This document shows, piece by piece, positions 1 to 64,000 of a stretch of DNA of 64,000 nt. The DNA is from Bacteroidia bacterium (GTDB taxonomy: Bacteria; Bacteroidota; Bacteroidia; UKL13-3): positions 1 to 64,000 of the forward strand of contig JAIOYZ010000017.1 of the NCBI GenBank assembly GCA_021740845.1, in the 5' to 3' direction. A program made the translations under genes and the position numbers. The notes under the pieces were generated by a model that was given only the letters and a program-made list of their open reading frames with translations, did no database searches and was not told the origin of the DNA. Numbering within the stretch: position 1 is the first letter of the stretch; every line of letters starts with the position of its first letter.

Positions 1-251
1 TCTGCCCACTGTTCCACAACACTTTCATCACTTAAATTGCGAATATGTTTCAATATCAACAAGCCTGTCATCAATCGTATTGGCTTTGCCGGTCGACCAA
101 AATCTGTTCTATAAAATTTACTAAATTCTACTTCAAACATTTGCCAATTAATTTTATGTGCCAATTGAAAAAGTGGATGCTTTTTACTGAGCTGCTCTTC
201 AAGAGAACTCATGAAACTTAATTGACTAGGATTGGATGGTTTTGCTAACAT
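1..251 (-). CDS. IS5-type transposase, N-terminal part (cut by window edge)
   Basis: Reading the minus strand from the ATG at 249-251 gives 83 open codons to the window edge. It contains GRPAKPIRLMTGLLILKH followed by NLSDESVVEQW, the conserved N-terminal block (DUF772 type) of IS5-family DDE transposases, which cut and join the ends of their own element. The catalytic DDE residues would lie beyond base 1 and cannot be seen. The element has inserted into the tandem lipoprotein array on its right. The family call rests on this block alone, so a neighbouring IS4/IS1182-type group is possible. Confidence 0.8.
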   Translation of the reverse strand, partial: MLAKPSNPSQLSFMSSLEEQLSKKHPLFQLAHKINWQMFEVEFSKFYRTDFGRPAKPIRLMTGLLILKHIRNLSDESVVEQWA

Positions 252-360
252 ATTTTTGCAAGCTTTTTACCAAAGTTCTGCATATACTGGCAAATATAAT
301 CACCCTTTTTTCCACCAAATGTCAGAAATAATATGACCTCTTGGCCTTTTTAAGGGTCGA
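1..360 (-). mobile_element. IS element, right-hand part
   Basis: The partial transposase gene (1-251) plus about 110 noncoding bases. The right end is placed near 358-362 because similarity to the intact lipoprotein genes begins at 363. The last bases (ggcctttttaagggtcga, 342-359) are a candidate terminal inverted repeat. The other end is outside the window, so neither the repeat nor a target duplication can be confirmed. Confidence 0.6.
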
Positions 361-362
361 CT

Positions 363-656
363 AAATATGTTTCTGCAACTTTTCAATACCCAATTTTTCT
401 ACAGGAACACAGCCCTTCTGGAAACGAAGATTTGAGATATTTAACCATCCGATTTGAAGGGGTTGATTTTTCGCATGACCTTGGAACTATCCGCAATCAA
501 GGCTATACCGACACCATTAACGGACAGGTTTATTCCAATATTAATGATATTAGATATTATGACGACCATACTAAGTATAACCATATAAAGTATAACATTA
601 GTGAAGGCATTCTTCAAGTAGTTTACAAGAACAATATTTACTCTAGGCAAAAATAA
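363..656 (+). pseudogene. 5'-truncated copy 1 of the tandem lipoprotein gene
   Basis: The open frame from 363 reads KYVSATFQYPIFL and later YLTIRFEGVDFS, GYTDTINGQVYSNINDI and GILQVVY. It matches the last ~98 residues of the intact copies at 949 and 1832. Roughly the first 100 residues, including signal peptide and lipobox, are missing and replaced by the IS element. A TTG at 432 could start a shorter frame, but no promoter or signal peptide supports it. It is most simply a remnant of an array that once had at least three full copies. Confidence 0.75.
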
Positions 657-667
657 GTAACAAACCT

Positions 668-835
668 ATGAAAGCTAAACTAGCTATTTTACTGTTGACA
701 TTTGGTCTGTTGCCTTTTATTGCTAATGCACAGGCATTACAAAAGCTATGGCATTCTTTAACTGATAAAAAAGGTAACTGGGGCAAAAACCAAATACCGG
801 GGCAAAATACCACGGCTCCTATGGTTTTGGCTTAA
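668..835 (+). CDS. Small exported peptide, array copy 1
   Basis: A 55-residue product starting MKAKLAILLLTFGLLPFI and continuing ANAQ, a typical Sec signal peptide with an AxA-type cleavage site near residues 20-22. The mature part (LQKLWHSLTDKKGNWGKNQ) is only ~33 residues. It follows lipoprotein copy 1 by 11 bp and is repeated after each copy. It lacks one base compared with copy 2 at about 789, which changes the last ~15 residues. I recognise no family. It could be a real secreted peptide or the front of a longer gene broken before the array was duplicated. Confidence 0.5.
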   Translation: MKAKLAILLLTFGLLPFIANAQALQKLWHSLTDKKGNWGKNQIPGQNTTAPMVLA

Positions 836-860
836 CATGCTAAGGAGGTTTATTTACGAT

Positions 861-917
861 TTAACTAGTTAATTTTCGGTTATTATTGGCTTTCTTACAA
901 AATTTATAATACCTTTA
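861..917 (+). promoter_or_regulatory. Palindrome and promoter-like block before lipoprotein copy 2
   Basis: A perfect 12-bp palindrome TTAACTAGTTAA (861-872) is followed by ATTG (885-888), 21 bases, and TACCTTTA (910-917). This is close to the Bacteroidota TTTG / TAnnTTTG promoter. The same arrangement and spacing recur before copy 3. The palindrome could be an operator; that part is inference. Confidence 0.45.
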
Positions 918-948
918 ATTTTTAAAATAACAAGCTAATAAATACAAC

Positions 949-1539
949 ATGAAAAAGCTATTCTATTTATTTATACCTCTACTAATTGTTTTTTCAACAA
1001 GTACCTCCTGCAAAAAGAAAGACAAAGCACCTTGTTGGGTGCCTGATACAACTTATCATGATTTTAATATCACAGAGGTAGGTAAAATTCCATACTCCGG
1101 ATTTGACACCTTAATGTTTAAAAATGAAGCCACAGGTATGGTTCACACCTTTATTGGACAAGGCATTGATACCAGCCTAACGTATTATCAAGTTTGGTTT
1201 CCGGATATGTGCCCAGAGGAATTTCAAAAATGCAAATCCAACCGCTATAAATATGTTTCAGAAACGTTTAAATACCCAATTTTTCTTCACGCAAATTTAC
1301 CTTATGGAGAAAATGGACTTGCTTATTTAACAATCCGATTTGAAGGGGTTGATTTTTCTAACTCTTTGGGTACTATTTGGTATAGTGGCTATACCGACAC
1401 TATTAACGGACAGGTTTATTCCAATATTAATGATATAGATAAATATTTTAGTACATCTACCGACCATATTAAATACAATATAGAAGAAGGCATTCTTCAG
1501 GTGGTTTACAATAATAAGATTTTCTCTAAGCAAAAATAA
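949..1539 (+). CDS. Array lipoprotein, copy 2 (unknown function)
   Basis: 196 residues. The N-terminus MKKLFYLFIPLLIVFSTSTSC is a signal peptide ending in a lipobox with Cys21, followed by a Lys-rich KKKDK linker, so a lipid-anchored envelope protein is expected. The mature part contains a conserved MCPEEFQKCKSNRYKYVSE stretch with a Cys pair and ends in short beta-like segments (YLTIRFEGVDF, GYTDTINGQVYSNI). It is nearly identical to copy 3, with differences concentrated at ~30-45 and ~130-145. I recognise no family. Repeats of small lipoproteins of this kind are common in Bacteroidota, but the role here is unknown. Confidence 0.85.
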   Translation: MKKLFYLFIPLLIVFSTSTSCKKKDKAPCWVPDTTYHDFNITEVGKIPYSGFDTLMFKNEATGMVHTFIGQGIDTSLTYYQVWFPDMCPEEFQKCKSNRYKYVSETFKYPIFLHANLPYGENGLAYLTIRFEGVDFSNSLGTIWYSGYTDTINGQVYSNINDIDKYFSTSTDHIKYNIEEGILQVVYNNKIFSKQK

Positions 1540-1550
1540 GTAACAAAGCC

Positions 1551-1727
1551 ATGAAAGCTAAACTAGCTATTTTACTGTTGACATTTGGGCTGCATCCTAG
1601 TTTTGCCACCTCACAGCCATTACAAAAGCTATGGCATTCTTTAACAGATAAAAAAGGTAACTGGGGCAAAATACCAAATACCGGGGCAAAATACCTCGGC
1701 TCCTATGGTTTTGGCTTAATAAGCTAG
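1551..1727 (+). CDS. Small exported peptide, array copy 2
   Basis: 58 residues: signal peptide MKAKLAILLLTFGLHPSF then ATSQ, followed by LQKLWHSLTDKKGNWGK. Unlike copies 1 and 3 it has one extra base (around 1671-1675), so its tail reads IPNTGAKYLGSYGFGL. That Gly/Tyr-rich tail looks more protein-like than the tails of the other two copies, so this may be the ancestral frame and the others frameshifted. Starts 12 bp after lipoprotein copy 2, so the two are probably translated from one transcript. Confidence 0.5.
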   Translation: MKAKLAILLLTFGLHPSFATSQPLQKLWHSLTDKKGNWGKIPNTGAKYLGSYGFGLIS

Positions 1728-1744
1728 GGAGGATTATTTACGAT

Positions 1745-1801
1745 TTAACTAGTTAAATTTCGGTTATCATTGGTTTTAAAACAAAATGATTATTACCTTT
1801 A
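1745..1801 (+). promoter_or_regulatory. Palindrome and promoter-like block before lipoprotein copy 3
   Basis: TTAACTAGTTAA (1745-1756), then ATTG (1769-1772), 21 bases, TACCTTTA (1794-1801). The order and spacing are identical to the block at 861-917 although the spacer sequence has diverged, which supports function. Confidence 0.45.
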
Positions 1802-1831
1802 ATTTTTAAAATAACAAGCTAAAAAAACAAT

Positions 1832-2422
1832 ATGAAAAAGCTATTCTACTTATTTATACCTCTCCTTATTGTTTTTTCAACAAGTACATCCTGCAAAAAG
1901 AAAGACAAAGCTCCTTGTTCAACGCCCGATACGGCTTATATAGACTTTTACCCAGATGAAGAAGGTAAAATTCCTTACACCGGATTTGATACTTTAACGT
2001 TTAAAAACGAAGCCTCAGGTATAGTTCACACATTTATTGGACAAGGCATTGATACCAGCCTAACGTATTATCAAGTTTGGTTCCCGGATATGTGCCCGGA
2101 GGAATTTCAAAAATGCAAATCCAATCGCTATAAATATGTTTCAGAAACGTTTCAATACCCAATTTTTCTTCACGCAAATTTGCCTTATGGAGAAAATGGG
2201 GTTGCTTATTTAACCATCCGATTTGAAGGGGTTGATTTTTCTAAAAGTCTTGCCACAGTTGGTTTTAAAGGCTATACCGACACTATTAACGGACAAATTT
2301 ATTCCAATATTAATGATATAGATAAATATTTTAGTACCTCTACCGACCATATTAAATACAATATAGATGAAGGCATTCTTCAGGTGGTTTACAATAATAA
2401 GATTTACTCTAAGCAAAAATAA
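1832..2422 (+). CDS. Array lipoprotein, copy 3 (unknown function)
   Basis: 196 residues with the same lipobox (Cys21) and the same MCPEEFQKCKSNRYKYVSE core as the copy at 949. The differing positions (for example CSTPDTAYIDFYPDEEG near residues 29-45) fall just after the lipid anchor and in one internal loop, while the middle is almost unchanged. This suggests recent duplication, possibly with continuing gene conversion. Ligand and partner are unknown. Confidence 0.85.
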   Translation: MKKLFYLFIPLLIVFSTSTSCKKKDKAPCSTPDTAYIDFYPDEEGKIPYTGFDTLTFKNEASGIVHTFIGQGIDTSLTYYQVWFPDMCPEEFQKCKSNRYKYVSETFQYPIFLHANLPYGENGVAYLTIRFEGVDFSKSLATVGFKGYTDTINGQIYSNINDIDKYFSTSTDHIKYNIDEGILQVVYNNKIYSKQK

Positions 2423-2433
2423 AAAACAAACCT

Positions 2434-2664
2434 ATGAAGGCTAAACTAGCTATTTTACTGCTCGCATTAGGGCTGTTGCCTAATATTGCCACTTCACAGC
2501 CATTACAAAAGCTATGGCATTCTTTAACTGATAAAAAAGGTAACTGGGGCAAAAACCAAATACCGGGGCAAAATACCTCGGCTCCTATGGTTTTGTTTCA
2601 CCGACCCACTTTTTGGTTCAAACCAAACTACCTAACAATAAACTTTCTTACAGCTTCTGCATAA
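2434..2664 (+). pseudogene. Small exported peptide, array copy 3, with foreign tail
   Basis: Begins MKAKLAILLLALGLLPNI then ATSQ and follows copy 1 up to TSAPMVL. From about 2596 the sequence is unrelated to the array and the frame runs on through FHRPTFWFKPNYL to a stop at 2664. FWFKPN is encoded by a copy of the dispersed GGTTCAAACC motif (2615-2624). The frame overlaps the end of the convergent hydrolase gene by 37 bp. The array boundary probably cut this gene and the tail is accidental. Confidence 0.5.
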
Positions 2665-3527
2665 TCTTTAACACCCCAAGTGGCAGGTACTTCTCCATGG
2701 TCTGCTCCCTTGATGCGATGGGCTTCTTTATAGGTTCCGCCATGATTTTTAAAAACTACTTCGCCATGTGTTTCTATGCTTAAAAACAAATCGTTTACTC
2801 CATGTATCCACATTAAATCTTGTTTTACTTTTTTAATTTCCTCTGCATTGTCAATCTTAAGATTTGAGATATAGGAACCTGGAACATTTAACCCTGCACC
2901 ATCTGCACTCATAACATCAATACTTGCTAAAGGTGCTTCTAAAATTAATTTGTGTGGCGTTAAACTTCTTGGATTACCTGTTAATTCTGTTGCTGGCGCA
3001 GTTCCCAAGCTAAAGCCATACATAATAAATCTATCGTTGCTTAAGCCATTTTGTTTAAGCCAAGCCATTGCAGCATCTACATCGTTGTATAAACCTTCTT
3101 CGCTTGGAGGACCTTCACTTAAGCCATAACCACGGTAATCTAACATAAGCACGCCATAGCGATGTTTGCCACCCACATTAGCCAAAAGTTTGGCACGTTG
3201 CCAATAGAAATCCATATGCCATTTGTTTCCATGGCAATAAAGTATAACGGTATCGGTGGCAATGTTTTTTAATTCACCAATATATAAGGCATAAATCTTA
3301 TACGATTTTTTGTCGTCGCCACCTTTAGAATCTAGCGTAAACAAATGCATCATGCTATCTTCAATATGGTAGCTGGCATCTAATTTAAAGTCGACATTAC
3401 CGGGATAGTTATCCCATTTATACTCGGTAATTTTATCGCTTAGGTTATAGAAATTAGAATCCAAACGAAGGCAACTACTTAAACTAAGAACCAAAATTAG
3501 GTTCAAAACGAAACTGTATTTTTTCAT
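2628..3527 (-). CDS. Alpha/beta-hydrolase lipoprotein
   Basis: 299 residues with a lipoprotein signal (LSLSSC, Cys19), so anchored in the envelope. The fold is an alpha/beta hydrolase: VILYCHGNKWH (oxyanion region, ~94-104), LDYRGYGLSEG (~129-139), nucleophile elbow YGFSLGTAP with Ser173, then HGVNDLF (candidate acid) and GADHGEV (candidate catalytic His) near the C-terminus. This matches the BAAT/dienelactone-like serine hydrolases; substrate unknown. It starts 1 bp after the end of the 220-residue lipoprotein gene upstream, so the two probably form an operon. Its 3' end overlaps the broken array peptide frame. Confidence 0.85.
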   Translation of the reverse strand: MKKYSFVLNLILVLSLSSCLRLDSNFYNLSDKITEYKWDNYPGNVDFKLDASYHIEDSMMHLFTLDSKGGDDKKSYKIYALYIGELKNIATDTVILYCHGNKWHMDFYWQRAKLLANVGGKHRYGVLMLDYRGYGLSEGPPSEEGLYNDVDAAMAWLKQNGLSNDRFIMYGFSLGTAPATELTGNPRSLTPHKLILEAPLASIDVMSADGAGLNVPGSYISNLKIDNAEEIKKVKQDLMWIHGVNDLFLSIETHGEVVFKNHGGTYKEAHRIKGADHGEVPATWGVKDYAEAVRKFIVR

Positions 3528-3528
3528 A

Positions 3529-4191
3529 TTAGAACCTCCTTACAAATTGAAAATAAACACCAATAGCTCCTTTGTGGTTTGGCCCCATATAATCTACAAC
3601 ATTGGGTTGATTAGGAACACCCATTCCTACCCATTTTGTTTCAATGCCATAAGTCCATTTTTTGGGCGAATATTGAAAGCCCAATTGCGGACTCGCAAAC
3701 CATTGTTTGGCCTGCTCCTCTCCATGCGCGCGGGTTTTAGACAATTCAAACCAATTGCATAAGCCTGCGTAAATTAGTTTGTTTGAACCTAACTCCTTAT
3801 GCAAATTAAAATCCAACTGAGGCCATAATTTTGCTTTCCATTCCCATCTATCAATGGCAAAATTTAGAGCAGGATTTGCACTAAAACCCAAGCGTAATTT
3901 AGTGTTGTAATATAACTCTTGGCAAATTCCAATATCGGTTTGAAATACACCAAAGGCAAGTGATGTTAAATGTAAAGAACCAAAAGCGGTTGTTTTGTTG
4001 TTTAAGCCTTTTGCATAAAACGCACTTGTGTAGGGAATAAAAATCGGCAAGCCTCCAAAGCTAATCAGCGGACCTCCAATATTGGCTCCAACAGCCTGTT
4101 CGCCTTTTGCCAATGGCTTCACAATTCTTGAGGGCGCACAAGCGTAAATTAGCAAGGCTATTAACCCCAAAGAGTAAAATTTTAATTTCAT
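3529..4191 (-). CDS. Predicted outer-membrane lipoprotein
   Basis: 220 residues. MKLKFYSLGLIALLIYAC is a signal peptide with lipobox Cys18. The rest alternates hydrophobic and aromatic residues (GANIGGPLISFGGLPIFIPY, GFQYSPKKWTYGIETKW) and ends GVYFQFVRRF, an aromatic-terminated strand typical of small outer-membrane beta-barrels. No specific family is recognised. First gene of a two-gene unit with the hydrolase; a partnership is inferred only from position. Confidence 0.7.
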   Translation of the reverse strand: MKLKFYSLGLIALLIYACAPSRIVKPLAKGEQAVGANIGGPLISFGGLPIFIPYTSAFYAKGLNNKTTAFGSLHLTSLAFGVFQTDIGICQELYYNTKLRLGFSANPALNFAIDRWEWKAKLWPQLDFNLHKELGSNKLIYAGLCNWFELSKTRAHGEEQAKQWFASPQLGFQYSPKKWTYGIETKWVGMGVPNQPNVVDYMGPNHKGAIGVYFQFVRRF

Positions 4192-4346
4192 TTAATTTTC
4201 TTTAACTAATAGCAATGTAAATTTAATATTTTACAAATAAAATCTAAGTCCTTTTGGTTCAAACCGAATACTTAAAACAGCAATTTAAAAGCAGATTAAA
4301 ATGAACGAGAAAGCGCTTGTCCGTTTTTTTTATAGGGTCTTTGGTT

Positions 4347-4354
4347 TATATTTG
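4347..4354 (+). promoter_or_regulatory. -7 element TATATTTG upstream of the antiporter gene
   Basis: A perfect TAnnTTTG box about 105 bases before the antiporter ATG. The expected TTTG at -33 is only TTTT here, so the call is tentative. A copy of the dispersed motif (4256-4265) lies further upstream in the same divergent intergenic region. Confidence 0.4.
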
Positions 4355-4458
4355 ACTCGGATGTGATTTTTTTCGTAAATACTATTTTATACTCAAAGAA
4401 AAGTTGAAAAAAATTGAAAATCCAAAATTACACCCATACGTACTTGGAATAAAATTAA

Positions 4459-5634
4459 ATGACTGTAACCATTCTAATAACTATTTGCATTTTATTGCTT
4501 ATGTCGTACATATTTGACATAAGTGCTTCTAAAACGCGTATCCCATCTATTATTCTACTGTTATTACTAGGTTTTGGACTCAAGCATTTAACCAATATTT
4601 TTAAAATTCCTGTTCCTGATTTAGAACCCTCTTTACCAATTTTAGGTACTATTGGATTGATATTAATTGTATTGGAAGGAGCCTTAGAAGTAGATTTAAA
4701 TAGATCTAAAATTAAGCATGTTGGTATTGCTACCTTGTTAGCGCTTTTACCCATGGTTTTAATGGCTGGAATAATAACATACAGTCTAGTTTATTTTGAA
4801 CACGCCACCTTTAAATCTGCTTTGGTAAATGCTATTCCTTTGTGCATAATAAGCAGCGCTATTGCTATACCCAGTGCAAGAAATTTAAGAAAAAGCGAAA
4901 AGGAATTTGTAACCTATGAAAGTAGCTTATCAGATATTTTTGGGGTAATTCTGTTCGATTTTTTTGTATTAAACGAGAACATAGAATCACAAACTTTTGG
5001 CTACTTTTTTATTGAACTTTTGGTAATGTTAATAGTTGCAGTTTTAGCATCCATTTTATTGGCTTTCTTTATTGCTAAAATTAAACATCATATAAAGTTT
5101 CTTCCTATTATTTTATTGGTGGTTTTAATCTATGCAGTTTCAAAAGAATTTCATCTACCAGCCTTAATTTTCATTTTACTTTTTGGCTTGGCTTTGCATA
5201 ATATTGACCAAATAAAAGACATTAAATTCTTCTCTCATTTTAGTACTGATATATTTAAAAAAGAGGTACACCGTTTCTCTGAAATAACCACAGAATTTGC
5301 CTTCTTAATTCGTTCTGTTTTCTTCTTATTATTTGGCTTTGTTATAAAATTTGTTGATGTAATTAACTTAGCAACCCTGCCCTATGCTTTGGGTATTTCG
5401 GCATTGATATTTTTGTTTAGAGCCATCTTTTTAAACCTCTTCCGGATGTCTCTTTCTCCTTTATTATACTTAGCGCCAAGAGGATTAATTACCATTCTGT
5501 TGTTTTTATCTATACCAGCAAAAATGTCTATTCCAATTATTAATAATGCACTCATGATTCAGGTAATCTTAATCTGTGCTATTATTATGATGATTGGCCT
5601 TATTTTTACGGGTGGCAAAAAAGAAGAAGTTTAA
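4459..5634 (+). CDS. Monovalent cation:proton antiporter, CPA type
   Basis: 391 residues, almost entirely membrane helices (about 10-12), starting MTVTILITICILLLMSYIFD. The order of helices and the early segment SKTRIPSIILLLLLGFGLKH match the Na+/H+ exchanger domain of the CPA1/CPA2 superfamily, which swaps Na+ or K+ for protons across the inner membrane. There is no C-terminal TrkA-N domain, so it is a short form. Its TAA overlaps the ATG of the next gene by one base (TAATG), indicating translational coupling. Ion specificity cannot be read from the sequence. Confidence 0.8.
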   Translation: MTVTILITICILLLMSYIFDISASKTRIPSIILLLLLGFGLKHLTNIFKIPVPDLEPSLPILGTIGLILIVLEGALEVDLNRSKIKHVGIATLLALLPMVLMAGIITYSLVYFEHATFKSALVNAIPLCIISSAIAIPSARNLRKSEKEFVTYESSLSDIFGVILFDFFVLNENIESQTFGYFFIELLVMLIVAVLASILLAFFIAKIKHHIKFLPIILLVVLIYAVSKEFHLPALIFILLFGLALHNIDQIKDIKFFSHFSTDIFKKEVHRFSEITTEFAFLIRSVFFLLFGFVIKFVDVINLATLPYALGISALIFLFRAIFLNLFRMSLSPLLYLAPRGLITILLFLSIPAKMSIPIINNALMIQVILICAIIMMIGLIFTGGKKEEV

Positions 5635-6584
5635 TGAATGTAGTGCTTTCACTTTGGCTGCTTGTTTTTGGTTTGTTTTTTCCAATATTTCGGTTTGAAC
5701 CAAAGCAAATAAAAAGCGAGGAATTTAAACTTATAATCCTGGGAACGCTACAAGATGGAGGTTCTCCGCATATTGGATGTAAAAAAGAATGCTGCAAAAA
5801 CTTGGTCCTTCATCCCGATGAAAACCGACAAGTAGTTTCTTTGGGTTTGGTAGATTATGCTTCTAAAAAAACATGGCTTATTGAAGCCACACCAGACTTT
5901 AGCAAACAACTAAAATCATTAAAAGAGTATGCTGATTTTTCTGATACTGAAACACCAGAAGGAATCTTTTTAACACATGCTCATATTGGTCATTATACTG
6001 GCTTAATGTTTCTTGGAAAAGAGGCCATGAACGCAAAAGGACAAAAGGTTTTTGCAATGCCTCGCATGAGAACTTTCTTAGAACAAAATGGACCCTGGAG
6101 TCAGTTGGTTTCTTTAAAAAATATTTCTATCCAAGACCTAAAGGCAAATCAAATTACAGCTTTAGGAAACAAAAATTGGATCAAACCAATACTTGTACCG
6201 CATAGAGATGAGTATTCTGAAACGGTTGGTTTTATAATTTCTGGAGCCAACAAAAAGGCATTGTTTATTCCTGATATAGATAAATGGGAAAAATGGGAGC
6301 AGAACATCAATGAACTTATTGCCCAAGTGGATTATGCCTTTGTAGATGCTACCTTTTTTAATGGCAAGGAACTCAATAATCGCAATATGGCTGAAGTGCC
6401 GCATCCTAGTGTGGAAGAGAGTATGCGTAGGTTTATAGACCTAACTCCACAGAATAAAAACAAGGTTTGGTTTATTCATTTTAATCATACAAATCCCTTG
6501 TTGAACCTAAATTCTGCCGAATACAAGCAGGTGGAATTATTGGGTTTTCATATTGCCCAAAAGGGAATGGCGTTTTCGCTTTAA
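5634..6584 (+). CDS. PqqB-like metallo-beta-lactamase-fold hydrolase
   Basis: 316 residues. After a hydrophobic N-terminal segment the domain starts LGTLQDGGSPHIGC and contains THAHIGHYTGL, the metal-site motif of the PqqB branch of the MBL fold (HxHxGH instead of HxHxDH). Later histidines (VPHRDEY, FIHFNHT) are candidate ligands. No other pqq gene is nearby, so a role in PQQ synthesis is unlikely; Bacteroidota carry many such orphan proteins. The segment FRFEPK at residues ~19-24 is encoded by a copy of the dispersed motif (5692-5701). Confidence 0.8.
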   Translation: MNVVLSLWLLVFGLFFPIFRFEPKQIKSEEFKLIILGTLQDGGSPHIGCKKECCKNLVLHPDENRQVVSLGLVDYASKKTWLIEATPDFSKQLKSLKEYADFSDTETPEGIFLTHAHIGHYTGLMFLGKEAMNAKGQKVFAMPRMRTFLEQNGPWSQLVSLKNISIQDLKANQITALGNKNWIKPILVPHRDEYSETVGFIISGANKKALFIPDIDKWEKWEQNINELIAQVDYAFVDATFFNGKELNNRNMAEVPHPSVEESMRRFIDLTPQNKNKVWFIHFNHTNPLLNLNSAEYKQVELLGFHIAQKGMAFSL

Positions 6585-6872
6585 GGAATTTTTTTTGCCT
6601 TCTTTGGATGTTTACCCTTTCTCGCAGAGTTCGCGGAGGGAAGCAGAGTTCGCAGATTTTATAAAATTAATTAATCGAGTAAACGCATAATCGATTAAAC
6701 TGTTAAACCTATAAAATGCTTCGGTGGAGCACAAATTTGATTTAACTGCCGTAGACATTTCTTTAGCTATTAATTTAGGTGATTCATCGATTGCTGGCTT
6801 TTTCCATTTATTCAGCACTTAGGTTCGTACTCGATTTAATTGTAAAAACTTATCAAAACACTAAAAAAAATA
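6585..6872. other. Gene-free stretch with a short repeat
   Basis: 288 bases. 6620-6657 holds a partial direct repeat of the type gcagagttcgc (gcagagttcgcgg then gcagagttcgcag), resembling low-copy intergenic repeats seen in Bacteroidota genomes. A 68-codon minus frame (6612-6818) crosses it but shows no recognisable domain. I see no promoter or RNA that I can support. Confidence 0.4.
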
Positions 6873-7970
6873 ATGCTTGCTATACTGGTAGTTCTAATAG
6901 GAATAGGCATTGCTGCTGCTTTAATATTGAACCAAGATAAATTTGGGGAAATGCCTTCTGGCAATCGATTGAAACGCATTGAACAATCGCCAAATTACAG
7001 AAACGGCAGTTTTCAAAACCAACATGAAACACCAGATTTAAGTGAAGACGCTACTTATTATTCTGTTCTAAAAGAATTTATGTTTACCAAGCACCAACGT
7101 AAAATTCCTACAGACACGGTGCCATCACAAAAGATAAATTTAAGCACCATTTTACCTGATGAACAAATTCTAGTTTGGTTTGGCCATTCTTCTTATTATA
7201 TGCAAATAGATGGAAAAAAAATATTGATGGATCCTGTTTTAAGTGGCGCTGCATCACCTATTGCATTTACAACAAAGGCTTTTATTGGAACAAATAATTA
7301 TTCCGTTTCCGATTTGCCAGATATCGATTATTTGTTTCTCTCTCACGACCATTGGGACCATATAGATTATGAAACTTTAATTGCGCTTCAACCGCGCGTT
7401 AAACAAATAATTACTGGTTTAGGAACAGGTGCACATTTAGAAAAATGGGGTTATTCTGCTTCACAAATTATTGAAAACGATTGGTACGATAGTGTTGATT
7501 TAGATTCGGGATTTCATGTAACAATTTTGCCAGCACGCCATTTTTCTGGCAGAGGAATTAAGCGAAATAAAGCTCTTTGGGTTTCTTTTGCTTTGCAAAC
7601 TCCAACCCTAAAAATATACTTAGGTGGCGATAGTGGTTACGATACTCACTTTGCAGAAATTGGCGAGAAACATGGTCCTTTTGATTTGGCTATTCTAGAA
7701 AACGGACAATACGATAAAAGCTGGAAATACATTCATATGATGCCCAATGAGGTTTTACAAGCGTCTAAAGATTTAAAAGCAAAACGACTTTTCCCTGTTC
7801 ATTCTTCTAAATTCTCATTGGCAAACCACGCTTGGGACGAGCCTTTAAAGCGCATTACCGAATTAAATAAATTGGAAAAGCTTAACCTAATAACTCCAAG
7901 AATAGGTGAAAAAGTAAACTTGCTTGATAGCACACAAACTTTCACATTTTGGTGGGAAGGTCTTAATTAA
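6873..7970 (+). CDS. NAPE-PLD/UlaG-like MBL-fold hydrolase, membrane-anchored
   Basis: 365 residues. An N-terminal hydrophobic helix (ILVVLIGIGIAAALIL) looks like an uncleaved anchor or signal. The catalytic part has WFGHSSYYMQIDGKKILMDP, the metal motif SHDHWDHIDYE, ARHFSGRG and LGGDSGYD, the layout of the NAPE-hydrolysing phospholipase D / RomA branch of the metallo-beta-lactamase fold, and near the end PVHSSKF with a further His. Substrate unknown. Unrelated in detail to the PqqB-like gene just upstream. No obvious operon partner; the photolyase follows after 58 bp. Confidence 0.8.
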   Translation: MLAILVVLIGIGIAAALILNQDKFGEMPSGNRLKRIEQSPNYRNGSFQNQHETPDLSEDATYYSVLKEFMFTKHQRKIPTDTVPSQKINLSTILPDEQILVWFGHSSYYMQIDGKKILMDPVLSGAASPIAFTTKAFIGTNNYSVSDLPDIDYLFLSHDHWDHIDYETLIALQPRVKQIITGLGTGAHLEKWGYSASQIIENDWYDSVDLDSGFHVTILPARHFSGRGIKRNKALWVSFALQTPTLKIYLGGDSGYDTHFAEIGEKHGPFDLAILENGQYDKSWKYIHMMPNEVLQASKDLKAKRLFPVHSSKFSLANHAWDEPLKRITELNKLEKLNLITPRIGEKVNLLDSTQTFTFWWEGLN

Positions 7971-8028
7971 TCAAGCTATATTTTTGTTGTAAAAACAAAA
8001 TTCTATTTCCAAAGTTTATCTTTATACA

Positions 8029-9387
8029 ATGAAAATGCTACAAATTTTTTGGTTTAGAAGAGACCTACGTTTAGAAGACAATGCAGGCTTATTCCATGCT
8101 CTTAAATCTGGAAAATCCGTCCTCCCAATTTTCATTTTCGACGAAACTATTCTTGAGAAATTAGAAGATAAAAAAGACAAACGTGTTCAATTTATTCATC
8201 AAGAAATTGAACGTTTAAACCAAGAATTGCAAGCACTTGGATCGGGCTTGCAGACCTATTATGGAAAGCCAAAAAAAGTTTGGGAGACTTTGGTTCAAAC
8301 CTATAAAATAGAGGCGGTTTACTGCAATAGAGATTACGAACCTCAAGCACTTTTGCGCGATGAAATCATTGAAAAATTGCTTGCCGAAAAAGGGATTTTA
8401 TGGCATTCATACAAAGACCAATGCATCTTTGAAATGAATGAAATTTGCAAGGATGATGGATTGCCCTATACCGTTTTTACTCCTTATTCTAATCGTTGGA
8501 AAGCCAAACTTTGGAATCTAAAAAAGGGAGAAAAGCCTTTAGGTTCAAACCAAAATACCTTGCCTTTTTATTTAAAACCCTACCCTACCCAAAAGTATTT
8601 TTCAAGCTTTATTAAAGAGTTTCGGTTTGAACCAATTCCAAGTTTAACTGAAATGGGTTTTGAAAAATCTAGCGTTGATTTTCCGAGTAAAGAAGTGAAT
8701 CAAAGTTTGATAAAACTTTATTCCGAAAGACGAAATTTCCCTGCTATTACAGGCACTTCGCACTTAGGTATTCATTTTAGATTTGGAACCATTAGCATTC
8801 GAGAAAAAGCTAGAAAAGCAATTCCTCTTAGTGAAACTTTTTTAAACGAACTCATCTGGCGCGATTTCTACATGCAAATACTTTGGCACTTCCCCCACGT
8901 TGCTGAGCGTTCGTTTAAACCCGCCTACGACCAAATAATTTGGCGAAATAATGAATCGGAATTTGAAGCTTGGTGCCAAGGAAAAACTGGCTATCCAATT
9001 GTTGATGCTGGCATGCGCGAACTAAACACAACAGGTTTTATGCATAACCGTGTTCGAATGATTGTGGCTAGTTTTTTATGCAAACATTTGCTCATAGATT
9101 GGCGCTGGGGAGAAGCGTATTTTGCTCAAAAATTATTGGATTTTGATTTAAGCGCCAACAATGGTGGATGGCAGTGGGCAGCAGGTTGTGGCACAGATGC
9201 TGCTCCCTATTTTAGAGTTTTCAATCCTGCCTTGCAAACAGAGAAATTTGATAAGGAATTCACCTATATCAAAAAATGGGTTCCAGAGTTTGGAAGCCCT
9301 TCCTATCCTAAGCCAATTGTAGAGCATTCCTTTGCCCGCAATCGCTGCTTAGAAACTTACAAATTAGGAATAAACAAATTGGGTTAA
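8029..9387 (+). CDS. phrB: Deoxyribodipyrimidine photolyase
   Basis: 452 residues, normal for class I CPD photolyases, which split pyrimidine dimers using light and FAD. The antenna domain starts IFWFRRDLRLEDN. The FAD-binding domain contains GTSHLGIHFRFGTIS, WRDFYMQILWHFP, YPIVDAGMRELNTTGFMHNR and NNGGWQWAAGCGTDAAPYFR, which hold the flavin and electron-transfer Trp residues. The gene carries three copies of the dispersed motif (8292, 8542, 8634), encoding LVQT, GSNQ and FRFEP respectively. The motif's effect on the protein falls mainly in the linker between the two domains (residues ~172-205), where sequence is free to vary. Confidence 0.93.
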   Translation: MKMLQIFWFRRDLRLEDNAGLFHALKSGKSVLPIFIFDETILEKLEDKKDKRVQFIHQEIERLNQELQALGSGLQTYYGKPKKVWETLVQTYKIEAVYCNRDYEPQALLRDEIIEKLLAEKGILWHSYKDQCIFEMNEICKDDGLPYTVFTPYSNRWKAKLWNLKKGEKPLGSNQNTLPFYLKPYPTQKYFSSFIKEFRFEPIPSLTEMGFEKSSVDFPSKEVNQSLIKLYSERRNFPAITGTSHLGIHFRFGTISIREKARKAIPLSETFLNELIWRDFYMQILWHFPHVAERSFKPAYDQIIWRNNESEFEAWCQGKTGYPIVDAGMRELNTTGFMHNRVRMIVASFLCKHLLIDWRWGEAYFAQKLLDFDLSANNGGWQWAAGCGTDAAPYFRVFNPALQTEKFDKEFTYIKKWVPEFGSPSYPKPIVEHSFARNRCLETYKLGINKLG

Positions 9388-9580
9388 TCTTGAAATTGGG
9401 ATAAGATATTAATCCCCCGCTTCCCTTTTTATTTCTGGAGAATTTCAATTCATATCAGCAAATACTCATCTTAATTTTGCATGGTGAGCGTTTTGTGCTC
9501 GCAATTTATTTCTTGGCAATTTCTATTTTCGGATGCTAATTTTCTTACCTATGAAAACGAATAATACCCATATTTTAAAT

Positions 9581-9674
9581 CCCAGGGTTAAAAACCCTGG
9601 GCTGGCTAATTATTAATCGAAATCTCCTTTTCATTTTTGCCAAATTCTCATTTCCGAGGGTAAAAAACCCTGGG
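9581..9674. repeat. REP-type palindromes left of the tyrosine transposase
   Basis: A perfect palindromic unit at 9581-9601 (core CAGGGTTAAAAACCCTG) followed by GC, and a second, imperfect unit at 9656-9674 (gagggt, A-run, accctggg). Both can fold as hairpins. With the two units at 10110-10183 they bracket the transposase gene. The rest of the 304-base gap 9388-9691 shows nothing else I can support. Confidence 0.8.
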
Positions 9675-9691
9675 CTAATTATTTTCTGATT

Positions 9692-10120
9692 ATGCATTCT
9701 TATAATAAAATATGGATTCATGCGATTTGGGCTACCAAATATCGCGCTCCCATTTTAAACTTAGAAATTGAGAAAAAGGTGCATAATTTTATAGCTAAAA
9801 AATTTATTGAATTGGGGTGCCAAATTTTAATCGTTAACGGAATGCCTGACCACATTCATTGTTTATTTAAAATAAACCCCAACAAATCTTCAGTGGAGGT
9901 TATTAAGGGAATAAAAGGAAGCACAACATCCTTTATCAATCAAAACAAATTATTGAAAAACAAATTTGCTTGGCAAAATGGATATGCTTGCTTTTCTGTT
10001 TCAAAATATGCTGTGAACACCGTTTATAGATATATCAAAAACCAAAAACAGCATCATTCGAAAAAATCATATGACCAAGAAATTTCCGATTGCATAAAAT
10101 TCTATGAGACCCAGGGTTAA
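9692..10120 (+). CDS. REP-associated tyrosine transposase (IS200/IS605-like)
   Basis: 142 residues of the Y1 HUH transposase family, which nicks single-stranded hairpin DNA. The HUH metal motif is DHIHCLF (~54-60) and the catalytic Tyr lies in VYRYIKNQKQHH (~111-122); WQNGYACFSVS is the usual segment before it. It has no TnpB partner and is bracketed by palindromes, as in RAYT/REP systems. The C-terminus is unusual: the final codons (ETQG, stop) are supplied by the REP palindrome at 10110-10130, and the acidic-aromatic tail typical of relatives is absent. It may therefore be shortened but could still be active. Confidence 0.85.
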   Translation: MHSYNKIWIHAIWATKYRAPILNLEIEKKVHNFIAKKFIELGCQILIVNGMPDHIHCLFKINPNKSSVEVIKGIKGSTTSFINQNKLLKNKFAWQNGYACFSVSKYAVNTVYRYIKNQKQHHSKKSYDQEISDCIKFYETQG

Positions 10121-10183
10121 AAACCCTGGGCGAATTTTTTTTCGCATTCTCTTTTTTGAAATCTCAGGGTTAAAAACCCTGGG
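10110..10183. repeat. REP-type palindromes right of the tyrosine transposase
   Basis: Two units: 10110-10130 (perfect, core CAGGGTTAAAAACCCTG) and 10163-10183 (one mismatch, starting CTCAGGG). The first overlaps the end of the transposase gene and contains its stop codon. Same orientation and same trailing GGGC as the left units. Confidence 0.8.
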
Positions 10184-10263
10184 CTAGGTTTTGGATGACA
10201 ATTCAATTAAATATTTAGCCAAAAACAAAAAAAGCGAGTTTCAACCCGCCAAATAATTTATTT

Positions 10264-10288
10264 AACCCATGATTTCTGATCATGGGTT
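10264..10288 (-). terminator. Hairpin after nadD
   Basis: A 10-bp perfect stem (aacccatgat / atcatgggtt) with a 5-base loop, directly after the nadD stop in the minus direction. The following bases on that strand (AAATAAATT) are A/T-rich rather than a clean T-run, so termination strength is uncertain. It could also serve the convergent transposase side. Confidence 0.55.
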
Positions 10289-10294
10289 TTAGGG

Positions 10295-10873
10295 TTAAGC
10301 CAAATAATATCCGTTTTTAGCTATCTCTTCTCTTACGGCTAAGGGCACCAAATAGCGAATGGACTTACCTGCTTTAATGGTTTCGCGGATATACGTAGAT
10401 GAAATATTTAATAGCGGAACCTCAAACAATTTTATGGATGGATGATTGGACAATAAAGGTGCTTCAACAATTCCTACTCTAGCATAAACAAAAACTTTAT
10501 GGTGTAGTAGAATATCTTCGTAATCTTTCCAATAATGAAAGCCTTTTAAATTATCTCCTCCAATAATTAGCGTAAACGAATGTTCTGGGTTGGCATCTCT
10601 TAATTCCTTCAAAGTATCTGCGGTATAGGATGGTCGTGGCAACTTAAATTCAATATCACATGCCTTAAATCTTGGATCGCCGTGAATGGCCAATTTCAAT
10701 AGGTTCAACCTAAGTTCTTCACCCAATAATTTATCGTTTGCCTTAAACGGATTTAATGGCGAAACCACAAACCAAATTTCATCCAATTGAGCATAATCTG
10801 CCATGTAATTGGCAATAATTAAATGCCCTGTATGAACAGGATTAAAGGAACCAAAAAACAAACCTATTTGCAT
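10295..10873 (-). CDS. nadD: Nicotinate-nucleotide adenylyltransferase
   Basis: 192 residues, usual length. It transfers AMP from ATP to nicotinate mononucleotide in NAD synthesis. The nucleotidyltransferase signature GSFNPVHTGH is at residues 8-17 and the second motif SSTYIRETI at ~154-162. It is the third gene of yicC-gmk-nadD on the minus strand, separated from gmk by 6 bp, an order commonly kept in Bacteroidota. A hairpin follows the stop. Confidence 0.95.
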   Translation of the reverse strand: MQIGLFFGSFNPVHTGHLIIANYMADYAQLDEIWFVVSPLNPFKANDKLLGEELRLNLLKLAIHGDPRFKACDIEFKLPRPSYTADTLKELRDANPEHSFTLIIGGDNLKGFHYWKDYEDILLHHKVFVYARVGIVEAPLLSNHPSIKLFEVPLLNISSTYIRETIKAGKSIRYLVPLAVREEIAKNGYYLA

Positions 10874-10879
10874 AAACTT

Positions 10880-11455
10880 TTACTTTTGAATAAACTGATT
10901 CACCAATACTTCGGCATCTTTTAATGCTTTTTCTAAGTTATCGTTTAAGATTACTTGCTCAAATTTTGTTTCAAAAGCCAATTCGCTAACGGCCTTTCCA
11001 ACTCTAATTTTAAGGGTTTCTTCTGTTTCGGTACTTCTAAATCTCAATCGCTCTTCTAAAACTTCTACACTTGGTGGTTTTACAAAAATGGCCAAGGCTT
11101 GCTCACCAAAATAGTTTTTAATATTTAAGCCTCCCACCACATCTACATCAAATAAAACAACTTTATCCATGCTCCAAATGCGGTCTATTTCAGATTTTAA
11201 GGTGCCGTAAAAATTGCCTCCATAAACTTCTTCGTGTTCTAAAAATTCGTTTTGAACCAATTTTTGTTGAAAGGATTCTTGAGAAAGAAAGTAATAATCT
11301 TTTCCATCCACTTCTCCTGCTCTTTGCTTGCGTGTACAAGCAGAAACAGAAAACATCAATTGGGAATTCACCTGAAGTAAATGCTTTACAATGGTGGTTT
11401 TACCCGAGCCAGAGGGAGCACAAAAAATAATTACCTTTCCTTTTTTTGCACCCAT
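10880..11455 (-). CDS. gmk: Guanylate kinase
   Basis: 191 residues, usual length. It phosphorylates GMP to GDP. The P-loop APSGSGKTT is at residues 13-21, SACTRKQRAGEVDGKDYYF forms the GMP-binding region, and LFDVDVVGGLNIK is the Walker B-like strand. It sits 3 bp after the yicC stop and 6 bp before nadD, so one transcript is likely. Confidence 0.95.
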   Translation of the reverse strand: MGAKKGKVIIFCAPSGSGKTTIVKHLLQVNSQLMFSVSACTRKQRAGEVDGKDYYFLSQESFQQKLVQNEFLEHEEVYGGNFYGTLKSEIDRIWSMDKVVLFDVDVVGGLNIKNYFGEQALAIFVKPPSVEVLEERLRFRSTETEETLKIRVGKAVSELAFETKFEQVILNDNLEKALKDAEVLVNQFIQK

Positions 11456-11458
11456 TGT

Positions 11459-12328
11459 TTAAAGCACGTTGTTTATTTGTTCTTTAATTTTCTCCAATTC
11501 ATCTTTCATTTCTACCACACTTCTTTGCATTAAATGGTGGTTAGATTTTGAACCAATGGTATTAATTTCTCTACCCATTTCTTGAGCAATAAAATTAAGC
11601 TTTTTACCACTAGAAGCAAGGTTCAAGGTCTCTTCAAAGAAATCGCAATGTTGCTTTAACCTTAGTTTCTCTTCACTGATATCTAATTTTTCTATGTAGT
11701 ATATCAACTCTTGCTCAAACCTATTTTTATCTACATTTTCTTGAGCCAAAGATTGCAACTCTCTTAAAATGCGCTCTTTTACAGTTTGCAAACGCTCCTC
11801 TTCAAAAGGCGCTAAGGCTTGCATTTTTTGGAAAATTCCATTAGATATTTTGCTCAATTCGTTTTTAATAACGGAGCCTTCTTGCAAACGAAAAGCATCA
11901 AATTGCACATACGCATTTCTTACAGCTTGCATGATTTGTTTCCAATCCTCTTCGTTTGGAGTTTCATCATTAGTTTGCAAAACATTGGGAACTAAAAAAA
12001 TATTATTCAATAAATCGTTTTGTTCCCAGCCACTTTCTTGCGATAAGGTTTTTACCTCATTTAAATAATACAAGGCAATTTCCCTATTGATAGGTGTAAT
12101 GCGGTCTTGAGCCAATTTATAATTGATTTGAATGTTTAATTGCGCGGTTCCACGTTCCAACCATTTGCTCACTTCGCGGCGTAACTCCAATTCTTTGTGC
12201 TGCCAATTACGAGGCATGCGAATACTGAGTTCTAAAAATTTACTGTTCAAACTCTTTAGCTCAGCTTTAACGGTAAACCTTTCGGTCTCCAATTCTGCTT
12301 GGCCAAAGCCGGTCATTGATCTTAGCAT
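11459..12328 (-). CDS. yicC: YicC-family endoribonuclease
   Basis: 289 residues from the ATG at 12326-12328. The N-terminus MLRSMTGFGQAE is the family signature, and the C-terminal part has GKKLNFIAQEMGREINTIGSKSN, the conserved DUF1732 region. E. coli YicC is an endoribonuclease acting on small RNAs. An upstream in-frame start at 12355 is possible but rejected: the extra residues do not match the family and the -7 promoter element 12345-12352 lies inside them. First gene of the yicC-gmk-nadD operon. Confidence 0.92.
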   Translation of the reverse strand: MLRSMTGFGQAELETERFTVKAELKSLNSKFLELSIRMPRNWQHKELELRREVSKWLERGTAQLNIQINYKLAQDRITPINREIALYYLNEVKTLSQESGWEQNDLLNNIFLVPNVLQTNDETPNEEDWKQIMQAVRNAYVQFDAFRLQEGSVIKNELSKISNGIFQKMQALAPFEEERLQTVKERILRELQSLAQENVDKNRFEQELIYYIEKLDISEEKLRLKQHCDFFEETLNLASSGKKLNFIAQEMGREINTIGSKSNHHLMQRSVVEMKDELEKIKEQINNVL

Positions 12329-12344
12329 ATTACAAGTTAATCGG

Positions 12345-12352
12345 CAAAAATA
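12345..12352 (-). promoter_or_regulatory. -7 element TATTTTTG before yicC
   Basis: A perfect TAnnTTTG on the minus strand, 16 bases before the yicC ATG, implying a leader of about 10 bases. The -33 element is not clear. It supports the start at 12328. Confidence 0.45.
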
Positions 12353-12460
12353 CACGAATTTTCCAATCTATGAAGCATATAACACGATTAGAAAAATAAT
12401 GCCTACTTGGTTCAAACCTTAAATGCATTTGGTCATTTATTCTTCAATAGCAATAATCCT

Positions 12461-12492
12461 TTTGTTGATGCTCTATCTTTCATCTATTTTCG
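12461..12492 (+). promoter_or_regulatory. Promoter of the MATE transporter gene
   Basis: TTTG (12461-12464), exactly 20 bases, TATTTTCG (12485-12492): the Bacteroidota promoter with one change in the -7 box. Only 9 bases separate it from the ATG at 12502, so the transcript would have a leader of a few bases at most. Confidence 0.6.
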
Positions 12493-12501
12493 CAGCCCTT
12501 T

Positions 12502-13881
12502 ATGCAAATCATTCAACGTTACAAGCCGTATTTCAAGCAAATTTTGGCACTTAGTTATCCAATAATTATTGGCCAGTTGGGCATTGTGCTTATGGGTGTT
12601 GCAGATATTGTGATGATAGGAAAACTGGATCCCGTAAATCTTGCCGCAGCTTCTTTGGCCAATTCAGTTTATTTTTTCATTTGCATTTTAGGTATTGGAA
12701 CATTAACAGCTGTTTCTCCCTTGGTGGCAAAAAGCAAAGGAGCAGGACATCCAAATCAGTGCGCAATTTTGTATCGTCAATCTATTTGGGCAGCTATCCT
12801 TTTGTCGCTTTTTATTAGCGGCGTGCTTTTTATACTTACCGAAAACTTAGATTGGTTCAAACAGACAAATAGAGTTACAGAACTTACTAAAAACTACCTG
12901 CATGTGCTAAATATAGGAACTTTGCCCATGTTGCTTTTCTTAGCCATCAAACAATATTCTGATGGTTTATCATATACCAAACCTTCTGCCATCATAACAC
13001 TTTTGGCATTGTTGCTAAATATTCTTCTCAATTGGATTTTAATTTTTGGTCATTGGGGAGCACCTAAATTAGAATTATTTGGAGCAGGCATTGCAACCAG
13101 TTTATCTAGAATAATTATGGCTTTGGCCATGTTCTTGTATGTAAAATACACGCATTTTTACAAACCATATTTGCGATTAAAACAACACGAGCACGATAGA
13201 AAATACTTAATACAAATATTTAAAATTGGTTTGCCTTCTGGCTTTCAGTATTTCTTTGAAATTGGCGCATTTGCATTTGCTGCCATAATGATTGGTTGGA
13301 TTAGCGAATTTGCAATGGCAGCGCACCAAGTTGCCATTAATATTGCGTCGGTAACCTATATGTTGGCAACAGGAATTTCTGCTGGAGGTTCTATTGCAGT
13401 TGGAGATGCATTAGGAAGAAAAAACAAAAAAGATTTAACAGAATCTGGAAGAGCAGCCTTAATAATGGGTGCCATATTTATGGGCGCATGTGCTTTGGTA
13501 ATGGCCTTATTTGCGCCTACAATTATTGGCTTTTATACCAATGATGCAGAAGTTGCCCACATGGCAATTTACTTATTATACATAGCTGCATTGTTTCAAT
13601 TAAGCGACGGTATTCAATGTGTGGGCTTGGGCGTTTTAAGAGGCATTGGCGACACTAAAATTCCAACCTTAATAACCATCATAGCCTATTGGGGAATAGG
13701 AATTCCTTTTGGTTATTTCTTTGGTTTTAACCTTGATTGGAGTTTATATGGAGTTTGGTTTGCCTTGCTTTTGGGTTTAAGTTTTTCTGCCGTATTTCTA
13801 AGCACACGGTTCTTAAAGGAAAGTCGGGAATTGGATATGGAATACCATTCTACATTGCAAAATGAATTTCATGCGCACTAA
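12502..13881 (+). CDS. MATE-family multidrug/cation exporter
   Basis: 459 residues with about 12 membrane helices in two homologous halves, the length and layout of NorM-type MATE transporters, which expel cationic drugs in exchange for Na+ or H+. Recognisable segments are YPIIIGQLGIVLMGVADIVMIGKL at the start (helix 1-2, with the family's PxxxGQ pattern) and GLGVLRGIGDTKIPT in the second half. It overlaps the next exporter gene by 20 bp. Confidence 0.9.
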   Translation: MQIIQRYKPYFKQILALSYPIIIGQLGIVLMGVADIVMIGKLDPVNLAAASLANSVYFFICILGIGTLTAVSPLVAKSKGAGHPNQCAILYRQSIWAAILLSLFISGVLFILTENLDWFKQTNRVTELTKNYLHVLNIGTLPMLLFLAIKQYSDGLSYTKPSAIITLLALLLNILLNWILIFGHWGAPKLELFGAGIATSLSRIIMALAMFLYVKYTHFYKPYLRLKQHEHDRKYLIQIFKIGLPSGFQYFFEIGAFAFAAIMIGWISEFAMAAHQVAINIASVTYMLATGISAGGSIAVGDALGRKNKKDLTESGRAALIMGAIFMGACALVMALFAPTIIGFYTNDAEVAHMAIYLLYIAALFQLSDGIQCVGLGVLRGIGDTKIPTLITIIAYWGIGIPFGYFFGFNLDWSLYGVWFALLLGLSFSAVFLSTRFLKESRELDMEYHSTLQNEFHAH

Positions 13882-14755
13882 CCTAAAAGTTCACTTGGCC
13901 TTGTTTATGGTATCGCTTCTTTATGGCGCCACCTTTACTATTGCCAAAATTGCAATGCCACTTTATATAAAACCATTTGGCTTTATTTTACTCAGAGTTA
14001 TTGTAGCAACGGTATGCATTTTCTTGTTTCATCGGGTTTATGTAAAAGGCAAATTGCCAGATAAGCAAGATATCATTCCTTTAATTATTTCGGCCATTTT
14101 TGGTGTTGCAGCAAATATGCTTTTCTTCTTTAAAGGCTTGGCAATAACTACCCCAATTAACGCATCTGTATTGATGTTGAATACTCCCATTTTTGTGGTG
14201 ATTTTTGCTGCCGTTTTGCTCAAAGAGAAAATGAGTTGGCAGAAAATCTCTGGCATTGTAATCGCAGCCATTGGAGCGTTAATGCTCATTGGAGGCTATC
14301 GTTTAAAGTTTGAAGAAGCCACTATTTGGGGCGATATTTTTGTGAGCATAAACGCCATCTTCTTTGCCTTCTATTTGGTTTATTCCAAAAAGCTTTTAGT
14401 AAAATATCACCCCTTAACAGTTACCTTATTTTCCTTTGCATTTGGCTTAATTATGGTGCTTCCATTTGGTTTGAACCAAGCCTTAGAAATAGATTTTCTT
14501 CACCTTCCATTTACTATTTGGCTTTGCATTGCATTTGTAACTTTTGGTTCAACCTTTCTTACTTATGTTTTAAATGCCTATGCCTTAAAAAATGCAAACT
14601 CTAGTTTGGTAGGTTCATACATTTATTTGCAGCCAGTATTGGCCACCTTAATAGCTATTTTTTCTGGAAAAGACCTGTTAACGCTAGAAAAATTTACCAG
14701 CATGTTGGTTGTATTTGCTGGCGTTTTTCTAGCGTCGTACAGAAAATCAATTTAA
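13862..14755 (+). CDS. DMT-superfamily (EamA) exporter
   Basis: 297 residues and ten predicted membrane helices as two EamA repeats; the repeat signatures are INASVLMLNTPIFVVIFAAV (first half) and SSLVGSYIYLQPVLATLIA (second half). Members export amino acids or other metabolites across the inner membrane; the substrate is unknown. It overlaps the MATE gene by 20 bp and ends 1 bp before the convergent adaptor gene. A dispersed-motif copy (14468) encodes FGLNQ in a loop. Confidence 0.88.
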   Translation: MNFMRTNLKVHLALFMVSLLYGATFTIAKIAMPLYIKPFGFILLRVIVATVCIFLFHRVYVKGKLPDKQDIIPLIISAIFGVAANMLFFFKGLAITTPINASVLMLNTPIFVVIFAAVLLKEKMSWQKISGIVIAAIGALMLIGGYRLKFEEATIWGDIFVSINAIFFAFYLVYSKKLLVKYHPLTVTLFSFAFGLIMVLPFGLNQALEIDFLHLPFTIWLCIAFVTFGSTFLTYVLNAYALKNANSSLVGSYIYLQPVLATLIAIFSGKDLLTLEKFTSMLVVFAGVFLASYRKSI

Positions 14756-14756
14756 A

Positions 14757-15893
14757 CTATTCTTCAGCCACATTGTTCATTTTCATCCAAAGCGAATAGG
14801 AGCCTTTTGAAACAATTTTCTCCTTGGTTAAATCTTTACCCGAAGCAGAAATTATTTCAATTTCATCTCCTTCTACAATTCCTGTTTCTACCTGAACCAA
14901 TTCGTATTCGCCAGTAGTCTTTGCAATAAATATATAATTGTTTTTCCCATCGTGTAAAACAGATTCATCCGGTATAACAATTGCATTTCTTCCAACTCCC
15001 ACCAATTCTGCATTCATATAAGTTCCAGGCACCAAGGTTTTATCGTATTTCTCAAAATGGCAATGCACATTAATACTTCGGTCTGAACCAACGTCTTTTC
15101 CAATAAGTAATATCTCGCATGGATATTTTTTCTCAGGATGGTTATTGGTATAAGCTATAACTTTTTGACCCAAATACAGGTTCTCCATATCCTTTTCAAA
15201 AATGGTTAAACTTAAGTGAATATCCTCTGGATTTACAAGCTCAAATAACACATCCGTTGGGTTTACATACTTGCCAATATTTACATTTACTTTAGAAACA
15301 AATCCCGCTATGGGTGCGTAAATAGGAATATTGCGCGACAATGTTTGTTCGGTTAATTTGTCTGGGTTCAAACCAATTAAAAGAATTTTTTCTGTTAATG
15401 AACGATAGGTTATGGATTCACTTTCGTAAGCTTCTTTGGCTTGTTGAAATACTTTATCACTACTTGCTTTGGATGCATTTAAATCCTTTTGGCGTTCAAA
15501 TTCTTTCTTAAGCAAATCCAATTTCGAACGCGCAATTAAAAAGTCTTGCTGCAATTCTATATACTTTGGATCTTGCATAATGGCAATAACTTCACCTTTG
15601 TTGAAATGCATGCCAGGCAAGAGTTTGGTGCTTTTTAAATACCCTCCCAAAGGCATGCTTACCGATACCATATTTTGTGGAGGCACATCAATTAAACCAT
15701 TCACTTTTACAATAGGTGAAATGTTTTTTTCTTTGGCCTGAACCAAAACAATAGGAGTATGCGCCAATTGATTGCTATCCAAATGAACGTGTTCTGCACT
15801 AATTACATCTTGGCGAACTTCTTCTGTTTTTTCATTTTTAGAATTACATGCCATTGCAAAAAACAAGGCCGTTACTATATATATTTTCTTCAT
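14757..15893 (-). CDS. RND efflux periplasmic adaptor, CusB/CzcB type
   Basis: 378 residues. The signal peptide ends in lipobox FFAMAC (Cys16), so it is a lipid-anchored adaptor. The order is typical of membrane-fusion proteins: PLGGYLKSTKLLPGMHFNKG (barrel-sandwich), a coiled-coil hairpin (~115-165), PIYAPIAGFVSKVNVNIGKYV (second barrel-sandwich half), then beta-barrel and membrane-proximal domains. It would connect the inner-membrane pump to the outer-membrane channel. Starts 1 bp after the pump gene, so co-transcribed with it. It carries a dispersed-motif copy (15365, encoding GLNP). Confidence 0.9.
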   Translation of the reverse strand: MKKIYIVTALFFAMACNSKNEKTEEVRQDVISAEHVHLDSNQLAHTPIVLVQAKEKNISPIVKVNGLIDVPPQNMVSVSMPLGGYLKSTKLLPGMHFNKGEVIAIMQDPKYIELQQDFLIARSKLDLLKKEFERQKDLNASKASSDKVFQQAKEAYESESITYRSLTEKILLIGLNPDKLTEQTLSRNIPIYAPIAGFVSKVNVNIGKYVNPTDVLFELVNPEDIHLSLTIFEKDMENLYLGQKVIAYTNNHPEKKYPCEILLIGKDVGSDRSINVHCHFEKYDKTLVPGTYMNAELVGVGRNAIVIPDESVLHDGKNNYIFIAKTTGEYELVQVETGIVEGDEIEIISASGKDLTKEKIVSKGSYSLWMKMNNVAEE

Positions 15894-15894
15894 C

Positions 15895-18800
15895 TTAGTT
15901 TTTATTAGTGTTTTGAAAGCTTTGATATTGAATAAACAACTGGTTGTATTGTTGAACCAAGTCTAAATACATGTTTTGAGTTTGCATGGCTTGGTTATGC
16001 AACAAGGTCCATTCCATAAAATTTAGATTGCCTTGTTGGTATTGTTGCCAAGCAGCATTGCGCGCTTTAATAGAATTGGGCAAAGCTGCATTTTCATAAT
16101 ACACACAAAGTTCTTCGAGTGATTTTAATTGCGCTTGCCAATCTCTAAGCTGTCTATTCATCAACTTTTTGGTATATTCATATTCCAATTCTCTTGCTTT
16201 TAACTCATAAGTTAAAGCCTTACTTTTACTTTGGTTCGAACCAAAAAATAATGGAACTCCTATACCTACCTGAACTGCCTGAAAACGGCTAGATTTAGCA
16301 TAATAAATATCATCAGCTCCCATTCCCCTTATCGACATATTTTGATAACCAAATTGCAATTCTGGCAAAAACTGCGAACGTGCTGTTTTTAGCTTTCCTT
16401 CACTAATTTTTTGTTGCTGTTTTATGCGCAATAAATAAGGACTATTTTCAATAGCTATGCTATCCGAAAAACCAGTAGCAATCCTTTGTAAGGTATCCAC
16501 TGGATAAAAATTATTTTCGCTGCCCAACAACAATTGAAAACGCAATAAACAAGCTTTCTTTTCTAAAACAACTTGCTGCAAAATTCGCATAGATTCTGCA
16601 CGCTGCTGCTCTGCCGAGGCCTTTTCTATAATATTAGTTTCGCCTGCCTTTAAACGCAATTCAGATAACCTAACTTGCTCCATCAATCGCTGATCAAATT
16701 CTTGCAATTGCTTTTCCTTTTCTAATAAATATACATAAGCATAATATTGTTTAGAAACCTCAGCACGCAAATCCAATTTCTGAGATTGGTATTCCTGCTG
16801 AGCCAAATCGTATTCTGCTTTCAGCACTTTCTTTTGGTTCAAATAAACCGTTGGAAAAGCTAAACTTTGGCTCACCACAAACCTGTTGTCTGTAAATGCA
16901 GAGTTAATCTGACCCTGTTCAAATTGTGCCGAGGTTTGAGGTAAATTCCAAGCACTTCCTTTCATCTTTTGCGCGAACTTAGTTTTGTAAGCTTGTGCAC
17001 TTAAACCTTGGTTATTTTTAAATGCAGAATCTAAGGCTGCATTTATACCAATTGGTGTTTGCGCATATGCGTGGGTGAAAAATAGAAATGGAATTAACAA
17101 ACTAAGTTTAGGATATTTCACCTTTGGTTTGCTTTCGAACAATAAATATAAAACTGGTAAAACAAAAAGTGTAAGTAAGGTTGCTAATAATAATCCTCCA
17201 ATAACAACAGTTGCCAAAGGTCGTTGAACCTCTGCTCCTGCACCATTAGACAATGCCATTGGTAAAAAGCCTAAAGATGCAACACAGGCTGTCATTAACA
17301 CCGGACGTAACCTCAATTTTGTGCCCGCCAAAACAACATCCATTAAATCTTTAGAACCTTCATTTTTTTGTCGGTTAAACTCTGCTATTAATACAATACC
17401 ATTAAGTACTGCAACACCAAATAAGGCAATAAAACCAACACCAGCAGAAATACTAAATGGCAAACCTCTAGCTGCTAATCCAAAAATTCCACCAATTGCA
17501 GAAAGGGGAATAGCAGAATAAATTAGCAAACCATGTTTCATTGAATTGAAAGCGAAATACAATAACAATAAAATCAACAATAAGGAAACAGGTACTGCAA
17601 TAGCTAAACGAGATTTAGCTGCTTCTAAATTTTCGAAAGCACCACCATAAGTAACATAATAACCGGGTGGCAATTTAATATCTGCTTGCATCTTAGCCTG
17701 CAACTCTTTTACTATGCTTTGTACATCTCTTCCACGTACATTAAAGCCCATCACCACGCGGCGTTTAGCATCTTCCCTTTGTATTTGGTTTGGACCATCA
17801 ACAATGTTTACATTGGCAAGTTGACTTAATGGAATCTGCGCGCCAGATAAAGTTGGAATTAACAAATTCTGAATGTCTTGCAATTGGGTCCTTTGTTCTT
17901 TACCTAATCGCACTACCAAACTAAATCTTCTTTCACCTTCATAAACCATACCCGCAGATTTGCCTGCAAATGCAGAGTGAATTACTTGGTTAACATCATT
18001 AATATTTAGTTGATAAGAAGCCAAAATATCTCTATTGTATTGAATCACAATTTGAGGCATGCCGGTAACTTGTTCAATAAAAATATCTTTAGCACCTTCT
18101 ACCTCCTGCGCCATTTTACCCAACCTGTTTGCGTAATAAGCTAAAGTATCTAAATCTTCACCAAAAATCTTGCATACTACATCTTGCCTAGCACCTGTCA
18201 TTAGTTCATTAAAACGCATTTGCACAGGATATTGAAAACCAAATGTAGCACCCGAAATTACTTCCAACGACTTGCTCATTTTTTCTGCTAACTCAGGGAA
18301 AGTTTTGGCACTTGTCCATTCCTTTTTATCCTTTAAAATAATCATCAAATCTTGAGCTTCCATGGGCATTGGATCGGTAGGAATTTCACCACTACCAATT
18401 TTACTTACCACCTCCAAAACCTCTGGATATTGAGATTTAAGTATTTTTGACGCTTGTTTAGCAACATCAATACTTACATTTAAATTACTTCCCGTTAATA
18501 CTCGCGTTTCAACCGCAAAATCACCTTCTTCCAAGGAAGGAATAAACTCTCCTCCCAATTGAGTCATAACACCCAAAGCGATGATAAACAAAGCCAGAAC
18601 TGTGCTAATCACTAGCTTTGGAAATTTCATTATTAAGATTAATCTCTTTTCATAAAATGCTTCAATTTTAGCCATCCATCTATCTGCAAAATTGAGTTCA
18701 TGAGAGATGTTTTTCAAGATAAGAGCACTCATCATTGGCACATAGGTAAGTGATAAAATAAAAGCACCTAATAAGGCAAATGCCACTGTTTGGGCCATAG

Positions 18801-20235
18801 GTTTAAACATTTTTCCTTCTATACCTTCTAAACTAAAAATTGGCAGGTAAACAATTAAAATAATTAACTGTCCAAACACCGCACTGTTCATCATTTTACC
18901 AGCAGCATGTTTCACTTCAGAATCCATTTTTCCATGAGATAAATCTGTCACTTTAGAAAACCTTCGACTATGCGTTATGGTATGCATTACTGCCTCCACA
19001 ATAATTACTGCGCCATCTACAATCAAGCCAAAATCTAATGCACCTAAACTCATTAAATTACCGCTCACACCAAAGGCGTTCATCATTATTACAGCAAACA
19101 ACATAGAAAGCGGAATAACAGAAGCAACCAGCAAACCAGCGCGCATGTTTCCTAAAAATAAAACCAAGATGAAAATTACTATCAATGCACCTTCCATCAA
19201 ATTGGTTTCTACGGTACCAATGGCATTGTTTACCATTTTGGTTCGATCCAAAAATGAATCCAATAAAACACCTTCGGGTAAGGTTTCTTGAATTTGAGCT
19301 ATACGCTCTTTTACAGCTTTAATAACCTCATTGCTATTGGCACCTTTAAGCATCATTACCACCGCACCAGCCACTTCCTGCTCATCGTTGTAAACCATGG
19401 CACCATAACGCGTGGCATTGCCAATTACAACCTTTCCAATATCATGAACAAAAAGAGGCGTTCCATTGGGTAAAACTTTTACTACAATTTGCTCCACATC
19501 TTTAGAAGAGGTAAGCAGGCCTTCTGTTCTAATAAACAAAACTTGCGGACCTTTTTCTATATAAGCACCACCTTCATTTTGGTTGTTTTTTTCCAAGGCA
19601 TCAAATACTTCCTGAATACTAACTTGATGAGCTTGCAATCTATTTGGATCTACCTCTACCACATATTGCTTGAGGAATCCACCAAAACTACTCACATCGG
19701 CAACGCCTTTTACACCCAACAACTGACGACGAACAATCCAATCCTGAATGGTTCTTAATTCCTGTGCATTAAACTTCTTTTCAAACCCAGGTTTTGGTCG
19801 TAATACATATTGATAAATTTCTCCCAAACCCGTTGTAACTGGCCCCATTTCTGGAGTACCAATACCGGCTGGGATTTGATCTTTAACACCCTGAAGACGC
19901 TCGCTAACTTGCTGTCTGGCCCAGTAAACATCTGTATTATCGTCGAATACAATGGTAACTAAGGAAAGTCCAAAGCGAGAAAAACTTCTAATTTCTATTT
20001 TACCCGGAATATTACTTAATGCCTGTTCTAATGGAAAGGTAATTAAGCGTTCAACATCAGGAGCGCCCAAAGATGGCGATAAAGTAATAACCTGAACTTG
20101 GTTATTGGTAATATCAGGAACCGCATCAATGGGCAGTTTCGTAAGCTGGTATGCACCAAACACTAATAAGAAAAAAGTGAATAGCGCAATAATCAATTTA
20201 TTATGGACAGAAAATCCAATGATTCTGTTTAACAT
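15895..20235 (-). CDS. CusA/CzcA heavy-metal RND pump fused to a TolC-like domain
   Basis: 1446 residues. Residues 1 to ~1035 form a complete heavy-metal RND pump; LGALDFGLIVDGAVIIVEAV in helix 4 (~395-415) is the HME-RND signature with the proton-relay Asp and Glu. After the last helix and KPKVKYPKLS, a hydrophobic segment ending HAYAQ (~1045-1058) leads into a ~390-residue outer-membrane-factor domain rich in long helices (DLAQQEYQSQKLDLRAEVSK). This fusion is known in Bacteroidota. It probably exports Cu+, Zn2+ or Co2+; the metal cannot be decided. Whether the hydrophobic joint is cleaved to free the channel is not visible. Confidence 0.92.
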   Translation of the reverse strand: MLNRIIGFSVHNKLIIALFTFFLLVFGAYQLTKLPIDAVPDITNNQVQVITLSPSLGAPDVERLITFPLEQALSNIPGKIEIRSFSRFGLSLVTIVFDDNTDVYWARQQVSERLQGVKDQIPAGIGTPEMGPVTTGLGEIYQYVLRPKPGFEKKFNAQELRTIQDWIVRRQLLGVKGVADVSSFGGFLKQYVVEVDPNRLQAHQVSIQEVFDALEKNNQNEGGAYIEKGPQVLFIRTEGLLTSSKDVEQIVVKVLPNGTPLFVHDIGKVVIGNATRYGAMVYNDEQEVAGAVVMMLKGANSNEVIKAVKERIAQIQETLPEGVLLDSFLDRTKMVNNAIGTVETNLMEGALIVIFILVLFLGNMRAGLLVASVIPLSMLFAVIMMNAFGVSGNLMSLGALDFGLIVDGAVIIVEAVMHTITHSRRFSKVTDLSHGKMDSEVKHAAGKMMNSAVFGQLIILIVYLPIFSLEGIEGKMFKPMAQTVAFALLGAFILSLTYVPMMSALILKNISHELNFADRWMAKIEAFYEKRLILIMKFPKLVISTVLALFIIALGVMTQLGGEFIPSLEEGDFAVETRVLTGSNLNVSIDVAKQASKILKSQYPEVLEVVSKIGSGEIPTDPMPMEAQDLMIILKDKKEWTSAKTFPELAEKMSKSLEVISGATFGFQYPVQMRFNELMTGARQDVVCKIFGEDLDTLAYYANRLGKMAQEVEGAKDIFIEQVTGMPQIVIQYNRDILASYQLNINDVNQVIHSAFAGKSAGMVYEGERRFSLVVRLGKEQRTQLQDIQNLLIPTLSGAQIPLSQLANVNIVDGPNQIQREDAKRRVVMGFNVRGRDVQSIVKELQAKMQADIKLPPGYYVTYGGAFENLEAAKSRLAIAVPVSLLLILLLLYFAFNSMKHGLLIYSAIPLSAIGGIFGLAARGLPFSISAGVGFIALFGVAVLNGIVLIAEFNRQKNEGSKDLMDVVLAGTKLRLRPVLMTACVASLGFLPMALSNGAGAEVQRPLATVVIGGLLLATLLTLFVLPVLYLLFESKPKVKYPKLSLLIPFLFFTHAYAQTPIGINAALDSAFKNNQGLSAQAYKTKFAQKMKGSAWNLPQTSAQFEQGQINSAFTDNRFVVSQSLAFPTVYLNQKKVLKAEYDLAQQEYQSQKLDLRAEVSKQYYAYVYLLEKEKQLQEFDQRLMEQVRLSELRLKAGETNIIEKASAEQQRAESMRILQQVVLEKKACLLRFQLLLGSENNFYPVDTLQRIATGFSDSIAIENSPYLLRIKQQQKISEGKLKTARSQFLPELQFGYQNMSIRGMGADDIYYAKSSRFQAVQVGIGVPLFFGSNQSKSKALTYELKARELEYEYTKKLMNRQLRDWQAQLKSLEELCVYYENAALPNSIKARNAAWQQYQQGNLNFMEWTLLHNQAMQTQNMYLDLVQQYNQLFIQYQSFQNTNKN

Positions 20236-20325
20236 TTTTTTGAAATGAATTTAAGAAATGAATTGGGCTAAGTAAGCCCGAAATAAAAAACAAGTAGATT
20301 CCTAAGAACTACTCTTTAATTGCAA

Positions 20326-20721
20326 CTAGGCAAATTTGGGCGGCTGAAAAATGCCACCTGGCTTACGAAAAGAATATAGGTTGTGTTTAACCCTTGCCAA
20401 TTCAATTGGTTCGGCAACTGGTGCTTCCAATTGAAAAACATAAAAATCTTGTTGAAGTGCAACTATGGTGCTAGGTGAAATCTGAAACAAAGGCAAGTCT
20501 TGGTGATCCTCTTCTTGTCTATGTCGAGAATCATCACTGTAATGCAAAGAAATAAATTCGGTAATGCTAACTGTTCCATGCTCTTCTAAATGATGGCGGT
20601 AATGGTTTACCAAAGAAGGCAGCTTATTCAATTGTTCCGAAAAACCGGGCATCAAAGAACTCAATAGGAATAAACTTCCCACCAAGCTAAAGGCTACCAT
20701 TTTTAGTTTCCGAATCAACAT
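20326..20721 (-). CDS. Small exported His-rich protein before the metal pump
   Basis: 131 residues from ATG 20719-20721 (MLIRKLKMVAFSLVG). The hydrophobic N-terminus ends near SSLMPG. The mature part has VNHYRHHLEEHG and DDSRHRQEEDHQD, His/Asp-rich patches that could bind metal; similar proteins precede CusA-type operons in Bacteroidota. Start choice: TACTTTTG (20726-20733, minus) is a perfect -7 element just upstream, so an ORF reaching back to 20802 is unlikely, and a start at 20700 (MVAFSLVG) is also possible. It lies 90 bp before the pump gene. Metal sensing or chaperoning is inference. Confidence 0.7.
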   Translation of the reverse strand: MLIRKLKMVAFSLVGSLFLLSSLMPGFSEQLNKLPSLVNHYRHHLEEHGTVSITEFISLHYSDDSRHRQEEDHQDLPLFQISPSTIVALQQDFYVFQLEAPVAEPIELARVKHNLYSFRKPGGIFQPPKFA

Positions 20722-20973
20722 AGTGCAAAAGTAGGTGTTTTTACTTTTCATTGGTTCAAACCGAAACCAACAACAATTATTTAACAAAACACAAAGCACC
20801 AATTTGCAAGTAAAAACCCTTGAAGCCCCTTTATTTTGGCTTATTTATAATGCATTCAAATTAATTTGAAAACAAAAATATGACACAAACCAGCCGTCAT
20901 AAACTTAGTAAAATTTCATTTTTTTGCATTTGCCATAATTGCTAATTACCTTTTCACAACACAAAGAACAAAC

Positions 20974-21861
20974 ATGCGCCATACTATAAAACCTTATCTA
21001 TTCCTCCTTTTGGGACTATTGTTCTTAGGACTTCAAAGCAAAAAAAAGCAGAAGCCTTTACATGATATTAGCAGTTTTGAGCAAAATTTTGTGGCGATTT
21101 CAGATCAACTTTATGTGTGCAAATACGAAACTTGTAATCTAGATTACATGGCGTTTTTATACGATGTTAAATACCGAATGAAGCCGGCCATTTACCAAAG
21201 TCTTTTGCCAGATACCAGCAATTGGTTGAAGCCTGGAACTAATAATCCGCCTTATGCTAAATATTATTTGAGGCATCCCGCTTTTGCATATTATCCTTTG
21301 GTAAATATAAATTACGAGCAAGCAAATTTCTATTTAAATTGGCTCAGCCAAAAATACAATAACCACCCAAAACGGCCTTTTAAAAAGGTAGTATTTAAAT
21401 TGCCAACTAGAAAAGAATGGGTGAAAGCAGCAGGAGTTGGCGTGTATAAAGAAGGCTATCCTTGGGGCGCAGCTTTAGCAGACAAACCTTCAAAAATGTT
21501 AGCCAATTATTGTTCTGGCGAATACATTGAAAAGGTTTGGAAAGACAGTGTTTTAAATGAATTTGGGGTAAAAGTTAAAGCCCAAGATTCTGTAATAGTT
21601 TACGCTGCTTGTCATGCAAAAAAAGATTTATATTATACCCAAGAAGTTAATTTAAAAGATGCCAAACAAACAGAAAATGGTTTGTATCATGTTGGCGGAA
21701 ACGTTAGCGAAATGATTAGCAGCAAAGGAGATTGCGTGGGCGGAAACTTTTTATCCAACCCAGAATGGATGCAACTAGATGCACCCAATGAATTTGGCCC
21801 AGGCTATATTGCTTGCCCTTTGGTTGGCTTTAGGGTTTTTATGCAAGTCATAGAAAAATAA
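20974..21861 (+). CDS. Formylglycine-generating-enzyme-like (SUMF1) exported protein
   Basis: 295 residues with an N-terminal hydrophobic signal (MRHTIKPYLFLLLGLLFLGL). The FGE/SUMF1 fold is indicated by YPLVNINYEQANFYLNWLSQK, FKLPTRKEWVKAA, YPWGAAL, HVGGNVSEMI, VGGNF and a C-terminal GFRVFMQV. In Bacteroidota related proteins include the gliding/secretion lipoproteins GldJ and GldK. The C-terminal active-site pattern of true formylglycine enzymes is not clearly kept, so a structural or binding role is as likely as catalysis. No sulfatase is nearby. A motif copy (21874) lies between it and the next gene. Confidence 0.8.
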   Translation: MRHTIKPYLFLLLGLLFLGLQSKKKQKPLHDISSFEQNFVAISDQLYVCKYETCNLDYMAFLYDVKYRMKPAIYQSLLPDTSNWLKPGTNNPPYAKYYLRHPAFAYYPLVNINYEQANFYLNWLSQKYNNHPKRPFKKVVFKLPTRKEWVKAAGVGVYKEGYPWGAALADKPSKMLANYCSGEYIEKVWKDSVLNEFGVKVKAQDSVIVYAACHAKKDLYYTQEVNLKDAKQTENGLYHVGGNVSEMISSKGDCVGGNFLSNPEWMQLDAPNEFGPGYIACPLVGFRVFMQVIEK

Positions 21862-21921
21862 TAAAAAAGGTTCGGTTTGAACCAAACTCATTTTTGCGGG
21901 TATAAGAATAAAATCACACAC

Positions 21922-23085
21922 ATGAAAAAACTACTTTTCTTCGCAATGCTTTTGGTTCAAACCGCCCAAAACTCCTTTGCCCAAAAGGCTGAGCCCATTG
22001 TTAGCTTTGCATTATGCTTAAAATCTGGCGCCTACTATACAGAACAAATTTCCCTTTGGAAAGCAGAAATAGACAAAGACAAAACAAACTCTTATGCTTG
22101 GTACAATTATTACCGCGCCAATAGAAACGCCATTAGAAAAGATACTAGCGACCATAGAAGCTTTCAAGAAAAAAACAAAGCACTTCAAGATTTGGTAATT
22201 GAAATGGAAAAAGCTGTACCCAATTCTTACGATTACGCTATTGTAAAATGGATGAACGAAGGAAACAATTTTACCTATTTACCTTACCTCAAAAAAGCAG
22301 AAGAATTAGGTTCAAACAGAACAGAACATTACCCAGATATGATGGGCTGGGGCGAGGTTACTAGAGACTTAGCAAAAAAAGAAAAATACAGCAAATTAAT
22401 GTATGAAAACACCACGGTCTCTCCGGGTTTAATGTATTATAATTACAATGTTTTGGCAGGTTTAAAACCAAATGCAATTCTAATAACCTGTGGCGATAAC
22501 GATACTTATCCTGCATGGATGCAACAAGCTCTTGGTTTTAGAAAAGATGTTTATGTTATTAATGCCTACCTAATTCATATAGAATCTTATAGAACAAAAT
22601 TGTTTAAAGAACTAGGAATTGAGCCTCTAAAACCAAACGAAATTGACACGACCAGTTATGAAAAAGAACAAAAATGGTATGATGAAAAATTAATCAAAAC
22701 TTTGGCTAGTAACAAAAAGGGTTACCCGGTATATTTAGCATTAACTTGTGGTGAAAATTTCACGAAGCCTATTGAAGAAAACCTTTATCTAACAGGATTG
22801 GCGTATGAGTACAGCACAACGGTAATTGATAACCTAGCTTTGTTAAAACGCAATTTCGAACAGGTATATTTATTGGATTATATTCAACATTCATTTTTCA
22901 CCGATATTTCTGAATATTATTCAAAGCTTACACATTGCAATTATATTGTTCCTATGATTAAATTATACGAGCATTATATGCTTTCGGGTGAAAATCAAAA
23001 GGCAGAAACACTAAAGGAACTAGTTCTAAATATTGTAAAAGGAACCGACCAAGAAGCACAAACTATTAGTTATTTTAAGCAGTAA
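21922..23085 (+). CDS. Exported protein with the GDNDTYP motif
   Basis: 387 residues from ATG 21922, chosen because MKKLLFFAMLLVQTAQNSFAQ is a clean signal peptide; an upstream in-frame start at 21877 would bury it. No other membrane helix. The core PNAILITCGDNDTYPAWMQQ plus FRKDVYVINAYLI matches the C-terminal part of DUF2723/TMEM260-type membrane glycosyltransferases, but the multi-helix N-terminal part is missing. The N-terminal half is helical (ALQDLVIEMEKAVP). The catalytic role of that domain in isolation is unknown to me. A motif copy (21954) encodes LVQT inside the signal peptide. Confidence 0.7.
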   Translation: MKKLLFFAMLLVQTAQNSFAQKAEPIVSFALCLKSGAYYTEQISLWKAEIDKDKTNSYAWYNYYRANRNAIRKDTSDHRSFQEKNKALQDLVIEMEKAVPNSYDYAIVKWMNEGNNFTYLPYLKKAEELGSNRTEHYPDMMGWGEVTRDLAKKEKYSKLMYENTTVSPGLMYYNYNVLAGLKPNAILITCGDNDTYPAWMQQALGFRKDVYVINAYLIHIESYRTKLFKELGIEPLKPNEIDTTSYEKEQKWYDEKLIKTLASNKKGYPVYLALTCGENFTKPIEENLYLTGLAYEYSTTVIDNLALLKRNFEQVYLLDYIQHSFFTDISEYYSKLTHCNYIVPMIKLYEHYMLSGENQKAETLKELVLNIVKGTDQEAQTISYFKQ

Positions 23086-23115
23086 ATCTTGTCTGTGAAT
23101 ATAGGTTCATATAAT

Positions 23116-23661
23116 ATGAAACAGGCCACAGACGAAGCTCTCATGCAGCTCATTAGCAAAGGAAACAAAGCTGCTCTTGAGATTTTGTACGAGCGGTATT
23201 TTGACAAACTAACTTGGTTTGCCCAACAATATACCTACGATTTACATTTGGCAGAAGATATGGTGCAAGATGTTTTCATTAAACTCATTGAGCATCCAGA
23301 ACAATTTGATGCCACTAAAAAGTTTTCTACTTGGGTCTATTCTTTAACAGGAAATAAATGCAAAAATCTATTAAGAGATTCTGAAAATAGAAGCAAACTT
23401 ATAAACTCTCAATCTCAGGCAAACAATACAGAACCGCACTCTTTGCACGATTTGGAATTACTAAAAAAAGAAATTAGAAATGAATTCAAAGTGATGAACG
23501 AAAAAGAAAAATCTCTTTTTGTTTTGCGCTTCGAACACGAATTACCCATTAAAGAAATTGCAGAAATAACTCAATTACCAGAAGGCTCTGTTAAATCTGG
23601 AATCTATTATTTATTAAAAAAATTGGCCAAAAATTTAAATCGCTTTACACATGAATCCTAG
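23116..23661 (+). CDS. ECF-type RNA polymerase sigma factor
   Basis: 181 residues from ATG 23116 (MKQATDEALMQLI). Region 2 is LYERYFDKLTWFAQQYTYD then AEDMVQDVFIKLIEHPEQF and FSTWVYSLTGNKCKNLLRD; region 4 is FVLRFEHELPIKEIAEIT then LPEGSVKSGIYYLLKKLAK, a helix-turn-helix for the -35 element. It overlaps the next gene by 11 bp; that gene encodes a single-span membrane protein that is a plausible anti-sigma partner. The pair may respond to an envelope signal. Confidence 0.9.
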   Translation: MKQATDEALMQLISKGNKAALEILYERYFDKLTWFAQQYTYDLHLAEDMVQDVFIKLIEHPEQFDATKKFSTWVYSLTGNKCKNLLRDSENRSKLINSQSQANNTEPHSLHDLELLKKEIRNEFKVMNEKEKSLFVLRFEHELPIKEIAEITQLPEGSVKSGIYYLLKKLAKNLNRFTHES

Positions 23662-24298
23662 TCCAGAACAAATACCCAATGAGATTTTTGATTGGTTACA
23701 AACTAAAAGCTACGACCAATTAAATCAAAATCAGCAACAAGAACTTGCTTCATTTTTCACAGAGCAAGAATATACTCTTATGCATCAAATTGCATTACAA
23801 AGCAAGGTTTTGAGCAATGAAAATGTAAGCAGAAAAGCACGCATCAAAGAAAACCTTTTATTGAAATTGGATCAACAACAAAGTAAGCGCAAAACCCCGC
23901 TAATACTAGTAAAATGGCAGGCATGGAAAGTTGCAGCAAGTTTCATTTTAATCTTGGGCATTACTGTTTTTCTCTTAAAAAATAGTTTTCGGTTTGAACC
24001 AAATACCAATAATTTAATTACAAAAATAGATACCGTATTTATTGAAAAATTGGTTGAAGTTGAACCTGTAAAAATTTACGATACGGTATATCTAACACAG
24101 AATTTCAGGAAAGAAAATAAAGGAAATAGAAAGGTGCAAAATATTGAAATGAAGATGGACAATCGCAATCAGGCTTCTACTCAAACGGATTTAAATATTC
24201 AAAGTATTGAAGACATAGAATCACTGCCAAATAAAAGCAGAAGCAACTCCATTAAAGACGATACACTCCTGAAGCAATATGGATTTGTTAGCCTATAG
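23651..24298 (+). CDS. Single-span membrane protein, putative anti-sigma factor
   Basis: 215 residues. The N-terminal ~85 residues are cytoplasmic-like (IFDWLQTKSYDQLNQNQQQEL); one membrane helix lies at ~95-113 (AASFILILGITVFLL), followed by a periplasmic Lys/Asn-rich tail. The gene overlaps the sigma factor gene, the usual layout for an anti-sigma factor. There is no zinc-type HxxxCxxC motif, so the call depends on position and topology. A motif copy (23991) encodes FRFEPN just outside the helix. Confidence 0.6.
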   Translation: MNPSPEQIPNEIFDWLQTKSYDQLNQNQQQELASFFTEQEYTLMHQIALQSKVLSNENVSRKARIKENLLLKLDQQQSKRKTPLILVKWQAWKVAASFILILGITVFLLKNSFRFEPNTNNLITKIDTVFIEKLVEVEPVKIYDTVYLTQNFRKENKGNRKVQNIEMKMDNRNQASTQTDLNIQSIEDIESLPNKSRSNSIKDDTLLKQYGFVSL

Positions 24299-24349
24299 CA
24301 TCAATTAAGATTGGGTTCTTTACCTTTGGTGCTTATAGTAATATTTCTA

Positions 24350-24796
24350 TTGAAAAATAAATCCACAAAACACTCAAGTTTAGCTATTCCAGAATCCGAC
24401 TATCTGTATTTAGAACCCTCACAAATTGAGGGTTCAGGACAAGGTTTAAGAACAGCTATTGATATTTATAAAGACGAATGTTTTGCTCAATTTGAAGGCG
24501 AATTGCTTAACCAAAAACAAGCCAATGAAAGAGCAGAAAATAGAGAAAATGGATATTTTATAAGTCTGTTAAATGGGAGAATTTTAGATTCAAAAAACAC
24601 AGATTGCTTTGCCAAATTTGCCAACGATGCGGAAGGATTTATTCAATCAAATTTTAAGAATAATTCAAAAATAACACTCAACCAACAAAACAAAGTTTGC
24701 TTAATGGCCACTAAAAAAATTAAGGCAGGTGAAGAGATATTTTGTGGCTATGGAAAGAAATATTGGGAAAGCTTTAAGAAACAAAACGCTACTTAA
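24350..24796 (+). CDS. SET-domain protein (putative protein methyltransferase)
   Basis: About 148 residues from a TTG at 24350; a TTG at 24311 would add a 13-residue hydrophobic stretch, and there is no ATG in frame. The domain shows IEGSGQGLRTAIDIYKDE (start of SET), FAKFANDAEGF (counterpart of the NHS/ND motif) and KKIKAGEEIFCGYGKKYW (C-terminal GEEI and YG signature). SET enzymes transfer methyl groups from S-adenosylmethionine to lysines, mostly in eukaryotes; bacterial members are sporadic. It ends 8 bp inside the convergent glycosyltransferase gene. Substrate unknown. Confidence 0.75.
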   Translation: MKNKSTKHSSLAIPESDYLYLEPSQIEGSGQGLRTAIDIYKDECFAQFEGELLNQKQANERAENRENGYFISLLNGRILDSKNTDCFAKFANDAEGFIQSNFKNNSKITLNQQNKVCLMATKKIKAGEEIFCGYGKKYWESFKKQNAT

Positions 24797-26033
24797 GTTT
24801 ATTCTTTACTTCAATCCATTTACTCATGTATTTGGTGCTTGCCAGGCTATTGTGTTGAAGAATGGAACCCATAAAATTCTGCAGTCTATGCTCGTCAATA
24901 TTTTCCACTAAATAGTTAATTTTCTGTTTCAAATTTTCCTCAAAACTATTCTGGCTGAACCTACTCCTAAGAATCTCCAATCCTTTCATTTGGCAATCCT
25001 CCCAAAGCAATTTAGTGGTGTATAATTCTACCGCTTTTAAAGCAAATTCTTCTGGATTGTTCTCTACAAAACCTGGCCAATTAAATTCACCTGAAATTCC
25101 TTCTGCCCCAATTTGTGTGGTAATACTTGGCGTTCCCGCAAGCATGGCATCCAATAGCTTTCCTTTTAACCCTGCGCCAAATAATAAGGGAGCTAGAAAA
25201 ACTTTGGCCTTCGTTATAACTTCCAAAGCATCCTCAGCACGACCATTCACTATAAATCCTTGTTTGGTGTTTTGTAAATCAAAAACCTTTTGCGAAGGAT
25301 ATGCACCATAAATCTGGAGATTTGCTTTTGGCAATTTCTTTCGAATGAATGGCCAAATTTTTTCCTTCAAATATCTTACTGCATGCCAATTGGGTTCATG
25401 CCAAAAATTGCCAATAAAAACAAAATCAGTTCTATCCTCAAAAGGCAAAAAATCTTCTAATGAAGTAATGCTTTTTGTATCCATCCAAATAGGCAAATAC
25501 AATAAAAGTTTCGGGTCTATTTTAAAGGTTTGAACCAAAAGATTCATCTCGAATTCAGAAATTATCAAAGAGCAATCGCAGCGAAGAATGCTGGAAATTT
25601 CCCTCTTTGCCATATCTGTTTGCAAATCTTGAAAGCCTAATTCTTTTCCCTCCTGACCATCGATTTGCCTAGCATTTCTAAGAAAATGCAAATCTTCTGT
25701 GTCTAAAATCCGAATGGCATTTGGACAATTTTTGTGAACCCTCCAACCAAATTGTTCCTCCATCATAAACCTATCAAAAAGGACCAAATCAGGATTTAAA
25801 TCTTTTACAAATTTATCGAAACTAGAATCGTTTAAAGCAATGGATTTACAGGTAATACCCAAAGATTCTAAAGACACCATAAAATCTGTTTCCTGAGCTG
25901 GCGTTGCAAATACAATAGAATACTTATTCTGTTTGAACCAAGAAATCAACTGCATCATTCTCTTGCCAGCAGCAGAAGAATTTGGTTCAGGCCAAACATA
26001 ACCAATGATGAGCAAGGAAGGCGAAAATTGCAT
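24789..26033 (-). CDS. Glycosyltransferase family 4-like protein
   Basis: 414 residues with a GT-B layout: N-terminal LLIIGYVWPEPNSSAAGKRM (~7-26) and a C-terminal half with FVFIGNFWHEPNWHAVRYL, FIVNGRAEDALEVI, VFLAPLLFGAGLKGKLLDAM and PSITTQIGAEGI, the sugar-nucleotide binding region of GT4 enzymes. Acceptor and sugar are unknown, and no polysaccharide cluster surrounds it. Convergent with, and overlapping, the SET gene. A motif copy (25527) encodes LVQTFK. Confidence 0.85.
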   Translation of the reverse strand: MQFSPSLLIIGYVWPEPNSSAAGKRMMQLISWFKQNKYSIVFATPAQETDFMVSLESLGITCKSIALNDSSFDKFVKDLNPDLVLFDRFMMEEQFGWRVHKNCPNAIRILDTEDLHFLRNARQIDGQEGKELGFQDLQTDMAKREISSILRCDCSLIISEFEMNLLVQTFKIDPKLLLYLPIWMDTKSITSLEDFLPFEDRTDFVFIGNFWHEPNWHAVRYLKEKIWPFIRKKLPKANLQIYGAYPSQKVFDLQNTKQGFIVNGRAEDALEVITKAKVFLAPLLFGAGLKGKLLDAMLAGTPSITTQIGAEGISGEFNWPGFVENNPEEFALKAVELYTTKLLWEDCQMKGLEILRSRFSQNSFEENLKQKINYLVENIDEHRLQNFMGSILQHNSLASTKYMSKWIEVKNKLK

Positions 26034-26124
26034 GGCACAAATTAAATCAATAAAATGGTTCCTTAAGAATTTCTATAATTTTCAATCTGGTTTGAAGTAT
26101 TGGTAATAAATTCAAGGCTTATGA

Positions 26125-26156
26125 ATTGCCGATTCGGGCAAAATCTGGTATTTTCG
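26125..26156 (+). promoter_or_regulatory. Promoter of the MiaE-like gene
   Basis: ATTG (26125-26128), 20 bases, TATTTTCG (26149-26156): one change from consensus in each box. Lies 20 bases before ATG 26177 and inside the longer in-frame extension, supporting the shorter start. Confidence 0.45.
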
Positions 26157-26176
26157 CGCACATATTTGAAAATATC

Positions 26177-26758
26177 ATGTTAGGATTAAAATTGGCCACC
26201 GACCCGCGTTGGGTAAATATCGTAGAAAGTAATATCGAAGAAATTTTAAGCGACCATGCTTGGTGTGAGCAAAAAGCTGCAACTAATGCCATTTCTATTA
26301 TCACCATTAATTCGGAGTTTCAAGATTTGGTTACCGACTTGTTGGCTATTGCAAAAGAGGAATTAGACCATTTTGAAATGGTGCACGATATGATTAAGAA
26401 AAAAGGCTTAATCCTTGCAAGGGAGCGCAAAGACGAGTATGTAAACGAGCTTTACAAGTTTATGGAAAAAGGCGGTAGTAGAACCAATTCTTTAGTAGAA
26501 CGCCTATTGTTTTCTGCCATGATTGAGGCCAGAAGCTGCGAGCGATTTAAAGTATTGTCCCAAAACATCGCTGATAAGGAGTTGGCGCAATTTTATCACG
26601 AACTCATGATCAGCGAGGCTGGGCATTATACCACTTTTTTAGGCTATGCTAAAAAATATGGTGTTGGTATTGATGTAGACAAACGATGGAAAGAATGGAT
26701 TGATTTTGAAAATTCCATCATTGTTAAATATGGCAAAAGAGAAACGGTACACGGGTAG
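26177..26758 (+). CDS. miaE: tRNA-(ms2io6A)-hydroxylase-like diiron protein
   Basis: 193 residues from ATG 26177 (MLGLKLATDPRWVN). A ferritin-like four-helix diiron protein: DHAWCEQKAA, KEELDHFEMVHDMI, EARSCERFKVL and SEAGHYTTFL provide the Glu and ExxH iron ligands. This matches MiaE, which hydroxylates the isopentenyl side chain of ms2i6A37 in tRNA using O2. An in-frame start at 26126 is rejected because a promoter-like block lies within it. Single-gene unit. Confidence 0.88.
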   Translation: MLGLKLATDPRWVNIVESNIEEILSDHAWCEQKAATNAISIITINSEFQDLVTDLLAIAKEELDHFEMVHDMIKKKGLILARERKDEYVNELYKFMEKGGSRTNSLVERLLFSAMIEARSCERFKVLSQNIADKELAQFYHELMISEAGHYTTFLGYAKKYGVGIDVDKRWKEWIDFENSIIVKYGKRETVHG

Positions 26759-26773
26759 AGTTTTGCAATTCTA

Positions 26774-27529
26774 TTACTTGTCCTTGCGAAAATTAAATGT
26801 ATACAGAAATCTTACCTGAGGCAATTGATTTAAATTTAAAACAACACCTGTTTCCTTTTGTTCTCGGGTAAGTGATACCTTAGAATAAGTAGTTGTCTCT
26901 AATTTAAATACTTGATTAAAGGAAAGACCTACTCCAAAATGTTTGCTAAAGAAATAATTCACGTTAAGTCCTAACCTCAAACCTTGATATAGGGTTGTAT
27001 TCGTCTCACTAAATTTGTAGGGATTGCCTGAAGTAATTATATCTCTTTCTTTTATTAGTCCTTTGGAATAAAATTCAACTTTTGGCATCAGCATTAATTT
27101 CTTAGATTTAGTTACAAAATAGGCTTTGGCTATTCCAAGACTCATACCTATCGTCAAACCATTAATATCCTCTTTGGCAAAAGAGTCAATTGGACTATCT
27201 TTGCTATTGCTATTGGAATAATTCAAAGTTCCTATATATTTATCCTTTCCAAATTCAACAGAACCAATGCTATAGAAATTGTTCTTAAACCTTTGGTAAG
27301 ATTCTAAATTAACATAAAACCCCACATAATTAACATCTAAAGGCTTTTCATATTTCCCATTAACATAATAATTATTATCAATTAATGCTGGCTCAAAAGG
27401 CAATTTTTGCGCATTTGAAATGTTTGAAAAATAGGGTGTAATTCCAAAAATATTTTTGCATGTTTCTACTTGGGCAAATACATTAATAACTAAAAGAAAA
27501 CTCAAAAATGTTAGAGATAATGACTTCAT
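26774..27529 (-). CDS. Predicted outer-membrane beta-barrel protein
   Basis: 251 residues with a signal peptide (MKSLSLTFLSFLLVINVFAQ) and alternating strands such as NYVGFYVNLESYQRF, GLTIGMSLGIAKAYFV, YQGLRLGLNVNYFFSKHFGVG, ending FLYTFNFRKDK. It looks like a small OmpA-like/PorT-type barrel. Last gene of a four-gene minus-strand run (31732 to 26774) in which every product is exported. Confidence 0.75.
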   Translation of the reverse strand: MKSLSLTFLSFLLVINVFAQVETCKNIFGITPYFSNISNAQKLPFEPALIDNNYYVNGKYEKPLDVNYVGFYVNLESYQRFKNNFYSIGSVEFGKDKYIGTLNYSNSNSKDSPIDSFAKEDINGLTIGMSLGIAKAYFVTKSKKLMLMPKVEFYSKGLIKERDIITSGNPYKFSETNTTLYQGLRLGLNVNYFFSKHFGVGLSFNQVFKLETTTYSKVSLTREQKETGVVLNLNQLPQVRFLYTFNFRKDK

Positions 27530-27548
27530 ATTTTAAGGTGTAAATGAT

Positions 27549-28796
27549 TTATTTAATTTCATCTGGAAGTTTATAACAAACTACACGTAATCTATCCTGC
27601 ACATAAAGCAAACGCTCCTTCTCATTAATAGCAACACCAAATTGAAGGTATCCTTTAGGCAATGCAATTTTCTCCTTATACAAAACCCCACCTCCATCCA
27701 AATTCACTACTAAAAGATTGTCGCCTTGGGTTGATATTAAGTAATTTTTGTAAACGATTGCATCGCCAAAGGTAAAATTCAACAATTCCAAACCTAAGCC
27801 TGTCAATGGGTTCGACCAAACTGGCTTACCCGTTGTTTGGTTGTAGGCAGTAAGGGGATTATTACCATTACAAGTAGGAATCACCATGTCTTTATAGGAA
27901 AAAAGCCCTACACCTAAATCAGGAATTATTTGCTCCCAAGCTATGCTACCATCATTTGCATTTATGGCAATCAAATACCTTTTGGAGCCATAAGTTGCAA
28001 AAGTGAAAACTTTTTCATTATTGCTTTGCATATTGCAAATCATAAATTCATAATACTTATCTGAATAATCCCGAACCCATTCGAACTTATTGGTTACAAG
28101 GTTAAACCCACAAACTTTGGATGCATAAATATCACCATCTCTTGAACTAAGCAAATGTAGCGTATATACCATTATTTGCTCACCCTTATTGTTTTTTGAA
28201 AAAGCAACTGGAGAAGAATAAATCACATCGAATTGCTTGGTAGAATCTTCAAAGGTGCAGACCAATTCCCAATTCCCTTTGTCGTATTTGGTTCTATAAA
28301 AATAGTTTTTGAAAGTCCGCGTTCTATCCCAATAACCCTGATAAATATACTCCTCAGGTCCAGCATAAAATTGAGAACTTCCAACCAAATTAGGCATGCT
28401 ACTTCGCCAGATTGTTTTCCCAGTTTTAATGTCAAATGCATAGGTATTGTATTCTGAACACAGAGCCAATATGTCTTTAATAAGAATATGTTTGTTATCA
28501 CTAAATTCGTATTCTGGAGTAAAATAATCGTGCCATTCCCATTTCAATTTACCTGTTTTCCCGTCATACAATTTAAATTTTTCACCTTCTGGGTTATCAA
28601 AAACCTTACTCATCAATACATCCCCATTCGAATTGGTAATAGGGTTATTGCTATATCCACCGATATAGGCTGTCCAAACAGTATCCAATATCATTTTACT
28701 TACTTGTTTCGGTGGAGAAGCATGCTCCTCCACCTTACAAGTAATTGATAAAAATGAAATGGAAATAATTCCAAGTAGCATTTTCATAATTTTCAT
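27549..28796 (-). CDS. PQQ-type beta-propeller lipoprotein
   Basis: 415 residues; lipobox LSITC with Cys20 (or Cys15 if MKMLLG is the start). Repeated blades contain LYDGKTGKLKWEW, AFDIKTGKTIWRS, AINANDGSIAWEQ and AYNQTTGKPVWS, the Trp-containing repeats of the quinoprotein/BamB-like propeller fold. Catalytic PQQ-binding residues are not evident, so a binding or scaffold role is likelier than dehydrogenase activity. Third gene of the exported-protein run. Confidence 0.82.
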   Translation of the reverse strand: MKIMKMLLGIISISFLSITCKVEEHASPPKQVSKMILDTVWTAYIGGYSNNPITNSNGDVLMSKVFDNPEGEKFKLYDGKTGKLKWEWHDYFTPEYEFSDNKHILIKDILALCSEYNTYAFDIKTGKTIWRSSMPNLVGSSQFYAGPEEYIYQGYWDRTRTFKNYFYRTKYDKGNWELVCTFEDSTKQFDVIYSSPVAFSKNNKGEQIMVYTLHLLSSRDGDIYASKVCGFNLVTNKFEWVRDYSDKYYEFMICNMQSNNEKVFTFATYGSKRYLIAINANDGSIAWEQIIPDLGVGLFSYKDMVIPTCNGNNPLTAYNQTTGKPVWSNPLTGLGLELLNFTFGDAIVYKNYLISTQGDNLLVVNLDGGGVLYKEKIALPKGYLQFGVAINEKERLLYVQDRLRVVCYKLPDEIK

Positions 28797-28804
28797 ATTA
28801 ATTA

Positions 28805-30688
28805 TTATTTTTTCCCTAATTTAAAAAACTCCCCACATTCTCCAGCATACAATCTTTCAAGTGCTTTCCTAGTCTCATCACTATTCTTCATTTGATCGTG
28901 GTTTGTTCTTGGCATTATCCCAATGTATTGAGTATTCTTTGGAACAATATCCGTATTAACTTTAATTTTGTGACTTGCAGTTTCAGCAGATACAACACCA
29001 TCATTTGGCTTAAAGCCACCAACATTTCTCCAATAGGTAATTACAGTTTGAGTTCCAGAGCAAGGGCCAAATAACTTCTTCCCATTCTCGACAGTAAATT
29101 GCATATTGGCATAACTAACTGTACTAGGTAATGGATCGCATTGACTTTTTGTTGTAACTATAGTTCGTTCGGTTGTATAGGGAACTGCTGCGGGATGTCC
29201 TGGATTTCTATTGTCAATACAAGTTAAATCTTGAAAAATCTTGCATGTTGCCATATTTGTAGAGGTTTTTAAGCCTAATAAATCAGCTTGATAATATTCA
29301 TTTGCATTCGATAACCAAACCTTTGCACCTGCATAAGCTTGTTTGTTCTCATTGGCGGCATTTCTTTTAACCAAAGCAGCACTAGCCAAACTTGCCATAA
29401 GCCCACCATAAGCATACCTTTGAGTTAATACAAATGTACTTGCCATAGCAGTAAAAACCACAAAATTTCTGGCACTAATTTCTTCCTGCTCTTTTTCTAA
29501 CAATTCATTTGCATGAAAATCATTAATCATTGATGCCACTTTTATCTGTAATTGATCATCTTGGTCGTAGCCAAAAGCAGCTTGATTATTGCTTAAAATA
29601 TCCTCCCCTATTTTCAAACTACTGCTCATAAATCTCCACATTACAGGCTCCTCTTCCACACCATAAAACTGAACCACTGGAACTTTTAAGGTATATTCAG
29701 ATAAACCTTCTACATGGCCTGTGGCATCATTATAACCTGTTAAGAATGGAGAACCCACGTAAAAATCTTCGGTAGTTCTTTTGAAATAATTATCTAAGGC
29801 AAATGGAATAATGGTATTGCTAATTAAGTCGCAACCTTTTGAAATTGTCAAATCGGTCATTTTTTTTGAAATTAACAATTGTGTGACCAAATTGGAATTC
29901 ACTTTTGGTACAATTAGCGCCTTTGATAAATTTTTACAAGCCTCATCCATAAAAGCTGGAATTTTATTACCTAAGTTCGGTCTAACCTGATTTAATATTT
30001 GAGCGCCTGCATGAGGTGAACCAATGGTTACCAAGCCATGTGCGAAATTCTTATAACTAAATGGCTCTTGCTCCATTTTACGCAACCATTCTCTAGAAAC
30101 CATCCCACCCTGACTATGGGCTATAATAAAATCTCTTGGAGTTCTTTCTATAATTGGAACATTAGAATTGAAATAATTTTCCAAATCACCGGCAGCAAAG
30201 GTTATTCCAGCATCTTCACTATATAATTGGATTGCTGCAGAGGTGGAAGAACTAGTTCCACGATAACTACGTGCTTTTCTTGCATCAAATTTATTAGGTA
30301 TTCCAAATTGTGTGGCTTTTGCTGGTATGACTAAAGATTCGGTATTTCCATTTAATCCATGCAACCAAAAGATATTAATATCACCAGTAACTGGAGCCCA
30401 AGATTCTGTATTATCCACCCCAAACTTTTTCACCGGATTTTCATCTTGCGGATAACCTGGCGACCAGAAAATTTCTTTTCCAATCTTTGCTGGGCCGTCG
30501 CGCAAGCAGGGATCATTGGTGGGGAATTCTCTTATTTTTAAACCATACTTTTGCAACTCAATAGAGAGTGCTTGCTCGTCGGCAAATTTCACGGTGGTAG
30601 TATCTGGAGCTTCGGTTTGAGCCAAGCTAATTTTGCTAATTAATAATAGAGAAACAAACCCTATTAAAACGATATATTTATTTTTCAT
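28805..30688 (-). CDS. Secreted lipase-like alpha/beta hydrolase
   Basis: 627 residues with a signal peptide (MKNKYIVLIGFVSLLLISK then ISLAQ). The lipase core has INIFWLHGLNGNTESLV (~104-120, oxyanion region) and FIIAHSQGGMVSREWL with nucleophile Ser192, followed by HGLVTIGSPHAGAQI, the pattern of PGAP1-like and triacylglycerol lipases. A hydrophobic Ala-rich segment lies at ~415-445. The C-terminal ~150 residues form no domain I recognise; the candidate catalytic His may be in PRTNHDQM near ~600. It sits between a T9SS-sorted protein and the propeller lipoprotein. Confidence 0.82.
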   Translation of the reverse strand: MKNKYIVLIGFVSLLLISKISLAQTEAPDTTTVKFADEQALSIELQKYGLKIREFPTNDPCLRDGPAKIGKEIFWSPGYPQDENPVKKFGVDNTESWAPVTGDINIFWLHGLNGNTESLVIPAKATQFGIPNKFDARKARSYRGTSSSTSAAIQLYSEDAGITFAAGDLENYFNSNVPIIERTPRDFIIAHSQGGMVSREWLRKMEQEPFSYKNFAHGLVTIGSPHAGAQILNQVRPNLGNKIPAFMDEACKNLSKALIVPKVNSNLVTQLLISKKMTDLTISKGCDLISNTIIPFALDNYFKRTTEDFYVGSPFLTGYNDATGHVEGLSEYTLKVPVVQFYGVEEEPVMWRFMSSSLKIGEDILSNNQAAFGYDQDDQLQIKVASMINDFHANELLEKEQEEISARNFVVFTAMASTFVLTQRYAYGGLMASLASAALVKRNAANENKQAYAGAKVWLSNANEYYQADLLGLKTSTNMATCKIFQDLTCIDNRNPGHPAAVPYTTERTIVTTKSQCDPLPSTVSYANMQFTVENGKKLFGPCSGTQTVITYWRNVGGFKPNDGVVSAETASHKIKVNTDIVPKNTQYIGIMPRTNHDQMKNSDETRKALERLYAGECGEFFKLGKK

Positions 30689-30706
30689 GTTCGTGCTTTT
30701 AATTGA

Positions 30707-31732
30707 TTAATTTTTAATAAAACTTGCGTTCAATGTTTGTTGGTCGCTAGTGATTAACTGTACCGAATATTGCCCAGAAGACAAATTAGGTAGGTTCACC
30801 AAAAAGGTTTTTTGTCCGCCGTTGGAAACCGTTGTAAAGTTTCCAGTAATTACATTAATTACCTTTACACTGCTAATAGAAACATTGTCGTTTAAAGTGG
30901 CACTCACAGTAAATACACCGTCATTGGGGTTAGGATAAATTGCAATACTCGCTTCTTTATTTATCGCTTTATCTACTAAACCTCCATTATCTTGGATCTC
31001 ATAATTATTATAAAAAGTCATTTGGGTTTCTGTAATACATGGCCCATTGATAGAATACACAAAACGCTCCCTTTTGTTAATTTTCAAGAGGTAACCCTTA
31101 TTGGTTAAATAAGGTTCATATCCTTTTGTTTCCCTATTCTTAATTCCGCTCGAATCAATCCATTCTGTTACAATGGTATTGTTGTACTTATTAAAAATAG
31201 TTGTGTTAAGTGGAGTAACCATTTTAACTTCTCCATTTGCCATTGTACTTACTTGTACATTTTGAGTAGCCAAATAGGTAATTATGGCTGGATTAAACTC
31301 CGGAAACTCAGTTAAGCCTGGGTGGTAGCCATTAGTTTGAATACTTGTTTTTAACTCTGCTCTTCTATCTAATTGATCTTGGGAATAATCAAGCGTTTTG
31401 ATAAAAACATTGTCCTTATCATACAAATTCATCCCAGCACTCGAATAATTAAATCTTCTTGCCAAATGCATCCAATCTTTTTCATACTCGTTACTATCCA
31501 CTACTATGTCCATTACGGTCTCGTAATTTTGGTCGATAGTTTTGGTATAACTCTTTTCTACATATCTGAGCTCGTACTTGATTTTTTCCGTTTCACTCAG
31601 TTTTCGCATTCCGGCCGTATCAACTACTCCATAGTTGTACTCCAGAATCTTGTTTGTTTGCTTGTAAAGCAGGCTTTGCCCATAGGTTACTCCATGGATA
31701 AACAAAGCCAATGTTAGGGTAGATAACTTCAT
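30707..31732 (-). CDS. Secreted protein with type IX sorting domain
   Basis: 341 residues. Signal peptide MKLSTLTLALFIHGVTYGQ. Residues ~20-255 form no family I recognise. The C-terminal ~75 residues are a type A sorting domain: AIYPNPNDGVFTVSATL, VKVINVITG and LSSGQYSVQLITSDQ, which direct export across the outer membrane by the Bacteroidota type IX system and anchoring at the surface. First gene of the four-gene exported-protein run. Confidence 0.88.
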   Translation of the reverse strand: MKLSTLTLALFIHGVTYGQSLLYKQTNKILEYNYGVVDTAGMRKLSETEKIKYELRYVEKSYTKTIDQNYETVMDIVVDSNEYEKDWMHLARRFNYSSAGMNLYDKDNVFIKTLDYSQDQLDRRAELKTSIQTNGYHPGLTEFPEFNPAIITYLATQNVQVSTMANGEVKMVTPLNTTIFNKYNNTIVTEWIDSSGIKNRETKGYEPYLTNKGYLLKINKRERFVYSINGPCITETQMTFYNNYEIQDNGGLVDKAINKEASIAIYPNPNDGVFTVSATLNDNVSISSVKVINVITGNFTTVSNGGQKTFLVNLPNLSSGQYSVQLITSDQQTLNASFIKN

Positions 31733-32373
31733 TTTTTTGTTTTGTTAATGAATAAATAAATGTTTAAAAATTTAGGCATCGAATTTTTGCTCACATCGAC
31801 AAACCAAATTTATTAGGAGCGCAAGAGGAATGAAAACTTTTTGAAATTAGTCTGTTCAAAAAGTAGTGCTAAAATCTTTGGGAGATATTGGTTTTACTAG
31901 GTTCAAACCGAAATGCAAGAAACCTGATTTAATTACCAAATGAACAATTCTATTTGGTATAATTATGATTTCTATTACCAATAATTTGGCATTAAAATTC
32001 TAAAAAAGAGTAGAATAAATCAAATACGGTTTGAACCAAACTTAATTCGTAAAAAATACATTCCGAATTGCATTAATAGGATCGTATCAAAACATGCAAG
32101 GACGATTTCACTAAGTTTATTTGGTTCAAACCGAATACATAATACCGAATGCAAATACTTAATAGCCCTATAAAATTGGCATAAACACCTATTAAGTTGG
32201 TTTATACCTTGTAAGTTTTGGCCAAATACAATTGGCATAAAATTAAAACTAAGGAGCAAAAGCTGCCTTTAATATTTTAACATATGCTTATTTAAAATAT
32301 TAGCAGCAAAAAGTAGGTTCGGTTTGAACCAACTATTGCGCAATAAAATGAGTTTAATATAAAAAGGATTAGA
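31733..32373. other. 641-base gene-free stretch with four dispersed-motif copies
   Basis: Between the divergent exported-protein run and the 3' side of era. It holds four exact motif copies (31900, 32028, 32123, 32321), two in each orientation. A 79-codon minus frame (32020-32259) crosses two of them (giving CIRFEPNK and, from a half-copy, FGSNR) but has no recognisable domain. No tRNA or clear terminator was seen. Confidence 0.75.
31900..32330. repeat. Cluster of four GGTTCAAACC copies
   Basis: Cores at 31900-31909 (+), 32028-32037 (-), 32123-32132 (+) and 32321-32330 (-): alternating orientation with spacings of 128, 95 and 198 bases. This is the densest group in the window; average spacing is about 2.4 kb. 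Confidence 0.85.
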
Positions 32374-33255
32374 CTACTCGCCTTCGTAACCAAATTCTCT
32401 GAGAGTCTTGGTATCGTCGCGCCAATCTTCTTTAACCTTTACAAAGGTTTTCAAAAAGATCTTCTTCTTGAAAAAATGTTCCATATCTCTTCGTGCAGCA
32501 ATACCTACATTTTTAAGAGCAATACCACCTCTTCCAATTAGAATTTGTTTCTGCGAATCGCGCATTACATAAAGAAGAGCGTGAATATGAATGATATCTT
32601 TTTCTTCTTTAAAGCTTTCAATTTCCACCTGAACACTGTATGGAATTTCTTCCTTATAGCGAACCATAATTTTCTCGCGAATAATCTCTGAGGCCACAAA
32701 TCTTTCGCTTTTATCGGTTAATTGATCTTGATCGTAATAAGGTGCGCCTTCTGGTAAATAGGTTAAGATGCTTTTTAGCAATACATCGATATTGAATTTA
32801 TTTAAGGCAGAAACAGGAATAATCTCTTTGAACAATTTCATGTCGTTCCAAAAATTGATTTTGGCCATCAATTGTTCTTGGTTAACGCCATCAATTTTGT
32901 TTAACAAACAAACCATTGGAAGTTTAATCATCTTAAGACGCTCAAATAGTTCTTGCTCTTCATTGCGCTCATCAAAATCGCACATAAAAATAACCAAATC
33001 CGAATCCACTAGACTTTCATTTACAAACTTCATCATACTTCCTTGAAGCTTGTATTTTGGATTTATGATACCCGGAGTATCAGAAAACACAATTTGATAG
33101 TTAGGATTATTGAGTATCCCTTTGATTCTGTGGCGAGTAGTCTGCGCCTTTTGGCTAATAATAGAAAGCTTCTCGCCAAGTAAGGCATTTAATAAAGTAG
33201 ACTTGCCTACATTGGGCTTACCTATAATCGACACAAAACCAGATTGAAATGACAT
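32374..33255 (-). CDS. era: GTPase Era
   Basis: 293 residues from ATG at 33255 (MSFQSGFVSIIG). GTPase motifs are GKPNVGKST (G1, ~12-20), DTPGII (G3) and NKID (G4). The C-terminal KH domain has GRGGIALKNVG and ends KVKEDWRDD, as in Era, which binds the 3' end of 16S rRNA in 30S subunit maturation. An in-frame start at 33282 is rejected because it would run into the perfect hairpin that ends the tRNA transcript (33272-33295). Confidence 0.95.
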   Translation of the reverse strand: MSFQSGFVSIIGKPNVGKSTLLNALLGEKLSIISQKAQTTRHRIKGILNNPNYQIVFSDTPGIINPKYKLQGSMMKFVNESLVDSDLVIFMCDFDERNEEQELFERLKMIKLPMVCLLNKIDGVNQEQLMAKINFWNDMKLFKEIIPVSALNKFNIDVLLKSILTYLPEGAPYYDQDQLTDKSERFVASEIIREKIMVRYKEEIPYSVQVEIESFKEEKDIIHIHALLYVMRDSQKQILIGRGGIALKNVGIAARRDMEHFFKKKIFLKTFVKVKEDWRDDTKTLREFGYEGE

Positions 33256-33271
33256 AATTATTGTAAAATAT

Positions 33272-33295
33272 AAAAGCCCCAATTCAGGGGCTTTT
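33272..33295 (-). terminator. Terminator after initiator tRNA
   Basis: A 9-bp perfect stem (aaaagcccc / ggggctttt) with a 6-base loop, 6 bases past the tRNA 3' end and followed on the minus strand by a T-rich tract (TATATTTT). Some read-through into era is possible. Confidence 0.8.
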
Positions 33296-33300
33296 ACTAG

Positions 33301-33372
<72 letters not shown>

Positions 33373-33408
33373 ATATATCGTTTAGTTAATACTATTTTTA
33401 TCGGACTG

Positions 33409-33440
33409 CAAACGTACTACTATTATTTTTAATATGCAAA
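33409..33440 (-). promoter_or_regulatory. Consensus promoter of tRNA-fMet
   Basis: On the minus strand TTTG (33437-33440), exactly 20 bases, TACGTTTG (33409-33416), a perfect match to the Bacteroidota TTTG / TAnnTTTG consensus, 36 bases before the tRNA. Confidence 0.8.
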
Positions 33441-33642
33441 TATATTTAAGATTACTTTGCATTTCTTATTTAGCAGGCATCTTTTCAGCAATCAATCCTT
33501 TGCATAACACATTCAAAAAGAATATCTGTGGCAAAAAAAAAAACTTATAATAGGCAAAAAGTCAGTAGTTAATTTATTTCTAATTCAAAAATATTAAATG
33601 GTCAAAATCGGCCCATTTCATAAATATTAGCATGGCTTGTTA

Positions 33643-34050
33643 TTATACTCTGTTCATTATAAATCCAATAAAAACAGGAAGCAGGAACAGTATGACAGAT
33701 GTTATAAAATACCCGATATATAGCTTTCCTTTCCTAAAGGGGTATTTCTCAATAATCTCCTCATATTTTTTATCTCTTAATACTAACAAATAGTTAAGAA
33801 TCATAAAAGGAAGTAACAAGGTTATAATACCTGATAATACCCCATCAAGTAATTTACCTGGAAAAATATCAATCGGTAAAAAGAACGGAGTTTTCACCCA
33901 ATTACTCAACAAAAGTAAAATAGCTGCAAGATTCAAACTTTGACAAAAGGTAATACCAATTAGAACATAAGGTTTCCAATTTCTGATATGACCATGTTTA
34001 GCCTTTTCGAAACCAATCGCATCTGCCCACAAGGAATAATACCAACTCAT
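33643..34050 (-). CDS. Small integral membrane protein, unknown
   Basis: 135 residues from ATG 34048-34050 (MSWYYSLWADAIGFEKAKHG); in-frame starts at 34065 and 34149 exist but add basic residues unlike a membrane start. Three hydrophobic helices: VLIGITFCQSLNLAAILLLL (~30-50), ILPFM-type segment (GIITLLLPFMILNYLLVL, ~75-93) and GYFITSVILFLLPVFIGFIM (~112-131). No functional family is recognised. It is the first gene after the tRNA in the accessory stretch. Confidence 0.65.
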   Translation of the reverse strand: MSWYYSLWADAIGFEKAKHGHIRNWKPYVLIGITFCQSLNLAAILLLLSNWVKTPFFLPIDIFPGKLLDGVLSGIITLLLPFMILNYLLVLRDKKYEEIIEKYPFRKGKLYIGYFITSVILFLLPVFIGFIMNRV

Positions 34051-34184
34051 TTTTGTTACCAACATACTAATCCTAACTGAGACAAACAAATTTCGTGATT
34101 TATTGTAAAAAATAAGGATTTCAAATGCGATTTTGATACTTACAACCAAAATTACTATGAATCGGATTACCCAAACCCAATTAA

Positions 34185-34823
34185 TTAACTTCTACTATTG
34201 ATTATTCTTATGGTTCTCTTTACTTGCCACTTTAATCTTTCATAAGAACCATTATCCAAGGCTCTTTGACCAGTAAGCATAGAAGTAAAAAAAACTGGTG
34301 TGTTATTCCATAAATACGTTCCTATTTCCTCATCAAATTTAAAGTCAAAATTTAACCAAGTATTATTGCCTCCAACTTTGTCCTTTCCAAGAAAGGTTCT
34401 CGCTAGGGTATTATTTACAATAATTATTTCAGGATTCGCAAGCTCTAATAATTTTTTACTGATTTGAAGTTGATCCCAAATAAATCCAACACCATTAGTC
34501 TTTGTAAGGATGTGGTTGACTTCACTTTGATTAGTTTCTCTAAAAAACAACAAGTCAATATGTGTCCAAGGGTAATTACAGTATTTTGAAACGTCAGCAA
34601 ATTTCTTGAAGTATTGATGGTTTTTACCATTGGGGTCTAATTCATAAACTTCTAATTTTCCGCTTTTATCATTTTCGGCATTCGCCGATGGGTTTAACCC
34701 AATAAACAAAAGTGCATTAGAGATTAATTCCTTAGGAAAGGCATAATTGAAATTGAATTCTTTATACAACGGGTTGTCTTTGATTTTATTCAATTCTCCC
34801 GTAATAAATTTTTCTACTTCCAT
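34185..34823 (-). CDS. Uracil-DNA-glycosylase-like-fold protein, unknown role
   Basis: 212 residues. LLFIGLNPSANAEND (~37-51) resembles the first active-site loop of the uracil-DNA glycosylase superfamily and of DUF1643 proteins; IIIVNNTLARTFLG fits the central strand and FTSMLTGQRALDNGSYERL the position of the last loop. The canonical HPS-type motif is not present, so base-excision activity cannot be claimed. 23 bp before it on the same strand ends the GGCT-like gene, so the two may be one transcript. Confidence 0.55.
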   Translation of the reverse strand: MEVEKFITGELNKIKDNPLYKEFNFNYAFPKELISNALLFIGLNPSANAENDKSGKLEVYELDPNGKNHQYFKKFADVSKYCNYPWTHIDLLFFRETNQSEVNHILTKTNGVGFIWDQLQISKKLLELANPEIIIVNNTLARTFLGKDKVGGNNTWLNFDFKFDEEIGTYLWNNTPVFFTSMLTGQRALDNGSYERLKWQVKRTIRIINSRS

Positions 34824-34846
34824 GTTATTTTATTTGAGGATTTTAT

Positions 34847-35482
34847 TTACTCACATTGTTGAATTAGAAATAGCAACTCTTCATAACTTCTTCCAATTCC
34901 TCCTGATTTCAATAAATATTCAACAATTTCTACATTTTCAATTCCAATAAATGTTTCTTTTATTCCCTTAATAATTGTACTTAAATATTCATCACTTGGC
35001 TTATTAAGTTCTTGTATATCATTTGCATTGGTAAAAGAATAGATTGAGAGCCCTTCTTGCTCTCCAAAATATATAATCTTACCATACCATGAATTTTCAT
35101 TAATCACAAAATTGCCAGTCTTTTTTGCTGCCTCGAAATCAATATTTACATCAGCATCGAAATTTGTTTCCTGCTTGAATATCTCAATAAATTGCTCCTT
35201 TGAAATTTGATATATTTTTGCAAGGGTATCACATTTATCTGATAATTTATTGCTGATAAAAGCAACACCCCCATTTTGCCAATTCCTTGATTTTTTAGCA
35301 AAATAAAGCGGGTAGCAAATAAAAATTTCCTGAATGTCTAAAGGAATGGTTTGATCCGAACACCCTTTTAATATTCTGGTTGCTCCTGTTGGTCTTCCAC
35401 CCTTGATATAACATAAGAATCTTTCAAATGACAAATTTGATCCATAACTTAAGTACCAGACATATTGACTTGGTTCAATCAT
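34847..35482 (-). CDS. Gamma-glutamylcyclotransferase-like fold protein
   Basis: 211 residues. YVWYLSYGSNLSFERFLCYI at the N-terminus is the YGSN signature of the GGCT/AIG2-like fold, which in known members releases 5-oxoproline from gamma-glutamyl compounds. FAKKSRNWQNGGVAFI follows at the position where this family continues. The catalytic Glu cannot be placed with certainty. It sits upstream of the glycosylase-like gene. It may be a metabolic enzyme or a repurposed fold in an accessory region. Confidence 0.65.
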   Translation of the reverse strand: MIEPSQYVWYLSYGSNLSFERFLCYIKGGRPTGATRILKGCSDQTIPLDIQEIFICYPLYFAKKSRNWQNGGVAFISNKLSDKCDTLAKIYQISKEQFIEIFKQETNFDADVNIDFEAAKKTGNFVINENSWYGKIIYFGEQEGLSIYSFTNANDIQELNKPSDEYLSTIIKGIKETFIGIENVEIVEYLLKSGGIGRSYEELLFLIQQCE

Positions 35483-35690
35483 AAAAAAAGTAAATATCTA
35501 TTTCTATTTTATAAGCACTGTTTACCAAAATTATGTAATTGAATGTAAAGTTCCAGATATATTTCTATTCTTTATAATCCGACCCAACCAAAAAAGGAAA
35601 CCTTTTGATCAATTTCATGTGCCTATTCAATGTAAATAATTTATCCATTTAACATGATAGATTTATTTATTTTTACATTAAATATTCCCA

Positions 35691-36347
35691 ATGAAAATAG
35701 CCACATGGAACATAGAACGCCCTGTAAAGGATTCTACCCGAATTACCCAAATCCAAGAAATCCTCGATTCAATGGATGCTGACATTTTTTTCCTAACCGA
35801 AACCAATAAGTTTATTGATTTGGGCTCTCAGTATTTTTCCTTTCACACATCCGATTTATCAGATCAGATGTATTCCAAAGGGGAGGTAAGATCAAGCATC
35901 TATTCAAAATGCCCTTCTTTGGGTAAAATTAGAACGTTTAACGAAGAAACTGCGATTTGTGAGGTGCTTGATACTCCAAACGGAAAAATTGCATTATACG
36001 CTACCATAATTGGAATTTATGGAAATAGGCATACAAATTTCAAAACTGACCTTGAATTGCAAATGCAGGATTTTAAAGGAATTGGTAGCCAATATCCAGT
36101 ATGTATTGCTGGCGATTTTAATATCTCATTTGGCGATAATTATTATTTTACCAAGTATGGCAGGGATAAGTTGAATGAAGCTTTTGTTGAATTAGAACTG
36201 GTGAATCTGACTGAGAAAGTTGAAAATAATATTGACCATATCGTGGTTTCCGAAGGATTGGTTGGAGAAGGGAAGGTTGGGGTTGAAACTTGGAATATGG
36301 ATAAGACACTGAGCGATTATATTGGGGTTGTGGTCTTGAAGTTATAG
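35691..36347 (+). CDS. Exonuclease-endonuclease-phosphatase-fold protein
   Basis: 218 residues. EEP motifs in order: MKIATWNIERP (Asn7), DIFFLTETN (metal Glu37), IAGDFNISFGD (~140-150), NNIDHIVVS. The last motif, normally SDH with a catalytic His, reads LSDYIGVV here. The protein is short for the family. With the missing His, catalysis may be weak or altered. It is 61 bp upstream of the 557-residue nuclease-like gene on the same strand and may form one unit with it. Confidence 0.75.
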   Translation: MKIATWNIERPVKDSTRITQIQEILDSMDADIFFLTETNKFIDLGSQYFSFHTSDLSDQMYSKGEVRSSIYSKCPSLGKIRTFNEETAICEVLDTPNGKIALYATIIGIYGNRHTNFKTDLELQMQDFKGIGSQYPVCIAGDFNISFGDNYYFTKYGRDKLNEAFVELELVNLTEKVENNIDHIVVSEGLVGEGKVGVETWNMDKTLSDYIGVVVLKL

Positions 36348-36408
36348 ATTTTTGTATTTTTAACCAATACTAGCAATTTATTAGCCAATAAAATTAGAAT
36401 AAATTTAA

Positions 36409-38082
36409 ATGAGAAAATTCAAGTTTCAAATGGTTTTAGATTATGAATCAATTCATGGTAAACCTCCACCCAAAAACAGATTAGAATTAATAGATGGGTT
36501 AAATTTAAGATCTCTGCTTATTGAGCTAGCTGGAATTAATTACAGGTTAAAACCAAAAGACAAATTTCATATTGATGTCTCGTTTGAAAAACAAATTGAA
36601 CTACTTTCTTATTATACAAAAGATGTCTCACATTATTTCAATTCCCCACATATTCCAAATAGAGAATCATTCAACAAAGAAAACTATCCTATCATTTTTA
36701 ACAGATATGCCAGTTTGTTGGCAATTGAGGAAATACTAAGCATTCCAAATGTTGACCTTTTATTGGAAGAACCAACTTCAAAGCCAGTTGATTATTTAAA
36801 ATTTATAGATTATTACCTCGCAATAAATTATGAAATAACCCTAATTAACCAAGAGGAATCTGATGAATCAAAAATCACATTAGAGACACTTAATCCAAAG
36901 TCACTGCCATTAAATGAGGCAATGATATTTACCGATCAAATATTTACCCCGTATCGTGGGCTAAAACTATTTGATTACTTATTGAGTGAATCAAATTATC
37001 GTAATGAACTACTTGATTATTTTAAGGTTTACTACAAAGTAGAGCCAACCTATTTTTTATTCCGAATTTTAGGATTTGTTGCATACGATGAAAAAGAAAA
37101 TATTGATTTTCATTTTATTTTCAATATCCCTGATTTAGACATTCCGTTTTTTAATTCACTTTCAGGAAAATACTCAGGATATCCAGTTAATAAGCTTATG
37201 TCGATTAAAAAATACCCATTTATAAAAGTGGGTAAAAATAAATTCATATTAGCAGATTTATCCCTTTTGATTGAAAAGGTTTTTAATCAATTAACAAATG
37301 ACCTTTGGTTTGATTATTTATCACAAATAAAAATAGATAATGGAAAGAGTAAGTATAAATATGAAACATATAGAGGCGAAATTGGGTATTTCTATGAAAA
37401 CTACTTGAAAAACTTACTGACTGATTCCCTTGGAAATTACAAGTATTTCAAAATTGCATTATTTGATGATTTGAAGCTAAAAACAAGGGACAATAGGGAA
37501 TTTACAGATATTTATATCCGCTACTTAAAAAATGTTTTTATTGGTGAGGTTAAGTCTGGAATAATTTCTGATGAGGATAAACTAGGAGGTGACATTATTT
37601 CGTTGTACAAAAACGATAGAGATAGTTTTTTTAAGAGGTTTGGCTTAAACCAATTGGTTAACGCAATAAGTACATTGAAGTCTGTTGTCCATGAATTTGA
37701 TGGTAAATTTGAATTGAACCAAACCAAGAAAATATTTCCTGCGATTATAGTAGCTGACAAGGTTTTCCAAACCCCGTTAATGGCGCATATATTTAACAAT
37801 AAGTTTCAAGAAATGTGCAAAAACATTGTTGATAAAAAATTACAAATAATGCCATTGACTTTAATACATATCAATGATTTCGAACGATTACAAGATTCTT
37901 ATTCTAAAAACCCAATGGATTTTTGGAAACTTATTGAATTAAATTTTAAAGGTGAAAAAGTGATACCCCCGTTTCATCAAACTATTAATAATAACTGGGC
38001 AGGTAGGGAATATCCAAAAAAGATTATTGAAGAATTAATGGATTTAGTAAAAGAACACAATCCAGAAGGTTATGATAAGTAA
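36409..38082 (+). CDS. PD-(D/E)XK-nuclease-like protein, 557 residues, unknown
   Basis: The first ~310 residues form no domain I recognise; they are rich in Tyr, Phe and Leu and mainly helical. From ~325, GEIGYFYENYLKNLLTD precedes a D-x12-E-x-K motif: Asp367 (FTDIYI), Glu380 and Lys382 (GEVKSG), the core of PD-(D/E)XK nucleases. The remainder (AIIVADKVFQTPLM) may complete that fold. No helicase or methylase is adjacent. It is followed after 14 bp by the double-module gene, so the two are probably co-transcribed. Role unknown; a DNA-targeting function in defence or mobile-element biology is inference. Confidence 0.6.
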   Translation: MRKFKFQMVLDYESIHGKPPPKNRLELIDGLNLRSLLIELAGINYRLKPKDKFHIDVSFEKQIELLSYYTKDVSHYFNSPHIPNRESFNKENYPIIFNRYASLLAIEEILSIPNVDLLLEEPTSKPVDYLKFIDYYLAINYEITLINQEESDESKITLETLNPKSLPLNEAMIFTDQIFTPYRGLKLFDYLLSESNYRNELLDYFKVYYKVEPTYFLFRILGFVAYDEKENIDFHFIFNIPDLDIPFFNSLSGKYSGYPVNKLMSIKKYPFIKVGKNKFILADLSLLIEKVFNQLTNDLWFDYLSQIKIDNGKSKYKYETYRGEIGYFYENYLKNLLTDSLGNYKYFKIALFDDLKLKTRDNREFTDIYIRYLKNVFIGEVKSGIISDEDKLGGDIISLYKNDRDSFFKRFGLNQLVNAISTLKSVVHEFDGKFELNQTKKIFPAIIVADKVFQTPLMAHIFNNKFQEMCKNIVDKKLQIMPLTLIHINDFERLQDSYSKNPMDFWKLIELNFKGEKVIPPFHQTINNNWAGREYPKKIIEELMDLVKEHNPEGYDK

Positions 38083-38096
38083 TTGATCAACCACTT

Positions 38097-39323
38097 ATGA
38101 AAAAATCCCACCTACAATTATTAGCCGATTTTGCTGATGCCAGTGATGAGCTATTAAAACTAAAAATAATCACTACCGACAGTTTTACAGGTGAAATAGG
38201 TGAATTTATTGCCTGTAATCATTTTAAACTCATAAAAGCCCCCAAGGTAACAAAAGAAATAGACGCAACAGATACAAATGGAAATCATTATCAAGTAAAA
38301 TCAAAAGTAGTTTCAAAGGGCAATTTTGGGTATAGAATTTCAGGTTTGAATCCAAAAGCTTTCAAATATCTGGTTGTGGTGTATTTTGATGAATTGTACA
38401 AACCATTGAAAATACTGAAAATTGAATCAAAGGCTATTTCTGGATCTGAGTATAAAATTCCTGCTAATATTTCATCTAATCAGAATATTTCAATAATTGC
38501 CGAGTCTTCCATCAAGATTTCGGCAAAAGTAAAATCAGCCATTACAAGATTTGCGGAATCCTATAATGCACTCAAAACTCAAAATATTATCCGTACAAGA
38601 CATATTGTAGGTGATTTGGGGGAATACTATGCTTGTGAGAAGTTAGGGCTTAAAATCAATGAAAAAAGCAATGAAAAGGGCATTGATGCGATTCATCCGA
38701 CTAATGGTTTAACGTTTGAAGTAAAAACCAGACGAGTTTATCAAAGTGAAAGAAGAGAAGGTCAAGGCAGGAGGTTAAATGGACTTACTGGTAAAACAGC
38801 AGATTATTTGGTAGTAGTAACATTGGATCGGGAATTCAAATGCTCTGGTATGTGGATTATGCCCATGAAGAATATTGTTAATCCAAAATCAGCACATTTA
38901 ACCATTGTAAATAATACCAAAGGTGTTGAAAGTGTTGTGCCAAGTCAGATTGAATGGTTGAAAACAGCTAGTAAATTCAATGGATTTAGCAAAAAGGGAA
39001 TAGAAATATTAAAAGAAATTTCAACACAAGAAAAATTACCAACCAATATTAAATTAGTAGCCAAAAGAAAGGTTAGGGCAAGGTTTAAGGAGAAACCCAA
39101 GCGAAGAAAGTTCAGTTGGATGAAAGTTGATGATTTTAGTATAGATGATGTTGAAAGTGCAGAAATGGATAACGGACATTTAGAAAACTACGAATCAACA
39201 ATTTATTCCCCAAAAAAGGATGAATCTGACTTTTCAAATTTGATAAACTTGTTTTTGGGAGTAATTAAATGGCTTTTAATTGCAGCAATTTGTATGAGCG
39301 TTTTCAAATCATTTGTTTTATAA
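38097..39323 (+). CDS. Two nuclease-like modules with membrane tail
   Basis: 408 residues. Module 1 (~25-115): GEIGEFIACNHF with Glu36, Asp56, Gln66 and Lys68 (YQVKSK), a D-x9-Q-x-K core. Module 2 (~165-255): GDLGEYYACEKLGL, Asp197, Glu208 and Lys210 (FEVKTR), a D-x10-E-x-K core. The two are clearly related repeats; each is followed by a strand YLVVV. After a basic segment (KRKVRARFKEKPKRRKFSW, ~322-340) the protein ends with a single hydrophobic helix (~383-408). A membrane-tethered double PD-(D/E)XK protein is unusual; I know no named system of this shape. Confidence 0.65.
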   Translation: MKKSHLQLLADFADASDELLKLKIITTDSFTGEIGEFIACNHFKLIKAPKVTKEIDATDTNGNHYQVKSKVVSKGNFGYRISGLNPKAFKYLVVVYFDELYKPLKILKIESKAISGSEYKIPANISSNQNISIIAESSIKISAKVKSAITRFAESYNALKTQNIIRTRHIVGDLGEYYACEKLGLKINEKSNEKGIDAIHPTNGLTFEVKTRRVYQSERREGQGRRLNGLTGKTADYLVVVTLDREFKCSGMWIMPMKNIVNPKSAHLTIVNNTKGVESVVPSQIEWLKTASKFNGFSKKGIEILKEISTQEKLPTNIKLVAKRKVRARFKEKPKRRKFSWMKVDDFSIDDVESAEMDNGHLENYESTIYSPKKDESDFSNLINLFLGVIKWLLIAAICMSVFKSFVL

Positions 39324-39622
39324 TGATGTCAAACAAGAAATTGACAATATTTATGCATTGGATATTCCATTTCCTATATTGAAAAAGAATTTAAATAAAA
39401 TTGCGCATTTGCATAATTACAAATAATATAGAAATACAAGGTGAATGTACGCTAAATAACAGATATACAGATTAATGAAAAATATAATAGAGTGATTTAT
39501 TTAGGAAACATCTATTCCATAACCTATCCCAATCATTAGATAGCGATTTGTTATTTTAGTGATTTAAACAATCTCTAATTTGCTTGTGAATTAGAAGGTG
39601 TTTTATTTTCAAATTTTTCCAT
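39324..39622 (+). other. Gene-free stretch with a possible coding remnant
   Basis: Between 39327 and 39425 a frame without a start reads DVKQEIDNIYALDIPFPIL and then KKNLNKIAHLHNYK, ending TAA. The composition is protein-like and it could be the front of a decayed gene, perhaps cut by a recombination in this island. The rest (39426-39622) shows nothing I can support. Confidence 0.35.
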
Positions 39623-40344
39623 TTGTTGCCGCCATCAATTGGTCAGTTATCAATTGACAAATTACAAGACACTGATAATAAGAAAAATACAATTGGCCAG
39701 GCAGTGACTGACCAATTGTCTAACACAAACAATTCAACTAAATTAAGTACCTATTACCGCAACATTCTTGAACGTATTTCCTATACCCACTTCATTGAAC
39801 TCATTAAAATTGAGAAAAAAACCAAACGAACTTTTTTCGAATTACTAATACTAAAAACTACTCCATCTGTAAAAGAATTCAAAAGGCAAATAAATACTTT
39901 GGCTTATGAACGAGTGGGATTATCAGAAAACTTAGAACTTGCCAATGAAAAATTATTGGGGAAAATTACGCCAGAATTACCAGAACAGGCAATCAAAATA
40001 TATATACTTTTGATTTTTTAGGGTTGAAGGCAGATAGTTTAATTGAAGAAAAAGATATAGAATCTGCTTTGCTTAATCATTTGCAAGAATTTATTCAAGA
40101 ACTTGGCTTAGGTTTTTGTTTTGAGAGTCGCCAAAAGCGTATACTATTTGATGATGAGTATTTCTTTATAGATTTGGTGTTCTATCACCGAATCTTAAAA
40201 TGCCATGTAATTGTTGAGCTCAAAGCTGATTGTTTTAAACATGAGCATCTTTCACAACTTAATACCTATGTGGCATATTACAATGCGGAAATAAAACGTA
40301 ACGATGATAACACTCAAAGCAAATTAGCGAACGCTGTTCGTTGA
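39623..40344 (+). pseudogene. Broken DUF1016 (YhcG-type) PDDEXK nuclease gene
   Basis: Part 1 (39623-40021) has THFIELIKIEKKTKRTFFELL and VKEFKRQINTLAYERVGLS, typical of the DUF1016 N-terminal domain. Part 2 (from ~40000, +1 frame) continues NIYTFDFLGLKAD, then LLNHLQEFIQELGLGFCFE, FIDLVFYHRILKCHVIVELK, the nuclease domain. A single-base loss near 39985-40000 separates them, and the family's C-terminal part after TYVAYYNAE is replaced by unrelated residues. The N-terminal ~70 residues of full-length members are also absent. Intact members occur beside restriction-modification loci; this copy is not functional as a single protein. Confidence 0.75.
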
Positions 40345-40527
40345 AAGTATTCCTCGGGAACTAATTTCTCAAAAGTTAAGAGTTTCGAAAAAATCAAGAA
40401 CCACCTATCTACACACCCAAAATAAATTCATCCTTAGAATATCAAACCGATTACTTTATAAAGGGTTTGGTTCAAACCATAATTATTACCTAGAAAAAAA
40501 GCGATTATTAGCCTGAAGAAAATTGGA

Positions 40528-40728
40528 TTACAAACTATCCATCTCCAAACTATCTGCACCTAATTCGTCCATTTGGGCTTTGATGGCGGCTTCTAATGAG
40601 TCCATGGCTTTTTGATCCGAGTTGATTTGAGTCTCTACTGCGGTTTCTTCTTGTTGAGTCATTTTTGGCTCTTCGTTACAGGCGGCAATTATTGCGGTAA
40701 CGGCTATGAGTAGCATCCATTTTTTCAT
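40528..40728 (-). CDS. Small lipoprotein, unknown
   Basis: 66 residues with MKKWMLLIAVTAIIAAC (lipobox Cys17) and a short acidic tail (QKAMDSLEAAIKAQMDEL) that repeats the pattern DSLE/DSLEMDSL. No family is recognised. Between the accessory stretch and lptB, and 52 bp after the end of lptB's minus-strand unit in the same direction. Confidence 0.65.
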   Translation of the reverse strand: MKKWMLLIAVTAIIAACNEEPKMTQQEETAVETQINSDQKAMDSLEAAIKAQMDELGADSLEMDSL

Positions 40729-40780
40729 GATTATGTTTTATTAGGTCTTTAATTGATTACGCTAATCTACAACTAATATT

Positions 40781-41509
40781 TTACCTCAGCACAAAATTTT
40801 GTCCGAGGTAAACTTTTCTTACTATCTCATCGTCGGCCAACTCTTGCGCAGTGCCGCCTTTTAATATTTTTCCTTCAAAAAGCAAATATGCCCTATCTAC
40901 AATAGATAAGGTTTCGTGCACATTATGGTCGGTAATTAAGATGCCAATATTTTTGTGCTTCAAGCGTGCTACAATCTGTTGAATGTCTTCTACCGCAATG
41001 GGGTCAATTCCTGCAAAGGGTTCATCCAATAAGATAAACTTAGGATTTACCGCCAATGCCCTAGCTATTTCTGTTCTTCTGCGTTCTCCCCCACTCAATA
41101 CATTTCCCATGCTTTTGGCAACTCGGTTCAAACCGAATTCTTCCATTAACATTTCTAAACGCTCTTTCTGTTCTTGCTTGGAATAGTTGGTCATTTCCAA
41201 AACAGACTTAATATTATCTTCTACACTTAATGTTCTAAAAATAGATGCTTCTTGAGCCAAATATCCCAATCCTTTTTGCGCCCTTTTATACATGGGCAAA
41301 TTGGTTATTTTCTCACCATCTAAATACACCTCCCCTTCATCGGGTTTAATTAAACCCACCGTCATGTAAAAAGTGGTGGTTTTACCAGCTCCGTTAGGAC
41401 CTAATAAACCCACACATTCGCCTTGATTTACTTCAATAGAAACGTGATCTACCACGGTTCTTTTTTTGTATTTCTTAACTAGGTTTTCGCTTTTTAAAAT
41501 CATGCTCAA
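40781..41509 (-). CDS. lptB: LPS-export ABC transporter ATPase LptB
   Basis: 242 residues. Walker [18 protein letters not shown] (~35-51), signature [17 protein letters not shown], Walker [20 protein letters not shown] and switch [10 protein letters not shown], the exact pattern of LptB, which powers lipopolysaccharide transport to the outer membrane. Starts 3 bp after purF on the same strand. The motif copy at 41125 encodes FGLNRVAK, the segment FxLxHI/RVxxS before the signature, which is well conserved in LptB. Confidence 0.93.
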
Positions 41510-41512
41510 AAA

Positions 41513-43408
41513 TTAATAAGCTCTAGCTATATTTCCTTCCATAAAGTTAATAAAGGCTTTGTTTACAACCTTATTTCCTCCTGGTGTTGGGTAATTGCCT
41601 GTAAAATACCAATCGCCTAAGTGGTTAGGACAAGCTTGATGCAAGTTTTCTATGCTTTGATAAATAACATCTACCTCTGCATTTATATCTTCTGGTGTTA
41701 CAATTTCTGCAATGCGGGCGCTAATTTCATCAGCGGTAAATGGATCGTATAATTCTTTTACGTAGTTCACCATTTCTTCCTTAGGCAACTCTTCTTGCGC
41801 TTTGCATTTATTATAAACCTCTGTTAAAAGGTGTTCTTGCTTGGTAGATTTCAAAAGAGATACCATTGCTTGGAAGGCAACAAAATCTTTCATTCTGCTC
41901 ATATCAATACCGTAACAATCTGGGTAACGAATTTGAGGAGAAGAAGAAACAATGATAATTTTCTTTGGATGCAAACGGTCTAAAATTCGAAGAATGCTTG
42001 TCTTTAAAGTGGTTCCTCTTACAATAGAATCATCAATAACCACCAAAGTATCTACGTTATTATTAATTAAGCCATAGGTAACATCGTAAACGTGTGCTAC
42101 CATGTCTTCACGGTGCTCGTCGTCGGTTATAAAGGTTCTAAGCTTGGCATCTTTTACGGCCAATCTTTCTCTTCTTATTTGAACCGAAAGAATATCTTGA
42201 ATTTGCTTAGGTTTTGGCTTGTCGCCCAATTTTACAATTTGCTCCAATTTCCAATCGTTCATGATTGCGTTAACACCTTCAATCATGCCATAGAAAGCAA
42301 CTGCAGCAGTATTTGGAATATAAGAAAAAACAGTGTTTTTAAGATCATTGTTTATGGTCTTCATGATCTTAGAGGCCAATAAATGACCCAGCATTTTACG
42401 TTCCTTATAAATCTCCCTATCGTTGCCACGAGAGAAATATATACGCTCAAATGAACACGATTTGCGCTCACCCGCTTCTTGGATATTTAATTCTTGAACC
42501 TCGCCATTCTTCTTGATAATAATGGCATTTCCTAGACCCAATTCTTTTACTTCGTTGTAGGCAATATTAAAGCCCGTCATGATGGCTGGCTTCTCACTGG
42601 TAACAACTACTACTTCGTCGTTTTGGTAATAAAAGCAAGGACGAATACCATTTGGATCGCGAACCACAAAAGCATCTCCATGGCCTAACATTCCAGCCAT
42701 AACATAGCCACCATCCGCATCGCGCAAAGAACGTTTAAGAATGCTTTCTACATTCACGTAATCCGACATGATATGACTGATATCTTTATTGGAATGACCT
42801 TCTAGTTTTAGTCGGGTAAAGTTTCTTTGAACCTCTTCGTCTAAGAAATGGCCCATTTTCTCCAACATGGTAACTGTATCTGCCTTTTCTCTTGGGTGCT
42901 GACCCAATTCCATTAGCAAATCAAAAAGCTCATCCACATTGGTTAGGTTGAAATTACCTGCCAACATTAAATTTCTACTCATCCAATTGTTCTCACGAAT
43001 AAAAGGATGACATAAATCTTTGCTATTGCCGCCATGGGTTCCGTAACGAAGGTGACCTAAGTACAATTCGCCCACAAAAGGCGCATGTTTCTTAAGGTAA
43101 TCGCTGGATTTTGTTTGCTCTTTGTTGCCAGATTTGTTGATCTTGGTGCTTACCTTATCAAAAATTTCTGAAATGGCTGAACTTCCATTGGCTCTTTGTC
43201 TAAAAATATAGGCTTCACCTGGCTCTGGATCAAATTTGATAACTCCAACACCGGCACCATCTTGGCCCCGATTGTGTTGCTTCTCCATGAGGAGATACAG
43301 CTTTTTTAATCCGTATAATGCTGAACCGTACTTCTCTTCGTAAAAGCTAAGCGGCTTAAGAAGGCGGATCATCGCGATGCCGCATTCGTGTTTGATTGGA
43401 TCACTCAT
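41513..43408 (-). CDS. purF: Amidophosphoribosyltransferase, long form
   Basis: 631 residues, longer than the usual ~470-510 because of insertions near ~80-105 and ~380-420. The nucleophile Cys9 follows MSDPIKHE and would become N-terminal after processing; NRGQDGAGVG, GHLRYGTHG and MLAGNFNLTN mark the glutaminase domain. VVIDDSIVRGTT (~455-466) binds PRPP. It makes phosphoribosylamine, the first step of purine synthesis. This long type is common in Bacteroidota, sometimes beside a standard PurF, so it could be a second paralogue. Confidence 0.88.
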   Translation of the reverse strand: MSDPIKHECGIAMIRLLKPLSFYEEKYGSALYGLKKLYLLMEKQHNRGQDGAGVGVIKFDPEPGEAYIFRQRANGSSAISEIFDKVSTKINKSGNKEQTKSSDYLKKHAPFVGELYLGHLRYGTHGGNSKDLCHPFIRENNWMSRNLMLAGNFNLTNVDELFDLLMELGQHPREKADTVTMLEKMGHFLDEEVQRNFTRLKLEGHSNKDISHIMSDYVNVESILKRSLRDADGGYVMAGMLGHGDAFVVRDPNGIRPCFYYQNDEVVVVTSEKPAIMTGFNIAYNEVKELGLGNAIIIKKNGEVQELNIQEAGERKSCSFERIYFSRGNDREIYKERKMLGHLLASKIMKTINNDLKNTVFSYIPNTAAVAFYGMIEGVNAIMNDWKLEQIVKLGDKPKPKQIQDILSVQIRRERLAVKDAKLRTFITDDEHREDMVAHVYDVTYGLINNNVDTLVVIDDSIVRGTTLKTSILRILDRLHPKKIIIVSSSPQIRYPDCYGIDMSRMKDFVAFQAMVSLLKSTKQEHLLTEVYNKCKAQEELPKEEMVNYVKELYDPFTADEISARIAEIVTPEDINAEVDVIYQSIENLHQACPNHLGDWYFTGNYPTPGGNKVVNKAFINFMEGNIARAY

Positions 43409-43496
43409 AAAATGAACTGCAATAGTACGGAAATATGTTTAGAAATGACTTTTCTTGTTCTAATTTTTGGTTCAAACCGAACTAAAAAAACAAGAA

Positions 43497-44585
43497 TTAT
43501 TTAGCCAAAAATACGGTTTGCGAAGGATAGGCAAAGTCGCACCCGTGTTTCTTAACTATTTCCATTATTTTCACATTTATTTTTTCTTTCAATTCAATCA
43601 TAGGTTCATACTCATTTGAATTGACATAATAAACCACCAATACGTTGAGTGAACTGCTATCAAATTCTGTAAAACGAACCACCATTTCTTCTGAAGTTTG
43701 TGGCGTTTCTTCCAAAATAGCCAACTTTATATCGTCTATTATTCCAAGGATGGCTTCTGTTTCACTTTGATAAGTTAGCCCAATTTGGAACCGCACACGC
43801 CTTTGGTTACTTTGTGTTATGTTATTTAGGTCGGAATCAATAATTTTTTTGTTAGGAACAATAAGTAGTGTTCTTTCAAAGGTTCTTATTCGAGTTGTTC
43901 TGAACCCAATTTTCTCAATGGTTCCTTTGATATCGCCTAACTCCACTGTTTCGCCAACCTGAAAAGGTTTGTCTAAATAAATGATAAACGAACCAATTAA
44001 ATTAGCCAAGGTATCTTGGGCAGCTAAAGCGATGGCCAAACCACCTATCCCCAAACTGGTTACTAAGGCGGTTACATTAACCTCGAAAGCTTTACCCAAT
44101 ATGGCAAAAAAGCTTAAGATATAAATGAGCACTTTGGTTAATTCCTTTAAGAAAGTAGCCAAATCTTTGCTCATGTGACCACTTTCCAAATTATGGTACA
44201 CATGTTCCATAAATTCGGTAGCCCTTAAAAACAAAGAGGTAACGCTAACAATAAACAAAACAGAATAAGCTGCATGTAAAATCCATCTTACCCCAAACTC
44301 ATCAATTTTTGCAAGCTCCCATTCCGCAGGAAAGGTTAAAATATTGCATGCAAAATACAGAGCCAACACATTAATAAGTTGCACAAAAGGCTTGTTAAAC
44401 ATTTTGCTAAACTCCGCATAAAATTGGGCATGGGAGATATTCTTAAAAATACGATAAGATGCGCGGGAAGCCAAAATGGCTATCCATCTATTGAGCAATA
44501 AGGTAATGGCAATAATGCCAAAACAAAGAGCCCATTTTAAAATGGAATTGCCCAGAAATTGTTCGTTGAGAAAGGAAGTATCCAT
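43497..44585 (-). CDS. MscS-family mechanosensitive channel
   Basis: 362 residues with about five membrane helices in the first ~200 residues. The pore helix VTALVTSLGIGGLAIALA then AQDTLANLIGSF is Gly/Ala-rich as in MscS, followed by the beta domain FQVGETVELGDIKGTIEKIGFRTTRIRT and a C-terminal alpha/beta domain. It should open under membrane tension and release solutes. A promoter-like block sits directly before the ATG. Confidence 0.9.
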   Translation of the reverse strand: MDTSFLNEQFLGNSILKWALCFGIIAITLLLNRWIAILASRASYRIFKNISHAQFYAEFSKMFNKPFVQLINVLALYFACNILTFPAEWELAKIDEFGVRWILHAAYSVLFIVSVTSLFLRATEFMEHVYHNLESGHMSKDLATFLKELTKVLIYILSFFAILGKAFEVNVTALVTSLGIGGLAIALAAQDTLANLIGSFIIYLDKPFQVGETVELGDIKGTIEKIGFRTTRIRTFERTLLIVPNKKIIDSDLNNITQSNQRRVRFQIGLTYQSETEAILGIIDDIKLAILEETPQTSEEMVVRFTEFDSSSLNVLVVYYVNSNEYEPMIELKEKINVKIMEIVKKHGCDFAYPSQTVFLAK

Positions 44586-44590
44586 GCCAA

Positions 44591-44623
44591 CGAAGATAGA
44601 AAAACTAAACTAAGTTGACCAAG
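44591..44623 (-). promoter_or_regulatory. Promoter of the MscS-type gene
   Basis: On the minus strand CTTG (44620-44623), 21 bases, TATCTTCG (44591-44598). Only five bases separate the -7 box from the ATG (44583-44585), so the transcript would start at or next to the start codon. Confidence 0.45.
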
Positions 44624-45840
44624 GCCATTTCTAAGCCCTTCTTTAACAAGCCTTTTTGCTTAGGATTAAACTGATGCAAACGCATCATTCCTTGCCAAAT
44701 GGTTTTGGATGTATCTTTAAAAATGGCTTCGTCGGTAAGTTCAACTTCATCGTTGCTCATGCAATAAGCAAAAACACGAGCCATACCGCAATTGGCGATA
44801 TAATCAGGAATAATGGCCACATGATCATCGGTATAATTTGCAATTGGACCCAAGAAAATTTCTTGATCTGCAAAAGGCACATTGGCACCGCAACTGATAA
44901 CCTCTAAATCGTTATCGCGCATTTTATCAATTTGCTCTTGGGTAACCAAACGAGAGGCAGCGGCTGGAACAAATATTTCTGCACCCACTTCCCAAATTTT
45001 CTCGTTAATTTCCTCGTAGCTCATCATATCTGGATGAACCAAAGTATTGCCTTCTTTTTGCAAGAAAAGGTCTTTAATTTCTTCTTGGCTGAACCCAGTT
45101 GGCTTCAATAAGCCACCGTTTCTATCAATAATACCAACAATGATTACACCATATAAACTTAAGTAATACGCTGCGGCAGCACCTACATTTCCCCAACCCT
45201 GAATAATGGCTCTTTTGTAGTTCACATTACCACCCCAAATACTGTAAAAATGACGAACAGCTTCTGCTACACCAAACCCAGTTATCATATCTGCAACAAG
45301 GTAGTTTTTAGAAACTTCTGGCGAGAAACGCTCGTCGTTTAAAACTTTTGAAACACCAATTCTTAAATTGTCAATGCGAATATGTTTTGCATCACCTTCC
45401 ACCTTGAAATGGCCATTAACCACACCTTCCTGTGGGTGCAATAAACCATATTTCTCGGTAATTGGAATTACTTCATGTATTTCATCTACGTTTAAATCGC
45501 CACCAGTACCGTAATAGTTTTTCAATAATGGGTAAACAGCTTTATACCAACGCTCCAAAACACCTTTCTTTCTAGGATCTGCAGGGTCAAAATTAATACC
45601 CGATTTGGCACCACCAATGGCAGGACCAGCAACGGTAAATTTTATTTCCATGGTTTTAGCCAAGGAAGTAACTTCATGTTTATTTAAGCCTTTGCGCATA
45701 CGAGTTCCACCACCAGCAGCTCCGCCGCGAAGGGAGTTAATTACTACCCATCCTTCTGCTTCGGTTTCGCTATCTTTCCATTCGAAAACAATTTCTGGTT
45801 GTTTTTCTTCGTATTTCTTAATCAATTTAATTAATTGCAT
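44605..45840 (-). CDS. Glu/Leu/Phe/Val dehydrogenase
   Basis: 411 residues. It interconverts an amino acid and its 2-oxo acid with NAD(P). The catalytic Lys lies in GPAIGGAKSGINFDP; TGGDLNVDE supplies substrate contacts; the nucleotide domain contains IIQGWGNVGAAAAYYL. The length and N-terminal EAEGWVVINSLRGGAAGGGTR resemble glutamate dehydrogenase-type enzymes more than leucine dehydrogenase, but substrate preference is not certain. Its 3' end is 20 bp before the MscS gene. Confidence 0.88.
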   Translation of the reverse strand: MQLIKLIKKYEEKQPEIVFEWKDSETEAEGWVVINSLRGGAAGGGTRMRKGLNKHEVTSLAKTMEIKFTVAGPAIGGAKSGINFDPADPRKKGVLERWYKAVYPLLKNYYGTGGDLNVDEIHEVIPITEKYGLLHPQEGVVNGHFKVEGDAKHIRIDNLRIGVSKVLNDERFSPEVSKNYLVADMITGFGVAEAVRHFYSIWGGNVNYKRAIIQGWGNVGAAAAYYLSLYGVIIVGIIDRNGGLLKPTGFSQEEIKDLFLQKEGNTLVHPDMMSYEEINEKIWEVGAEIFVPAAASRLVTQEQIDKMRDNDLEVISCGANVPFADQEIFLGPIANYTDDHVAIIPDYIANCGMARVFAYCMSNDEVELTDEAIFKDTSKTIWQGMMRLHQFNPKQKGLLKKGLEMALVNLV

Positions 45841-45861
45841 ATGCTGTGTTTGTATTTGAGT

Positions 45862-46941
45862 TTATAATAATGAGTTAAAATTTCCGTGAAGTGCCCCGCT
45901 TACCTGATCACGTTTAGCTCCTGTTGCAGAAGCCAATACATTGATTTGGTTGCTAATTCTTAGCACTCCAAGGAAGGCAAATATAAGCGCCTCTTTAAAT
46001 TGAACCAATTCTGAAGAAGGAATGCTGATTTTTGCCTCCACTTTTTCTTGAATTTGGTGTATCAAATAATCGTTAAAAGCACCGCCACCAGTAACTAAAA
46101 CAGATTTTAGGCTGAACCGATTTATTGTTTCAGAAATTTGAAAAGCGATATGGTTTGTAAATGTTGCCAATAAATCTATTTCTGAAGAATCTGAGAATTG
46201 CTGAAGTAGAGGATAAACATTCTCACCTATCCATTCTCTTCCCAAAGATTTTGCGCCATTTTGTTTGTAGTAATCTAAGGCATTTAGGGCAGCCAATAAT
46301 TCTTGGTTTATATTTCCACTTGCCGCCATTCTTCCTTTATCATCGTAGGGCTGACCCAATGCATTTGCCAAAAGATTTAGAACACTATTGCAAGGAGAAA
46401 TATCAAAAGCTATGGTTTGATCCAATTTAGAAAAGGAGATATTGGATATTCCGCCTAAATTTAAGCATACATCGTACTCCGAAAATAACAATTGATCGCC
46501 AATTGGAACCAGCGGAGCTCCTTGCCCTCCTAGTGCAATATCCATATTTCTAAAATCAGAAATTACAGGCAAATTGGTTTCGGCAGCAATTGCAGCACCA
46601 TCACCTATTTGAGCTGTAAACCCCAACTGAGGCTGATGAAAAATTGTATGTCCGTGCGAGGCAATGGCATCCACCACCAACTTATTTTTTTGAATAAATT
46701 CTTGAACCAATTTGCCTAAATACCTGCCATAAAAAGCATGAGTTTTGGGAAATATTTCTATGGATTGTTTAGGCAAATCTTGCAAACGAGCTTGCCACAT
46801 TTCTGGATAAGGAATAGTTTCTCCGCATAGAATTTGATACTCCCATTTTCCATTTTGAAAGCTAAAATCGCAACAAGCCAAATCCACTCCGTCTAGCGAC
46901 GAACCACTCATAAGGCCAATCATGCGGTACTTAGTTTTCAA
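45862..46941 (-). CDS. anmK: Anhydro-N-acetylmuramic acid kinase
   Basis: 359 residues, usual length. MIGLMSGSSLDGVDLA (7-22) is the phosphate-binding start of the family; ASHGHTIFHQP, GDGAAIAAETNLPVISDFR and CLNLGGISNIS follow in order. It phosphorylates and opens anhydroMurNAc during recycling of cell-wall fragments. The next gene on the same strand (GluDH) begins 21 bp later, so co-transcription is possible though functionally unexplained. Confidence 0.93.
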   Translation of the reverse strand: MKTKYRMIGLMSGSSLDGVDLACCDFSFQNGKWEYQILCGETIPYPEMWQARLQDLPKQSIEIFPKTHAFYGRYLGKLVQEFIQKNKLVVDAIASHGHTIFHQPQLGFTAQIGDGAAIAAETNLPVISDFRNMDIALGGQGAPLVPIGDQLLFSEYDVCLNLGGISNISFSKLDQTIAFDISPCNSVLNLLANALGQPYDDKGRMAASGNINQELLAALNALDYYKQNGAKSLGREWIGENVYPLLQQFSDSSEIDLLATFTNHIAFQISETINRFSLKSVLVTGGGAFNDYLIHQIQEKVEAKISIPSSELVQFKEALIFAFLGVLRISNQINVLASATGAKRDQVSGALHGNFNSLL

Positions 46942-47105
46942 TTCCTTCCCATCAAAGTGGCCACGAATTTAGCCTAATTCACCTGAAAAGCCATTCTAAT
47001 TTTGGGCAAGAAATTTTCTATTCTTTTGGTTCAAACCGAACCCTACTTTTTTTTGAAATAGTTTATTAAAAAAAGAATGATACCTTAGATTTCTATTTTG
47101 TGTTT

Positions 47106-48386
47106 ATGAAAGCAACAAGAAGAAATTTCATTAAAAAGGGTTCTGCCGCTTTGGTTGGAACAATGGCCTTCCCTAGTTTTATGGAGGAAATGCATGCCAA
47201 TCCTTTGCCAGCCAATACAGGCAGCATTTCCTCTACCGACGAAACCTATTGGAAAATGGTTCGCCAGCAATTCCCCTTGTCTAAAGATTGGGCTTATTTA
47301 AACAATGGAACTCTTGGTCCTTCGCCTTATCCAGTTATTGAAGCAGTTAGAAAAGGCATGATGGATGGCGATCAATTTGGTCATTACGGTGGTTGGGAAG
47401 ATACCAGCGCTCGCTTGGCAAAATTTGTTGGTGCCGATGAAAATGAAATTGCCTTAACCCACAATGTTACCGATGGAATTAACATTGCTTGTTGGGGTTT
47501 GCCTTTGAAAAAAGGCGATGAAGTTATAATGACAACCCACGAACATGTTGGCAATGCTTTCCCTTGGCTGAACCGACAAATGTTGCATGGCATTGTGATA
47601 AAAGTTTTCACCCCTGCCAACACTGCTGCCGAAACTTTGGAAAGGGTAAAAGCACTTTATACAAAGAAAACAAGAGCCATTGCAGTTCCTCATATTCCGT
47701 GTACTCAAGGTCAGGTTTTGCCGGCCAAAGAAATTTGCACTTGGGCCAAAGAAAAAAATCTATTTGCTTTTATAGATGGTGCTCATGGACCTGGGATGTT
47801 AGAACTAAACCTACACGATATGGGTTGCGATGCCTATGCCTCGTGCAGTCATAAATGGATGTTAGGACCAAAAGGCACAGGATTTTTGTATGTGCGCAAA
47901 GATTTTCAAAACACACTCCAAACTTATTTTGTAGGCGGTGGCAGCGATAATGCCAAATGGAATATGGCTAGCACACCCATAGAAACTGGCACTTATGCAG
48001 ATACTGCACATCGGTATTTTGGCGGCACACAATCTACTGGTTTGTACAAGGGAGTAGTTGCTTCCATAGATTTTTTAGAGAATATAGGCATGCAAAACAT
48101 CTACAATAGAATCATGCATTTGTCTACTTACTCGCAAGAACAATTGTTGAGTTTTGGCGATAAAGTTGAATTGATTACTCCTACAGAAATCATCTCCAGA
48201 GGTGGAGTAAATGGATTTAGAATTCGTGGTGTAGATTTCAATAAATTCTTTAGCAAATGCATGGAAAATAAGGTTCGCATTCGTTCGGTTCAAGAAAATG
48301 GACTGAACTCTTTGCGCATGTCGACTCATATTTACAATAGCACAGAAGATATTGATCGCTTGATGGAATTGATAAAAAAAGCCTAG
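47106..48386 (+). CDS. Class V PLP aminotransferase-fold enzyme, Tat-exported
   Basis: 426 residues from ATG 47106. The N-terminus MKATRRNFIKKGSAALVG is a twin-arginine signal, so the enzyme is probably folded with its cofactor before export. PLP motifs: HNVTDGINIA (cofactor cradle), AFIDGAHGPGML (Asp) and CSHKWMLGPKG with the Schiff-base Lys (~250). It resembles isopenicillin-N-epimerase-like and cysteine-desulfurase-like members; reaction unknown. A motif copy (47028) lies upstream in the divergent region with anmK. Confidence 0.85.
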   Translation: MKATRRNFIKKGSAALVGTMAFPSFMEEMHANPLPANTGSISSTDETYWKMVRQQFPLSKDWAYLNNGTLGPSPYPVIEAVRKGMMDGDQFGHYGGWEDTSARLAKFVGADENEIALTHNVTDGINIACWGLPLKKGDEVIMTTHEHVGNAFPWLNRQMLHGIVIKVFTPANTAAETLERVKALYTKKTRAIAVPHIPCTQGQVLPAKEICTWAKEKNLFAFIDGAHGPGMLELNLHDMGCDAYASCSHKWMLGPKGTGFLYVRKDFQNTLQTYFVGGGSDNAKWNMASTPIETGTYADTAHRYFGGTQSTGLYKGVVASIDFLENIGMQNIYNRIMHLSTYSQEQLLSFGDKVELITPTEIISRGGVNGFRIRGVDFNKFFSKCMENKVRIRSVQENGLNSLRMSTHIYNSTEDIDRLMELIKKA

Positions 48387-48432
48387 GAGTAAAAATCAAA
48401 AATTTGGTTCAAACCGAAACTTTTTAAATACC

Positions 48433-49047
48433 TTAATTTTGAACTTCTAAAAGCTCCAAAAGATTGTAAAGGTCATCGTATTCTTTCATGCCTGTTTTTT
48501 CTTCAGAACCCGCAGAAAGCACAATTGCGTACGGTTTAAAGAATTCAACTACCTCTTTAATGGTATCTGTATCAGTGGGTAAATTCCAAATAATTTTATA
48601 GTCGGCAATAGCAATTTTTAATTCGGTTTGAACCAAAGCCCAATTAAGAGTTCCATTGAGTTGAAATGCATCCACAAATGGATCATAAGCTTGAAATTCG
48701 ATGGCCATTTTATCGAAACTCAATTCGTCGAGATTTACCATTTTGATAATGGGTTTTCCTATTTGCGGCAATTCATCAGGCAGAAGTTGGTTGTTTAATC
48801 CCACTACATCTACGTTTAGCAATTCGCTCATTTCGGTGATTTCTTCCAAGGATTGATTTCCAAATTCACCCACCACATAAGAACCTGTTGTCCATTCAAT
48901 CATTTCTTTAGCCTTAATGGGCAAAACAAAATCAGCAGAGTTTGGGTCAAAACAAAAACCCATATATTCTATGCCTGCTGCAGCTGCAAAACGCGCATCA
49001 GATAAATTGGTTATAGGACTTAATTTGAGTTTGCTTAGGTACGCCAT
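48433..49047 (-). CDS. TrpF-like (phosphoribosylanthranilate isomerase-like) protein, degenerate active site
   Basis: 204 residues from ATG 49047 (MAYLSKLKLSPITNLSDARF). The TIM-barrel pattern of TrpF is recognisable (GIEYMGFCFDPNSADFV, VVGLNNQ, FVDAFQLNG, IVLSAGSEEKTGMKEYDDL). But the catalytic Cys of KICGIT is Ser10 (KLSPIT) and the SPRYV substrate loop reads SADFV. Activity as PRA isomerase is therefore unlikely. No tryptophan genes are nearby. A motif copy (48625) encodes ALVQTELK. Confidence 0.65.
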   Translation of the reverse strand: MAYLSKLKLSPITNLSDARFAAAAGIEYMGFCFDPNSADFVLPIKAKEMIEWTTGSYVVGEFGNQSLEEITEMSELLNVDVVGLNNQLLPDELPQIGKPIIKMVNLDELSFDKMAIEFQAYDPFVDAFQLNGTLNWALVQTELKIAIADYKIIWNLPTDTDTIKEVVEFFKPYAIVLSAGSEEKTGMKEYDDLYNLLELLEVQN

Positions 49048-49201
49048 ATGAAAATAATTACACCAGAAATTTAGTTTATTCAGTTTTAGTGATGGCATTT
49101 TCTGCCAAATCCAGCGGCGAAACTAATCAAACTTCTCTCAAAAATGGAATATTTATGGGCAGGATTTTTAGGAAGAAAGTTGAAAGACGGAGAATGCGTT
49201 T

Positions 49202-49708
49202 TTATCTTTTTTTATAAACTGGCACATTGCTGCAAGCCTCGCCGTACATAATGCTTTTGGCAAAAGGCTGCAAACCAGCTGTAATCTCAACATATGCATT
49301 CACTGGAACTGGTAAATCTCCACATCCTTTTATAATTACCCGAGCATCTTGATATTGGGCAAAATCTATTTTAGAAATAGCTTCGTGGTACAATAACTCA
49401 TGTATTTGTTGGGTTGAACCAAAGAAATATTTTTTGGCAAAGGGCTGAACCGAAACACCAAGCAACATATACGCCCAAGTAGGAATAATGGCATCTACAG
49501 AACAAGTAAAGCACACAATTTTATCTGTAAATTCAGACCAATCATAGTTCTTTACTTGCTCTCTAAAATCTTTTTCTCTGAGTATTATTTCTCTAAACAG
49601 CCAAGGCCTAATATCAAACGAAACCAATTCTGATTTCTCAAAATAATCTGCCAAATCAAGAGTAATTAAACCCGAGTTAGCAACTCTATTTTCTATTAGT
49701 TCCTCCAT
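49202..49708 (-). CDS. DUF2480 family protein
   Basis: 168 residues. MEELIENRVANSGLITLDLADY and VCFTCSVDAIIPTWAYMLL, then VIIKGCGDLPVPVNAYVEIT, are family features of DUF2480, found in Bacteroidota; function unknown. The conserved Cys residues could suggest metal or redox chemistry. Its ATG overlaps the stop of the upstream lipoprotein gene by one base. Confidence 0.85.
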   Translation of the reverse strand: MEELIENRVANSGLITLDLADYFEKSELVSFDIRPWLFREIILREKDFREQVKNYDWSEFTDKIVCFTCSVDAIIPTWAYMLLGVSVQPFAKKYFFGSTQQIHELLYHEAISKIDFAQYQDARVIIKGCGDLPVPVNAYVEITAGLQPFAKSIMYGEACSNVPVYKKR

Positions 49709-50094
49709 TATTGCAAATACACATTTCTTACAATGGTTCTTTTACTTAATATCTGAACCAAACTGGTATCTCTCTTCAAATTAGATTCGGAAACGATATA
49801 ATAATTGCCTTGCAAAAGATAACCAAAATCTGCTTCACCAGAGGTATTGGTTCTTTGAAATAGCAAATACAAATTCCTTTGAATGTCTTCGTAATTGGTA
49901 TATAAATACACATTGGCATTTGTAATTCTGTTGCCAGTTACATAATCGAAAGTATTTACATACAAACGTCCATTAAACTCAGAACTATCAATACTTACAA
50001 TATTAGCTCCAGTATCTGCCGGTGTAACAGTACTTTTAGAACAAGCTGCAAACAATGCTGCAACAAGTAAAACAAACGCAAACGACTTTTTCAT
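49708..50094 (-). CDS. Lipoprotein with a carboxypeptidase-regulatory-like domain
   Basis: 128 residues. MKKSFAFVLLVAALFAAC is a lipoprotein signal (Cys18). The body GNRITNANVYLYTNYED, then TNTSGEADFGYLLQGNYYIV is the beta-sandwich pattern of carboxypeptidase-regulatory/prealbumin-like domains, used for binding at the cell surface. Sits between pyk and DUF2480 on the same strand. Confidence 0.7.
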   Translation of the reverse strand: MKKSFAFVLLVAALFAACSKSTVTPADTGANIVSIDSSEFNGRLYVNTFDYVTGNRITNANVYLYTNYEDIQRNLYLLFQRTNTSGEADFGYLLQGNYYIVSESNLKRDTSLVQILSKRTIVRNVYLQ

Positions 50095-50134
50095 ACCTAT
50101 TTTATTTATTCTCGCTAAAAATCAATAACCGTGC

Positions 50135-51571
50135 CTATTCTATTTCGCTTATCTTAACGGCATTGGTTCTCGACCTATTAATAATAGGCATACTCGCAGT
50201 ATTAATTACAATATCACCAGATTTTACTAAACCCATTTCTTTTAATTGGTCGTTTACATCTTGGATAGAAGAATCGGTGCTATCAAAACCTCTGTATAAA
50301 AATCCTCTCACACCCCAAACCAAACTCATTGTTTTTAATAAACGAGGGTTTGTTGTAAAAATAAAAATAGGAGATTTAGGACGGTAAGAAGAAAGTCTAT
50401 AAGCAGAATAACCAGAGAAAGTCATGCCCACTACAGCCGAAGCTTTTAAGTGATCTGAAATTCTTACAGCGGTAAACAAAATTTCGTCGGAGATAAATGT
50501 TGGAGAATTATCATCAGGTCTTTTGCCTTTAAAATAAGGTGCATTTGTTTTTTGTTCTACCTGGGCAATGGTTTTTTGCATAGCACGTACGCACAATTGA
50601 GGGAAAGCACCCACAGAAGTTTCAGCACTTAGCATTACGGCATCTGCTCCATCCATTACTGCATTGGCCACATCGTTCACTTCCGCACGCGTTGGAACTG
50701 CGCTAGTAATCATGCTTTCCATCATTTGGGTTGCAATAATTACAGGCTTAGAAGCCTCTATACATTTTTTAACAATAGTTTTTTGCAAAACAGGCACTTG
50801 CTCCATAGGCATTTCTACGCCTAAATCGCCACGAGCAACCATAATACCATCCGAAACTTGTATGATTCTATCAATATTTACAATGGCTTCTGGCTTTTCT
50901 ATTTTGGCAATTACCCTTGGTTTCCATTCATTGAGTTCGATGATATTCTTAATAAAAATCACATCGTCGGCATTTCTTACAAAACTCAAGGCCACCCATT
51001 CCACTTTTTGTTCAAGTCCAAACTTCAAATCATCTAAGTCTTTTTGAGTCATGGAAGGAATAGACATTTTGGTATTGGGAAGATTGAAACCTTTTTTGTT
51101 AGTTAAAAAGCCGCCTACAATAATTTCTGCCTTGATAAGATTTTTGCGGTTAGTTTCTAAAACTCGCAACTCCAATTTTCCATCGTCTAATAAAATGCGT
51201 TCACCTTTATTGACGTCTTTAGGAAGATTTTCAAAATTTACATAAATCTTTTCTGCGGTACCAATCATTTTCTCGGTGGTAACTTCAATGGTAGAACCAG
51301 TTTTCAGTTCAATTTTTCCATTTTCCATTTCACCAACACGCAATTTAGGCCCTTGCAAATCGAGGAGCATGCACACATTGGTACCCATTTCCTCATTTAG
51401 TTTATTGATATTATCGATAACCACTTTGTGATCGTCGTAAGAACCATGTGAAAAATTGAGTCGACAAACATCAACTCCCTCTTTTACAATTGATTTAAGA
51501 TTTTCGTAACTGCTAGTTGCCGGCCCAATGGTGGCAATAATTTTTGTTCTGTTAAAATTTAATTCACTCAT
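50135..51571 (-). CDS. pyk: Pyruvate kinase
   Basis: 478 residues, usual length for the bacterial enzyme. RTKIIATIGPATSS (8-21) and CRLNFSHGSYDDH at the N-terminus; VALSFVRNADDV, MVARGDLGVEMP with the active-site Lys in VIAKIEKPEA; C-terminal allosteric domain ends HNAxTNA-like NRSRTNAVKISE. It makes pyruvate and ATP from phosphoenolpyruvate. It follows the IPExxxVDY gene by 3 bp; this pairing is common in Bacteroidota. Confidence 0.95.
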   Translation of the reverse strand: MSELNFNRTKIIATIGPATSSYENLKSIVKEGVDVCRLNFSHGSYDDHKVVIDNINKLNEEMGTNVCMLLDLQGPKLRVGEMENGKIELKTGSTIEVTTEKMIGTAEKIYVNFENLPKDVNKGERILLDDGKLELRVLETNRKNLIKAEIIVGGFLTNKKGFNLPNTKMSIPSMTQKDLDDLKFGLEQKVEWVALSFVRNADDVIFIKNIIELNEWKPRVIAKIEKPEAIVNIDRIIQVSDGIMVARGDLGVEMPMEQVPVLQKTIVKKCIEASKPVIIATQMMESMITSAVPTRAEVNDVANAVMDGADAVMLSAETSVGAFPQLCVRAMQKTIAQVEQKTNAPYFKGKRPDDNSPTFISDEILFTAVRISDHLKASAVVGMTFSGYSAYRLSSYRPKSPIFIFTTNPRLLKTMSLVWGVRGFLYRGFDSTDSSIQDVNDQLKEMGLVKSGDIVINTASMPIINRSRTNAVKISEIE

Positions 51572-51574
51572 TTA

Positions 51575-52000
51575 TTATATGATCCAACTTATTTTGGATT
51601 TCACTTTTTCGTTTTCAATAGATGCAATTAATTGCACTCCTTCTAATTGTCTGCCCTTTTTGATGAAGGCGGCGGAATCAAAAAATTCCAAGCCACCTCT
51701 TACAATTAACAAATAATCAAATTGTTTGAGTTCTGGAAACAACCTCAAACCAAACTCTTTATTAGCTAACAAGGAGAAATCCAAATGGTTTTCCTCATCT
51801 TGAAAGGTAAATCTTGAAAACCCTATTTCCGATTTTGGGTTAAAATCTGGCAACCTCAGGTCGGCAACACGCTCAAAATCTAAACCAACAATTTGGTTCA
51901 AAAAGAAAACCAACTTGCTAGCTTTATGAGCGCTAACTAGGCCAAAAAGGTGGAAGCTCAAATCTTCTTCAACTTCGAGTTGTAGTTTTTTCAAGCCCAC
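51575..52000 (-). CDS. IPExxxVDY family protein
   Basis: 141 residues. KLQLEVEEDLSFHLFGLVSA, HKASKLVFFLNQIVGLDFERV and the late FDYLLIVRGG fit the Bacteroidota IPExxxVDY family, named from a motif near its start; the function is unknown. Immediately upstream of pyk and divergent from acpP-fabF-rnc, a frequent neighbourhood for it. Confidence 0.8.
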   Translation of the reverse strand: MGLKKLQLEVEEDLSFHLFGLVSAHKASKLVFFLNQIVGLDFERVADLRLPDFNPKSEIGFSRFTFQDEENHLDFSLLANKEFGLRLFPELKQFDYLLIVRGGLEFFDSAAFIKKGRQLEGVQLIASIENEKVKSKISWII

Positions 52001-52097
52001 AAATTACTATTTTTTGAACCAAAACTCTATTATGGTTGAAATAATTTAACAAAGAAAACCAAACGAATAGGGCTTAAAATTTATCTTAAAAGTAAAA

Positions 52098-52130
52098 CTT
52101 GCTTTTTATTTCCAAAAAGTAGTTTATTTG
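52098..52130 (+). promoter_or_regulatory. Promoter-like block before acpP
   Basis: CTTG (52098-52101), 21 bases, TTTATTTG (52123-52130): one change in each box from the Bacteroidota consensus. 22 bases before the acpP ATG. Confidence 0.4.
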
Positions 52131-52152
52131 CAACATATTAAACCTTAAGAAA

Positions 52153-52392
52153 ATGTCAGATATCAGAGGAAGAGTTAAGAACATTATTATGGACAAGCTT
52201 GGAGTTGAAGAAAGTGAAATCAACGACGAAGCTAGTTTTACCAACGATTTAGGTGCCGATTCATTAGACACTGTAGAATTAATTATGGAATTTGAAAAAG
52301 AATTCAATATTGCAATTCCAGATGATCAAGCTGAGAAAATTGGCACTGTAGGACAAGCTGTTACCTACATCGAACAAAATGTAAAAAGCTAA
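52153..52392 (+). CDS. acpP: Acyl carrier protein
   Basis: 79 residues, acidic. The phosphopantetheine site is [12 protein letters not shown] with Ser37. It carries growing fatty acids in type II synthesis. First gene of acpP-fabF-rnc. Confidence 0.97.
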
Positions 52393-52416
52393 TTAGGCTA
52401 AATTAATTTATTGCCT

Positions 52417-53667
52417 ATGCTTTCCCGCAGAGTAGTAGTTACTGGATTGGGCGCTTTAACGCCAATCGGAAACACTTTACAAGACTATTGGGATGGATTA
52501 TCAAATGGGGTTAGTGGCTCAGCGCTCACTACCCAATTTGATACTTCCAAATTCAAAACCCGTTTTTCTTGTGAAGTTAAAGGTTTCGATGCCACCGCTT
52601 TTATTGATAGAAAAGAGGCCCGTAGAATGGACCGTTTTACTCAGTTTGCCATTGTGACATCTGATGAAGCGATAAAAGATGCAGGTTTAGATGATTCTAT
52701 CGACAAAGACCGCGTGGGTGTAATTTGGGGTACCGGAATTGGAGGCTTGCACACTTTCTTAAATGAAGTAACTGCATTTGCCAAAGGTGATGGAACACCA
52801 CGTTTCAGTCCATTCTTTATTCCCATGATGATTGGGGATATCTCTGCTGGCTTAATATCCATTCGTCATGGATATAGAGGACCAAACTTTGTAACTGTTG
52901 CTGCTTGTGCTTCTTCAAGTAATGCCATTGCCGATGCCTTTAATTATATCCGTTTAAATAAAGCAGATATTATTGTAACTGGAGGTTCTGAAGCATGTGT
53001 GAACGAGGCTGCAATTGGTGGTTTCAATGCTATGAAGGCCTTAAGTGAAAGAAACGACGATCCTTCTACAGCTTCCAGACCATTCGATTTAGATCGCGAT
53101 GGATTTGTTTTGGGAGAAGGTGGTGGAGCACTTATTCTTGAAGAATATGAGCATGCAAAAGCTCGTGGTGCAAAAATATATTGCGAAATTATGGGTTGCG
53201 GTTTATCTGCTGATGCCTATCACATGACAGCTCCACATCCTGATGGATTGGGTGCAAAAAAGGTGATGGAATATGCTTTGCAAGATGCCGGAATGAAACC
53301 CGAAGACATCGATTACGTAAACGTTCATGGAACTTCAACTCCTTTGGGTGATCCTCAAGAGATAAAAGCTATCCTTTCCGTTTTTGGTGATCATGCTTTT
53401 GATATGAACATCAGTTCAACCAAATCAATGACTGGCCATCTTTTAGGTGGAGCCGGTGCCATTGAAACAATTGCCTGTATTTTGGCAATACACAAAGGAA
53501 TCATTCCTCCAACTATCAATCATTTTACTGATGATCCTGCTTTTGATCCACGTTTGAACCTAACCTTTAACAAGGCTCAACACCGTGAAGTTAATGCAGC
53601 TATCAGCAATACCTTTGGTTTTGGTGGCCACAATGCCTCTGTGATTGTGAAAAAATTTGCCGAATAA
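52417..53667 (+). CDS. fabF: 3-oxoacyl-ACP synthase II
   Basis: 416 residues from ATG 52417 (MLSRRVVVTGLGALTPIG); an upstream TTG at 52411 adds two residues and is not needed. Catalytic Cys in VAACASSSNAIAD (~163), His in YVNVHGTSTPLGD (~305) and His in SSTKSMTGHLLGGAG (~340). It elongates acyl-ACP with malonyl-ACP. Follows acpP by 24 bp and precedes rnc by 3 bp. Confidence 0.96.
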   Translation: MLSRRVVVTGLGALTPIGNTLQDYWDGLSNGVSGSALTTQFDTSKFKTRFSCEVKGFDATAFIDRKEARRMDRFTQFAIVTSDEAIKDAGLDDSIDKDRVGVIWGTGIGGLHTFLNEVTAFAKGDGTPRFSPFFIPMMIGDISAGLISIRHGYRGPNFVTVAACASSSNAIADAFNYIRLNKADIIVTGGSEACVNEAAIGGFNAMKALSERNDDPSTASRPFDLDRDGFVLGEGGGALILEEYEHAKARGAKIYCEIMGCGLSADAYHMTAPHPDGLGAKKVMEYALQDAGMKPEDIDYVNVHGTSTPLGDPQEIKAILSVFGDHAFDMNISSTKSMTGHLLGGAGAIETIACILAIHKGIIPPTINHFTDDPAFDPRLNLTFNKAQHREVNAAISNTFGFGGHNASVIVKKFAE

Positions 53668-53670
53668 GTT

Positions 53671-54417
53671 TTGCTTAGAGGTTTACTCACACATTTAAAG
53701 CCGAGAACATCGGATCAACGAAAATTCGCGCTAAAAATTAAAGGCATAACAGGGTATTTACCATCCAGTTTAAAACCTTACGAACAAGCACTTCGTCACC
53801 ATTCTGTTTCTAGAACCATACACCATACAGGTTCTAAAGATAGCAATGAGCGACTTGAATTCTTGGGCGATGCCATGCTAAATTCTATTGTAGCAGAATT
53901 TCTTTTTAAGAAATACCCGTTTAAAGACGAAGGTTTCCTAACACAATTGCGTTCTAAAATTGTGAGCAGAGAAAGTTTAAATGAATTGGCAATAAAAATT
54001 CATTTGAACTTATTGGTAGAATACGACCGCAAAGCTTTACAGAATATCAATCTTAGAAATAGCATTTTTGGAAATGCGTTAGAAGCCTTTTTAGGTGCAG
54101 TCTTTTTAGACCGTGGATTTGATGGTTGCAAAAAGTTTATTGTAGATAATTTGTTGCGTTTCCATATTGATGTTGACAAGCTGCAAACTACCGAAAGCAA
54201 TTTTAAAGGCAGGTTAATAGAATACGCACAAAAGAACAATAAGCCTATTGAATTTGAGGTGGAGGAAATTCAGGATGGTAAAAATAAGATTTACCAAATT
54301 ACTGTCAAATACGCTGGAGAGGTAAAGGGAAAAGCCCAACATACCAATAAGAAAAAAGCCGAACAAATGGCCGCGCAAAAGACCTTTGAGATAATGGAAA
54401 TTAGTTTAGAAGGTTAG
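53671..54417 (+). CDS. rnc: Ribonuclease III
   Basis: 248 residues starting at a TTG 3 bp after the fabF stop; no ATG fits before the conserved core, so coupling to fabF is likely. The catalytic signature ERLEFLGDAML and the second acidic patch NALEAFLGAVFLDRGF are present; a C-terminal dsRNA-binding domain starts ~170 (NFKGRLIEYAQ, AAQKTFEIM). It processes rRNA and other double-stranded RNA. Confidence 0.95.
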   Translation: MLRGLLTHLKPRTSDQRKFALKIKGITGYLPSSLKPYEQALRHHSVSRTIHHTGSKDSNERLEFLGDAMLNSIVAEFLFKKYPFKDEGFLTQLRSKIVSRESLNELAIKIHLNLLVEYDRKALQNINLRNSIFGNALEAFLGAVFLDRGFDGCKKFIVDNLLRFHIDVDKLQTTESNFKGRLIEYAQKNNKPIEFEVEEIQDGKNKIYQITVKYAGEVKGKAQHTNKKKAEQMAAQKTFEIMEISLEG

Positions 54418-54493
54418 GGAATAATCCTTATCAAGTTTTCATTTTCAATCTTGGTTATTCAATATTTAATTGGGTTCAAACCGAAAAACTTCT

Positions 54494-54850
54494 TTAATAC
54501 TCTTGAACCAATACATCTGTAGAAATATTTAAGGAAGTATGAATTCTACGAATCATTTCTAAAGTAAGTTTTCTCTTTTTATTTAGTATCTCACTTACTC
54601 TTCCTTTAAACCCAATAATATTTTCTAAATCACGCTGGTTATAACCCAATTGCTCCATCCTAAACTTTATGGCCTCTATTGGATCAGGCGATTCAATTGG
54701 ATATTTTTCGTCTTCATATTTTTCTATGAGAAGCGCTAGAATTTCCAATTCATCCCCTTCAGGAGTATTCATTCGAGCATCAAAAATTTCCTCCAAACGA
54801 GCAAGGGCTTGCTTATAATCTTTTGCAGTTCTAATTGGTTTAATATTCAT
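54494..54850 (-). CDS. higA: HigA-type antitoxin
   Basis: 118 residues from ATG 54850 (MNIKPIRTAKDYKQALARLE). The HTH region is FRMEQLGYNQRDLENIIGF then KGRVSEILNKKRKLTLEMIR, the pattern of HigA antitoxins, which bind the toxin and repress the operon. An in-frame start at 54907 would overlap the toxin gene and lacks family similarity. Begins 19 bp after the toxin stop. Confidence 0.88.
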   Translation of the reverse strand: MNIKPIRTAKDYKQALARLEEIFDARMNTPEGDELEILALLIEKYEDEKYPIESPDPIEAIKFRMEQLGYNQRDLENIIGFKGRVSEILNKKRKLTLEMIRRIHTSLNISTDVLVQEY

Positions 54851-54869
54851 AATCGTTCTTTTTATTCCA

Positions 54870-55163
54870 TTAAATTGTTTCGGCATCAATTGCATCATAA
54901 TCTGCATGCGTACCTATAAATCTTATCCAAACCATTCCAAATCGATAATTAATCTTTACTATTAATCGGTAATTATTTCCTTTAATATTAAAAACAACAC
55001 GGTTATCTCCTAAAATGCTAGCAATTGGATAATCTCTTTTTATATCAATTGGAGTTTTCCAAACTGCGCTGAGAGCCTCCTCATACCAGGCCTTCAATTG
55101 TTGCTCACAATCGTTGTGCTTTTCCCAAAATTCTCTCAAGGTTTTCTTTGCAATAACTCTCAA
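54870..55163 (-). CDS. higB: HigB-type mRNA-interferase toxin
   Basis: 97 residues from TTG at 55161-55163 (reading (M)RVIAKKTLREFWEKH, the usual HigB start); an ATG much further up at 55214 would cross the promoter and operator. RYGMVWIRFIGTHADYDAID-type C-terminus (FGMVWIRFIGTHADYD) is typical of the RelE-fold HigB family, which cleaves mRNA on the ribosome. Toxin gene first, as usual for higBA. Confidence 0.88.
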   Translation of the reverse strand: MRVIAKKTLREFWEKHNDCEQQLKAWYEEALSAVWKTPIDIKRDYPIASILGDNRVVFNIKGNNYRLIVKINYRFGMVWIRFIGTHADYDAIDAETI

Positions 55164-55180
55164 TGTTCTAAATTTGGTTA

Positions 55181-55215
55181 CAAATATAAAATAAAGTTCC
55201 CGTAACGGGAACAAA
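55181..55215 (-). promoter_or_regulatory. higBA promoter with palindromic operator
   Basis: On the minus strand TTTG (55212-55215) and a perfect TATATTTG -7 box (55181-55188). Between them is GTTCCCGTAACGGGAAC (55196-55212), a palindrome with 8-bp arms around one base. The 23-base spacer is a little long. A repressor bound here would block RNA polymerase, as expected for HigA autoregulation. It also supports the TTG start of higB. Confidence 0.7.
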
Positions 55216-55390
55216 TATTAATAATTTAGAAATTATTAATGGATTTGATTCCATAAAAAATAATCTTTTGCAATTAGGATTCACTAATTTAGGCTTTAGA
55301 GAAAAGCATCTTCACAGAATTTTCTATTCCTCTCAACTACCCTTTCTTTCCCAAATTTTCATTAACCTTGTGGGCAATTAATTCACCTCC

Positions 55391-56134
55391 ATGCGGTATT
55401 TTATTGAACTAGCTTATAACGGAAAAAATTACCATGGTTGGCAAAAACAACCCAATGCAACTAGTGTTCAAGAAACTCTTGAAAGCAAATTGAGCATTCT
55501 ACTTAAAGAAGAAATAGATGTAATTGGTTGCGGAAGAACAGATACTGGAGTGCATGCAAAAAACTATTTCCTTCACTTTGAAACCGAAGCAATTTTTGAT
55601 ACCGAGCGATTAAATTTTCAATTGAATTCTATTCTCCCAAAAGACATTACTATCTTTTCTATTTTTCGGGTTGAACCAAACTTTCATGCTAGGTTTGATG
55701 CCACAGAACGCGAATACGAATATTGGATCAGCACAAAACCCGACCCTTTTCATTTTGAATTAAGCTTACTATATACCAAACCATTGGATATTGAGGCAAT
55801 GAATGAAACGGCGAAACTGCTACTCTCCCATTCCGATTTTGAATGCTTTAGCAAAGTGCATACAGACGTAAAAACATTTATTTGCAATGTTACTTACGCA
55901 AAATGGGAACTAAGAGAAAACGGCAAATTGGTATTTACCATTCGCGCTGATAGGTTTCTGCGAAACATGGTACGCGCCATTGTTGGAACCTTGTTGGAAG
56001 TAGGAAAAGGAAAAATTAACCAAGAAGATTTTAAGCAAATCCTACAAAGTAAAAATAGAAGTGAAGCAGGAATGAGTGTGGCTGCTCATGGTTTATTTTT
56101 AACTAAAATAAGCTACCCAGATTTTAAAAAATAA
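55391..56134 (+). CDS. truA: tRNA pseudouridine synthase A
   Basis: 247 residues, usual length. MRYFIELAYNGKNYHGWQ start and GCGRTDTGVHA with the catalytic Asp (~52); FHARFDATEREYEYWI and RADRFLRNMVRAIVGTLLEVG follow. It makes pseudouridine at positions 38-40 of tRNAs. A near-match of the dispersed motif (55667) lies where the protein reads FRVEPNFHAR. Confidence 0.96.
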   Translation: MRYFIELAYNGKNYHGWQKQPNATSVQETLESKLSILLKEEIDVIGCGRTDTGVHAKNYFLHFETEAIFDTERLNFQLNSILPKDITIFSIFRVEPNFHARFDATEREYEYWISTKPDPFHFELSLLYTKPLDIEAMNETAKLLLSHSDFECFSKVHTDVKTFICNVTYAKWELRENGKLVFTIRADRFLRNMVRAIVGTLLEVGKGKINQEDFKQILQSKNRSEAGMSVAAHGLFLTKISYPDFKK

Positions 56135-56136
56135 AA

Positions 56137-56178
56137 AGCAGCCAAAAGATTTAATCTAGGATCAAACCTCTGGCTGCT
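56137..56178. terminator. Hairpin between truA and the EF-G-like gene
   Basis: Arms agcagcca (56137-56144) and tggctgct (56171-56178), loop of 26 bases. On the minus strand the stem is followed by TTTTTATTTTTT, suitable for ending the EF-G-like transcript; it could also serve truA. Confidence 0.55.
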
Positions 56179-56298
56179 CTTATTAATAATTATACCTTTT
56201 GAATTTTTTATTTAGGTCAAAACTTCCAAGGTATATGCCGAGGCAATAAATGTTTAGGCCAATTTTATTGGACTATTACATATATGCAATCGGCATTA

Positions 56299-58434
56299 CT
56301 AGTTCATTTCATCTTTCGCATGCTTTTGATATTCTTCAATGAGTTTCTTTTGAATATCATAAGAAACAGCATGATAGGTATCAAATTGCATATTGTATTT
56401 TGCTTTTCCTTGGGTCAGGCTTTTTAAGGTAGATTGGTAATCTTGCATTTCTGATAATGGAACTTTGGCAGTTATCTTTTGATAATGGCCAGAAATATCC
56501 ATTCCTTCAATCATGGCTCTGCGCGATTGTAAATCACTCATTACAGAACCTGTTACCTCATCCGGACAAAGAACTTCAACCGTATAAACTGGTTCCAAAA
56601 TTTGTGGATCGGCATTATGAAAAGCATCTTTAAAGGCCATCATACCAGCAATTTTAAAAGATATATCATTGCTATCTACGGCATGCATTTTTCCATCATA
56701 AACACTTACTCTAACATCGCGTACATAGCTACCAGTTAATGGACCAATATGCATTTTTTCCATTATTCCTTTCATAATTGAAGGCAAGAAACGAGTGTCG
56801 ATTGCACCACCAACTATACAATTATAGAAAACCAATTTACCGCCCCAAGGCAATGGATGTTCCTCTTTTCCTCTAACACTTACTCCTTGTGGGTCGGGCA
56901 TTCCTTCGTAAAATGGTTCAACGAGCATGTGCACTTCCCCAAATTGCCCTGCACCACCACTTTGTTTTTTATGGCGGTACATAGAATTTACTTGTTTTTG
57001 AATGGTCTCACGATATGGAATTCGTGGATGAGTAAACCCAACTTCTAATTTATAAATATGGCTCAATTTCCATTTAACTACTGATAAATGTAAATCACCT
57101 CTACAACTTAAAATGGTTTGCCTTAACTCCTGTGAAACTTTTAAGGAAATACTTGGATCCTCTTCGCACAATTGGTGAATAGCTTGAGCCAATTTTTCTT
57201 CTTCGCCTTTGTTTAAGCTTTCAATAGCCATTTGCAAATGCGATTCTGGAAATACAATTGGCTTCAATGCATAGTTCTTACCTTTTACATGCAAACTGTT
57301 ATTGGTATGGGTATTCTTTAATTTAATGGTTGCACCAATATCACCAGCCACCAATTCGTCTACCGCAATTCTCTTCTTACCTTCTAATAAAAATAGTTGG
57401 TTTATCTTTTCACTAGTGCCATTGTTTTCATTCACTAATTCCATTCCTGTTGTTATGGTACCAGAATAAACCTTAAACAACGACATCTCTCCTAAGTGCT
57501 GTTCATTAACCGTTTTGAACACAAAAATACAAGCTGGTCCTGACGCAACGCAAGGCAATTCCTCGCCAGCAGCAGTAATCTGAACAGGCATTTCGGCTGC
57601 ACTCGGACAAACATTATCTATAAATCCAAGAACCCTTCCAATACCCATATCCTTTTTAGAAGAAACGCAGAAAAGTGGAAACAAATCATGGTTAATTAAT
57701 GATTTTTTCAAACCAATTCGCATCTCATCTTCTTCCAAATTTCCTTTTTCAAAATATTTCTCCATCAAACCTTCATCGTTGGAGGCAATGGCTTCTATTA
57801 ATTCTTTGTGCAAGGATTCTGCCTTTTCCATTTCTGATTCTGGAATAGGCAATTTTTCTGGCTTGCCACCTCCTGCAGGGAATTGATACATAATCATGTT
57901 TAATACATCTACAATGGCATTAAACTCTGCTCCTTGTTGCAATGGATATTGAACCACAACTACGCTTGATCCAAATCTATTCTTTGCTTGCTCAACAGTT
58001 AAATCAAAATCCGACTTTTCATGGTCAATTTGATTCACCACCAAAAGAGTTGGTGTTTTAAATTCTTCGGTATATTCCCAAACCAATTCAGTTCCAACTT
58101 CAACGCCATGAGATGAATTTAGAACAACTACGCTGGTATCTGCAACGCGCAAGGCAGAAATTATTTCTCCTGCAAAATCATCCGAGCCAGGGGTATCAAT
58201 AATATTGATTTTGTAACCTTTCCAAGTGGTATGCAACAAGGTTGCAAAAATGGAATTTCCTCTTTCTTGTTCTAATTCATGGTAATCGGAAAGGGTAGAT
58301 TTTTCTTCAACAGTACCTCGGCGATTAATTAAGCCGGCTTCATAAACTGCGCATTCGGCGAAAGTAGTTTTACCACTTCCTGCATGCCCAAGCAAGACAA
58401 TATTCTTTACATGGGCGGTATCATAAGTTGCCAT
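56299..58434 (-). CDS. EF-G-like translational GTPase paralogue
   Basis: 711 residues with all EF-G domains in order. G1 GHAGSGKTT (16-24) is intact, and EQERGNS (55-61) fits switch I. G3 is DTPGSDDF (80-87): the catalytic His of DTPGH is Ser84. G4 is NQID (134-137) in place of NKxD. In Bacteroides an EF-G2 paralogue is reported to support translocation without GTP hydrolysis; whether this is its ortholog is inference. The standard fusA, with its str-operon neighbours, is not in this window. No gene upstream on the same strand is close. Confidence 0.85.
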   Translation of the reverse strand: MATYDTAHVKNIVLLGHAGSGKTTFAECAVYEAGLINRRGTVEEKSTLSDYHELEQERGNSIFATLLHTTWKGYKINIIDTPGSDDFAGEIISALRVADTSVVVLNSSHGVEVGTELVWEYTEEFKTPTLLVVNQIDHEKSDFDLTVEQAKNRFGSSVVVVQYPLQQGAEFNAIVDVLNMIMYQFPAGGGKPEKLPIPESEMEKAESLHKELIEAIASNDEGLMEKYFEKGNLEEDEMRIGLKKSLINHDLFPLFCVSSKKDMGIGRVLGFIDNVCPSAAEMPVQITAAGEELPCVASGPACIFVFKTVNEQHLGEMSLFKVYSGTITTGMELVNENNGTSEKINQLFLLEGKKRIAVDELVAGDIGATIKLKNTHTNNSLHVKGKNYALKPIVFPESHLQMAIESLNKGEEEKLAQAIHQLCEEDPSISLKVSQELRQTILSCRGDLHLSVVKWKLSHIYKLEVGFTHPRIPYRETIQKQVNSMYRHKKQSGGAGQFGEVHMLVEPFYEGMPDPQGVSVRGKEEHPLPWGGKLVFYNCIVGGAIDTRFLPSIMKGIMEKMHIGPLTGSYVRDVRVSVYDGKMHAVDSNDISFKIAGMMAFKDAFHNADPQILEPVYTVEVLCPDEVTGSVMSDLQSRRAMIEGMDISGHYQKITAKVPLSEMQDYQSTLKSLTQGKAKYNMQFDTYHAVSYDIQKKLIEEYQKHAKDEMN

Positions 58435-58627
58435 ATTTCTTGAGATTTATTAGCACGAAAATAAAAATCAATAAAAACTGGTAGCATGACAAAACTTAGG
58501 TTTCTGTATGTTTAAAATCAGGCGGTTTTTACCTCTTGCCCCTTAAGTTTTATCGGAAGCTCCAAATCAAAAAATAAAGGTATAGTTCTATTTGCTTTTA
58601 TGAAACCATAAAAACTTGCAAAATTTG

Positions 58628-61600
58628 CTACTCTTGTTCCAAGTACTCTTTCGACTTTTGCTTGTAATAGGGCTGCATTTCTAATGGTATAGATTGCAAT
58701 ATCTCGGTATCCTTAGTAGATTTTTTCTTGTATTTTTCTAAATAGTTCGGACTAGGTTTAGGAAGTTCTTTTCCTTGATTGGCTTCTCTTTTTTGTTCTT
58801 CTTCTTGCTTCTTTTCTGCTTTTTCATGCTCTAGCAATCGAGTTAAAATTTCTTGCTGGCGCATCAATGTTTCTTGGGTTAGGCGTTTGTTTACCAAATC
58901 CTTTTCTGTTTCTTCCATCATTTTCTGCAATTCACCCAATTGCTTCCCTCCGCCCAATTTTTCTTTCTCCAAAGCATCCATCTCACTAAGCATTTTTTGC
59001 ATTTGCTGACGAATAGCCATTTGCTGTGCAGCCATTCTAGCAAATTGTTCGCTGCCCATCTTGCCTTTTTCCCCCTTGCCATTTTTGTTCATGCCCTCCT
59101 GAATTTGCTTGTTCATCTCCTCTTGCATTTTCTTCATTTGGCTCATGCTTGGCTTGCCTTTTCCAGGCTTTTTGGATGGCTTACCCTTACCGCCTTTTTT
59201 GCCATCTTTTTTCTGCTGTTGTTGTTGCTGCATTTGGTTTAAGGCTTCACTCAACATCAATCCCAGATTGTTCATGCTGGTCATGCCGTATTGCTGTTGA
59301 ACCTTAATCTGGCCCATATCTCTGCTTGAGAAACTATTGTTTGCACCATCCAAATGCTTGTTCATTTTTGTTACCTCGCGGTTTACAAAAGATTTTATTT
59401 CGGGCACACGTTTGCTTAAAGCTTGAAGGCTATCTTCAATCATTTTAGCATTGTCTTTTAATGTCTTTTGTTCTTGAGCCAATTGCACAAATTGAGGGTT
59501 ATAACCATTGATAGCACGCAAGCGCTCCATTAATGATTCTTGGTCTTTGCTCAACTGAATTAGGTTCTCTAAAATTTCACGCAAGGCTTGCTCATCTACT
59601 TCCTCTTGCTCTTCTTCGGCAGCCTCTTGCTTTTCCTTCATTTTTTGCTCCATCTGCTCCATTTGCTCAGCGGCTTCTTTCTGCTCCTTCCCTCCTTTTT
59701 TGTTATCACCTTTTTGCAAATCTTCACTGCTCTTTTGCATGTTCTCTTCTATCTTCTTCTCCTCCTCTTTTGTATCTGCTAAATCCTTTGGAGTTTCTAA
59801 TTCTTGGTTCTTCTTATCTATGTCTTTTAATTCTTTTTGCAAGTCTTTAAACTCCTTGTTGAGTTCGTCTTGCTTCTTTTTCAATTCTTCGTTGCTTTGC
59901 TTCTTTTCTAAAGTTTCCTTAGAAAGCTCCTCTTGCTTTTTGGCCAAGTCTTTCAAATCCTTCATGGCATCTTCCATCTTCTTTTCCACCTCCAACTCCT
60001 TGTACATTTCCAACATCCTATCCAACTCCTTCTCTACGTCCTTGTTGTTCACATCCATCTTATCCAATTCCTTCTGAATCTGCTCCTTGTTCTGCATCTT
60101 CATCATGTCTTCCATTTGCTTGATGAGTTTCTTCATTTCATCTGTCATCAACTCCTCATACATTTTCTGCAATTGTTCTTGCTTCTCCAAAATCTTTTGC
60201 TCTTCCTCTTTAAACAATTGCTCCTTCTGGTTTTTCAATTTAAAATCCTTTTGCAATTCTTCCATCTTCTCCGCCAAATCCTTCTGACGTTTATTGAGGT
60301 TCTCTAATTTCTTTTTCTCCTCATAAGTAAGTGGCTGCTGCGATTTCAATTTCTTCTGAACCTCTTTCAAGTCTTTCTCCAAAGATTTAGCTTCCTTTAA
60401 AGCTTGCTCCATTTTATCTTGCAAAGCTTTGCTATCACTATCTGTTTGTTCTTTTATTTGTTGCTTGTCTGGCGCTTTTATAGAAAACATTTTGGATCGA
60501 ACCGACTTAGCGCCATGCACTCCATCATTGTCCCATAATTCAAAATAGTACTCTATTTCGTCTTCATTATTAAAATCTAGTTCATACAAATTAAATACAT
60601 AGGCTATTTGAACCGATTTACCAGGCTGAATAAAAATCTCTTTTGTTTGTAGTCCTTTTTCGGTTTTTAGTTTATCACTAGATTTAATAAACCTGTAGTT
60701 AAAGGTTAGCTTACTCAAGCCATAATCGTCGTTGCCTTCTCCTCCAAAATAAAGTATCTTTTCTGAAACCGAATCTCTAATTTCCTCAATTGCAATGGCA
60801 GGATAAGCATCTGGAACTACATCAATTTTAAAAAACAAAGAATCACCTTTAGATACTTGCTCATTGCTTAATACAATTGAATATTCATCAGAAACAAAAA
60901 ACTTCCTTGAGAAGTTAAAATGAATTTTATCATTGGTGCGAGCCTTTGATAAAAGTTGCATAAATCGAAGGGTAATATCATTGGTTTGTTTGCCTGTAAA
61001 CTGCCAATCAATAGTTGTTCCAGCTGGAATAGAAATATCACCAGGATTGCTTAAAGTTTCTGCCTTGCGATGCAAGTAAGAAGGGAAATTTAACTTTAAA
61101 GAATAATCCAACATAACAGGTTTAGAAAGCACTTCAAGTACTTTTTCATTGTCTTCAAAACCCAAGGCCTCTAAATAAAAAGGTGTGTTTTTTTGAAGGT
61201 TCCTAAACACATAACTAAAATGAGTAGCATCTACTTTTTGCAAACGATAGGTTTGGTTCAAAGAATGTATAAAAACCTCATTGGGCAATTCTTCACCACT
61301 CATTCTAACATTCAATTCAAAATCGCCGTATTGTTCTGCTTTTAATTCTGAGTTTTCTATTTCAAAAACAAAAGGAGCTGGCACCTTAAAAACTTGGTCG
61401 TAGGATATTACCCTTTGAGCGCCATCACTTACCAAACTAGGCACAAAAAATAGGATTAATATTAAAGCAACAACTGGGATTAATGCAAAACGTAAGTATT
61501 TTAAATTGCTTTTATAATCTACTGCCGCCACAAAAGGTATGGGAGAAAGTTCGGCCGTTTTTTGAGCAATGGCAGCCATCAACAAACTCTCATCCGAACT

Positions 61601-61951
61601 TTGTTGGTTCAGCAATTGAAGTGCATTTACCAATTTATCCTTGACATCAAAAAAGTGTTTTCCAATAATATCAGCGGCATCAGCATGTGAAATTTGCTTG
61701 CCCATTTTAAGCAACTTGCTCAATGGGTAAACAATAAACACTCCTAACAAAACCAAAGCAATTAGGATCAAACCGAAAAATAAAACTGCACGAACTGTAG
61801 AGGTATACCTGCCAAAATACTCTAAAGTACTAACCAATAAAAACGAAAAAAGTAGGAGACCAACAAAAAAGATACTTCCCTTCAAAAGCCTATTTTTATA
61901 GTACTTTCTAATAAACGCATCCAGTTTTTCTATAAGCAAATGATTCGACAT
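58628..61951 (-). CDS. DUF4175 family protein, coiled-coil rich
   Basis: 1107 residues. Three hydrophobic helices lie in the first ~175 residues (two between ~24 and 76, one ~150-170). Residues ~180-500 form beta-rich domains (FPSYLHRKAETLSNPGDISIPAGTT). Residues ~510-900 are a long Lys/Glu/Gln-rich coiled coil (DLKEVQKKLKSQQ, ELDKMDVNNKDVEKELDRML), and the C-terminal 200 residues are low-complexity. Matches the DUF4175 membrane proteins of Bacteroidota; role unknown. The repetitive DNA creates many long antisense frames that are not genes. Confidence 0.88.
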   Translation of the reverse strand: MSNHLLIEKLDAFIRKYYKNRLLKGSIFFVGLLLFSFLLVSTLEYFGRYTSTVRAVLFFGLILIALVLLGVFIVYPLSKLLKMGKQISHADAADIIGKHFFDVKDKLVNALQLLNQQSSDESLLMAAIAQKTAELSPIPFVAAVDYKSNLKYLRFALIPVVALILILFFVPSLVSDGAQRVISYDQVFKVPAPFVFEIENSELKAEQYGDFELNVRMSGEELPNEVFIHSLNQTYRLQKVDATHFSYVFRNLQKNTPFYLEALGFEDNEKVLEVLSKPVMLDYSLKLNFPSYLHRKAETLSNPGDISIPAGTTIDWQFTGKQTNDITLRFMQLLSKARTNDKIHFNFSRKFFVSDEYSIVLSNEQVSKGDSLFFKIDVVPDAYPAIAIEEIRDSVSEKILYFGGEGNDDYGLSKLTFNYRFIKSSDKLKTEKGLQTKEIFIQPGKSVQIAYVFNLYELDFNNEDEIEYYFELWDNDGVHGAKSVRSKMFSIKAPDKQQIKEQTDSDSKALQDKMEQALKEAKSLEKDLKEVQKKLKSQQPLTYEEKKKLENLNKRQKDLAEKMEELQKDFKLKNQKEQLFKEEEQKILEKQEQLQKMYEELMTDEMKKLIKQMEDMMKMQNKEQIQKELDKMDVNNKDVEKELDRMLEMYKELEVEKKMEDAMKDLKDLAKKQEELSKETLEKKQSNEELKKKQDELNKEFKDLQKELKDIDKKNQELETPKDLADTKEEEKKIEENMQKSSEDLQKGDNKKGGKEQKEAAEQMEQMEQKMKEKQEAAEEEQEEVDEQALREILENLIQLSKDQESLMERLRAINGYNPQFVQLAQEQKTLKDNAKMIEDSLQALSKRVPEIKSFVNREVTKMNKHLDGANNSFSSRDMGQIKVQQQYGMTSMNNLGLMLSEALNQMQQQQQQKKDGKKGGKGKPSKKPGKGKPSMSQMKKMQEEMNKQIQEGMNKNGKGEKGKMGSEQFARMAAQQMAIRQQMQKMLSEMDALEKEKLGGGKQLGELQKMMEETEKDLVNKRLTQETLMRQQEILTRLLEHEKAEKKQEEEQKREANQGKELPKPSPNYLEKYKKKSTKDTEILQSIPLEMQPYYKQKSKEYLEQE

Positions 61952-61953
61952 CG

Positions 61954-62145
61954 TTAATTAAAGAGTTTCCCTTTTATTTTATAGTAAATATTATCAATAG
62001 GCCCATCATACCCCGGGAAAATATTGATATTAAAAACATGTTTTATTTCCATTATAAAAACAAGCAAAAAAACCAATAAAAAAACAATGTAAAACATCAT
62101 TTTTAATCGGTAAAGCCAATGCTGAAATTGCTCATTATTCCACAT
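61954..62145 (-). CDS. Small membrane protein upstream of DUF4175
   Basis: 63 residues with one hydrophobic helix, MMFYIVFLLVFLLVFIMEI (~16-34). It ends 2 bp before the DUF4175 gene starts, so the two are probably translated together. No family recognised. Confidence 0.6.
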   Translation of the reverse strand: MWNNEQFQHWLYRLKMMFYIVFLLVFLLVFIMEIKHVFNINIFPGYDGPIDNIYYKIKGKLFN

Positions 62146-62203
62146 GCTACAAGTATAAGCAAATGAAAAAAATAATGAACAATTTATTCAATAAACGGAA
62201 AGT

Positions 62204-63802
62204 TTAATTTTTGCGTATAAAACTAAAGCTATCTCCGTCAAATAAACCTTTGTCGCTAAGCTTGAGATGTGGTATTACCAAAAGTGCCATAAACGATAAG
62301 CTCATAAAAGGCGCTTGAAGGCTTGAGCCCAAAGTAGTTTTACAAAACAAATCCAACTCCGTATACTTTCCTGCAACCTGCCAAGCCTCCTTATCGCTCA
62401 TTAAACCGGCTAAAGGCAAAGGCAAAACTTTTTCCGTTTCACCCGCACAAGCCGCCAACGCACCTTTAGATGCAATTACTAAATTTATCACCTGCGCTAA
62501 ATCTTCATCGCTGGTTCCAACTGCAATAATATTATGACTATCATGGGCAACAGAACCAGCCATGGCTCCTAATTTTAGACCAAAGTTTTTAATATAGGCA
62601 ATGGCAGGTTTGGCATGGGAATATCTGTTTACAACCACCAATTTAAGGCAATCGTTGGCTACGGTTAAGTTTTCGGTTTGAACCAAAATTTTATCCGTTA
62701 TCAGTTGACCTTCGAGACAAACAATTACGGGTTCTTCACCTTTTGGTTCATAAGCTAAATCCAGCGCCAAGATTGGTTCAGCCCGAAATTGATTTAGTGT
62801 TTTTACTGAAACAGAATCTACCAAAGCTTGGCCATTTTTTGCCACTAAATTGCCAGCTATAAATGATTCCTCCACTTCAAAATTTACCAGATCTTTGAGT
62901 ACAATAAAATCTGCTGAATCTCCCAATCGAAGCAAACCTTGCCGCATAGAATAATGCTCAGCAGCATTTAAACAAGCCACTTGCAAAACCTTAAACAAAT
63001 CATTTCCCTTTGCAATTGCCCTTGCCACCAATTGATTGATATGCCCCAAAATCAAGGAATCAGGATGCTTATCATCACTACAAAACATAAGGTTTTTATA
63101 ATGCTCATCCATCAAAGGAATAAGAGCTTCAAAATTGCGTGCGGCACTTCCTTCTCTTATTAAAATCTTCATGCCTAAAGAAAGTTTCTCCTCTGCTTCC
63201 TCCAAAGTAAAACATTCATGGTCGGTAGAAATGCCGGCAGAAACATATTTTTTCAAAGCTTCTCCGCGCAATCCCGGAGCATGACCATCAATAGGTTTAT
63301 TAAACTTTTTGGCGGCGGCAATTTTTTCCATCACTTCTGGGTCATCGTTTAAAACCCCAGGAAAATTCATCATCTCAGTAAGGTAGTTGATATCTGTTTG
63401 AGCCAAAAGTTGCTCCACTTCTAAAGGAGAAAGTGTTGCACCTGCCGTTTCAAAAACAGTTGCTGGAACGCAGGAAGGCGCGCCAAAATGAAAATAAAAA
63501 GGAACCTGTTTTCCATTTTCTATCATGTAGTTTACTCCCTCTATTCCTAGCACATTTGCAATCTCATGCGGATCGCTAATGGTTGCCAAAGTGCCGTGTG
63601 TTAAAGCCATTCTTGCAAACTCACTTGGCGCCAACAAAGAACTTTCAATGTGTACATGGGCATCTACAAAGCCAGGCAAAATATACCTCTCGGGAGCATT
63701 CTCTATTTCTTGTATAGCTGTTATTATTCCGTTTTGAACCAAAATTCTGGCTGGAAAAATTCTTCTTTTCAGAATATCTATAACTTGTCCTTCTACTTGC
63801 AT
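62204..63802 (-). CDS. ade: Adenine deaminase
   Basis: 532 residues from ATG 63802 ([20 protein letters not shown]); a TTG at 63829 would add nine residues. The metal site [17 protein letters not shown] and [27 protein letters not shown]-type [13 protein letters not shown], and [10 protein letters not shown] are the motifs of manganese-dependent adenine deaminase, which turns adenine into hypoxanthine and ammonia. The C-terminal domain has [12 protein letters not shown]. The motif copy at 62675 encodes KILVQTENL, and a near-copy at 63730 encodes RILVQNG. Confidence 0.93.
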
Positions 63803-63904
63803 GTTTTGTAAATGTGATTTATTAACCAAAATTTCTCAAGCAAAATCCGAAGCAAAAATTGATCTGTTTAAAATATTTTGCCTGTTGCGGATTTGCTTAC
63901 AAAT

Positions 63905-64000
63905 TTATTTTTTCAATTGAGGCACATCAAATTGAAATGGTAAAAAGGTAATAGAACCTTCCTCTGCCAACCAAATTGGTCCATTTTCTCCATGCAACAA
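63905..64000 (-). CDS. C-terminal end of a gene cut by the window edge
   Basis: The last 31 codons of a minus-strand frame (LLHGENGPIWLAEEGSITF, then LPFQFDVPQLKK) ending in TAA at 63905-63907. Composition is protein-like and the frame is open to the window edge; too short to name. Upstream of adenine deaminase on the same strand. Confidence 0.4.
   Translation of the reverse strand: MLHGENGPIWLAEEGSITFLPFQFDVPQLKK

What the first reader, a model, noticed from the sequence alone, without database searches (positions are those of the whole stretch)
35691..39323. Candidate undescribed nuclease system: EEP-fold protein, 557-residue PD-(D/E)XK-like protein, membrane-tailed double-nuclease protein
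Three same-strand genes, spaced 61 and 14 bp, each with nuclease features: motifs WN/TE/GDFN in the first, D367/E380/K382 in the second, and two cores D56-Q66-K68 and D197-E208-K210 in the third, which ends in a membrane helix. They lie in an island next to an initiator tRNA, with a broken DUF1016 nuclease gene beside them. I recognise no named defence system of this composition.
Basis: partly seen in the sequence, partly recalled or inferred. Interest (0 to 1): 0.72.

Follow-up and report, generated by a model that had tools for sequence, protein, structure and literature searches.

The report
Single-chain, membrane-tailed double restriction nuclease
Three neighbouring nuclease-like genes in a bacterial chromosome look like independently acquired genes rather than one new immune system, but the third encodes an unusual protein: two restriction-enzyme domains fused in one chain with a probable membrane anchor at its end, which could cut incoming viral DNA.

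Summary
The three genes and the features described are real. The claim that they form one undescribed system is not supported: in 25 loci carrying a relative of one gene, none carried a second. Gene 1 is an ordinary EEP-fold protein whose SDH motif, kept in five of five relatives, reads SDY here, so its catalysis is doubtful. Gene 2 is an orphan PD-(D/E)XK-type family, six catalytic-type residues invariant in 14 sequences, with neighbours that mostly differ from locus to locus. Gene 3 is the real find: a tandem duplication of the BisI/Eco15I restriction domain, both catalytic sets complete, in one chain with a C-terminal hydrophobic helix. Two small gut-bacterial plasmids carry the same layout; a third distinct tandem sequence lacks the helix. 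NhoI and Eco15I are homodimers with one nuclease domain per chain, so gene 3 is best read as a covalent pseudo-dimer that cuts incoming DNA, perhaps modified DNA, perhaps at the membrane. Modification dependence is uncertain: methyl-pocket residues are only partly kept, although no C5 methyltransferase was found in the host genome. Structure predictions failed (pLDDT 40 and 37). Verdict: a new variant of a known kind; no new three-gene system.

The parts
35691..36347 (+). Gene 1: EEP-fold protein, 218 aa; N7, E37, D142 and N144 kept, but the SDH motif reads SDY (Y210), so catalysis is doubtful
   Evidence: PF03372 1.4e-9; alignment with relatives
36409..38082 (+). Gene 2: orphan PD-(D/E)XK-type family, 557 aa; E330, D367, Y369, E380, K382, Q415 invariant in 14 sequences
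   Evidence: no family in Pfam, PADLOC, NCBIfam at E<=1, only E 0.11 in PHROGs; alignment A4
38097..38546 (+). Gene 3, N-terminal BisI/Eco15I-like nuclease domain (about residues 1-150), E36/D56/Q66/K68
   Evidence: PDB 8q5m 3.2e-5 for this half alone; three-sequence profile, best stretch 7-117, 1e-10; PADLOC PDLC03205 best stretch 8-101 (whole-protein E 1e-12)
38526..39011 (+). Gene 3, C-terminal BisI/Eco15I-like nuclease domain (about residues 144-305), E176/D197/E208/K210
   Evidence: PF22522 DUF6998 best stretch 164-256 (whole-protein E 2.2e-14); PDB 8q5m best stretch 152-267 (1.1e-5); PADLOC PDLC03212 best stretch 156-267 (whole-protein E 4.8e-23); but no PDB hit at E<=1 when this half was searched alone
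39231..39320 (+). Gene 3, C-terminal membrane helix (about residues 379-408), predicted
   Evidence: hydropathy maximum 2.35 at 385; helix 379-407, block pLDDT 77, 90, 82; hydrophobic tail also in the plasmid homologue, 3.0 at 320
39623..40344 (+). Broken DUF1016/YhcG (PADLOC PDC-S02) gene in two frames, incomplete
   Evidence: PF17761 positions 86-137 of 137 (below its cut-off) and PF06250 positions 18-109 of 157; frames differ; PDC-S02 models
33300..33372 (-). tRNA-Met (cat), initiator-like; its 5' end faces the islet
   Evidence: ARAGORN; sequence

Best explanation
The block is part of a lineage-specific, low-GC islet that has collected independent DNA-targeting genes; it is not one machine. 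The functional centre is gene 3, a single-chain pseudo-dimer of BisI/Eco15I-type PD-(D/E)XK restriction domains with a predicted membrane tail. Shown by sequence: tandem homology to BisI-family domains, both complete catalytic sets, and a C-terminal hydrophobic helix in two of the three distinct tandem sequences found (the window's included). Inferred: the two domains pair like the Eco15I/NhoI homodimer, each cutting one strand of incoming DNA, with the host spared because it lacks the modified target, because the enzyme is held at the inner membrane, or both. Gene 2 is probably an independent nuclease of another defence-associated family, and gene 1 a passenger EEP protein, perhaps inactive.
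For: Independence: each of 25 relative-bearing loci holds only one of the three genes. The 50%-identical gene 2 is in G024, which has no gene 3 match; the 54%-identical gene 3 is in G035, which has no gene 2 match. Gene 3: Eco15I (8q5m) 1e-10 and NhoI (8q5n) 2.7e-6 by profile, best stretch in the N-terminal half; whole protein against Eco15I 1.1e-5, best stretch in the C-terminal half; PADLOC mREase_II 4.8e-23; internal duplication 4e-12. E36/D56/Q66/K68 align with Eco15I E49/D69/Q79/K81, each of which abolished activity when changed (PMC11347163 section 21 and construct passage). All eight catalytic residues are the same in the window protein and its two homologues, 55% and 52% identical. The two-domain-plus-helix layout is also on two 7.4-kb mobilizable plasmids, of Parabacteroides and Phocaeicola, with no methyltransferase in their (possibly incomplete) gene tables. 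The host genome has 0 matches to C5 methyltransferase PF00145, while 10 of 14 control genomes ring. Islet: GC 31.4% against 35.9%; none of ten flank neighbourhoods read from same-genus genomes carries the genes.
Against: Modification dependence is doubtful: NhoI Arg84/Ser98/Arg101 correspond to K70/S82/N85 in the N-domain and R212/N228/T231 in the C-domain (the C-domain mapping is mine), and the (H/R)(V/I/T/M) motif lies beyond the aligned region. The third tandem sequence (G035, 311 aa) has no membrane helix and lies 82 bp before a weakly N6_Mtase-like ORF. One of five single-domain relatives looked at lies directly before a C5 methyltransferase, so the wider family also occurs beside methyltransferases. 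The C-terminal half alone finds no PDB chain. No confident structure. Only three distinct tandem sequences were found. The 61- and 14-bp gaps allow co-transcription.
Confidence: 0.6

Rival explanations
1. Genes 2 and 3 (or all three) form one new multi-gene nuclease defence system, with gene 3 holding the complex at the membrane and gene 2 adding a second nuclease.
For: Same strand, gaps 61 and 14 bp; all nuclease-type; low-GC islet beside a broken DUF1016 gene; some gene 2 relatives lie among defence genes (L010, by eye; L048).
Against: 0 of 25 relative-bearing loci hold a second member; homologues have neighbours other than these genes; gene 1 lacks the SDH histidine that five of five relatives keep.
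Confidence: 0.1
2. Gene 3 is a conventional PvuII-like Type II enzyme whose protecting methyltransferase is elsewhere in the genome or was lost.
For: [quoted passage not shown] one of five single-domain relatives lies beside a dcm-type methyltransferase; the G035 homologue is followed by a weakly N6_Mtase-like ORF.
Against: No PF00145 match in the host genome; no methyltransferase seen by eye among the ORFs of 30-46 kb; none in the gene tables of the 7.4-kb plasmids with the same gene, tables that may be incomplete. N4/N6 methyltransferases were not searched genome-wide.
Confidence: 0.2
3. The genes are decaying passengers with no present function in this strain.
For: The neighbouring DUF1016 gene is broken; gene 1 has lost the SDH histidine.
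Against: Genes 2 and 3 have open frames with the catalytic-type residues kept.
Confidence: 0.1

Closest known systems
[quoted passage not shown]
   Same: homologous PD-(D/E)XK domain with the E-D-(Q/E)xK catalytic set; sequence hits to 8q5m and 8q5n
   Different: two nuclease domains in one chain instead of a homodimer with one per chain; a C-terminal hydrophobic helix instead of the HNH-like extra domain reported for Eco15I (PMC4926085 passage); methyl-pocket residues only partly kept
SNIPE membrane-bound nuclease (PMC13190303)
   Same: a nuclease held at the membrane that could meet DNA on entry (analogy only)
   Different: SNIPE has an N-terminal membrane helix, DUF4041 and a GIY-YIG nuclease (passages); Pfam found neither domain in gene 3
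Pfam DUF6998 (PF22522)
   Same: Pfam matches two stretches of gene 3
   Different: family of unknown function in Pfam; the five non-tandem relatives read here are single-domain ORFs of 138-164 aa
PD-(D/E)XK nuclease superfamily (for gene 2)
   Same: invariant E / D / ExK / Q pattern
   Different: no sequence hit to a named family; fold not confirmed

Membership tests
BisI family | Sequence homology to Eco15I/NhoI nuclease domain | tested here: met
   8q5m 1e-10, 8q5n 2.7e-6; PADLOC mREase_II; C-terminal half alone gave no PDB hit
BisI family | Catalytic E, D, (Q/E)xK residues shown essential in Eco15I | tested here: met
   E36/D56/Q66/K68 and E176/D197/E208/K210 the same in three sequences, the window's included; the C-domain has E where Eco15I and NhoI have Q
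BisI family | External methyl-pocket arginine (NhoI Arg84; replaced by T or V in about half of the family) | tested here: inconclusive
   R212 in the C-domain, K70 in the N-domain
BisI family | Internal methyl-pocket arginine (NhoI Arg101 / Eco15I Arg98) | tested here: not met
   N85 and T231 at the aligned sites; so filed as BisI-like by domain, not as a BisI-specificity enzyme
[quoted passage not shown]
   beyond the aligned region
BisI family | Cleavage depends on 5mC in GCNGC | not testable with these tools
   needs purified protein
BisI family | Homodimer with one nuclease domain per chain, as in the NhoI and Eco15I_Ntd crystals | tested here: not met
   two domains in one chain
SNIPE | DUF4041 plus GIY-YIG | tested here: not met
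   no such Pfam match in gene 3
Conserved multi-gene defence system | Recurrent co-occurrence of the genes | tested here: not met
   0 of 25 relative-bearing loci
EEP (PF03372) nuclease | Fold family | tested here: met
   1.4e-9, above the cut-off
EEP (PF03372) nuclease | SDH catalytic histidine (role recalled) | tested here: not met
   SDY in the window, SDH in five of five relatives
PD-(D/E)XK superfamily (gene 2) | Invariant E-D-ExK-Q residues | tested here: met
[quoted passage not shown]
   AlphaFold mean pLDDT 36.7; no PDB sequence hit better than E 0.52

The most novel reading that the evidence does not exclude
Gene 3 represents a distinct restriction strategy: a covalent heterodimer of two diverged restriction domains, recognising an asymmetric site, tail-anchored so that it meets DNA as it crosses the inner membrane, with self and non-self told apart by location as well as by, or instead of, methylation. 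The only tandem copy without the helix is also the only one with a (weakly) methyltransferase-like neighbour, as this would predict, but that rests on three sequences.
Probability: 0.2. Interest if true: 0.72.

Novelty: new variant of a known kind. Interest (0 to 1): 0.42.

Why it matters
NhoI and Eco15I, the solved enzymes of this fold, are homodimers that read a near-symmetric site. A natural single-chain version with two diverged, complete active sites and a membrane anchor, also present on two small mobilizable gut plasmids, would link restriction with the recently described idea of cutting DNA during entry (SNIPE), and would be a ready-made scaffold for asymmetric site recognition. Gene 2 gives a nuclease-like family that none of the four protein-family libraries searched matches convincingly.

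Tried and rejected
Rejected: a three-gene system (no co-occurrence); classical tRNA-3'-end integration (islet on the 5' side, no tRNA repeat listed, and no integrase seen by eye among the ORFs of 30-46 kb); gene 3 as a known phage gene (0 phage records; no relative among the viral-contig candidates).

Led nowhere: AlphaFold on gene 3 alone (pLDDT 39.9) and on gene 2 with two sequences (36.7), so no fold search was run; the genome-contig scan for gene 2 returned one locus, with the same protein as G024; viral scans for gene 2 relatives and the plasmid search with gene 2 itself found none; the phage search with a gene 2 relative found none; Pfam and PADLOC gave gene 2 relatives only scattered weak hits to different families (best 2.7e-4, below its cut-off); profile-profile comparison of gene 2 with gene 3's C-domain gave no match, which is not evidence of difference; promoter- and terminator-like sites were at chance level. 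The PDB search of the C-domain alone found nothing at E<=1.

Not done: genome-wide search for N4/N6 methyltransferases in the host; six of the eight Hymenobacter plasmid hits were not opened; G414 and G230 were not examined further; only 20 of the 90 plasmid records were listed; L078 to L082 were fetched but not analysed.
Full report
Observation. The block has 31.4% GC against 35.9% for the rest of the window; 7% of overlapping windows of the same length are as low. The tRNA is a tRNA-Met(cat) with initiator hallmarks (hallmarks recalled), but the islet lies on its 5' side. The DUF1016 gene at 39623-40344 is broken: two pieces in different frames covering only parts of PF17761 and PF06250.

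Setting. From same-genus genomes I read four neighbourhoods of era with its tRNA-Met and six of lptB with the next gene (names by eye). None carries genes 1-3. What lies beyond the tRNA or beyond lptB differs from the window's islet; one era neighbourhood (L015) carries relatives of the window's genes at about 27.5-31.7 kb, two lptB neighbourhoods share a tRNA-Met, and one (L014) ends at a contig end after 5 kb. So the stretch is lineage-specific. This does not by itself prove insertion, because the two flanks are not adjacent in the relatives read.

Gene 1. EEP family PF03372, 1.4e-9. Full-length relatives are in 3 of 61 other genomes of the order, plus one fragment, and on 2 plasmid records; none of the five loci read has gene 2 or 3. 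One relative follows a type I restriction-like gene (L072, by eye). The SDH motif of five of five relatives reads SDY in the window; since that histidine is catalytic in EEP enzymes (recalled), the protein may be inactive.

Gene 2. No match at E<=1 in Pfam, PADLOC or NCBIfam, only E 0.11 in PHROGs, and no PDB sequence better than E 0.52 by profile. By single-sequence search it occurs in 1 of 63 other genomes of the order and 4 of 394 others of the phylum sample. A profile of six sequences finds 14 of those 394; four of the 14 contributed to the profile, one match is a 265-residue frame and one is weak and partial (E 4.6e-4). A relative finds 8 plasmid records, all Hymenobacter, annotated as hypothetical protein, and 0 phages. 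In a 14-sequence alignment ten columns are invariant, among them E330, D367, Y369, E380, K382 and Q415, the signature of a PD-(D/E)XK nuclease. Neighbourhoods mostly differ: mobilisation- and Tra-like genes (by eye), a PtuA-like gene (3.6e-216), an AAA/STAND-like ATPase with type I restriction-like genes (by eye), AbiEii with conjugation genes on a plasmid. Exceptions: two genomes share a 339-347 aa gene directly downstream, and the two Hymenobacter plasmids read share their upstream genes. This fits a stand-alone or loosely associated, mobile, possibly defensive gene. The AlphaFold model is not usable (pLDDT 36.7).

Gene 3. Pfam finds DUF6998 in two stretches, 2.2e-14 for the whole protein, PADLOC finds mREase_II at 4.8e-23, and the PDB finds Eco15I at 1.1e-5, best stretch in the C-terminal half. 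A three-sequence profile raises this to 1e-10 for Eco15I and 2.7e-6 for NhoI, best stretch in the N-terminal half. The N-terminal half alone finds Eco15I at 3.2e-5; the C-terminal half alone finds nothing at E<=1. The two halves are 36% identical over 97 residues, E 4e-12. Eco15I E49, D69, Q79 and K81, each needed for activity (PMC11347163 section 21, and construct passage), correspond to E36, D56, Q66, K68; I derived a numbering offset of 5 between chain and paper from the alignment. The C-terminal half has E176, D197, E208, K210. All eight are the same in the window protein, the G035 homologue and the plasmid homologue. Both halves begin with a stretch upstream of the core that aligns to Eco15I (N-half) or to the other half; in Eco15I and NhoI helix alpha0 there contributes most of the dimer contacts (PMC11347163 sections 19-20). 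A covalent pseudo-dimer is therefore the natural reading, but it is inference.

Tail. The window protein has a hydrophobic segment from 385 (mean 2.35) and the 338-aa plasmid homologue one from 320 (3.0); the 311-aa G035 homologue has none (maximum 1.31, at 92, inside the first domain). The plasmid homologue is on two 7.4-kb mobilizable plasmids, of Parabacteroides distasonis and Phocaeicola vulgatus, identical in protein, with no methyltransferase in gene tables that may be incomplete; the next gene, 277 aa, matches no family.

Distribution of gene 3. Tandem relatives: 1 of 63 other genomes of the order; 0 of 394 of the phylum sample, where two genomes have single-domain relatives; 0 of 294 of the class sample, two single-domain. 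Among 72,556 plasmid records, 90 match the plasmid homologue but only 2 over at least 80% of it; 20 of the 90 were listed. Pfam DUF6998 itself is in 2 of 276 other phylum genomes, single-domain. 0 of 50,697 phage records and no viral-contig relative.

Co-occurrence. I searched 25 loci (15 with gene 2 relatives, 5 with gene 3 relatives, 5 with gene 1 relatives; two of the gene 3 loci are near-identical plasmids) with a gene 2 profile, a gene 3 profile and gene 1. Each held only the gene that brought it in; only the window holds all three. 24 of the loci are 7.4-17 kb and one is 5.5 kb; some end at contig ends. G035 has both a gene 1 and a gene 3 homologue, on different contigs. G120 has a gene 2 relative and a single-domain DUF6998 protein about 0.5 Mb apart.

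Mechanism and its weak step. What spares the host? The BisI reading (modified DNA only) is supported by no C5 methyltransferase in the host genome (0 matches to PF00145; 10 of 14 control genomes ring), none seen by eye near the gene and none listed on the plasmids. It is weakened by the pocket residues: NhoI Arg84, Ser98 and Arg101 (PMC11347163 sections 22-23) correspond to K70, S82, N85 and R212, N228, T231 (the C-domain mapping is mine by way of the N/C alignment). The alternative is control by location at the membrane, as shown for SNIPE, a different protein (PMC13190303, outline, abstract and passages). A conventional Type II enzyme with a distant or lost methyltransferase remains possible: one of five single-domain relatives directly precedes a dcm-type gene, and the tail-less G035 homologue precedes a weakly N6_Mtase-like ORF (5e-4, just below the Pfam cut-off) by 82 bp.

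Literature. Searches for Eco15I/NhoI, membrane-anchored anti-phage nucleases, BisI with single-chain or tandem, BisI/McrBC with membrane terms, DUF6998 (0 papers) and SNIPE: in what I saw of them there was no report of a tandem or membrane-tailed BisI-family enzyme. I read the outline, passages and sections 19-23 and 25 of PMC11347163, passages of PMC4926085, PMC8281217 and PMC12707154, and the outline and passages of PMC13190303; for the other papers I saw search listings only. Supplements could not be read. [quoted passage not shown]

Verdict. Ordinary as a three-gene system; of moderate interest because gene 3 is a new architectural variant of BisI-type restriction domains.

Noticed in passing
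35691-36347: The EEP gene has SDY (Y210) where five of five relatives have SDH, so it may be catalytically dead.
   Followed up: yes
39623-40344: DUF1016/YhcG (PDC-S02) gene in two pieces in different frames, also incomplete relative to the family profiles.
   Followed up: partly
34185-34823 and 34847-35482 (- strand): Two proteins with no match in Pfam or NCBIfam at E<=1 (the second has a weak PDC-S03 hit, 0.013); by eye they resemble a uracil-glycosylase-like and a gamma-glutamylcyclotransferase-like protein (not tested).
   Followed up: no
L010 7189-9946 and L011 7614-10320: In two genomes a gene 2 relative is directly followed by the same 339-347 aa protein (weak DUF613 match), possibly a two-gene unit.
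   Followed up: partly
L048 277-12768: A gene 2 relative in an island with a PtuA (Septu)-like ATPase (3.6e-216) and a 1348-aa protein with no convincing family.
   Followed up: partly
L060 1447-3291: A single-domain BisI-like protein (mREase_II 5.2e-62) directly before a dcm-type C5 methyltransferase, although PADLOC labels the family methyl-directed.
   Followed up: partly
L020 2037-4437 (- strand): The tail-less tandem homologue of gene 3 lies 82 bp before a weakly N6_Mtase-like ORF; no methyltransferase was seen beside the helix-bearing copies.
   Followed up: partly
L072 1339-5814: A gene 1 relative follows a type I restriction-like 1025-aa gene and a small metalloprotease-like gene (by eye).
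   Followed up: no
28805-31732 (- strand): A gene pair (Por_Secre_tail on the 341-aa protein) whose relatives (48-52% identical) lie near era and tRNA-Met in genome G001 (L015), in the opposite orientation relative to era.
   Followed up: no
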